The notes under the pieces were generated by a model that ran no database searches, was not told the DNA's origin, and saw only the letters and a program-made list of their open reading frames with translations. Below, in pieces: positions 1-32,760 of a stretch of 32,760 nucleotides of DNA. Numbering within the stretch: position 1 is the stretch's first letter; each line of letters opens with the position of its first letter. The translations under genes and the position numbers were made by a program. The DNA is from Patescibacteria group bacterium (GTDB lineage: Bacteria > Patescibacteriota > Minisyncoccia > UBA6257 > UBA9933). The stretch is taken from the NCBI GenBank assembly GCA_030017615.1, contig JASEIG010000006.1, positions 12,053-44,812 on the forward strand, given 5' to 3'.

Positions 1-63
1 AACTAATAACTAATAACTAATAACTAATAACTAATAACTAATAACTAATAACTAATAACTAAT
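1..63. repeat. Nine perfect copies of the heptamer AACTAAT
   Basis: The first 63 bases are nine uninterrupted, identical copies of a 7-base unit. The array stops one base before the uL11 start codon and leaves no room for a Shine-Dalgarno site. Because 7 is not a multiple of 3, stop triplets fall in every frame. The array may extend leftwards outside the window. It is the most regular member of a family of 7- or 8-base intergenic arrays seen throughout this window. Confidence 0.97.
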
Positions 64-64
64 T

Positions 65-484
65 ATGAAACCAATCAAAACAATTTTAAAAATTCAACTG
101 CCGGCGGGAGCGGCAAATCCCGCTCCTCCTGTCGGAACCGCATTGGGTCCTCATGGCGTTAATATCGCGCAGTTTTGTCAGCAATTTAACGAAGCCACTA
201 AGGATATGGTTGACAATATTGTTCCGGCCGAAATAACTATTTACGAAGACAGAACTTTTGAATTCAAGCTTAAAACTCCGCCTGCTTCGGATATGATTAG
301 AAAAGCCGCCGGTATTGAAAAAGGTTCAGGCAACCCTTTAAAAAACAAAGTAGGTAAGGTTACTAAAGATCAAATCAGACAAATTGCCGAGAAAAAAATG
401 ATTGATCTGAACGCGAACGATATTGACGCGGCGATGAAAATTATTGAAGGCACCGCAAGGAGTATGGGGATTGAAGTTCAATAA
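65..484 (+). CDS. rplK: Ribosomal protein uL11 (L11)
   Basis: Large-subunit protein of the GTPase-associated centre, binding 23S rRNA at the stalk base where elongation factors act. The 139-residue product is close to the usual length. The N-terminal domain has the conserved proline/glycine-rich stretch [19 protein letters not shown] (about residues 13-31). The C-terminal RNA-binding domain follows from about residue 70 ([19 protein letters not shown]). The ATG sits directly behind the heptamer array with no Shine-Dalgarno site. In most bacteria rplA (uL1) follows immediately; here a terminator and an unrelated dehydrogenase follow. Some CPR lineages are reported to lack uL1, so this may be a real loss, but uL1 could lie elsewhere. 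Confidence 0.97.
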
Positions 485-515
485 AAATTGCCGCTTTTTA
501 TTTGTTATGGTTATT

Positions 516-548
516 AAAAAGACAACGCTTACACGTTGTCTTTTTATT
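516..548 (+). terminator. Intrinsic terminator after uL11
   Basis: A 12-bp perfect stem, AAAAAGACAACG pairing with CGTTGTCTTTTT, has a 6-base loop (528-533) and a T-rich 3' arm, 31 bases after the uL11 stop. It separates uL11 from the dehydrogenase. Confidence 0.88.
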
Positions 549-624
549 TATGATGCGTCTGTTCTTTATTATTTTAAGTGTTCTAATGCGTTAGACCACC
601 CCTGTTTTATTATTAAAATTATTT

Positions 625-630
625 TATAAT
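625..630 (+). promoter_or_regulatory. -10 box TATAAT for the dehydrogenase, leaderless spacing
   Basis: A perfect TATAAT ends six bases before the ATG at 637, so transcription would start at or next to the start codon. No good -35 hexamer is visible at the expected distance, and there is no Shine-Dalgarno site. Confidence 0.6.
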
Positions 631-636
631 TAAAAA

Positions 637-1371
637 ATGAATATAAAAGAAAAAGTTGTTTTTATAACAGGAGCGGGAAGCGGAATTGGCTTGGCGACTG
701 TCCGAAAATTATTAATAAAAGGCGCGAAAATAGTTAACTTTACTAAAACCGTAACCCCCGACCTTGAAAAAGAATTTAATTCTGAAAATACGCTTTTAAT
801 TGAAGGCGATGTTTGCAATCGCGATCAGGTAAGACAAGCTGTAGAGCGGACGATTAAAAAATTCAAAAGCTTGGATATTTTAATCAATAACGCTGGCGTG
901 GCTAAACACGAGCGGTTTATGGAAACCGATGAAAAAGATTGGAATTTTGTGATTGATGTGAATATGAAAGGAGTTTTTATTTGTATCCAAGAATTCATCA
1001 AAATTAATCAACGATCAACAACCAACCCCGCTTCCTTCGGGGCAAGTGACCAACAACCAGAAAAATTAATTGTAAATATTTCCAGCGGAGCGGGAATTTA
1101 TGGAATTGAAGAAATCGCGGTTTATTCAGCCACTAAAGCCGCGGTTATTAACCTAACCCAATCGTTAAACGAAGAATTTAAAAACAGCGGCGTTAAATTC
1201 ATTACTGTTGCTCCGGGGTCAACAAATACAAAAATGTTTTCTTCTCTTTTTCCCGAAGAAAAACCCTATCACACTCCCGAACAAGTCGCGGATGTTATTT
1301 ATAAAACCGTCACTGGCAAAATAAAATCCGACGACCGTCTTATTGTGGATGTCTTCCATCACATAAAATAA
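637..1371 (+). CDS. Short-chain dehydrogenase/reductase with an in-frame palindromic insertion
   Basis: NAD(P)-dependent oxidoreductase of the classical SDR family; the substrate cannot be told. The Rossmann motif TGAGSGIG is at residues 11-18, NNAG at 84-87, the catalytic serine in NISS at about 149-150 and YSATK at 163-167, giving the Ser-Tyr-Lys set. The 244-residue length is normal only because residues 125-143 (QRSTTNPASFGASDQQPEK) interrupt the usual short link between the helix and the IVNISSG strand. That segment (1009-1065) is made of CAAC-type heptamers around a CCCCG/CGGGG palindrome, and looks like intergenic repeat DNA inserted in frame. The gene stands alone, with a leaderless-type start at 637. 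Confidence 0.9.
   Translation: MNIKEKVVFITGAGSGIGLATVRKLLIKGAKIVNFTKTVTPDLEKEFNSENTLLIEGDVCNRDQVRQAVERTIKKFKSLDILINNAGVAKHERFMETDEKDWNFVIDVNMKGVFICIQEFIKINQRSTTNPASFGASDQQPEKLIVNISSGAGIYGIEEIAVYSATKAAVINLTQSLNEEFKNSGVKFITVAPGSTNTKMFSSLFPEEKPYHTPEQVADVIYKTVTGKIKSDDRLIVDVFHHIK
1009..1065 (+). repeat. In-frame repeat insertion inside the SDR gene
   Basis: Period-7 units related to GATCAAC and GACCAAC flank the palindrome CCCCG (1026-1030), loop CTTCCTT, CGGGG (1038-1042). The units match, on the opposite strand, the heptamers before tRNA-Ser (31161-31197). The segment keeps the reading frame and encodes 19 low-complexity residues absent from a standard SDR fold. Confidence 0.7.
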
Positions 1372-1620
1372 TTAAAACATTTTTTGACTTCACAGTCATT
1401 AATTTATAAATTTGCATTATGACAATTAACTGGTAACAACTTTATAAAAAATACAAAGTATTATGAGTAGCTCTTATTTCTTTTAGGAACTTTTTATTTT
1501 ATAATAATGATTTGGTAATATTTTAAATAATTATTAAACTCACAAAATAAATTCTTTCTCCGCAAAAGTTTTTTTAAAATGATCAGTTGGAATATTTTGC
1601 TTAATGCTAACTACTGATTA
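1372..1620. other. Intergenic region between convergent SDR and scpA
   Basis: AT-rich, with no gene visible on either strand. A weak promoter-like pair (TTGACT at 1384, TAAATT at 1407) leads to no ORF. The right end, 1607-1627, is three degenerate heptamers (CTAACTA, CTGATTA, CTAACCA) that run into the scpA stop codon. No clear terminator for either gene was found. Confidence 0.5.
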
Positions 1621-2334
1621 CTAACCACTTTTTCTTATTTTAATCTCCGAAAATCCTTCTTTCTGTTCAACTTCAATGGTTTGTTCGCGAAGCAGATGAA
1701 GTAATGCCAGAAACATCACCACAATTTCTTTTTTTGACTTTTCTTTTATCAGATGGCCGAAATTATTTATTCCCGTCGTGATTTTAGCCATTATTTCCTC
1801 AATTTTTTCTTCCAATTTTATCAGGGTTGATTCAAGAGTTTGAAATTCCACAGTCATTTGTTTTATTGATTCAAATAAAATTTGTATGGTCTTATTAAGA
1901 AGACTAACGCTTAAATCTTTTGAAGGATAAAAAACCGCCTGTTTGCCCAGTAAATACTGGCGCGAAGCGGAAAAATTTTTCGCTTCATACATTTTTTTAA
2001 ACTCATTTATTGCCGGCTTGAATTCTTTATAAAATTGCAGGCGTTTTTCAAGATCTTTAATGTCTGTTTCTTCTTCTTGTGTCAGTTCCAGACTGGGAAG
2101 AAGCGATTTTGATTTAATTAAAAGCAGTTTTGAAGCAATTACCACGAAATCGGCAATTATCCTGATTTCTTCCGCCGTTCTCTCCTCTCCGGATTTCAAT
2201 GATTTAAGATATTGCAAAAAATCGTCGGTTACCAAAGCCAAATTTACCTCGGTTATTTCCATTTTTTTCTCTTCAATCAGTTCCAGTAATTTTTCCAAAG
2301 GCCCCTTGAATTTTTCCAGATTAATTTGATACAT
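1621..2334 (-). CDS. scpA: Segregation and condensation protein A (ScpA kleisin)
   Basis: Kleisin subunit of the SMC-ScpA-ScpB condensin, bridging SMC heads during chromosome organisation. The 237-residue protein begins with the typical FKGPLEKLLELIEEKKMEI, followed by helices with DFVVIASKLLLIKSKSLLP (about 64-82). It ends with a winged-helix segment (EIVVMFLALLHLLREQTIEV) that binds the SMC head. The middle is charged and helical, as in the family. scpB, which often follows, is absent; on this strand scpA lies downstream of the PEGA protein with a 48-bp gap. The start is ATG without a clear Shine-Dalgarno site. Confidence 0.9.
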   Translation of the reverse strand: MYQINLEKFKGPLEKLLELIEEKKMEITEVNLALVTDDFLQYLKSLKSGEERTAEEIRIIADFVVIASKLLLIKSKSLLPSLELTQEEETDIKDLEKRLQFYKEFKPAINEFKKMYEAKNFSASRQYLLGKQAVFYPSKDLSVSLLNKTIQILFESIKQMTVEFQTLESTLIKLEEKIEEIMAKITTGINNFGHLIKEKSKKEIVVMFLALLHLLREQTIEVEQKEGFSEIKIRKSG

Positions 2335-2382
2335 AAGTTAAACCGTATTTTTTATATTTTTAAATATGTCTTGTTAAAAATA

Positions 2383-3642
2383 TTATTCAGAAAAGTCAAT
2401 CCGTTTTAAAGCGTTATTTTCTATGAAATAAAAAATGTTATTTTCATTATTATAATAATAGCTTGATATGCCGGAAATTATATCGGCAGAATTCAATTCA
2501 GGTCTGTCGTCTATTTCCACTAATTTTACGGCGTAACCGTAATCAACAAGCAAATGGAAAGAATCTTTGCGCCATTCCAGATTTTTTATTTTACTCATAT
2601 CGCTCAAACTAAAGTTTATGACATCGCCGGCTTTTTTCTTTATATCCGAATTAAAATCTTCCAAAAATAAAACATTTATCAGCCCGTCGTTTTTAAGAAT
2701 GGCGATTTTTTTGTTGTCTGGAGAAAACGCAAATAATTTTACGTTGCGCGAAATTTTTTCGGGAGACCGGCTATTTTTTAAAATATAAAGATTTCCATTT
2801 GCGCTTGATAAAGCGGCAATATTATTTCCTGAAATTTTTATTTTATCAAGTTTGGAAATTTCTTTCGGCAAATCCGCTATAATTGTTTTCGCTTTAAATA
2901 TCAAATTAAAAGAATACAAAGCGCGCGAATTTTTATTGTTAGTTTCTATGATATATAAATTTGGATTAACCAGCGTCCAAGTTTCCGCCGCCCCGCTTAT
3001 TGTTTCCAATTTTGAATTTTCAAAATCAAACAGTTTAAGAATATCGTTGTCATCCACAATAAGCTGGCTTGTTTTAAATGGCACGAAAACCGCATTTTTG
3101 ATTATCGCCGATTTTTTTATGTTTGAAATAGCGATTTTTATATTCAATGTTGATGACGGCTTGCTAATGTCATAAAGATAAAAACTCCCGTTTTCAGTGT
3201 TTTTAATTATAAATTTGCCGTCATTTGAAACATCGATTATGACATTTCCCTTAATTGAAAGAAATATTTTTTCTATTTTCGGATTTTTGGGAACTAAAAC
3301 GATATTTATAATTTCTTCCACCGCTGACGGCTGAACTTTCAATGTTTTGTTGTAAGAAGAATATCTTTCTTTCTCGATTTCTACGCGGTATGTTTTTGGC
3401 AACAAATCGGACACAAGAGTGCCGCTTTGTATAACACTGGAAAAATCGGGATAAACTTTCCCGTTTATTTTTATAACGACGTCTCTGGGCTGGGTTTTAA
3501 TATAAATCGCTCCGATTTTCTGAATTTTGAAATTATCAAAATTCAGCCGCCATCCCAGAGCGTAAAAAACAATAATTGTTCCCGCCGCCGCAAATAAAGC
3601 GCAAAATGAATAAAACAAAATCAGACGTTTTTTCTGATGCAT
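2383..3642 (-). CDS. PEGA-domain membrane-anchored protein
   Basis: Unknown function. An N-terminal membrane segment (about residues 7-27, LFYSFCALFAAAGTIIVFYA) is followed by a PEGA-like domain (IKTQPRDVVIKINGKVYPD, then ...YRVEIEKERYSSYNKTLKV). About 300 residues of beta-rich repeats follow, resembling a degenerate propeller (FSPDNKKIAILKNDGL and similar blades). It is probably anchored in the membrane with the bulk outside. I chose the ATG at 3642, giving about 419 residues; an upstream TTG at 3666 would add eight hydrophobic residues (MGIIFLIF) and is less likely. It is probably cotranscribed with scpA. Confidence 0.7.
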   Translation of the reverse strand: MHQKKRLILFYSFCALFAAAGTIIVFYALGWRLNFDNFKIQKIGAIYIKTQPRDVVIKINGKVYPDFSSVIQSGTLVSDLLPKTYRVEIEKERYSSYNKTLKVQPSAVEEIINIVLVPKNPKIEKIFLSIKGNVIIDVSNDGKFIIKNTENGSFYLYDISKPSSTLNIKIAISNIKKSAIIKNAVFVPFKTSQLIVDDNDILKLFDFENSKLETISGAAETWTLVNPNLYIIETNNKNSRALYSFNLIFKAKTIIADLPKEISKLDKIKISGNNIAALSSANGNLYILKNSRSPEKISRNVKLFAFSPDNKKIAILKNDGLINVLFLEDFNSDIKKKAGDVINFSLSDMSKIKNLEWRKDSFHLLVDYGYAVKLVEIDDRPELNSADIISGISSYYYNNENNIFYFIENNALKRIDFSE

Positions 3643-3830
3643 AAAAATTAAAAAAATAATACCCAAGTTTGATTTCAGCGCCCTTTACTTATATTATAAA
3701 ACAAAATCTTAATCAATAAACGTAATACTAATATATAAATACATACTAACAATTCTAATTTATAAAGAATAAATTAATTCGTATTTATTAGCATAATTCG
3801 CATACATTAGTGTATTAATATCGCAGTAAA

Positions 3831-5126
3831 ATGAAATTTATTGTCAATGGCGGAAAAATTTTAAAAGGGGATATTGAAGTCAAAGGTTCAAAAAATGCGG
3901 CTACTAAAATGATGATAGCCGCGCTTTTAACTGATGAAAAATGTGTTTTGGAAAATTTTCCGAATATCGGCGACACCGGCCTTACTCAGGAACTTTGCGA
4001 GATGATAGGAACTAAATTTGAAAAAAATGGAACAACCGTCGTTTTGGAAACTTCGGAAATAAAGAACTGCCGGGTCAGCACTTTAAGCCGAAAAAACAGA
4101 ATCCCCATTTTGGCGCTTGGACCGCTTTTGAATCGCGCGGGAAAAGCGGAAGTGCCCGTTTTAGGGGGAGATAAAATCGGCCCGCGGCCGATTGATTTTC
4201 ACCTCAATTCCTTAAAAGCTTTGGGCGCGGAAATAGATTTTGACCAAAATTATTATTACGCGAAAGCTTCAAATGGACTTAAGGGAGCTAAAATTAATTT
4301 AAGTTACCCGAGTGTCGGAGCGACGGAAAACACAATTTTGTCCGCTGTGCTGGCAAAAGGAAAAACCGTTATTCAAAATGTCGCCATTGAACCGGAAATC
4401 ATTGATTTGATTTTATTTCTTCAAAAAATGGGAGCGATAATTGAACTTGGTTCCAACAGGATAATTTACATTGAAGGAGTGAGAAAATTAAACGGCGCGC
4501 GGCATAATATAATGCCCGACAGGAATGAAGCTGTTTCATTTGCTTGTCTTGGACTTGCTTTCCCCGGCAACGAGATTAAAGTAAAAAACGCAAATCAACT
4601 AAACCTGCTTACTTTTTTAAACACTATCAGAAGAATTGGCGGACGGTATAAAATTGAAGACGGCGGAATTATTTTTTACGGTTCGGAAAATTACAAGCCG
4701 ATTAAGCTGGAAACCGACACGCATCCCGGCTATATGACCGATTGGCAACAGCCGTTTTCAATTTTGCTTACTCAGACAAGCGGCGTTTCCACAATACATG
4801 AAACTGTTTACGAAGACAGATTTGGTTATGCCGAAGACTTGAATTTAATGGGCGCAAATATTAAAGTGGTTTCAGAGTGTTTAGGCGAACTGCATTGCCG
4901 TTTTAAGGAACATGCGTGCATGCACAGCGCGATAATTTCAGGCCGAACTCCGCTTAGTGGGGCCAATATCAAAGTCAGAGATTTAAGAGCGGGAATCGCG
5001 CACTTAATTGCGGCTCTTATAGCCGAAGGAGAATCGATTATTGACGGAGTTGAAGAAATTGACCGCGGTTATGAAAATATAGACGAACGATTAAAAAATT
5101 TAGGAGCGGATATAAAAAGAGTTTAG
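3831..5126 (+). CDS. murA: UDP-N-acetylglucosamine 1-carboxyvinyltransferase with Asp at the fosfomycin site
   Basis: First committed step of peptidoglycan precursor synthesis: transfers enolpyruvyl from PEP to UDP-GlcNAc in the cytoplasm. The 431 residues cover the whole family. KGSKNAATK holds Lys21/Asn22, the active-site loop is GGDKIGPRP at 112-120, TDWQQPF holds the catalytic Asp, and DLRAGIAHLIAALIAEG holds the conserved Arg. In most MurA the loop reads GGC; here the Cys115-equivalent is Asp114, the change known from Mycobacterium, Chlamydia and Borrelia to leave activity but block fosfomycin adduct formation. Resistance is an inference. The 164-bp AT-rich upstream region has no clear promoter. 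Confidence 0.95.
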   Translation: MKFIVNGGKILKGDIEVKGSKNAATKMMIAALLTDEKCVLENFPNIGDTGLTQELCEMIGTKFEKNGTTVVLETSEIKNCRVSTLSRKNRIPILALGPLLNRAGKAEVPVLGGDKIGPRPIDFHLNSLKALGAEIDFDQNYYYAKASNGLKGAKINLSYPSVGATENTILSAVLAKGKTVIQNVAIEPEIIDLILFLQKMGAIIELGSNRIIYIEGVRKLNGARHNIMPDRNEAVSFACLGLAFPGNEIKVKNANQLNLLTFLNTIRRIGGRYKIEDGGIIFYGSENYKPIKLETDTHPGYMTDWQQPFSILLTQTSGVSTIHETVYEDRFGYAEDLNLMGANIKVVSECLGELHCRFKEHACMHSAIISGRTPLSGANIKVRDLRAGIAHLIAALIAEGESIIDGVEEIDRGYENIDERLKNLGADIKRV

Positions 5127-5148
5127 AATAAAATTTAGAATTCGGACT

Positions 5149-5180
5149 TTCTTAATTCTTAATTCTTAATTCTTAATTCT
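5149..5180. repeat. TTCTTAA heptamer array before mreB
   Basis: Four exact copies of TTCTTAA and a partial fifth fill most of the murA-mreB gap and end eight bases before the TTG start. The bases just upstream (5126-5142) resemble the same unit on the other strand. Confidence 0.93.
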
Positions 5181-5188
5181 ACTTAAAA

Positions 5189-6196
5189 TTGTTTACTCGA
5201 AAAATCGGAATAGATTTAGGAACGGCCAATACTATCGTTTTTGTTCCAAATAAGGGATTTATTATTAACGAACCCACCATCGTGGCGTTAAGCGTACCGG
5301 ATAACACCGTACTTGCTGTTGGAAAAGAAGCGAAAGACATGATTGGCAGGACACCGAGCGATATTAAACCGTATCAGCCTCTTCGCGAAGGGGTGATTGC
5401 CGATTATTATATTACAAAAGCGATATTAAAATATTTTATCAAAAAAGCCACCGGCAATCTCAATATTTTTAAACCGGACATTGTTATTTCCGTTCCCGCC
5501 GGAATCACTCAAACTGAAAGGCGCGCTGTTGTAAATGCCGCAAAAGAAGCCGGCGCGCGCGAGGCCTATATTGTCAGAGAACCGATATTGGCCGCTTTAG
5601 GCGCGGGCATTCCCATAAACTCTCATTCGGGGAATATGATTGTAAATATCGGAGGAGGCACCGCGGAAACTGCCATTGTTTCTTTGGGCGGCATAGTTTC
5701 GTGGTCAAGTCTTCGCGTGGCGGGGAATAAATTTGATAAAGCGATAACGGATTACATTAAAAAGAAATATTCGCTTTCAATCGGCGATCAGACTGCCGAA
5801 GCGATTAAAATACAAATCGGAGCCGCTTTGCCCGCGAAAGAAAAAAGAATTATGAATATAAGGGGCCGCGATTTAATTTCCGGCTTGCCAAAAGACATTG
5901 CTATTAATTCCAATGAGGTGGCGGAAGCGCTCCACCCGTATCTTTTGGATATTGCGGGGTCCATTCAAAATGTTTTTAATGAAACTCCGCCCGAGCTTGT
6001 TGCCGATGTTATGGAAAAAGGAATCATCATTTCCGGAGGAGGCGCGCATATTCCTTATTTACCCGAATTTTTCAAGCGAATGCTCGGCGTGAATGCTTAT
6101 GTTGCCGAGGAACCGCTTTTTTGCGTCGCTAAAGGTGCCGGGCTGATTCTCACGCATCTGGAAGTTTATAAAAGAACTCTTTTAAACAAAAGATAA
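5189..6196 (+). CDS. mreB: MreB-family cell-shape protein, paralogue 1 (TTG start)
   Basis: Actin-like protein that forms membrane-associated filaments guiding wall synthesis. The 335 residues include the phosphate-1 loop GIDLGTANT at about 7-15 and the adenosine motif SGGGAH near 285. The phosphate-2 motif reads NIGGGTAETAIVS instead of the usual DIGGGTTE: the first Asp is Asn while the catalytic-type Glu is kept. This suggests altered ATP hydrolysis, not loss of the fold. The start must be TTG at 5189, because the protein core begins at once (MFTRKIGIDLG) and no ATG is nearby. A second MreB lies at 7829, beyond proS. Confidence 0.93.
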   Translation: MFTRKIGIDLGTANTIVFVPNKGFIINEPTIVALSVPDNTVLAVGKEAKDMIGRTPSDIKPYQPLREGVIADYYITKAILKYFIKKATGNLNIFKPDIVISVPAGITQTERRAVVNAAKEAGAREAYIVREPILAALGAGIPINSHSGNMIVNIGGGTAETAIVSLGGIVSWSSLRVAGNKFDKAITDYIKKKYSLSIGDQTAEAIKIQIGAALPAKEKRIMNIRGRDLISGLPKDIAINSNEVAEALHPYLLDIAGSIQNVFNETPPELVADVMEKGIIISGGGAHIPYLPEFFKRMLGVNAYVAEEPLFCVAKGAGLILTHLEVYKRTLLNKR

Positions 6197-6554
6197 TATT
6201 TACATAAGTTCGGAAATATATCTGAAAACTTCGCGGAATAAATCCCAGTCTGCCACAGGTCTAATATTAATAATCTCCAAAAACAGTGACGCATTGCATT
6301 GCGTCACTATAGCCGCAATATTTTAATTATAACTGCTTTGATTTATATTTCTTAATTCAGTGGCGCAATGCAATGCGTCAAAACTATAGCAAGGAGAAAT
6401 AAGCAAATATATTCAATAAAATTAACAATTTTAACGTTGAATTTCCGATATGTTATGGACTAATACGGATGTTTGAAAAAAAAACAAAAATAATCTATTA
6501 TTTCACTAACTTTAAGCGAATCATAATAATTATCGGCGGACGTTAATATTTAAA
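6197..6554. other. 358-bp intergenic region with a palindromic doublet
   Basis: No ORF of useful length is seen. The notable content is two related palindromic elements at 6286-6307 and 6360-6380. Between and after them the DNA is AT-rich. A TAATAT box (6544-6549) lies five bases before the proS ATG, but no good -35 is present. AAGGAGAA (6390-6397) resembles a Shine-Dalgarno core but has no start codon in range. Confidence 0.6.
6286..6388. repeat. REP-like palindromic doublet
   Basis: Copy 1 (6286-6307) has 8-bp arms GTGACGCA/TGCGTCAC around TTGCAT. Copy 2 (6360-6380) reads GTGGCGCAATGCAATGCGTC and matches copy 1 inverted with one mismatch, and less well directly. Each copy is followed within a few bases by CTATAGC. 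The spacing of 74 bp and the paired layout resemble REP/BIME pairs. Confidence 0.72.
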
Positions 6555-7826
6555 ATGAAGCAATCTCTGCTTTTTACAAAAACCAAAAAAGAAATTCCTA
6601 AAGATGAAGAATCAATCAATGCCCGGTTTTTAATCAGATCCGGTTTTATTGACAAGCTTATGGCGGGGGTTTATACGTTTCTTCCGCTCGGATTTCGGGT
6701 TCTTAAAAAAATAGAAAACATTATCAGGGAAGAAATTAAAAATCTCGGCGCGCAGGAAATTTTAATGCCTTCCTTGCATCCAAAACAAAACTGGCAGGAA
6801 ACCGGAAGATGGGACACTCTTGACTCGCTTATAAAATTCGCAACTTTTTACACTAAAAATGAATACGCTCTTGGTCCGACTCACGAAGAAATAGTATCTC
6901 CATTGATGAAAAATTATATTTTTTCTTATAAAGATTTGCCGACTGCCGTTTTCCAAATTCAGAACAAATTTCGCGACGAAAAGCGCGCAAAATCAGGCCT
7001 TTTAAGGGGTCGGGAGTTTTTGATGAAAGATCTGTATTCTTTCCATAAAAACGAAGAAGAATTAAAGGAATATTACGAAAAAGCCAAGTCAGTTTATGCG
7101 AAAATTTTTGAGAAAATCGGCTTAGGGGATAAAACATTTCTTACATTTGCTTCCGGCGGAACCTTTTCTAAATACTCGCACGAATTTCAGACCGTTTCTT
7201 CAGCGGGGGAAGATGTGATTTACGTTTGTGACAACCCCGAAAGAAAACGTTCTGCTTCTCACGGGGCAGGATGCAAAATCGCGGTCAATAAAGAAATTAT
7301 AAATGAACAACCGGAATGCCCGCAATGCGGCAATAAAAATTTGCGCGAAGAAAAAGCCATTGAAATCGGAAATATTTTTGAACTCAAAACGAAATACTCA
7401 ACGCCGTTCAACTTGAATTACAAAGACGAAAACGGATTGGAAAAAGAAGTTATAATGGGATGTTATGGAATCGGATTAAACAGAATTATGGGAACTGTTG
7501 TTGAAACTTATCACGATGAAAAAGGAATAATTTGGCCAAAATCAATCGCGCCGTTCAGTATTCATTTAATCAATTTAAAACCAGACGCTGATTTTGCCGA
7601 CCGAGTTTACAATAATTTACAAAGCAGGGGGATTGAAGTATTATACGATGACCGTAAAGATATAACCGCGGGTGAAAAATTTGCGGACAGCGATTTAATA
7701 GGCATTCCTTTAAGAGCTGTGATAAGCGACAAAACTGAAGGAAAAATAGAGATAAAAAATAGAAACGAAACTGAAACGAAATTAATTAATATTGATGACA
7801 TTGAGAAATTTGTAAATAATAAATAA
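6555..7826 (+). CDS. proS: Prolyl-tRNA synthetase, short form without editing domain
   Basis: Charges tRNA-Pro with proline. The 423 residues carry the class II motifs: the GVYTFLPLG entry, motif 2 around FRDEKRAKSGLLRGREFLMKD, motif 3 in GCYGIGLNRIMG, and a C-terminal anticodon-binding domain (KPDADFADRVYNNLQ onward). The roughly 180-residue YbaK-like editing insertion of E. coli-type ProRS is missing, replaced by a small zinc-ribbon-like segment with CPQCG, so cis-editing of Ala-tRNA-Pro is probably absent. That ribbon's first CxxC is split: Cys225-Asp-Asn is followed by a 12-residue insertion (228-239, PERKRSASHGAG) before Cys240. mreB paralogue 2 starts two bases after the stop, so the two are probably one transcript. 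Confidence 0.94.
   Translation: MKQSLLFTKTKKEIPKDEESINARFLIRSGFIDKLMAGVYTFLPLGFRVLKKIENIIREEIKNLGAQEILMPSLHPKQNWQETGRWDTLDSLIKFATFYTKNEYALGPTHEEIVSPLMKNYIFSYKDLPTAVFQIQNKFRDEKRAKSGLLRGREFLMKDLYSFHKNEEELKEYYEKAKSVYAKIFEKIGLGDKTFLTFASGGTFSKYSHEFQTVSSAGEDVIYVCDNPERKRSASHGAGCKIAVNKEIINEQPECPQCGNKNLREEKAIEIGNIFELKTKYSTPFNLNYKDENGLEKEVIMGCYGIGLNRIMGTVVETYHDEKGIIWPKSIAPFSIHLINLKPDADFADRVYNNLQSRGIEVLYDDRKDITAGEKFADSDLIGIPLRAVISDKTEGKIEIKNRNETETKLINIDDIEKFVNNK
7235..7271 (+). repeat. Palindrome-ended in-frame insertion in proS
   Basis: CCCCG (7235-7239) and CGGGG (7262-7266) bound a segment encoding residues 228-239. The flanking codons are AAC CCC G.. and GGG GCA, identical in sequence and phase to the SDR insertion at 1026-1042. 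Removing the 36 bases (7236-7271) would restore a CDNC knuckle. Confidence 0.65.
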
Positions 7827-7828
7827 TT

Positions 7829-8872
7829 ATGTCAATTTTTAATTATTTTAAAAAAGATATTGGAATTGATTTAGGAACAGCTAATTCATTGTTATATGTG
7901 AAAGAAAAAGGGATAGTTATCAATGAACCTTCTATTGCGGCGATTAACAACAAAACCGGACAAATTGTGGCTGTCGGCGAAGAAGCTAAAAAAATGCTCG
8001 GCAGAACGCCATCGCACATTTCAGTTATTAAACCGCTTATCGGCGGAGTTATCTCTGACTTTGAAATGACACAGGAAATGTTGCGGCATTTTTTAAGAAG
8101 AAATAATAATAACGGATTTTTTAATTATTACAGAGCCGTTATCGGCATCCCTCCCAATTTAACCGAGGTGGAAAGAAAATCCGTAGAGGACGCGGTGGTC
8201 AATTCCGGCGCCGCAAAAGCATTTTTAGTTGAAGAGCCGATAGCCGCCGCTCTTGGGACTAAACTGCCTATTGATGAAGCTGTAGCCACTATGGTTGTGG
8301 ATATCGGAGGCGGGACCACAGATATAGCCGTCATTTCCATGAGCGGAACTGTCATAAGCCGAAGCTTAAAAATAGCCGGCGACAAGTTAAACGATGACAT
8401 TATTCGTTTTATAAGAGATGAATTTAAACTCTTAATCGGGGAACCCACCGCCGAAGAGCTTAAAAAAGCGGTTGGGTCTGCCATTCCTTTAGATGAAAAA
8501 TTAGATTTTTCCATAAGAGGACGCGATATGGGGACCGGTCTTCCAAGGGAAACTGTAATTAAAAATAATCATATCAGGGTAGCCACAGGCAAGTCATTGA
8601 AATTCATTATTGATTCAATAAAAGAAATTATTGAAAAAACTCCGCCCGAACTTGTTGGCGACATTTATAAAAACGGAATTTATCTTTGCGGAGGCGGGAG
8701 TTTATTAAGAGGACTTGATAAATTAATTGAAAAAGAAATTATAGTTCCGGTTATGGTGATTGAAGATCCGCTTACGGCTGTCGTGAGAGGAACTGGTGTT
8801 ATTGCGGAAAATATTGACAAGTATTCCCATTTGTTTGTCACTGCCCTTAAACCGCTGGATATTAACATATAA
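7829..8872 (+). CDS. mreB: MreB-family cell-shape protein, paralogue 2 (Mbl-like motif)
   Basis: Second actin-like filament protein, 347 residues. GIDLGTANS (about 12-20) is phosphate 1, DIGGGTTDIAVIS is phosphate 2, and CGGGSLLRGLDKLI is the adenosine motif. Here the first phosphate-2 Asp is kept while the Glu position is Asp, as in Bacillus Mbl. So this copy and paralogue 1 differ from the common DIGGGTTE at different residues. It starts two bases after proS and is followed 73 bp later by mreC, its usual partner. This is probably the main morphogenetic MreB; the role of the other is open. Confidence 0.95.
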   Translation: MSIFNYFKKDIGIDLGTANSLLYVKEKGIVINEPSIAAINNKTGQIVAVGEEAKKMLGRTPSHISVIKPLIGGVISDFEMTQEMLRHFLRRNNNNGFFNYYRAVIGIPPNLTEVERKSVEDAVVNSGAAKAFLVEEPIAAALGTKLPIDEAVATMVVDIGGGTTDIAVISMSGTVISRSLKIAGDKLNDDIIRFIRDEFKLLIGEPTAEELKKAVGSAIPLDEKLDFSIRGRDMGTGLPRETVIKNNHIRVATGKSLKFIIDSIKEIIEKTPPELVGDIYKNGIYLCGGGSLLRGLDKLIEKEIIVPVMVIEDPLTAVVRGTGVIAENIDKYSHLFVTALKPLDINI

Positions 8873-8945
8873 TTTACAAAAATTAAATTTCAAATTTAAG
8901 AGTAAGAAAATCTTTTAACCTTTCAATCTTGCAATCTTTTTTCTG

Positions 8946-9611
8946 ATGAAAAAAATATTTTTAATTCCAATTACTATTGTTCTGATTATATTTACTTTTT
9001 TTACCGGCGTTTTAATTAATAAAAATTTTCTGATTTTCTCGGCAAATTTTTTGAAAAATTATTTTAAAACCGACCTTTATCGAGAAAATATCTCGCTTAA
9101 ATTTGAAAATGAAAGCCTTAAGGCCCAACTTCAAAAAACGGTTGATTTTGAAGCAAATCGGGACTCTATATATATTTCCGCGAAAATTTTTTCCACCTAT
9201 CCGTTTAATATCAAAAATTCTTTATTGGTGGATAAGGGATTAAAACAGGGGATACAAAAAAATATGACTGTTTTGGTAAGTGAAGGAATTTTACTTGGGC
9301 GAGTTGAAGAAGCTTCTGATAACTCATCTATTATTCAAACTATTTTTGATTCCAATTGGAAAATGCCCGTTAAAATAGGCGAAGAAAAAACTAACGGACT
9401 TTTTGAGGGCGGAAACGACCCGAAAATCACTTTAATTGAAAAGCCTGTTAAAAGCGGAGATGTTGTTTTTACCGCTTCTAAAGATTTCCTGTTGAATTTA
9501 AAAATAGGAGAAATCAGGGAAATTAAGCAGGATAACAGCGGAATTTTTAAAGAAGCGTTTGTAGATATTCCATACAGCGTGAACGAGCTTAACGAAGTTT
9601 ATTTGAAATAA
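8946..9611 (+). CDS. mreC: Rod-shape protein MreC
   Basis: Bitopic protein linking MreB filaments to periplasmic wall enzymes. The 221 residues comprise an N-terminal membrane segment (about 4-25, FLIPITIVLIIFTFFTG), a short coiled coil (ENISLKFENESLKAQLQ) and the beta-barrel domain (LLVDKGLKQGIQKNMTVLV, ILLGRVEEASDNSS). It is shorter than E. coli MreC but typical of compact genomes. The upstream gap includes period-8 units (AACCTTTC, AATCTTGC, AATCTTTT at 8918-8941). mreD does not follow; a convergent ABC permease does. Confidence 0.9.
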   Translation: MKKIFLIPITIVLIIFTFFTGVLINKNFLIFSANFLKNYFKTDLYRENISLKFENESLKAQLQKTVDFEANRDSIYISAKIFSTYPFNIKNSLLVDKGLKQGIQKNMTVLVSEGILLGRVEEASDNSSIIQTIFDSNWKMPVKIGEEKTNGLFEGGNDPKITLIEKPVKSGDVVFTASKDFLLNLKIGEIREIKQDNSGIFKEAFVDIPYSVNELNEVYLK

Positions 9612-9648
9612 AATATCAATCTCAAATTTTATGTAAGTCAATATAACT

Positions 9649-10422
9649 TCATTTTTTAAACCAGCGATACAACAAAGTAAAGATAAAAATAACAGAGCTT
9701 GAAAGAACAAATAAAGGACCCGGCGGAAGATGAAAAATATTTGAAGCATAAATCCCCGAAATCGCGGCGATGATTCCGAAAATAACACTTAACAGCATAA
9801 AATTAAACAAACTTTTTACCATATTTTTCGCGGAAGCCGGAGGAATAACTACCAAAGCCCCCATTAACAAGACGCCGACAAAACGAATTCCGAGCGCGAC
9901 CGCAAGCGCGAAAATTATGAGATAAATAAATTCCAATCGTCTTGTTCTTATCCCGATTGAGTTGGCTAACTCTTCCGAAAGCATGCTTAGTGTCAGTTTT
10001 TTATGGATTATTAAAATTGCGGCAATAAGCAATATTGAAATAACGATTGAAATAATTGCTTGATTTAAAGAAAGCGCGGCAATATTTCCAAACATTATTT
10101 CAAGTAAATCCGGTTCGGGAATAAATAAAATTCCCAATGCCAAACTGGTGGTAAAAAATATCCCAACCAACGTGTCTAACGGCAAATTTGTTCGGTATTT
10201 TAACATCCATACTCCGATAACGGCGACAAGCAAAGCGGCAAAAGCTCCGTAAAACGGATTAAAATGAAAAATCAAACCCAGCGCGATTCCAGGCAGGGCG
10301 ACATGAGACAATGCATCTCCGACAAGCGCCATTTTTTTAAGAATCACAAAACTTCCCAGCAAACTTGCGCTGATTGAAACAAAAATGGCGGTTATAAAAA
10401 GTTGCAGTGTTTGCGCTTCCAT
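9649..10422 (-). CDS. ABC-3 family metal permease
   Basis: Membrane subunit of a ZnuB/MntB/TroC-type importer for zinc or manganese. The 257 residues have about seven or eight hydrophobic helices. Family motifs include LGSFVILKKMALVGDALSHV near the N-terminus and GVLLMGALVVIPPASAK in the second half. The ATG lies two bases after the ATPase gene's stop, so the two are co-translated. No substrate-binding lipoprotein gene is in the window. The metal cannot be assigned from sequence alone. Confidence 0.9.
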   Translation of the reverse strand: MEAQTLQLFITAIFVSISASLLGSFVILKKMALVGDALSHVALPGIALGLIFHFNPFYGAFAALLVAVIGVWMLKYRTNLPLDTLVGIFFTTSLALGILFIPEPDLLEIMFGNIAALSLNQAIISIVISILLIAAILIIHKKLTLSMLSEELANSIGIRTRRLEFIYLIIFALAVALGIRFVGVLLMGALVVIPPASAKNMVKSLFNFMLLSVIFGIIAAISGIYASNIFHLPPGPLFVLSSSVIFIFTLLYRWFKK

Positions 10423-10424
10423 TT

Positions 10425-11117
10425 TTAATGTTTGTGGTCGTGATGATAAAATCCTTTTTCTTCTCCGAATAAATCTTTCAGCCGGTTGGGTTCAAGCATC
10501 AATTCGGGAGAACCAAAACAAAGATTTCTATGATTCAGGCATAAAACTTTATTGGAATACTTATAAATAATATTCAAATCGTGTGAAATGAGAATAACTG
10601 TCATTTGAAATTTTTTCTGCAAATGGGAAATCATTTTATAAATTGATTCCTGACCGTAAACATCCACGTCGGCAGTGGGTTCGTCAAAAAGCAAAACTTC
10701 CGGATTGTCCAAAATGGACCAGCCGACCAAAAGCCTCTGTCTTTGCCCCACGGATATTTCCCCGAGTCCTTTTTCCAGCACACTGTTATCAAGCTGAATA
10801 TAATCAAGCGCTTCCGTTATTTTTGCGTCTGATATTTTTGAATCTCTAAGATTAAAAAATTCTTTTACGGTAAGCGGAAGGTCAATGTCAATATCCAATC
10901 TTTGGGGAACATATCCGATTTTAAGTTTTGGTTTCCATATTATTTTACCCTCGTAAGGAATTAAATCTAAAAGCGCTTTAAATAGAGTGGTTTTTCCGGC
11001 GCCGTTGGGACCTATAATCGCCACGATTTCACCCCTGTTTACTTCAAAATTTATATCTTCAAGAATGGGCGCGCGGCCGATTTTTACGTTTAGATTTTTA
11101 ACCTTAAGGATTTGCAT
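10425..11117 (-). CDS. Metal-type ABC transporter ATPase
   Basis: ATPase subunit paired with the downstream permease. Walker A GPNGAGKTT is at about residue 36, the signature is ISVGQRQR (Val in place of Gly in LSGGQ), Walker B is VLLFDEPTADVD and the switch histidine is in ISHD. The protein ends in a His-rich tail (YHHDHKH) that fits a metal transporter. I chose the ATG at 11117 (230 residues) over the TTG at 11123, because a TATAAT on this strand (11131-11126) lies eight bases upstream of it and fits a leaderless start. It is divergent from rmuC across about 35 bp. Confidence 0.92.
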   Translation of the reverse strand: MQILKVKNLNVKIGRAPILEDINFEVNRGEIVAIIGPNGAGKTTLFKALLDLIPYEGKIIWKPKLKIGYVPQRLDIDIDLPLTVKEFFNLRDSKISDAKITEALDYIQLDNSVLEKGLGEISVGQRQRLLVGWSILDNPEVLLFDEPTADVDVYGQESIYKMISHLQKKFQMTVILISHDLNIIYKYSNKVLCLNHRNLCFGSPELMLEPNRLKDLFGEEKGFYHHDHKH

Positions 11118-11125
11118 TGGCAATC

Positions 11126-11131
11126 ATTATA
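11126..11131 (-). promoter_or_regulatory. -10 box TATAAT for the ABC operon
   Basis: Reads TATAAT on the minus strand and leaves eight bases to the ATG at 11117, so the message would start at or next to the start codon. No convincing -35 is seen. Confidence 0.5.
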
Positions 11132-11152
11132 ACATAAAATTTTCATAACACT

Positions 11153-12196
11153 ATGACTTTAACCGAATTTTTTTTATTTTTTGCGGTTTTTCTCGCGGCG
11201 TTTTTAATCACTTTCTATCTTATTCTTAAAAAGTTGTTAAAACCCGGCCAAAACGACAATCAACTGCTTTTGTTTTTGCAAAACCAATTAAATGATTTGA
11301 ACAGAGTCATTGATACCAAGCTTTCGGAATCCACAAAAGTTTTGCAACAGCAATTCAGCGAAAGCTCAAAAATAATCAGAGAGATAACGCACGAACTCAC
11401 CAAAGTCGGCGAAGGCCAAAAACAGGTTGTTGATATTGCCAAACAACTGGATAACCTTCAGGATATTTTAAAAAATCCAAAACAGCGCGGAGTAGTCGGA
11501 GAATATTATTTAAAAACTGTTCTGGAAAATGTTTTGCCCGTGAATTCTTTTCAGATGCAATATGAATTCAAGAACGGCGATATTGTTGACGCCGCGATTT
11601 TCATAAAAGACAAAATCATTTCGGTTGATTCAAAATTCAGCTTGGAAAATTACAATCGCTTAATTGCCACAAAAGATGATGCCGAGAGAAAAAAACTTGA
11701 AGATTTATTAAGGCAGGATTTGAAAAACAGAATTGATGAAACTTCAAAATATATTAAACCGTCGGAAAACACTATGGAATTCGCCTTTATGTTTATTCCA
11801 TCCGAAGCTCTTTATTACGATTTACTGATAAATAAAGTCGGTTCCATAACCGCGCGCGATTTGATTGATTACGCGACGATTGATAAAAAAGTGATTATCG
11901 TTTCGCCGACCTCGTTTTTAGCGTATCTCCAAACGGTTCTTCAAGGATTAAAAGCCATGCAGATAGAAGAATCCGCCAAAGAAATCAGAAAACGCGTTGA
12001 AGAATTAGGCAGACATCTTTCAAGTTATGATGTGTACTTCAAAAAAACGGGGATGCATTTAAGCGCGACAGTGAATGCGTACAACAGCGCGTCCAAAGAA
12101 CTCGGAAAAATTGACAAAGACGTTTTGCGAATAACCGGCGAAACTGTCGGCATAGAGCCGATAAAACTGGAAAAGCCAAAAGACGACGAAGAATAA
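11153..12196 (+). CDS. rmuC: RmuC-family DNA recombination protein
   Basis: RmuC limits inversions at short inverted repeats in E. coli and has a PD-(D/E)XK nuclease-like core. The 347 residues have an N-terminal membrane anchor (about 5-27), a long coiled coil (30-110) and the core with GVVGEYYLKTVLENVLP, the DAAIFIKDKIISVDSKFS strand pair and SPTSFLAYLQTVLQGLK. The acidic C-terminus ends KPKDDEE. It has no partner gene nearby. Its presence is relevant because the window holds many inverted repeats, though that link is only an inference. Confidence 0.9.
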   Translation: MTLTEFFLFFAVFLAAFLITFYLILKKLLKPGQNDNQLLLFLQNQLNDLNRVIDTKLSESTKVLQQQFSESSKIIREITHELTKVGEGQKQVVDIAKQLDNLQDILKNPKQRGVVGEYYLKTVLENVLPVNSFQMQYEFKNGDIVDAAIFIKDKIISVDSKFSLENYNRLIATKDDAERKKLEDLLRQDLKNRIDETSKYIKPSENTMEFAFMFIPSEALYYDLLINKVGSITARDLIDYATIDKKVIIVSPTSFLAYLQTVLQGLKAMQIEESAKEIRKRVEELGRHLSSYDVYFKKTGMHLSATVNAYNSASKELGKIDKDVLRITGETVGIEPIKLEKPKDDEE

Positions 12197-12231
12197 TTTT
12201 TATGGCGCTGTTTGGAAAGTTGTTCTGAATT

Positions 12232-12243
12232 CGCCAGCTGGCG
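12232..12243. repeat. GC-rich 12-bp palindrome CGCCAGCTGGCG
   Basis: A perfect GC-rich palindrome, 36 bp after rmuC, in otherwise AT-rich DNA. It stands out by composition, like the palindromes around the recombinase at 32463-32720. Confidence 0.7.
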
Positions 12244-12302
12244 GACAAGAAATAATTTTTTATCCGCTGTGCTTCCGTGACCAAGTAATTTGCGATAATA
12301 AC

Positions 12303-12331
12303 TTGAGCAAAAAAAGATGCGATTATACATT
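12303..12331 (+). promoter_or_regulatory. Weak promoter candidate before the 12343 hairpin
   Basis: TTGAGC (12303-12308), a 17-base spacer and TACATT (12326-12331) would start an RNA near 12338, five bases before the hairpin. The hexamers are imperfect, so this is tentative. Confidence 0.35.
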
Positions 12332-12342
12332 TAATGCATAAA

Positions 12343-12405
12343 GTTCAATAGTTTTGCGCGAGAGGGTGGTGCAAAGCTATTGAACCCACCCGTTGTTGTT
12401 GTTTT
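12343..12405 (+). ncRNA. Structured element: 15-bp hairpin with a competing terminator-like hairpin
   Basis: Arm 12343-12357 pairs with 12371-12385 over 15 bp with one G-U pair. Its 13-base loop contains GGGTGG (12364-12369), which is complementary to CCACCC at 12386-12391, directly after the stem. That second pairing plus the T-rich GTTGTTGTTGTTTT would make a terminator, and the two folds exclude each other. It could be an attenuator for the gene at 12484 or a small RNA of about 65 bases. No known RNA family is recognised. Confidence 0.5.
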
Positions 12406-12406
12406 A

Positions 12407-12435
12407 TTGACATTTTGATAAATTTCGGATATTAA
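12407..12435 (+). promoter_or_regulatory. Consensus promoter for the orphan gene at 12484
   Basis: TTGACA (12407-12412), exactly 17 bases, then TATTAA (12430-12435). The predicted start near 12442 gives a leader of about 42 bases containing AAGGAGGT at 12468-12475. Confidence 0.8.
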
Positions 12436-12467
12436 ATAAACAGTTTTAATTTAAAATTTAAAATAAG

Positions 12468-12475
12468 AAGGAGGT
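12468..12475 (+). promoter_or_regulatory. Strong Shine-Dalgarno AAGGAGGT
   Basis: A full-length match to the anti-Shine-Dalgarno sequence, eight bases before the ATG at 12484. Most genes in this window have no such site. Confidence 0.9.
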
Positions 12476-12483
12476 AGATAAAA

Positions 12484-12813
12484 ATGCTTTCGGATATTTT
12501 TAGATATGAAAAAAGCGCTTATGAAAAAGTTGAAAGAGCGTTAATTTTTGGAGGAGTTGTGCTTGTCGGGGATATGGTAAAATGGCTTGACCCCGATATT
12601 ATTCCAGAAGATCGCTCTAATCTTGCGAAATGGAAAAAAATTTTACAAATGAAAGAGGAGAATTTAAAAAACAAATATGGGGAAGGACCTCTTAAAATTA
12701 TGCGGATTGAAAAAGCCGATGGCGAGGAATACGCCACGATATTGGTGATAAAAGATAAAAACGGTAAAGAAGTGCCCTTACCTATATATATTTTTGCGGT
12801 CGCTGATATATAG
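12484..12813 (+). CDS. Orphan protein of 109 residues
   Basis: Function not recognised. The protein starts with an amphipathic stretch (MLSDIFRYEKSAYEKVERAL), then a short hydrophobic patch with ALIFGGVVLVGDMV (about 19-32), a charged helical middle (WKKILQMKEENLKNKYG) and a beta-like C-terminus (YATILVIKDKNGKEVPLPIYIF). No cysteine cluster, clear membrane segment or catalytic motif is seen. Expression signals are unusually complete: a consensus promoter, a strong Shine-Dalgarno site and its own terminator, plus the structured element upstream. This points to a real, well-expressed single-gene unit. Confidence 0.8.
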   Translation: MLSDIFRYEKSAYEKVERALIFGGVVLVGDMVKWLDPDIIPEDRSNLAKWKKILQMKEENLKNKYGEGPLKIMRIEKADGEEYATILVIKDKNGKEVPLPIYIFAVADI

Positions 12814-12856
12814 CCGTTTTTTCTTTTTAAAGTTTTTATATGTTAAATATGTATAA

Positions 12857-12888
12857 ATGGGGTCTTAATAATAAGGCCTCATTTTTTT
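12857..12888 (+). terminator. Intrinsic terminator of the 12484 gene
   Basis: ATGGGGTCTTA (12857-12867), loop ATAA, then TAAGGCCTCAT (12872-12882), with two G-U pairs, followed by a run of T. Confidence 0.85.
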
Positions 12889-12895
12889 CAGCTTC

Positions 12896-12924
12896 TTGAA
12901 ATTAAGCTAAAATTCTGATAACTT
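12896..12924 (+). promoter_or_regulatory. Promoter candidate for groES
   Basis: TTGAAA (12896-12901), 17 bases, TAACTT (12919-12924) preceded by TG in extended -10 position. The leader would be about 50 bases. No CIRCE operator is visible here or before groEL. Confidence 0.5.
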
Positions 12925-12981
12925 TAAAAACACTAACAAAGGTCATAAATAAAAATCAATATTTATAAATTTAATATTAGC

Positions 12982-13263
12982 ATGAATTTAAAACCCTTAT
13001 CCAACCGTATTTTTTTAGAACCGGTTGAAGCGGAAAAAATAACCGAAGCGGGCATTATTTTGCCGGATACCGCCGAGAGTAAACCGATAAAAGGTAAAAT
13101 TATCGCAACCGGGCCGGGAAAATTAAATGAAAAAGGCGAAAGAACGCAAATGTCGGTAAAAGTCGGCGACATTGTTCTATTTAAAAAATACGGACCCGAC
13201 GAAATTGAAATTGAAGGAAAAAAATATTTAGTCGGAGATGAAGATGATATACTCGCAATAATA

Positions 13264-13269
<6 letters not shown>
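12982..13269 (+). CDS. groES: Co-chaperonin GroES
   Basis: Ten-kilodalton lid of the GroEL chamber. The 95 residues follow the family throughout: LKPLSNRIFLEPVEAE, the mobile loop region EKITEAGIILPDTAESKP (about 18-35), GKIIATGPGK, VKVGDIVLFKKYGPDEIEI and the C-terminal DEDDILAIIE. There is no Shine-Dalgarno site directly before the ATG. groEL follows after an 85-bp gap filled with heptamers; the first repeat units overlap the last codons of groES. Confidence 0.96.
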
Positions 13270-15001
<1,732 letters not shown>

Positions 15002-15055
15002 TGTAGTTATTAAGTTATTAGTTAAATACTATCATACATAATGGTGTGCCGGCGC

Positions 15056-15087
15056 AAAAAATTCCGCAAAAAATTGCGGAATTTTTT
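15056..15087 (+). terminator. Intrinsic terminator after groEL
   Basis: A perfect 14-bp stem AAAAAATTCCGCAA / TTGCGGAATTTTTT with a four-A loop, ending in six T. The sequence is symmetrical enough to work on both strands. Confidence 0.9.
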
Positions 15088-15110
15088 GTTGGCGCGCGTC
15101 TTTAAAATTA

Positions 15111-15139
15111 TTGACGTAGATAAATTTTTGCGGTATAGA
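15111..15139 (+). promoter_or_regulatory. Promoter of the dTMP cassette
   Basis: TTGACG (15111-15116), 17 bases, TATAGA (15134-15139). The start near 15146 gives a leader of about 55 bases. Confidence 0.78.
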
Positions 15140-15162
15140 ATAATTAGTTTTTACACAAATAA

Positions 15163-15179
15163 AGATGAATTTTTCATCT
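15163..15179 (+). promoter_or_regulatory. Leader hairpin before the dCMP deaminase Shine-Dalgarno
   Basis: AGATGAA and TTCATCT pair over 7 bp with a three-base loop, about nine bases before AAGGAGG (15189-15195). It contains an ATG at 15165 in frame with the gene, which I do not take as the start. Confidence 0.5.
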
Positions 15180-15200
15180 AAAAATATAAGGAGGAAAGAA

Positions 15201-15824
15201 ATGAAAAGAAAAGACATTTTAACAGAAAGATGGACAAAACCGAATTGGGATGAATATTTTATGTTTATGGCGATAACATGTGCTACAAGACACAGTTGTT
15301 TTAAGCGCGGTGTTGGGGCGATTCTCGTAAAGGATAAACGTATAATCGGCTCAGGTTACAATGGAGCCGCGTCGGGAATTCCTTCTTGTCATGAACTGGG
15401 TTATTGTTATTATGAAAATCTTGCTCATAAGGAACATAAAACTAATGGAGGCGATCTGGCGGCAGTAAAGGAAAATTTTAAAATTTATTGCCAGGCGGTT
15501 CACGCCGAAGCGAATACCCTGACTCAATGTTCCAGAGATAAAGCAAAAGGCGGAATTCTTTATATTACAAACTATCCTTGTCCGCGTTGCACTCAGGATA
15601 TAATCATTACTAATAAATTGAGCGGGATAAGGGTATGGAAAGATTATCTTCAGAATTCCACTCTGACCATAGACGAAAGGAGAGCAAGCGAAAATAAACT
15701 TCTTGAAGCCGGAATTTCTGTGCAATTTATCAATCTGATACCGGAAAGAATATCACAAATTGCGGTTTATATGGCCGAGAGTGTCGGAGCCAGAACGAAT
15801 TATAAATTTAGAGGAGGTGAATAA
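15201..15824 (+). CDS. dCMP deaminase (ComEB-like)
   Basis: Zinc enzyme converting dCMP to dUMP, the substrate of thymidylate synthase. The 207 residues hold the deaminase signature His101-Ala-Glu103 and Cys127-Pro-Arg-Cys130, with extra cysteines (CHELGYCYY near 63-71) as in ComEB/DCTD proteins. The ATG at 15201 is chosen because AAGGAGG lies five bases before it; an in-frame ATG at 15165 is inside the leader hairpin. The thymidylate synthase ATG follows one base after the stop and its Shine-Dalgarno lies inside this gene's last codons, so the pair is translationally coupled. Confidence 0.9.
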   Translation: MKRKDILTERWTKPNWDEYFMFMAITCATRHSCFKRGVGAILVKDKRIIGSGYNGAASGIPSCHELGYCYYENLAHKEHKTNGGDLAAVKENFKIYCQAVHAEANTLTQCSRDKAKGGILYITNYPCPRCTQDIIITNKLSGIRVWKDYLQNSTLTIDERRASENKLLEAGISVQFINLIPERISQIAVYMAESVGARTNYKFRGGE

Positions 15825-15825
15825 T

Positions 15826-17322
15826 ATGGAATGGCCGGTTTTTTCAAAAAAAGAAGTGATTATAGGAAATCCCGACGCCAGTATCGGAATTTGCACGCTT
15901 TGGTCGCCAAAAGACAAGTTCGTGAAAAAATATCTTAACAGTTCTCTTATGGGAGATATAACTATTGTCGGCAATCTTTATTCTATTTTTGGGATAGGGA
16001 TACTGATAAGAAATTATCTTGCCAATCCGCGCTTGAGATATTTGGTAGTTTCTGGAACAGAGATGGGAAAAGCCGAAAAGGCGCTAAAAAATCTCGGCGA
16101 AGATTCTTCTTTACCACAGAAACTATTTCTTGAAGAACAGCATATAGAAAGGTTTTTGAAACAGGTGAAGATAATTTTTGGTGAACCATGGCGTATAGCG
16201 GATATGATGGACAGCGAATGCTGGCATGAAAACCCTAATGAGAAATTCGAACAGATAGTTGTGCCATTACCGAAACCAAGCGCAAAGACATTCCCAACGG
16301 CAAAATCAGGTCATCTCATCAGATTTGCCACAATTACCGAAGGATACGAGACGTTGTTGCGCGAAATAAGATTATTCGGCCACATTACCGGCGAAGATTC
16401 TGAAGGCCATAGACGGCAGGAATTATGGCAGTTGACAATGGTTATAACCGACCAGGACCCGATTGACTTTTCCTCTGTTCCGCATCCGGAATATGATGAG
16501 GAAAAAATCAGAAAGTATTGCGAGGATTTTTGGAATGGAAGCGAGCCCGCGGATTTGGCCTATCGTTATGGCCATATTATGAGGTTTGCTTTTGGCGATC
16601 AGATGGAAGCGTGCGTGGAGGCCTTCAAAAAAAAGGCAGAAACATTTCGACCAATGATCAGTTTATGGGATCCTCGCGTTGAGGGTGGTTCAATTAACTC
16701 CGAAGATCCTCCGTGTGTAATAATGATACAGCCGAGAATAGTTGGCGATCTCCTGTACATTAAAGGTTATATAAGAACAAACGATATGTTTGGTGGATGG
16801 CCATTGAATGCAATCGCAATCAGGTATATCCAATATCGCCTGTGTGAGCGCCTCAAAGAAGAGCTTGACAGAGCTAATCTTGGGTTGGGGGAGATGGAAA
16901 TAACTTCCGGTTCTGCTCACATCTATGAACGTGACTGGTTTTCCATTGATGATTTTTTAAAGGGAAGGGAAAATGAGAACAAAAAGTTTTATCCCGACCC
17001 GAAAGGAAATTTTGAAATTAGCGTTGAGGGAGATAAAATTCACATACGACATTTTTCTCCGGATGGAACGGCTATATTGCAAGAGTTTGAAGGCAAAAAC
17101 GCGCTTATTTTAAGCAAACGGATTGCGCCTTTTATCTCTCAAATTAGCAATGCCATGTATGTTGGTAGGAAACTTCAAGAAATGGAAAATGTTCTAAAAA
17201 AAACGTCAAACCAGAAAAATAATAATGATTATGAAAACGAAAAAAATAGAACATTACTGAAAGATGAGATTATATGGCCAAGTGGAAAGGTATCCGGAGG
17301 CTGTGATCTTATGGTTGTATAA
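15826..17322 (+). CDS. Thymidylate synthase fused to MtrA-like and DUF4346-like domains
   Basis: Predicted to methylate dUMP to dTMP. Three parts are visible in 498 residues. Residues 10-120 resemble MtrA, the cobamide-binding subunit of methyl-H4MPT:CoM methyltransferase (GNPDASIGICTL, ITIVGNLYSI, LANPRLRYLVVSGTE). Residues about 165-370 are the ThyA core: PPC297 nucleophile, R317-TND320, GGWPLNA with Asn328, and SGSAHIY at 361-367. Residues 388-455 resemble DUF4346 (YPDPKGNFEISV, SNAMYVGRKLQEME). The start is set by GAGGAGGT at 15811-15818; a longer frame from 15760 overlaps the deaminase gene. Domain names come from memory of the families. It is much longer than E. coli ThyA (264 residues). 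Confidence 0.82.
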   Translation: MEWPVFSKKEVIIGNPDASIGICTLWSPKDKFVKKYLNSSLMGDITIVGNLYSIFGIGILIRNYLANPRLRYLVVSGTEMGKAEKALKNLGEDSSLPQKLFLEEQHIERFLKQVKIIFGEPWRIADMMDSECWHENPNEKFEQIVVPLPKPSAKTFPTAKSGHLIRFATITEGYETLLREIRLFGHITGEDSEGHRRQELWQLTMVITDQDPIDFSSVPHPEYDEEKIRKYCEDFWNGSEPADLAYRYGHIMRFAFGDQMEACVEAFKKKAETFRPMISLWDPRVEGGSINSEDPPCVIMIQPRIVGDLLYIKGYIRTNDMFGGWPLNAIAIRYIQYRLCERLKEELDRANLGLGEMEITSGSAHIYERDWFSIDDFLKGRENENKKFYPDPKGNFEISVEGDKIHIRHFSPDGTAILQEFEGKNALILSKRIAPFISQISNAMYVGRKLQEMENVLKKTSNQKNNNDYENEKNRTLLKDEIIWPSGKVSGGCDLMVV

Positions 17323-17323
17323 A

Positions 17324-17343
17324 GTATTCCCAATGCGGAATAC
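17324..17343 (+). repeat. Hairpin directly after the thymidylate synthase stop
   Basis: GTATTCC, loop CAATGC, GGAATAC, starting two bases after the stop codon and followed six bases later by the terminator. It could protect the 3' end of the message. Confidence 0.6.
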
Positions 17344-17349
17344 GACAAT

Positions 17350-17377
17350 GAGCGGCAAATTCAGCCGCTCTTTTTTT
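17350..17377 (+). terminator. Terminator of the dTMP cassette
   Basis: GAGCGGC, loop AAATTCA, GCCGCTC, then seven T. The last T bases overlap the -35 of the next gene's promoter. Confidence 0.92.
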
Positions 17378-17404
17378 GAAATTTTACCCCCGGTGTTATA
17401 CAAT
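17376..17404 (+). promoter_or_regulatory. Leaderless promoter of the HD gene
   Basis: TTGAAA (17376-17381), 17 bases, TACAAT (17399-17404), then the ATG at 17412, seven bases on. This is the clearest case in the window of a promoter placed so that RNA starts at the start codon. Confidence 0.78.
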
Positions 17405-17411
17405 TTAAAAT

Positions 17412-17999
17412 ATGAACAAAGATATTAATTTTATTTATGAAATTGGTTGTTTTCGGTTTATTCAAAGAACTTGGAGACAGTTTTTAAACGCGGATTTCGC
17501 AAATGTTTCGGAGCATACTTTAAGAGTGGCGTGGATAGCGCTGATATTGGCGAAATATGAAAATATTAAAGATACGGAAAAATTATTAAAAATGGTTTTA
17601 GTTCATGACCTTACTGAAAGCAGAACGGGAGATGTGAATTATTTATCTCGGCAGTATACGGTCAGAAAAGAATCGGAAGCAATTCACGATATTTTAGAAG
17701 GAACTGTTTTAGAAAGCGAATTTCTTGAACTCTGGAAAGAGTATGAAAAAAAGGAATCAATTGAAGCAAAAATAATTAAAGACGCCGATAATTTGGATGT
17801 TGATTTTGAACTGCAGGAACAATTTTATAAAGGCGATTTAACGAAGGAAACATTTAAGGATATTCGCGAATATGTGAGTATTAATAAACTTTATACGGAA
17901 TCCGCTAAAAAAATATGGAAAAAATTGCAAGATTCCAATCCGCATGATTGGCACAAACAGAGCAATAACAGATTTAATTCTGGAGATTGGAAAAAATAA
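17412..17999 (+). CDS. HD-domain hydrolase, YfbR/HDDC2-like 5'-deoxynucleotidase
   Basis: Metal-dependent phosphohydrolase; relatives remove phosphate from dNMPs. In 195 residues the HD ligands are His35 (VSEHTLRVA), His65-Asp66 (LVHDLTES, with Glu69) and Asp124 (IKDADNLD), the order expected for the family. It lies right after the dCMP deaminase/thymidylate synthase cassette, so a role in balancing dCMP, dUMP or dTMP is plausible, but substrate specificity cannot be read here. It has its own leaderless promoter and probably continues into rodA, 27 bp downstream. Confidence 0.85.
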   Translation: MNKDINFIYEIGCFRFIQRTWRQFLNADFANVSEHTLRVAWIALILAKYENIKDTEKLLKMVLVHDLTESRTGDVNYLSRQYTVRKESEAIHDILEGTVLESEFLELWKEYEKKESIEAKIIKDADNLDVDFELQEQFYKGDLTKETFKDIREYVSINKLYTESAKKIWKKLQDSNPHDWHKQSNNRFNSGDWKK

Positions 18000-18026
18000 A
18001 ATACAATTCAAAATTAATTTTATCGG

Positions 18027-19097
18027 ATGATATTTTTTAAAAAGATTGATTGGAAACTTAACAGCGCTGTTTTGTTTTTGGTTTTTATGGGCTTATTGGA
18101 ACTTTTCAGCGCGCATGAAAAGCTTTTTTGGAAACAATTAATATGGTTTGGGATAGGAACCGTTTTTTATTTTATTTTTATCGCTATTGATTGGCGTTCA
18201 TTTGTTAATTATAAAGGCGTTACGGTGGGATTTTATTTAATCTCTGTTATTTTTTTAGTTGCCACGCTAATATTGGCGCCAAAAGTGAGAGGCGCCAGAA
18301 GCTGGATTCCAATCGGGCCCCTTCAGTTCCAAACATCTGTTTTTTCCGCCATGACTTTGATTATCACTTTGGCTAATTTTTTCAGAAAAATGCACGCGAA
18401 AATAGCTTATTTTTCCAGTTTAGTTTATTCATTCATTTATTTTATAATTCCTGCGGGGTTAATCGCGCTTCAGCCGGATTTTGGTTCAATACTTATCCTT
18501 TTTTCAATCTGGCTGGGTTTTGTTCTTGTTTCCGGAATCTCAAAAAAACATTTGCTTTTTTTAATTATGATTTTCTCAATTGTCGGGGCAATGATGTGGC
18601 ATGGAATTTTAAAGGATTATCAAAAAGAACGAATTGCCGGCTTGTTTTTTCCGGATCGCGATGTTTTAGGCGTTAATTACAATGTTATTCAAGCGAAAAT
18701 TGCCATTGGTTCGGGAGGTTTTTTTGGGAAAGGATTTAAACAAGGGACACAAACACAGCTTGGTTTTTTGCCCGAATCGCAAACAGATTTTATTTTTGCC
18801 GCAATAATAGAAGAATGGGGTTTAATTTCCGCGTTTTTTATAGTTGCCGCGCTTGCGTTTATTATAATGCGTTTAGTGAAAATCGGGATGGGCGAAAACG
18901 GTAATTTTAACAGATTTATTTGTCTTGGCGCGTCTATTTTTTTCATAACCTGTTTCATATTCAACACCGGCTCAAATATCGGCTTTATACCTGTTATCGG
19001 AATTCCCTTCCCATTTCTTAGTTATGGCGGGTCCCACCTAATAATTGAAATGATGCTTTTGGGGATGATACAATCCGTCAAAATAAGAAAATTTTAA
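18027..19097 (+). CDS. rodA: RodA-type SEDS peptidoglycan glycosyltransferase
   Basis: Polytopic membrane enzyme that polymerises lipid II for wall elongation. The 356 residues have about ten hydrophobic helices and the SEDS marks: ARSWIPIGPLQFQTS, LQPDFGS with the catalytic-type Asp, NYNVIQAKIAIGSGGFFGKG, FLPESQTDFIFAAIIEEWG, and GIPFPFLSYGGS. The spacing and Pro-Phe-Leu-Ser-Tyr-Gly-Gly end favour RodA/FtsW/SpoVE; I prefer RodA because mreBC are nearby and no divisome gene is. The cognate PBP2 is not in the window. Confidence 0.92.
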   Translation: MIFFKKIDWKLNSAVLFLVFMGLLELFSAHEKLFWKQLIWFGIGTVFYFIFIAIDWRSFVNYKGVTVGFYLISVIFLVATLILAPKVRGARSWIPIGPLQFQTSVFSAMTLIITLANFFRKMHAKIAYFSSLVYSFIYFIIPAGLIALQPDFGSILILFSIWLGFVLVSGISKKHLLFLIMIFSIVGAMMWHGILKDYQKERIAGLFFPDRDVLGVNYNVIQAKIAIGSGGFFGKGFKQGTQTQLGFLPESQTDFIFAAIIEEWGLISAFFIVAALAFIIMRLVKIGMGENGNFNRFICLGASIFFITCFIFNTGSNIGFIPVIGIPFPFLSYGGSHLIIEMMLLGMIQSVKIRKF

Positions 19098-19101
19098 AGA
19101 A

Positions 19102-19136
19102 AGAATTATGAATTAAGATTTAAAAATTATAAATAG
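19102..19136. repeat. Degenerate heptamers before mltG
   Basis: Five consecutive 7-base units: AGAATTA, TGAATTA, AGATTTA, AAAATTA, TAAATAG, beginning four bases after the rodA stop. Confidence 0.72.
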
Positions 19137-19156
19137 ATTTTTCAACTTTTATTTTT

Positions 19157-20194
19157 ATGAATCTTGAATCTTCCCCCTTTCCAATGAACAACACAAAATT
19201 TAAAATAATTGGTTTAATTGTATTATTTACAACGGCGGCATTTTGCTTATTTTTATATTTTCAGCTTTTTGTCCCGCCCAAAAGTTCAGCAAATGAAAAA
19301 ATTGACATAGTGATTTCTAAAGGAATGGGAGTTGATGATATTGCCGAAGAACTTGTCTCTAAGGGGATTATCCGTTCAAGCTGGGCTTTTGAAATTTACA
19401 GTTTAATTTCGCGCAAAGTCGCGTCTTTCCAGCATGGTAATTACGAATTAAACGCTAATCAAACCGTGCCGCAGTTGGTAAAAACGCTTTCTACTGGACC
19501 GCAAAGCGTAGAAGCGACTATTATTCCGGGAATGTCCCTTAAAGAAGTTGATGATTATTTAAGTTCTTTAAAAATCATCTCCAAGGGAAATTTGGCAAGT
19601 TACGATATAACACCGTTAAAAAACAAGCATCCTTTTTTAAAATCCGCTTTGTCGCTGGAAGGGTATATGTTTCCGGATACATATCAATTTTTTATGAATT
19701 CTGATACCGGCGTGGTGGTGGAAAAAATTTTGAGTAATTTTCAGTATAAAGTTTTAACGCGCTTGACAGACCAGTCTTTTTTTGTAAATAATAAGAGCAA
19801 CGATTGGCTGATAATTGCGTCAATGTTGGAAAGAGAAGTAATCAATCAGCAAGATAAGCGCATCGTCGCGGGAATTTTAAAAAAGAGAATTAAAGCGGAA
19901 ATGCCGCTTCAAATAGACGCCACAGTTATTTATTCAAAATGCCAGGGACGTTACGATTGCGCAATCGGTTTAGATGATTTTAAAATAAATTCGGCGTACA
20001 ATACTTACAAAAATTTAGGGCTTCCTCCCACGTCTATTTCAAATCCGAACATTGATTCAATCACAGCGTCGCTTGAGCCGGTTGAAACTAATTATTGGTT
20101 CTATTTGTCCGACCCAAAAACCAAAAAAACAATTTTTAGCGAAACCCTTGACGAACACAATAGAAATCGTGTTAAATACAAGATAATAGAATAA
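19157..20194 (+). CDS. mltG: Endolytic murein transglycosylase MltG (YceG)
   Basis: Membrane-anchored enzyme that cleaves nascent glycan strands and sets their length. The 345 residues have a transmembrane helix at about 16-37, a LysM-like region (ISKGMGVDDIAEELVSKGII), then the catalytic domain with EGYMFPDTY (168-176), ASMLEREV with the catalytic-type Glu225, and LQIDATVIY (251-259). A second ATG ten codons in (MNNTKFK) is also a possible start. It probably works with RodA upstream. A hairpin at 20207-20235 may end the transcript. Confidence 0.92.
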   Translation: MNLESSPFPMNNTKFKIIGLIVLFTTAAFCLFLYFQLFVPPKSSANEKIDIVISKGMGVDDIAEELVSKGIIRSSWAFEIYSLISRKVASFQHGNYELNANQTVPQLVKTLSTGPQSVEATIIPGMSLKEVDDYLSSLKIISKGNLASYDITPLKNKHPFLKSALSLEGYMFPDTYQFFMNSDTGVVVEKILSNFQYKVLTRLTDQSFFVNNKSNDWLIIASMLEREVINQQDKRIVAGILKKRIKAEMPLQIDATVIYSKCQGRYDCAIGLDDFKINSAYNTYKNLGLPPTSISNPNIDSITASLEPVETNYWFYLSDPKTKKTIFSETLDEHNRNRVKYKIIE

Positions 20195-20206
20195 CTCTGA
20201 CTAAAA

Positions 20207-20235
20207 CCGTAAAAAACGGATATTTATTTTTACGG
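20207..20235 (+). terminator. Possible terminator after mltG
   Basis: CCGTAAAAA and TTTTTACGG pair over 9 bp with an 11-base loop. The T tract is in the stem, not after it, so termination is uncertain. Confidence 0.45.
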
Positions 20236-20386
20236 AATAATTATTTTATGTTCAGCGATATTGTTTGGATTTTTGTTTTTTAAAAGCAAAAATCAAAATA
20301 TTTTACTGAAAACCGGCCATTAATTAATTAAGTTGCTTTAAACGGCAAATGTTAAAATTGTTGGATTTAAAGCAATATCTTTGGAT

Positions 20387-23300
20387 ATGTTGAAAAAAAA
20401 TCTTCCCGCAAAAGTCTTTTCTTCGCATGTCGGGCAACTTATAGAACAGCCGTTTTTGGCTGAATTGCAATCCAAGTCATGGAATTGGTTTGTCAAGCAA
20501 GGGTTAAAAGAACTTTTTGAAGAAATTTCTCCCATTAAAGATTACACCAGACAGGAGGTTGAACTTTTTTTTCAAGATTATTATTTTGACGAACCTCGCT
20601 ACGACGAAGAAACTTCTCGTTTGAAGGGGCTTACTTATGAAGCTCCTTTAAGGGTTAAAGTCAAACTTGTTAATCATAAAACAAACGACGTTAAAGAACA
20701 GGAAGTTTTTCTCGGAGATTTCCCGATAATGACCAGCCGGTATACTTTTATTATTAATGGCGTTGAAAGGATTGTGGTTTCTCAGCTAATTCGTTCAAGC
20801 GGCATTTATTTTACCGGAACTATGGTCAGAGGAAAAAAATTATTCGGCGCGAAAGTTATCCCGAACAGAGGAAGTTGGCTTGAATTTGAAACTGAATTAG
20901 ACGGTTCAATTATTGTTAAAATAGACCGCCATAGGAAAGCGCCCGCCACCGACCTTTTAAGAATTTTTGCCGGAGCAAAAGAAAAAAATATTTTAGACAC
21001 CAATGAAAAAATTTTGGCCGCTTTTGCGGATATTGATAAGGGGCCGGTTAAATACATTGAAGCGACATTAAAGAAAGACGCCGCGAAAACTTCGCTTGAA
21101 GCATATTTGGAAATTTATAAAAGATTAAGGCCGGGCGATTTAGCTACTCCGGAAAACGCCAAAAGTTTGATAGACGCTATGTTTAAAAGAGCCGACAGAT
21201 ACAGTCTTTCCAGAGTCGGCCGATTTAAAATGAATCAAAGACTTAATATTGAGAAGAATGAATCAACTCTGCTTGATCTTGAAGATTTGGTGAAAATTAT
21301 TAAGGAAATTATCAGACTTAACAACGACCCTATGGCGGAAGCCGATGATATTGACCATTTAGGGAACAGAAGAGTGCGTTCTGTCGGAGAGTTGTTGCAG
21401 GGCAGGCTTTATGTCGGATTTGCCCGAATGAGAAGAAACATTCAGGATAAAATCTCAACTACCGAATCGGAAGTTTTAACACCCGCCCAGCTTATTAACG
21501 GAAGGCCGTTGGTGGCTATTACAAGAGAATTTTTGTCTTCATCGCAACTTTCCCAATTTATGGACCAGACAAATCCGTTGTCTGAAACGGAGCATAAACG
21601 AAGATTGTCTTTGCTTGGTCCCGGCGGTTTAACCAGAGAACATGCGGGTTTTGAAGTTCGCGATGTGCACACATCGTATTACGGAAGAATTTGCCCCATT
21701 GAAACGCCCGAAGGACAGCCAATCGGTCTGGTCAATCACTTGGCGAGCTACGCCAGAATCAACGAACTGGGCTTTTTGGAAACTCCTTACGCTAAAGTTA
21801 AAAACGGACGCATTACCGATGAAATTAAATGGATGAACGCTATTGAGGAAGAAAAATATAAAATCGCGCATGGTGGAACTAAAATTGACGCGGATAAAAA
21901 AATTATTAACAAGCTGGTTGAAGCAAGAATTAAGGGAGAACCTAGAATTTGTCCCAGAGAAGAAGTGGAATTTATTGACATTGCGAACAACCAGCTTGTA
22001 AGCACAGCGACTTCATTAATTCCTTTTTTGGAACATGATGACGCCAATAGAGCGCTTATGGGTTCAAACATGCAAAGACAAGCCGTTCCCACTGTTAAAC
22101 CGCAAGCTCCTTTAGTTGGAACCGGGATAGAAGAAAAAGTTGCCAAAGATTCTTCTCGGTCGATTGTCGCCGAAGAGGACGGAGAAGTACTGGAAGTGGA
22201 CGGGAACCGTTTGGTTATAAAAATAAAAAGCGGAACTAAAAAATTTAATTTTTATAAATTTCAAAGATCAAACCAATATTCCTGTATTTCGCAAAAGCCT
22301 CTGGTTAAAAAAGGAAGTAAATTTAAAAAAGGCGATGTTTTGGCGGATGGACCTTCTATGGACAACGGAGTTTTGGCGCTTGGACAAAATCTTTTAGTCA
22401 CTTTCGTTTCATGGGAAGGCGCTAATTTTGAAGACGCCATCGTTCTTTCTGAGCGGGTTGTAAAAGAAGATATTTTTTCTTCGGTTCATATTAAAGATTT
22501 TTATTGCGATGTAAGAGACACTAAACTCGGGCCGGAAATTACCACCAACGATATTCCAAATGTTTCCGAAGAAAAATTGAAAAATCTTGATGAGGAGGGA
22601 ATTATCAGAATCGGTGCGGAAGTAAAATCAAATGATATTTTAGTCGGTAAGGTTTCGCCAAAAGGCGAAACCGAATTAACCGCAGAAGAAAAATTGCTTC
22701 GCGCGATTTTTGAAGAAAAAGCGCGGGATGTTAAAGACACTTCCTTGGTGGTTCCGCACGGAGAAGTAGGAAGAGTGATCGGAGTTAAAATTTTTTCCAG
22801 AGATCATGGGGATAAACTGGAGCCCGGAGTTATAAAAAGAATTCAAATTGAAATTGCCCAGCTTAGAAAAGTAAGAGCGGGCGACAAACTTGCGGGACGG
22901 CACGGAAATAAAGGCGTTATTTCGCAAATCAGGCCCGTTGAAGATATGCCTTATCTGGAAGACGGAACTCCGGTGGATATTATTTTAAATCCGCTTGGTG
23001 TCGCTTCCCGTATGAATCTTGGACAAATTTTAGAAACTCATTTAGGTCTTGCGGCGCATAAGCTCGGGTATAGAGCGATTACGCCGGTGTTTGTCGGAGC
23101 TGATGAAAAATCCATTAACGAGGAATTGAAAAAAGCCGGATATCCGGAAAACGGCAAACTAACTATTTTTGACGGGCGAACCGGAGAAAAATTTACTCAA
23201 CCGATTACCGTCGGAATGATTTATATGCTAAAACTGATACATTTGGTTGAAGATAAAATTCATATGCGCGCCACAGGGCCTTATTCGTTGATTACTCAAC

Positions 23301-23614
23301 AGCCGTTGGGAGGCAAAGCGCAATTTGGAGGACAGAGATTTGGAGAAATGGAAGTCTGGGCTCTTGAAGGGTACGGCGCGGCATATACTCTTCAGGAAAT
23401 GCTTACCATTAAATCCGATGATGTGTTTGGGCGCGCCGCGGCTTATGAAAATATCATTCGCGGCGAAGAAATTAGACCGCCGAACATCCCGTCGGCGTTT
23501 AATGTTCTGGTTAATGAAATAAAAGCTTTGGGGTTAAGCGTAAATATTGAAATGACAGAAGAGGAAAATATAGAACCTGAAAAAAATTCTGAAGAAAACA
23601 CTATTGCGCAGTAA
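20387..23614 (+). CDS. rpoB: RNA polymerase beta subunit
   Basis: Catalytic-core subunit of RNA polymerase. About 1075 residues from the ATG at 20387; a TTG six bases earlier (20381) is possible but less likely. Family marks include the rifampicin region SSSQLSQFMDQTNPLSE then HKRRLSLLGPGGLTREHAG, then YGRICPIETPEG, NAKRALMGSNMQRQ-like NRALMGSNMQRQAVP, and the C-terminal GKAQFGGQRFGEMEVWALE. In the rifampicin pocket, Asn518 (E. coli numbering) is Thr, while Asp516, His526, Arg529 and Ser531 are kept. It is shorter than E. coli RpoB, lacking lineage insertions. No rplJ or rplL lies upstream. Confidence 0.98.
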   Translation: MLKKNLPAKVFSSHVGQLIEQPFLAELQSKSWNWFVKQGLKELFEEISPIKDYTRQEVELFFQDYYFDEPRYDEETSRLKGLTYEAPLRVKVKLVNHKTNDVKEQEVFLGDFPIMTSRYTFIINGVERIVVSQLIRSSGIYFTGTMVRGKKLFGAKVIPNRGSWLEFETELDGSIIVKIDRHRKAPATDLLRIFAGAKEKNILDTNEKILAAFADIDKGPVKYIEATLKKDAAKTSLEAYLEIYKRLRPGDLATPENAKSLIDAMFKRADRYSLSRVGRFKMNQRLNIEKNESTLLDLEDLVKIIKEIIRLNNDPMAEADDIDHLGNRRVRSVGELLQGRLYVGFARMRRNIQDKISTTESEVLTPAQLINGRPLVAITREFLSSSQLSQFMDQTNPLSETEHKRRLSLLGPGGLTREHAGFEVRDVHTSYYGRICPIETPEGQPIGLVNHLASYARINELGFLETPYAKVKNGRITDEIKWMNAIEEEKYKIAHGGTKIDADKKIINKLVEARIKGEPRICPREEVEFIDIANNQLVSTATSLIPFLEHDDANRALMGSNMQRQAVPTVKPQAPLVGTGIEEKVAKDSSRSIVAEEDGEVLEVDGNRLVIKIKSGTKKFNFYKFQRSNQYSCISQKPLVKKGSKFKKGDVLADGPSMDNGVLALGQNLLVTFVSWEGANFEDAIVLSERVVKEDIFSSVHIKDFYCDVRDTKLGPEITTNDIPNVSEEKLKNLDEEGIIRIGAEVKSNDILVGKVSPKGETELTAEEKLLRAIFEEKARDVKDTSLVVPHGEVGRVIGVKIFSRDHGDKLEPGVIKRIQIEIAQLRKVRAGDKLAGRHGNKGVISQIRPVEDMPYLEDGTPVDIILNPLGVASRMNLGQILETHLGLAAHKLGYRAITPVFVGADEKSINEELKKAGYPENGKLTIFDGRTGEKFTQPITVGMIYMLKLIHLVEDKIHMRATGPYSLITQQPLGGKAQFGGQRFGEMEVWALEGYGAAYTLQEMLTIKSDDVFGRAAAYENIIRGEEIRPPNIPSAFNVLVNEIKALGLSVNIEMTEEENIEPEKNSEENTIAQ

Positions 23615-23643
23615 AATAATTGTAAAATTAAAATATTGCAAGA

Positions 23644-23702
23644 TTAAAAAATTAAAATCAAAAATTAATCTTTAAATCTTTCAATCGGCAATCTGGCAAT
23701 AT
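23644..23702. repeat. Degenerate period-8 units between rpoB and rpoC
   Basis: The right half reads as TAATCTTT, AAATCTTT, CAATCGGC, AATCTGGC, AAT. The left half has the opposite-sense AAGATTAA-type sequence, so the gap looks partly inverted, as in groES-groEL. It ends about six bases before the rpoC start. Confidence 0.6.
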
Positions 23703-23708
23703 AAAATT

Positions 23709-26700
23709 ATGGATTTCAACTCAATTAAATTAAAAGTCGCATCCCCGGAAGAAATTCTTTCTTGGTCGCGCGGAGAAGTTATTAAACCGGAAACAATCAA
23801 TTACAGGACGCAAAGACCGGAAAAAGACGGATTGTTCTCCGAGAGAATTTTTGGTCCGACAAAAGACTACGAATGCTATTGCGGAAAATACAGACGAATC
23901 CGCTATAAAGGAATTATTTGCGATAAATGTGGCGTGGAAGTTACGCACTCAAGCGTGCGAAGAGAAAGAATGGGACATATCAATTTAGCCGCTCCTGTCG
24001 CGCACATTTGGTTTTTTAGAGTTGTGCCTTCAAGAATTTCGTTATTTTTGGATGTTCCGGTGCAGAAACTGGAAAAAGTTATTTATTATGCCGCTTATAT
24101 TGTTACCGCCGTGAATGAAGAAGCCAGAAAAAGAGTTTTAAAAGAATTGGACGAAGAATATAAATCAAAGAAAAAAGATTCAAAAGAAAAAGACCTTGCC
24201 GCGCTTGAAGACAAAATGAAAGACGCAAAAAACCAACTCACTTCTTTAAAAGAAGGGTATATTTTGGGCGAAGCGGAATATTTTGAAGCGTCGCGAAAAT
24301 TCGGCGATGTTTTTGAAGCGTTAAGCGGAGCGGAAGCGGTTAAAAAATTATTGGAAAAAATTGACCTTAAAAAACTTGCCGCCGAAACCGAGAAAGAATT
24401 AGAAAATACCGGCGAAGAAGGCCGCGAGAAAAAACTTTTAATGCGCTTGCGTTTAGTTTATGCGTTTATAAGAAATAAAATGAGGCCTGAATGGCTGATT
24501 ATGACCGTATTGCCGGTTTTACCTCCCGAATTAAGACCGATAGTTCCATTAGATGGAGGACGATACGCCACCTCCGACTTAAACGATTTATACAGAAGAG
24601 TTATTAACAGAAATAACCGTCTAAAAAAACTGATTGAACTTAGAGCTCCCGAAATCATTATCACCAACGAAAAAAGAATGTTGCAGGAAGCTGTTGATGC
24701 TTTAATTGATAATTCCGCCCGAGGAGGCACGGCCGCGGTCCAGCTTTCCGCGCAAAAAAGACCGTTAAGGTCTTTAGCCGACATTCTTAAAGGAAAACAA
24801 GGACGATTCAGACAAAATCTTTTAGGAAAGAGAGTTGATTATTCGGCGCGTTCCGTCATTGTTGTCGGGCCTGAACTTCCGCTTGACATCTGCGGGCTTC
24901 CGAAAAAAATGGCTCTGGAACTTTTTAAGCCTTTTGTTATCAGTAGGATTATTCAGGATGGTTTGGCGCACACTATTAAAAACGCGGCTAAATTGATTGA
25001 ACAAGCTCCCGCCGAAATTTGGGCGATTTTAGAGGAAGTAATTAAAGATAAAAAAGTTCTGCTTAATCGCGCTCCGACTTTACACAGGCTAGGCATTCAG
25101 GCGTTTAAACCTATTTTGACCGAAAACTTGGCAATTAAAATTCCGCCTTTGGTTTGTTCTGCCTTTAACGCGGATTTTGACGGCGACCAAATGGCCGTTC
25201 ATCTTCCGCTTTCAAAAGAAGCCCAAAAAGAAGCGGAAGAACTGATGCTTGCCAGCCGGAATATCTTAAAACCGGCCACCGGAGATCCGATTACCAATCC
25301 TTCGCAGGATATGATTTTAGGTTGCTATTATTTGACTAAAATTATTGAAAACGCAAAAGGCGCAGGTTCTGTTTTCGGTTCGTTTGAAGAGACGGTTATG
25401 GCTTATGATTTTGGAATAATTGATATCAACGCTCCAATTAAAATAATTACCGGCCACAAAGAAAAATTAGAAACAAGCGTTGGGAGAATTATTTTTAACA
25501 ATACTTTGCCCAAAGATTTTGGTTTTGTTAATGAAGTTTTGACAAAGAAAAACCTTCCTAAAATAATCGCGAAAGTCATCAGTATCTATGGGATTGACGA
25601 CACTTGGAAAATTTTAGACAAAATAAAAACCGAAGGGTTCAAGTATTCCACCCTCTCGGGAATTAGTTGGGCTATGTCGGAACTTGTTGTTCCTAAAGAA
25701 AAAGCCGGTATTATTGCCGAAGCGGAAAAAGAAATCGCCGTCATAGAACAACGGTATGATGAAGGTTTGCTTACTAATCTTGAAAGAAAAGGAAAATCCA
25801 TCGGTGTTTGGGAAAAAGCCAAAGAAAAAATTGCTAAAGTGGTGCCTGCGGCGCTCAACACGGGGGAATTCAATTCTGTCCAGAATATCGTTAATTCAGG
25901 AGCTCGCGGAAGCTGGGCGCAGGCTATTCAGATGTTGGGAATGAAAGGGTTGGTGCAAAATCCGCGCGGAGATATTATTGAACTTCCCATTAAATCGTCT
26001 TATAAAGAAGGCTTAAGCGTTTTGGAATTTTTCATTAATACGCACGGTTCCAGAAAAGGTTTAACCGACACTGCGCTAAAAACCGCGTCAGCCGGATATC
26101 TTACCAGAAAGCTGGTTGATGTCGCGCAAAACGTGATTATCAGAGAGGATGACTGTAAAACTACTGAAGGAGTGGAAATTTTAAGGAAAGACGGAGAAGA
26201 ATACGGCTATTCTTTTGCGCAAAAAATTTTTGCGAGAACCGCTCTTAATGATATTAAAATCGGAAATAAAATTCTTGTGAAAGCCGGCGAAATTATCAAC
26301 CGCGAAAAAGCCAGTCTTGTCGCCGCGGAAGAAAAAATTGAATCAATATTTGCGCGCTCTCCTTTAAGATGTAAAACTTTATACGGAATTTGTTCAAAAT
26401 GTTACGGGCGCGATTTAGGCAGAGGCGGACAGATTAAATTAGGAGAAGCCGTCGGTGTTATTGCGGCGCAGTCAATCGGCGAACCCGGAACACAACTTAC
26501 TCTTAGAACATTCCATCAGGGAGGTATTGCGGGTGTTGATATTACTCATGGGTTGCCGCGCGTGGAAGAAATTTTTGAAACACGCGTTCCAAAGGGTAAA
26601 GCTATTTTGGCGGAATATGACGGAACAATTGAAAATATTGAAGAAAAAGACGGAATGAAAACAATTTATCTTAAAGTAATAAAAGGTAAAAAAGTTAAAA

Positions 26701-27254
26701 TTCTTGAGCATATTATTCCCAGAAGTATTAAAATATTTGTAAAATCCGGCAAAAAAGTTTTAAAAGGAGACCAGCTTTGCGAGGGAAGTTTGGATTTGAA
26801 GGAGTTATTTGAATATAAAGGCAAGGAAGCTGTTGAAAGATACGCTATCAATGAAATCCAGAAAATTTACATTCCTGAAGGGAATACTATCAACGATAAA
26901 CACATTGAAATTATTGTCCGCCAGATGTTTGCGAGAGTTATCGTGAAAGAATCGGGAAGTTCTAATTTTATTATCGGAGAAGTTGTTGAAAAATCAAAAT
27001 TCTTGGAAGTTAACAGGGAACTGAAAGCAAAAGGAAAAACGCCCGCGAAAGCGAAACAACTTTTATCCGGCATCACTCGCGCCGCTCTTTCAACTGAAAG
27101 CTTTTTGTCATCCGCTTCTTTCCAGGAAACTAACAGAATTTTAGTGTCCGCCGCGACCGAAGGGAAAGAAGACCACTTAAGAGGACTTAAGGAAAACGTA
27201 ATTATCGGGAAACTTATTCCCGCCGGCACCGGCTATAAAGAGAAAAAACGATAA
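23709..27254 (+). CDS. rpoC: RNA polymerase beta' subunit
   Basis: Holds the active-site magnesium and clamp. The 1181 residues include the N-terminal zinc ribbon with Cys56, Cys58, Cys71 and Cys74, the rudder/bridge region, the catalytic NADFDGDQ at 487-494, and a second zinc site formed by DDCKTTEG and [15 protein letters not shown]. The trigger-loop region includes [18 protein letters not shown], and the end has [12 protein letters not shown]. It is compact compared with E. coli RpoC (1407 residues). A charged helical stretch at about 140-230 replaces larger insertions. It follows rpoB by 94 bp. Confidence 0.98.
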
Positions 27255-27256
27255 AA

Positions 27257-27326
27257 ATTAATTACTCAATTACTCAATCACTTAATTGCTCAATTACCTA
27301 ATTACTTCTTCATTACCTAATTACAT
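27257..27326. repeat. ATTACTCA octamer array before rpsF
   Basis: Period-8 units ATTACTCA, ATTACTCA, ATCACTTA, ATTGCTCA, ATTACCTA and further decayed copies fill the rpoC-rpsF gap. A 14-base piece, AATTACTTCTTCAT (27300-27313), recurs exactly at 27850-27863 directly before the ssb ATG. Confidence 0.88.
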
Positions 27327-27348
27327 CGCCAAACAAATTTAAGGAATT

Positions 27349-27377
27349 TTGACTTTGTTTGAAAATTTTTATACAGT
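27349..27377 (+). promoter_or_regulatory. Promoter of the rpsF-ssb-rpsR operon
   Basis: TTGACT (27349-27354), 17 bases, TACAGT (27372-27377). The ATG at 27389 is 11 bases on, so the leader would be about four or five bases. Confidence 0.72.
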
Positions 27378-27388
27378 AAATTACACAA

Positions 27389-27835
27389 ATGACGGACAAA
27401 AACGAACAACTTAATGAAAATCTGAAAAAATACGAGATCGGGTATCTTGTTAAAGAAGAATCGGATATTGAAGAAATCAGAAAACTGCTTGAAAATTATA
27501 AGGCGGGAATAATTAATGAAGGCAGACCGAGAAAAATTCGTCTGGCCTACCCCATTAAAAAAGAAACTGTTGCTAATTTTGGATACATCCGTTTTTTTCT
27601 TGACTCCAATTTTGTCGGGGATATTGATAAGAAGCTGAAATTAAGCCAAAATGCAATCAGGTTTTTAATTCTTGATTTAACCGGCGTTAAAGAAGAAAAA
27701 CCCGAAGTTGAGAATAAAATTGAAAAACACATTCCGACGCCAAGAATTATTGAAGAACCTGTCAGAAAAACCAATAAACTTGAAATAATTGACAATGAAC
27801 AACTGGAGAAAAAACTGGAAGAAATACTAAAATAA
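27389..27835 (+). CDS. rpsF: Ribosomal protein bS6
   Basis: Small-subunit protein that pairs with bS18 on the platform. In 148 residues the S6 fold runs from KKYEIGYLVKEE to NAIRFLILDLTGVKEE (about 10-105), with RKIRLAYPIKKETVANFGYIRF in the centre. A charged C-terminal tail of about 40 residues (ENKIEKHIPTPRIIEEPVRK...) extends beyond the core. It is first in the conserved rpsF-ssb-rpsR order, with a near-leaderless start. Confidence 0.93.
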   Translation: MTDKNEQLNENLKKYEIGYLVKEESDIEEIRKLLENYKAGIINEGRPRKIRLAYPIKKETVANFGYIRFFLDSNFVGDIDKKLKLSQNAIRFLILDLTGVKEEKPEVENKIEKHIPTPRIIEEPVRKTNKLEIIDNEQLEKKLEEILK

Positions 27836-27863
27836 AAAATTAATTACCCAATTACTTCTTCAT

Positions 27864-28325
27864 ATGAATTTAAACAAAGCATTCGTTTTAGGCCGTTTAA
27901 CGGCGGACCCCATAATAAGAAGCACAACCGCCGGCCAGCAGGTCGCGAGTTTTTCAATGGCGACTAACCGTGTATGGAATGACAAAAGCGAAGGCAAACA
28001 GGAAGAAGTTGAATATCACAACATTGTTTTATGGGGAAGACAAGCGGAAATCGCCTCTCAATTTTTAGCAAAAGGAAGTTTGGCTTTGATTGAAGGAAGA
28101 CTTAAAACCAGAACTTGGCAAAATAAAGAAGGACAAAATCAAAAAGTTACCGAAATAATCTGCGAGAAATTGCAATTAGGACCAAGGTCAACGGCGCCCG
28201 GATTTAATAAAAACATTTCATCCTCCGCCGGAGCGAATGAAAACAGCCAAACTCAAGTTAAAGAAGAACTTCCGGAAATTAATTTAGATGAAGAAGATAT
28301 CAAACCGGAAGACCTGCCATTTTAA
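27864..28325 (+). CDS. ssb: Single-stranded DNA-binding protein
   Basis: Coats single-stranded DNA in replication and repair. In 153 residues the OB fold spans about 1-110 (NKAFVLGRLTADPIIR, ATNRVWNDK, VEYHNIVLWGRQAE, KGSLALIEGRLKTRTW). A linker and an acidic tip follow, ending EEDIKPEDLPF, the usual partner-binding tail. It lies between bS6 and bS18, as in most bacteria. The ATG directly follows a piece of the octamer repeat and has no Shine-Dalgarno site. Confidence 0.96.
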   Translation: MNLNKAFVLGRLTADPIIRSTTAGQQVASFSMATNRVWNDKSEGKQEEVEYHNIVLWGRQAEIASQFLAKGSLALIEGRLKTRTWQNKEGQNQKVTEIICEKLQLGPRSTAPGFNKNISSSAGANENSQTQVKEELPEINLDEEDIKPEDLPF

Positions 28326-28326
28326 T

Positions 28327-28361
28327 CTAAAACTTAAAACCTAAAAACTAAAACCTAGTTT
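28327..28361. repeat. Five heptamers filling the ssb-rpsR gap
   Basis: CTAAAAC, TTAAAAC, CTAAAAA, CTAAAAC, CTAGTTT run from one base after the ssb stop to the base before the rpsR ATG. The whole intergenic space is repeat. Confidence 0.85.
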
Positions 28362-28565
28362 ATGAAACAACAGTGTCAATTTTGTTCGCAAAACTTAAAA
28401 TCCGTTGATTATAAAGAATCCGATTTATTGAGGAGATATGTTTCCGCTCAAGGAAAAATCATTGACCCGCGCCATACCGGCGTTTGCGCCAAACATCAAA
28501 GAATGCTCGCGCGGGCAATCAAAAGAGCCCGATTTATGGCTCTACTTCCGTTCGTCAATAGATAA
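28362..28565 (+). CDS. rpsR: Ribosomal protein bS18
   Basis: Small-subunit platform protein. In 67 residues it has CQFCSQN at the N-terminus and GVCAKHQ later, a zinc-binding-type pattern. These flank the core DYKESDLLRRYVSAQGKI and end with the RNA-contact helix QRMLARAIKRARFMALLPF. In most bacteria rplI (bL9) follows; here a terminator and an orphan gene follow. Some CPR groups are reported to lack bL9. Confidence 0.95.
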   Translation: MKQQCQFCSQNLKSVDYKESDLLRRYVSAQGKIIDPRHTGVCAKHQRMLARAIKRARFMALLPFVNR

Positions 28566-28580
28566 ATTACTATGCAAATT

Positions 28581-28606
28581 AAAAAGCCTCTTAAACAGGG
28601 CTTTTT
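28581..28606 (+). terminator. Terminator of the rpsF-ssb-rpsR operon
   Basis: AAAAAGCC and GGCTTTTT pair across a 10-base loop; the 3' arm provides the T tract. It lies 15 bases after bS18 and five bases before the next -35. Confidence 0.82.
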
Positions 28607-28610
28607 AATC

Positions 28611-28638
28611 TTGACAATTTAAAAAATAATGATAACAT
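28611..28638 (+). promoter_or_regulatory. Promoter of the orphan gene at 28690
   Basis: TTGACA (28611-28616), 16 bases, TAACAT (28633-28638). The leader of about 45 bases ends with AAAGGAGG (28676-28683), six bases before the ATG. Confidence 0.7.
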
Positions 28639-28689
28639 TAAAGAAGTTTTAAATTAACATTTTAATAAGAAAAATAAAGGAGGCGGCGT

Positions 28690-29055
28690 ATGGATACTTT
28701 TGACGGCGAAGGAATAAATACTGTTCCAAAAAAAGTTTGCGTTTTTGACAGTGATGATTGTGAAAAATGCAACAGACATAGGTTTGACGCGGCTTGTTGC
28801 ACCGCGATTGCGTTTGAAATTGGCCATCGCGCCGCGGACCGTGCTAACCAAGGGGAAAACTTGGCAGAAGCGGTTCTAAAAGAAATTGATATATTTATTG
28901 AATCTTTCAAAGGAGAAAGATTCTGGGTTTATGAAAGGGGAAAATGGCATTTTGTTACTAACCACAACGATGCTGTTCAAAAAATATCCGAATTGGCTTT
29001 TAGTATGGCGACAATCCGTCGGAATTGGCGAGATTGTTACAGTTATTATAATTAA
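28690..29055 (+). CDS. Orphan cysteine-rich protein of 121 residues
   Basis: Function not recognised. The N-terminal third carries VCVFDSDDCEKCNRHRFDAACC, with Cys at about 17, 24, 27, 36 and 37 plus a His, which suggests a small metal site. The rest is helical (AFEIGHRAADRANQGENLAEAVLKE), then aromatic-rich (RFWVYERGKWHF, RRNWRDCYSYYN). No signal peptide or membrane segment is seen. It has a perfect -35, a strong Shine-Dalgarno site and its own terminator, the same architecture as the 12484 gene. It occupies the place where rplI usually lies but is not bL9. Confidence 0.78.
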   Translation: MDTFDGEGINTVPKKVCVFDSDDCEKCNRHRFDAACCTAIAFEIGHRAADRANQGENLAEAVLKEIDIFIESFKGERFWVYERGKWHFVTNHNDAVQKISELAFSMATIRRNWRDCYSYYN

Positions 29056-29070
29056 CCTTATAATAACTGT
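29039..29070 (+). repeat. Perfect 13-bp inverted repeat across a stop codon
   Basis: ACAGTTATTATAA (29039-29051) and its exact complement (29058-29070) flank a six-base loop that holds the TAA stop of the 28690 gene. A terminator hairpin follows ten bases later. Confidence 0.85.
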
Positions 29071-29079
29071 AAATATTAC

Positions 29080-29110
29080 AAAGGGACGTGGACAGCGTCC
29101 CTTTATATTT
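29080..29110 (+). terminator. Terminator of the 28690 gene
   Basis: AAAGGGACG, loop TGGACAG, CGTCCCTTT, followed by ATATTTT. It is the second of two tandem hairpins. Confidence 0.85.
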
Positions 29111-29160
29111 TCTGCGCCCTTTAAATTTTAAATTTTTTATGCAAAGATATATTATAAATC

Positions 29161-29216
29161 TGAAATCTAAAAACTAAAATAATAAGGTTTTAAGTTATAA
29201 GTTTCACGTTACAAGA
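29161..29216. repeat. Degenerate heptamers before htpX
   Basis: Eight consecutive 7-base units, from TGAAATC, TAAAAAC, TAAAATA to TTTAAGT, TATAAGT, TTCACGT, TACAAGA, ending about six bases before the htpX ATG. Confidence 0.75.
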
Positions 29217-29221
29217 TTTTT

Positions 29222-30124
29222 ATGAATTTATACAACAATAAGGATTCCAACATAAGAAAAACATGGCTTTTGTTTACGCTGTTTTTAGTTGTCGTTATCG
29301 GAATTGGCTGGACTTTCGCGCAGATTTATCGCAACCCGTCCATTTTATATTTTGCGGTTGTTTTCAGTATTTTTATGAATATAATTTCTTATTGGTATTC
29401 GGATAAAATCGTTTTAAAAATAAACAAAGCTGTGCTGGTGAAAAAAAAGAACGCGCCGGAACTTTACAATATCGCGGAAAATTTAGCTATCACCGCCGGT
29501 TTGCCGATGCCAAAAATCTATTTAATGAATGAAGACCAGCCCAACGCTTTTGCCACCGGAAGAAACGCCGAACACGCGGTTATCGCCGTAACGCAAGGAC
29601 TGCTTCGTAAATTAGACAGGTCCGAACTGGAAGGCGTTATTGCTCACGAACTTTCGCACATCGGCAACAGAGATATTTTGCTTTCAACCGTGATTGTCAT
29701 ATTAGTCGGATTCATTTCCATTATTTCCGATATGTTTATGAGATCGGCTATGTGGGGCAGTTTCAACAGCAGAGACGACGAAGATAGGGGAGGCGGATTA
29801 TCCTTTATTATAGGGCTTGTTTTGGCCATTCTGGCGCCTATTTCGGCTATGCTTATCCAACTGGCTATTTCCAGAAAACGGGAATTTTTAGCGGATTCTT
29901 TGGGCGCCCTTTTAACCCGTTATCCCGAGGGTTTGGCAAGCGCGCTGGAAAAAATTTCCGGAGATCAAACCCCTCTTTCAATTATAAACAATACCACAAA
30001 CCATCTTTGGCTAAATGACCCGATAAAAGGCAAACAAAAGAAAATCAACTGGCTGTACGGTTTGTTTCTAACTCATCCCCCGGTTGAAAACAGAATTAAA
30101 GCCTTAATGGAAATTAAAATATAA
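29222..30124 (+). CDS. htpX: HtpX-family membrane zinc metalloprotease
   Basis: Membrane protein quality-control protease. The 300 residues have two N-terminal membrane helices (about 14-32 and 40-58), the zinc motif HELSH at 142-146 (with AHELSHIGNRD), two more helices (about 152-174 and 193-215), and the third zinc ligand Glu221 in KREFLADSLGA. It ends LTHPPVENRIKAL, typical of the family. lemA, a frequent neighbour, is absent. There is no Shine-Dalgarno site; heptamers precede the ATG. Confidence 0.94.
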   Translation: MNLYNNKDSNIRKTWLLFTLFLVVVIGIGWTFAQIYRNPSILYFAVVFSIFMNIISYWYSDKIVLKINKAVLVKKKNAPELYNIAENLAITAGLPMPKIYLMNEDQPNAFATGRNAEHAVIAVTQGLLRKLDRSELEGVIAHELSHIGNRDILLSTVIVILVGFISIISDMFMRSAMWGSFNSRDDEDRGGGLSFIIGLVLAILAPISAMLIQLAISRKREFLADSLGALLTRYPEGLASALEKISGDQTPLSIINNTTNHLWLNDPIKGKQKKINWLYGLFLTHPPVENRIKALMEIKI

Positions 30125-30128
30125 GCAT

Positions 30129-30160
30129 TGTCATGACATATAACAAATGAAAACTTCATT
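30129..30160. repeat. Two short palindromes before the GGDEF gene
   Basis: TGTCATGACA (30129-30138) is a perfect 10-bp palindrome, and AATGAA-AAC-TTCATT (30146-30160) is a 6-bp hairpin ending five bases before the ATG. They could be operator-like or affect initiation; there is no further support. Confidence 0.4.
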
Positions 30161-30165
30161 TTATA

Positions 30166-30873
30166 ATGGACAAAATAAAAAAAACAAAAAAGAAAACTGT
30201 TGTAAATTGCAAAAAAACAATCAAAGAACTTGTTAAAATTTTGGCTGAATATGAGAGCGAAATAAATCGTTTGCAAGCTATGATTGATTATGATTTTTTG
30301 ACCGGCGTTTATAACAGGCACGGTTTTTCCACTGAAGCTGAAAAATTTTTAAAATCTCTCAAAAATAAAAAAAATAAGAGAAACGGCATGATTATTAAAG
30401 ATTTTCTTCTCATTTTTATTGATTTGGACAACTTCAAAAAAATTAACGATGTTTATGGGCATCAGGTGGGTGACAAAGCTCTGAAAGCGTACGCGGATGT
30501 TTTTAAAAACAGCGTTCGTACTCTTGATATTGTGGGGCGATGGGGAGGAGACGAATTTATAATCGGCGCAATTAATACAAAAGAAAAAGACGCTTATCAA
30601 ATTATTAATAAAATAAAAAAAGAACTTGCTAAAATAAAAGTTCCCGGAATTAATGAAAATGTTAAATTCGGCGCAAGTTTTGGTTATGTTTCCGCCAGAA
30701 ATAATCATAGAGTTATCACAAATCTTGGAGAGCTCGTGGAAATGGCCGACGAAGCTATGTACCAGGAAAAAATTAAAAATAAAAACAGCAAAAGCGGCGT
30801 TTTTAAAATAAAGAATATTTTTAACGCAACAATTCCAAAAATTTTTACAAAGGGCGAAAAAAATACGCTATAA
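30166..30873 (+). CDS. Soluble GGDEF-domain protein (diguanylate cyclase candidate)
   Basis: Predicted to make cyclic di-GMP from GTP. The 235 residues have a basic N-terminus, a short coiled coil (about 15-40), then a full GGDEF domain: DFLTGVYNRHGF (43-54), FIDLDNFKKINDVYGHQVGD (85-103) with the metal-binding Asp, and RWGGDEF with GGDEF at 127-131. An inhibitory-site motif RTLD is at 118-121, five residues before GGDEF, as in feedback-controlled enzymes. No sensor domain, membrane segment or EAL/PilZ partner is seen in the window. Confidence 0.9.
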   Translation: MDKIKKTKKKTVVNCKKTIKELVKILAEYESEINRLQAMIDYDFLTGVYNRHGFSTEAEKFLKSLKNKKNKRNGMIIKDFLLIFIDLDNFKKINDVYGHQVGDKALKAYADVFKNSVRTLDIVGRWGGDEFIIGAINTKEKDAYQIINKIKKELAKIKVPGINENVKFGASFGYVSARNNHRVITNLGELVEMADEAMYQEKIKNKNSKSGVFKIKNIFNATIPKIFTKGEKNTL

Positions 30874-30874
30874 T
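30869..30874 (+). promoter_or_regulatory. -10 TATAAT before the small orphan at 30885
   Basis: A perfect TATAAT, ten bases before the ATG. TTTACA (30844-30849) is a -35 candidate with a long 19-base spacer. The leader would be only a few bases. Confidence 0.5.
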
Positions 30875-30884
30875 TTTATAATTT

Positions 30885-31070
30885 ATGGAACAACCTAATT
30901 TTGATAATTTAGAGAAACAATCAACATCTCCGGAAATAAAAGAAATGTCCGATAAAGAAACGTGGATTGACGAAATTTTAAAAGAAAGCCCGATGTACGA
31001 TAAAGTTACAAAAGAAGAAAGAGACAATCTTATTAAACGGCTTTTGGGATATTTTAAACACACAAATTAA
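30885..31070 (+). CDS. Small acidic/charged protein of 61 residues
   Basis: Function not recognised. The sequence is highly charged and helical (SPEIKEMSDKETWIDEILKE, then DKVTKEERDNLIKRLLGYFK) with no cysteine or membrane segment. A perfect TATAAT close upstream and a run of coding-like codons support it as a real gene; there is no Shine-Dalgarno site. It lies 11 bp after the GGDEF gene and could be cotranscribed with it. Confidence 0.6.
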   Translation: MEQPNFDNLEKQSTSPEIKEMSDKETWIDEILKESPMYDKVTKEERDNLIKRLLGYFKHTN

Positions 31071-31084
31071 TTTGCCTTGTTTTC

Positions 31085-31197
31085 TGTTTAACTATAAGTT
31101 ACTAGTTAGTTGCTAGTTATTTGTTATTAATTATTAATTATTGTTATTTATCATTTATCATTAGTTGTTGGTCGTTGGTCATAAATCGTTAGTCATT
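31085..31197. repeat. Degenerate heptamer array abutting tRNA-Ser
   Basis: The right part reads cleanly as 7-base units: TTTATCA, TTTATCA, TTAGTTG, TTGGTCG, TTGGTCA, TAAATCG, TTAGTCA (31147-31195). The left part is older and more decayed. The array ends about one base before the mature tRNA. Its GACCAAC/GACTAAC complement matches the insertion in the SDR gene. Confidence 0.82.
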
Positions 31198-31198
31198 G

Positions 31199-31289
31199 GG
31201 AAGGGTCGCATAGTTGGTCTAGTGCGCTCGCTTGGAAAGCGAGTAGAGGGTAAAACCTCTCGCGGGTTCGAATCCCGCCCCTTCCGCCA
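31199..31289 (+). tRNA. tRNA-Ser(GGA)
   Basis: The acceptor stem GGAAGGG (31199-31205) pairs with CCCTTCC (31279-31285), followed by discriminator G and an encoded CCA (31287-31289). The anticodon stem CTCGC/GCGAG (31227-31231, 31239-31243) encloses loop TTGGAAA with anticodon GGA at 31234-31236, reading UCC and UCU serine codons. A long variable arm (AGAGG...CCTCT) marks a class II tRNA. The T arm is CGGG-TTCGAAT-CCCG. The recombinase gene ends 52 bp downstream on the other strand. Confidence 0.96.
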
Positions 31290-31330
31290 GTTGGAAAAAG
31301 AAAGGTTTGGCTCGCCCTCTGCGAGGGCTC

Positions 31331-31370
31331 GCCAGCCGATTTTAGGCGCAAAATTGAATTTTTTGTCTTT
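31331..31370. repeat. Left copy of a 40-bp inverted repeat flanking the recombinase
   Basis: Matches the complement of 32721-32760 at 38 of 40 positions. It covers the last codons and stop of the recombinase frame and extends a few bases beyond. The similarity stops sharply at 31371. Confidence 0.9.
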
Positions 31371-32673
31371 CAAAATAAAGTTCGAGCCGACATTTTTTAG
31401 AAATTGACGGATTTCCGTTCGGTTCGAGCCAATTATTTCCTTGTTGTTCAAAATCTCTGATTTTCTGCTCAATGTCCAGTTTCTCGTTGAGCAGTTTTGT
31501 TTTTTTAGCTTGGTATTCTTCGGGTGAAATTCCTTTGCCCTCAATAAACAAATCGAGCAATTTGTCCATTTTCTGCTCAATTTCAGTTTTTTCTTTTTGG
31601 AGATTTTGAACAAAAGACAAACTCTCTAACTTGGCCTGCTCTTTTTCCTTGTCTATCTCGGCAAGCATATTTTTTACCCAATCGTCAGGTAAAGAAACTT
31701 TTTGAATCCAGTTTTTCATTTGTTCAACAAGATTTTCTTCGCGCAAATATTTTTCATTACAAGTTTGCTTTTTCTTGGTGCAGCGATAATAGTGATGTCC
31801 TTTTTGCTTTTCGGCAGTAATAAGGCAACCGCAAGACCCACAGCGCATAAGCCCCGAAAAAGCAAACTCGTGCTTTCGCTTTCTCTTTTTCTTGCCTCGG
31901 TTATTCATAACTTGTTGAACAGAATCAAAAAGTTTCTTGGAAATAATTGGCTCGCGCGTGCCTTGATATATTTCGCCGTTGAATTTGAAAACGCCGTAGT
32001 AAAAAGGATTTTTCAACATCCGTTGGACACAGGAACAAGAAAGAGCATTGCCTTTGTAGCTATCAATTCTGGTATCGGCCAAAAACTGCTTAATATTTTT
32101 AAGGGTGTTATCACCAGTAGCATAAAGTTCAAAACATTTTCGGATTACCGGCGCTTTCTCTTTGTCGGTATCAATCGTTTTTGTTTTGTGGTTATTTAGA
32201 TAACCAAGAGGGGCAAAGCTGGGCCAAATTCCTTTTCGCAGTTTTTGGCGATGTCCTCGTTTGATGTTTTCCGAAAGATTGTCTATGTAATACTTGCTTT
32301 GGCCAAAGGCAATGTTTAGCATAAATTTTCCCTGCGATGTTGAGTCAAACCAAAATGTCGGAAATTTCAAATCTAAAATCTTTCCTGTGTCCAGCAGATA
32401 AATAATTTTGCCTCCGTCTATTGAATTACGGGCTAATCTATCCGGATGCCAAGCCAAAATTCCGCTGGCTTCGCCAGCGCAAATCCGATCAAGCATTTCT
32501 TCAAAAATCTTTCGGCCAGGTTCTTTGGCGGTTTGCGCCTCGCAAAGCGAGGCGACGATTTCAAGTTTTTCTTTGGCGGCAAATTCTTTTAATTCAGAAA
32601 GTTGAGATTCAATACTTAAAATTTGGCGTTCCTCACTATCCGTTGATTTTCTTGTGTAGATAAAGTATTTCAT
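31342..32673 (-). CDS. Large serine recombinase, probably frameshifted near its C-terminus
   Basis: Site-specific recombinase that cuts DNA through a serine. In 443 residues the N-terminal catalytic domain has YTRKS with Ser10 and LAWHPDRLARN (about 95-105). A Recombinase domain follows (PLGYLNNHKTKTID onward), then a zinc ribbon (MRCGSCG ... YYRCTKKKQTCNEKY) and a coiled coil. After FEQQGNNWLEP the frame gives NGNPSISKKC and ends RQKIQFCA. The neighbouring frame (31613-31179) reads EIRQFLKNVGSNF, KDKKFNF and PKIGW, which looks like the family's normal tail, so a frameshift, possibly with a short deletion, is likely near 31395-31440. The catalytic domain appears intact. An ATG start at 32673 has no Shine-Dalgarno site. 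Confidence 0.85.
   Translation of the reverse strand: MKYFIYTRKSTDSEERQILSIESQLSELKEFAAKEKLEIVASLCEAQTAKEPGRKIFEEMLDRICAGEASGILAWHPDRLARNSIDGGKIIYLLDTGKILDLKFPTFWFDSTSQGKFMLNIAFGQSKYYIDNLSENIKRGHRQKLRKGIWPSFAPLGYLNNHKTKTIDTDKEKAPVIRKCFELYATGDNTLKNIKQFLADTRIDSYKGNALSCSCVQRMLKNPFYYGVFKFNGEIYQGTREPIISKKLFDSVQQVMNNRGKKKRKRKHEFAFSGLMRCGSCGCLITAEKQKGHHYYRCTKKKQTCNEKYLREENLVEQMKNWIQKVSLPDDWVKNMLAEIDKEKEQAKLESLSFVQNLQKEKTEIEQKMDKLLDLFIEGKGISPEEYQAKKTKLLNEKLDIEQKIRDFEQQGNNWLEPNGNPSISKKCRLELYFERQKIQFCA
32463..32554. repeat. Two GC-rich triloop palindromes inside the recombinase gene
   Basis: CGCTGGC-TTC-GCCAGCG lies near 32463-32479 and CGCCTCGC-AAA-GCGAGGCG near 32537-32555. Both are perfect, GC-rich and have three-base loops, in an AT-rich gene. 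The second encodes ASLCEAQ, where relatives usually have an acidic EES-type stretch. Confidence 0.65.
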
Positions 32674-32703
32674 AGTTTTAATTTAGAAAAGCCCGCTTCT
32701 GGC

Positions 32704-32720
32704 GTTCCGCTTTGCGGAAC
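32704..32720. repeat. Triloop palindrome next to the right inverted repeat
   Basis: GTTCCGC-TTT-GCGGAAC, a perfect 7-bp stem, ends exactly where the 40-bp inverted repeat begins. Confidence 0.8.
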
Positions 32721-32760
32721 AAAGACAAAAAATTCAATTTTGTGCTTAAAATCGGCTGGC
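32721..32760. repeat. Right copy of the recombinase-flanking inverted repeat; 3' fragment of a second recombinase
   Basis: Complement of 31331-31370 with two mismatches, and still matching at the window edge. On the plus strand one frame (from 32718) reads NKDKKFNFVLKIGW, matching the KDKKFNF..KIGW tail seen beside the recombinase, so this is the 3' end of another recombinase copy in opposite orientation, cut off at 32720. The repeat may continue outside the window. Confidence 0.75.

Follow-up and report, generated by a model that had tools for sequence, protein, structure and literature searches.

The Rickettsia palindromic elements (RPE) and the protein-coding palindromic repeats of Wolbachia are dispersed repeats which lie both in intergenic DNA and, in frame, within unrelated conserved genes whose enzymes are apparently still made (PMC10969869, PMC2229807). 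Bacterial heptanucleotide tandem repeats have been described from cyanobacteria, from Beggiatoaceae (TAACTGA) and from Xanthomonas and Nostoc (GGGNATC) (PMC4679880, PMC4692102), and tandem repeats inside the ORFs of Borgs are known to keep the frame and to create new protein stretches (PMC9879509). No relevant report of such repeats in Patescibacteria was found in the open-access literature. Here, a repeat tract is described from a 32,760-nt stretch of a Patescibacteria genome (hereafter the window). The tract is likely (probability of about 0.7) to be a translated dispersed repeat resembling the RPE, but far smaller, nested in heptanucleotide arrays and with its frame kept by selection.

Repeat tract within the SDR gene

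The tract lies in frame within a gene for a classical SDR dehydrogenase (Table 1), the product of which matched the Pfam family adh_short (PF00106, 4.1e-47) and FabG-type relatives in the PDB. It keeps a strict 7-nt register throughout, the 21-nt core between its flanking heptamers reading CCCCGCT TCCTTCG GGGCAAG. The palindrome CCCCG-N7-CGGGG occurs only here on the plus strand of the window. With the core taken out, 19 of the 28 positions compared in the flanking heptamers match at lag 7, whereas the best 35-mer in 300 codon-shuffled SDR genes scores 18 and the rest of the gene 13. As the period is 7 nucleotides and not 7 codons, a coiled-coil heptad was ruled out as its source. The RNA of the tract has a predicted fold of −7.9 kcal/mol (z −0.43), single-strand folds of the tracts were not better than those of shuffles (z −0.4 to −1.5), and no Rfam family was matched within window positions 500–2400. 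An AlphaFold2 single-sequence model of the SDR protein gave a mean pLDDT of 34.9.

Table 1. Features of the SDR gene, its repeat tract and the core-free arrays in the window.
Feature	Position	Strand	Basis
Classical SDR dehydrogenase gene, 244 aa, carrying the tract in frame	637..1371	+	Pfam PF00106, FabG-type relatives in PDB, translation
Complete repeat tract, 8 x 7 nt, the 21-nt core having three heptamers before it and two after	1005..1060	+	Register, lag-7 test, alignment with relatives
Upstream heptamers TAATCAA CGATCAA CAACCAA	1005..1025	+	
21-nt core CCCCGCTTCCTTCGGGGCAAG (CCCCG-N7-CGGGG-CAAG), dispersed through the genome	1026..1046	+	Genomic copies, contexts
Palindrome left arm CCCCG	1026..1030	+	Pairs with 1038-1042 in predicted fold
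Palindrome right arm CGGGG	1038..1042	+	Predicted fold
Downstream heptamers TGACCAA CAACCAG	1047..1060	+	
Tract-encoded peptide, about NQRSTTNPASFGASDQQP, between helix alphaE and strand IVNIS			
SDR stretch that a tract-covering peptide would hold, NQRSTTNPASFGASDQQPEK			
Intergenic array, nine AACTAAT heptamers	1..63	+	Ends just before ATG (65) of ribosomal protein L11-like gene
Intergenic degenerate heptamer array, consensus about YYAAYRA, before tRNA-Ser (GGA)	31114..31197	-	
Two GACCAAC copies within the tRNA-Ser array	31167-31180	-	

A sequence-only reading of the window had proposed a heptamer repeat with a palindrome at 1009–1065, in frame within an otherwise intact dehydrogenase. The repeat is real, given the copies of the core across the genome and the lag-7 score above the shuffles, and the SDR is indeed intact apart from a loop in which repeat-type DNA is read as protein; the tract does exist at this place, but the 7-nt register sets its best bounds at 1005–1060. 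The insert had also been placed in a normally short link, with a clean 19-residue gap expected against homologues. Repeat DNA does occupy the link, yet the length of the link already varies among relatives, and the net excess was 12 and 13 residues (36 and 39 nt) over the two closest short-loop relatives (G045 and G006) instead of 19. In three genomes of one other genus (G001, G017 and G021) the loop is of unrelated sequence and just 2 residues shorter. None of the relatives aligned carries an insert of the same sequence.

Copies of the core in the genome

The genome to which the window belongs comprises 566 kb in 25 contigs and is about 98% complete. Allowing up to three mismatches, CAACCCCGCTTCCTTCGGGG was found in 16 genomic places, and a looser core pattern in 20, with no match to either in the reversed control. 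The core is 21 nt long with a 5-bp stem, and its usual form is a 28-nt unit consisting of CCCCGCTTTCTTCGGGGCAGG and the heptamer CAACCRA, present in one, two or three tandem copies. The consensus of this unit has no stop in any of the six frames, and in most copies of the core the tetranucleotide CAGG or CAAG follows the stem. Locus-specific variants were observed, namely GGAG in IleRS, GGGA with a paired TCCCG at the second IleRS site, CCACG in glycerate kinase and CAACCGA heptamers in PNPase. That the variants differ by locus argues for real, separately diverging loci and not for assembly errors. Compensated stem variants were found both in this genome (TCCCG..CGGGA) and in an Omnitrophota genome (G436; CCTGAATACTTCAGG).

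Twelve core sites were found in the genome, nine of which lie in frame within long open frames; this overturns the earlier view that the repeat DNA is otherwise confined to gaps, and arrays of heptamers alone are intragenic too. The nine sites fall in eight genes, encoding the SDR, IleRS (two sites), PNPase, an aspartate-type aminotransferase, a glycerate kinase of the MOFRL type, an O-antigen-ligase-like protein, NusA (a degenerate copy) and MnmA. The identities of IleRS and PNPase were confirmed by PDB relatives, while the remaining gene names were read from the sequence; the NusA, MnmA and aminotransferase segments also have counterparts of about 60–73% identity in genomes of the same family. 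The three intergenic sites are located between ruvC and nusA, downstream of an rplL-like gene and on contig C18. PNPase has two tandem units and IleRS and glycerate kinase three each, three units of 28 nt being a frame-restoring copy number. Because the second IleRS site coincides with a contig break, the number of its units is uncertain; the frame is open on both sides. The PNPase insert is spanned by the peptide TDQQPTPLSSGQATDPAFFVAGNR. It should also be noted that residues about 568–740 of the IleRS (locus L086, contig C4, 3891–6824) form a histidine-phosphatase (phosphoglycerate-mutase-like) domain, which matches PDB phosphatases and is flanked by two IleRS stretches.

Intragenic sites were examined in three genomes, and all 13 of them keep the frame and contain no stop. 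These open frames suggest that the repeat DNA is apparently translated as extra protein loops. All nine intragenic copies of this genome are in the sense orientation, as are three copies of one Omnitrophota genome, and one copy in the ArgRS gene of another genome (G281) is antisense.

Heptamer arrays without the core

Five arrays with a period of 7 were found in the window, against none or one at the other non-multiple periods. When the window, the other loci of the genome and the relatives were considered together, arrays of period 7 were at least five times as numerous as those of any other period except its multiple 14, with masked N runs slightly inflating the counts of the relatives. The sequence-only reading had linked the heptamer GACCAAC of the tract to the array before tRNA-Ser; two copies are indeed present there on the minus strand, but this is weak evidence, since the window holds four matches with 1.4 expected. 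At the start of the window (1–69), nine perfect AACTAAT heptamers extend right up to the ATG of the L11-like gene and occupy the place expected for its Shine-Dalgarno site. Heptamers of the AACTAAT type have stops in all six frames and were found outside long ORFs.

Heptamer arrays within ORFs were surveyed in this genome and its relatives at loci chosen around genes. In-frame arrays were observed at locus L087 (contig C9), at 532–568 in IleRS (AAATCCG) and at 2707–2747 in glycerate kinase (AAAATCA), and at L088, at 1932–1971 in the O-antigen-ligase-like gene (AAATCTC); some such arrays sit in genes already holding a core insertion. A ribosomal protein S2-like gene (L095, contig C24) enters a heptamer array which forms its C-terminal end (KITNNQQSITDNQ).

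Occurrence of the core in other genomes

None of the 40 closest genomes contains the core, although those tested keep the same genes, and no exact match was found in viral contigs. A scan of public genomes for the exact core gave one other match, in the Omnitrophota genome G436, where AAGCTGC heptamers surround an in-frame copy in CarB. The IspD of this genome holds two 28-nt units with AAGTATC, and its PriA-like protein carries a core variant with the stem altered on both sides, both in frame; matches with one mismatch also occur in Omnitrophota. In G281, a genome of the same phylum as the window but of another class, GAGATTT-core-GAGATTT is present at several places, with a GATATTT version within ArgRS. 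The core is thus shared among these genomes, and the heptamer is what differs by genome and by site. Two other matches of the phylum scan, in a glycosyltransferase of G413 and in a different REP-like repeat of G349, were set aside as probably due to chance or to another family.

Genes for Y1 transposases (PF01797) number five in G281 and three in G436, with none detected in the genome of the window. One core of G281 (C22:15496) lies about 0.8 kb from such a gene (C22:16280–16615).

Loop lengths in relatives

The same loops are used repeatedly among relatives, which carry their own, different heptamer arrays in those of PNPase, LepA and MnmA. The PNPase loop region, 69 nt long in G024, has 90 nt in both G005 and G004 and 132 nt in the genome of the window, the steps being exactly 21 and 42 nt; its heptamers are ACCAACR in G005, where the core is absent, and AAACAGN in G004. 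Against 75 nt in six relatives, the LepA loop reaches 96 nt (+21) in the genome of the window, where it holds heptamers but no core, and 159 nt (+84) in G023. In this last genome, of another family, the LepA gene has a heptamer array facing an inverted copy (ACTTAGA/TCCTAAG; L185, 1818–1897), a potential large hairpin. The MnmA loops hold different heptamers in most genera examined, and the length differences of the MnmA and SDR loops are not clean multiples of 21. In PolX the heptamers differ while the length is constant, the sequence having been replaced.

A wider test covered 103 PNPase loops of one order. Loops of 12 residues were the most frequent (n = 45), followed by 13 (n = 21) and 19 (n = 17), with lengths of 14–18 totalling 12; the second peak, at 19, thus lies 7 residues (21 nt) above that at 12. 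The 19-residue loops came from at least seven families, eight of the 17 belonging to one family, and the loop of the genome described here, with 33 residues (+21), was the sole one of its length. Since loops of 14–18 residues exist, two of 17 residues with clear heptamers among them, the 21-nt steps represent a tendency and not a rule. Strong local arrays in long PNPase loops had a lag of 7 in five genomes, compared with one for all other lags from 4 to 12 together.

Other palindrome-like stretches were seen in frame in an aminotransferase of G003 (L176; SLRGAERRSN) and in the MnmA of G025 (L195; ILPRAEPRG), the latter among AAATCCG and AAACCCC heptamers. These suggest that other genomes have core elements of their own.

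Origin of the repeats

If the tract is a translated dispersed repeat, short arrays may arise in intergenic DNA and in protein loops tolerant of indels, and would lengthen or shorten 7 nt at a time through strand slippage or template switching. Copies of the 21-nt core (3 x 7) would then pass between arrays, the simplest route being recombination or template switching among those that share a heptamer. Purifying selection would retain the stop-free, in-frame products, and as only these survive, insertions in essential genes would tend to have lengths divisible by 21 nt (7 aa). The extra loops were probably not selected for a function, being instead neutral or of slight cost. A broader proposal may be made, in which some DNA-level process with a fixed 7-nt step rewrites heptamer arrays in protein genes order-wide, while the 21-nt hairpin cores spread from one array to another and from phylum to phylum (Omnitrophota) and the loops of essential enzymes are continually rebuilt in 7-residue steps; this is tentative and rather doubtful.

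The matching 7-nt flanks of the core (pairs of GAGATTT or of GATATTT in G281, AAGTATC in the IspD of G436 and CAACCGA in PNPase) could instead be read as 7-bp target-site duplications of a REP- or MITE-like element moved by a transposase such as Y1/RAYT, yielding 28-nt insertions, and the Y1 genes of G281 and G436, one of them close to a core, fit this explanation. It is nevertheless considered unlikely: no Y1 transposase was detected in a genome 98% complete, the flanks in this genome are nearly one heptamer at every site where random targets would be expected, and the core-free heptamers in the PNPase of G005 indicate that arrays exist without insertion. Target duplications are not expected of RAYT-type REP elements. 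A selected function of the hairpins in RNA or DNA (mRNA processing, attenuation, nucleoid or gyrase sites) would account for the paired changes that keep the stem in some copies and for the same orientation relative to the gene in 12 of the 13 intragenic copies, but the folds no better than shuffles, the lack of an Rfam family and the absence of the core from all 40 closest genomes, those tested of which retain the same genes, make it very unlikely.

The insert might also be missing from the product, through removal of an intron or through ribosome bypass as with byps, the hop elements that are bypassed in some yeast mitochondria. Bypassing elements have the kind of layout seen in the tract, a short hairpin between direct repeats within a conserved enzyme; however, byps and introns need not keep the frame or avoid stops as all 13 intragenic sites do, the tandem copy numbers in IleRS and glycerate kinase are frame-restoring, and the predicted fold of the SDR tract is weak, so that this explanation is highly improbable. 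That a diverged low-complexity loop mimics a repeat by chance can scarcely be credited, in spite of the variable length and sequence of the SDR loop among relatives, given that the core was found 20 times in the genome and never in the reversed control, and that the lag-7 score lies above all 300 codon shuffles.

As translated dispersed repeats, these sequences would show that protein-coding palindromic repeats are not limited to the Rickettsiales but also occur in very small genomes and in essential enzymes (IleRS, PNPase, NusA, MnmA and LepA), and they would connect such repeats with heptanucleotide repeats, the abundance of which is poorly explained. A 7-nt step combined with a 3-nt code leads to the quantitative prediction that loops grow by 7 residues, which may be checked in thousands of genomes. 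Caution is also advised in annotation and structural work, as seemingly specific loops in such proteins may be translated repeat DNA.

Comparison with known systems

Like the RPE, the core is a dispersed palindromic repeat found in frame in unrelated protein genes (nine sites in eight genes). The RPE, however, are about 100–150 bp long with long terminal inverted repeats and a conserved peptide, while the unit described here has 21–28 nt and a 5-bp stem, is tandem and nested in heptamers, is read in all three frames and occurs in unrelated phyla; because of the difference in unit length the tract was not filed as an RPE. With the REP/RAYT systems it shares a short hairpin and a fixed tetranucleotide (CAGG) on one side of the stem, but REPs are mostly extragenic, and here no Y1 transposase was detected and the flanks have a 7-nt period. 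The 7-nt direct repeats flanking the core could represent MITE-type target duplications, but arrays occur without the core too. The 7-nt period, the genome-specific motif and the many intergenic arrays are those of heptanucleotide (STRR-type) repeats, and the AACTAAT array ending before a start codon resembles the TAACTGA arrays of Beggiatoaceae (PMC4679880). Known heptanucleotide repeats are under-represented in genes or lie mostly at protein ends, whereas those described here occupy internal loops (PNPase, LepA and MnmA) and have a hairpin core embedded in them. Finally, the repeat units in Borg ORFs are divisible by three, whereas here the units are of 7 or 28 nt and just their total is divisible by three.
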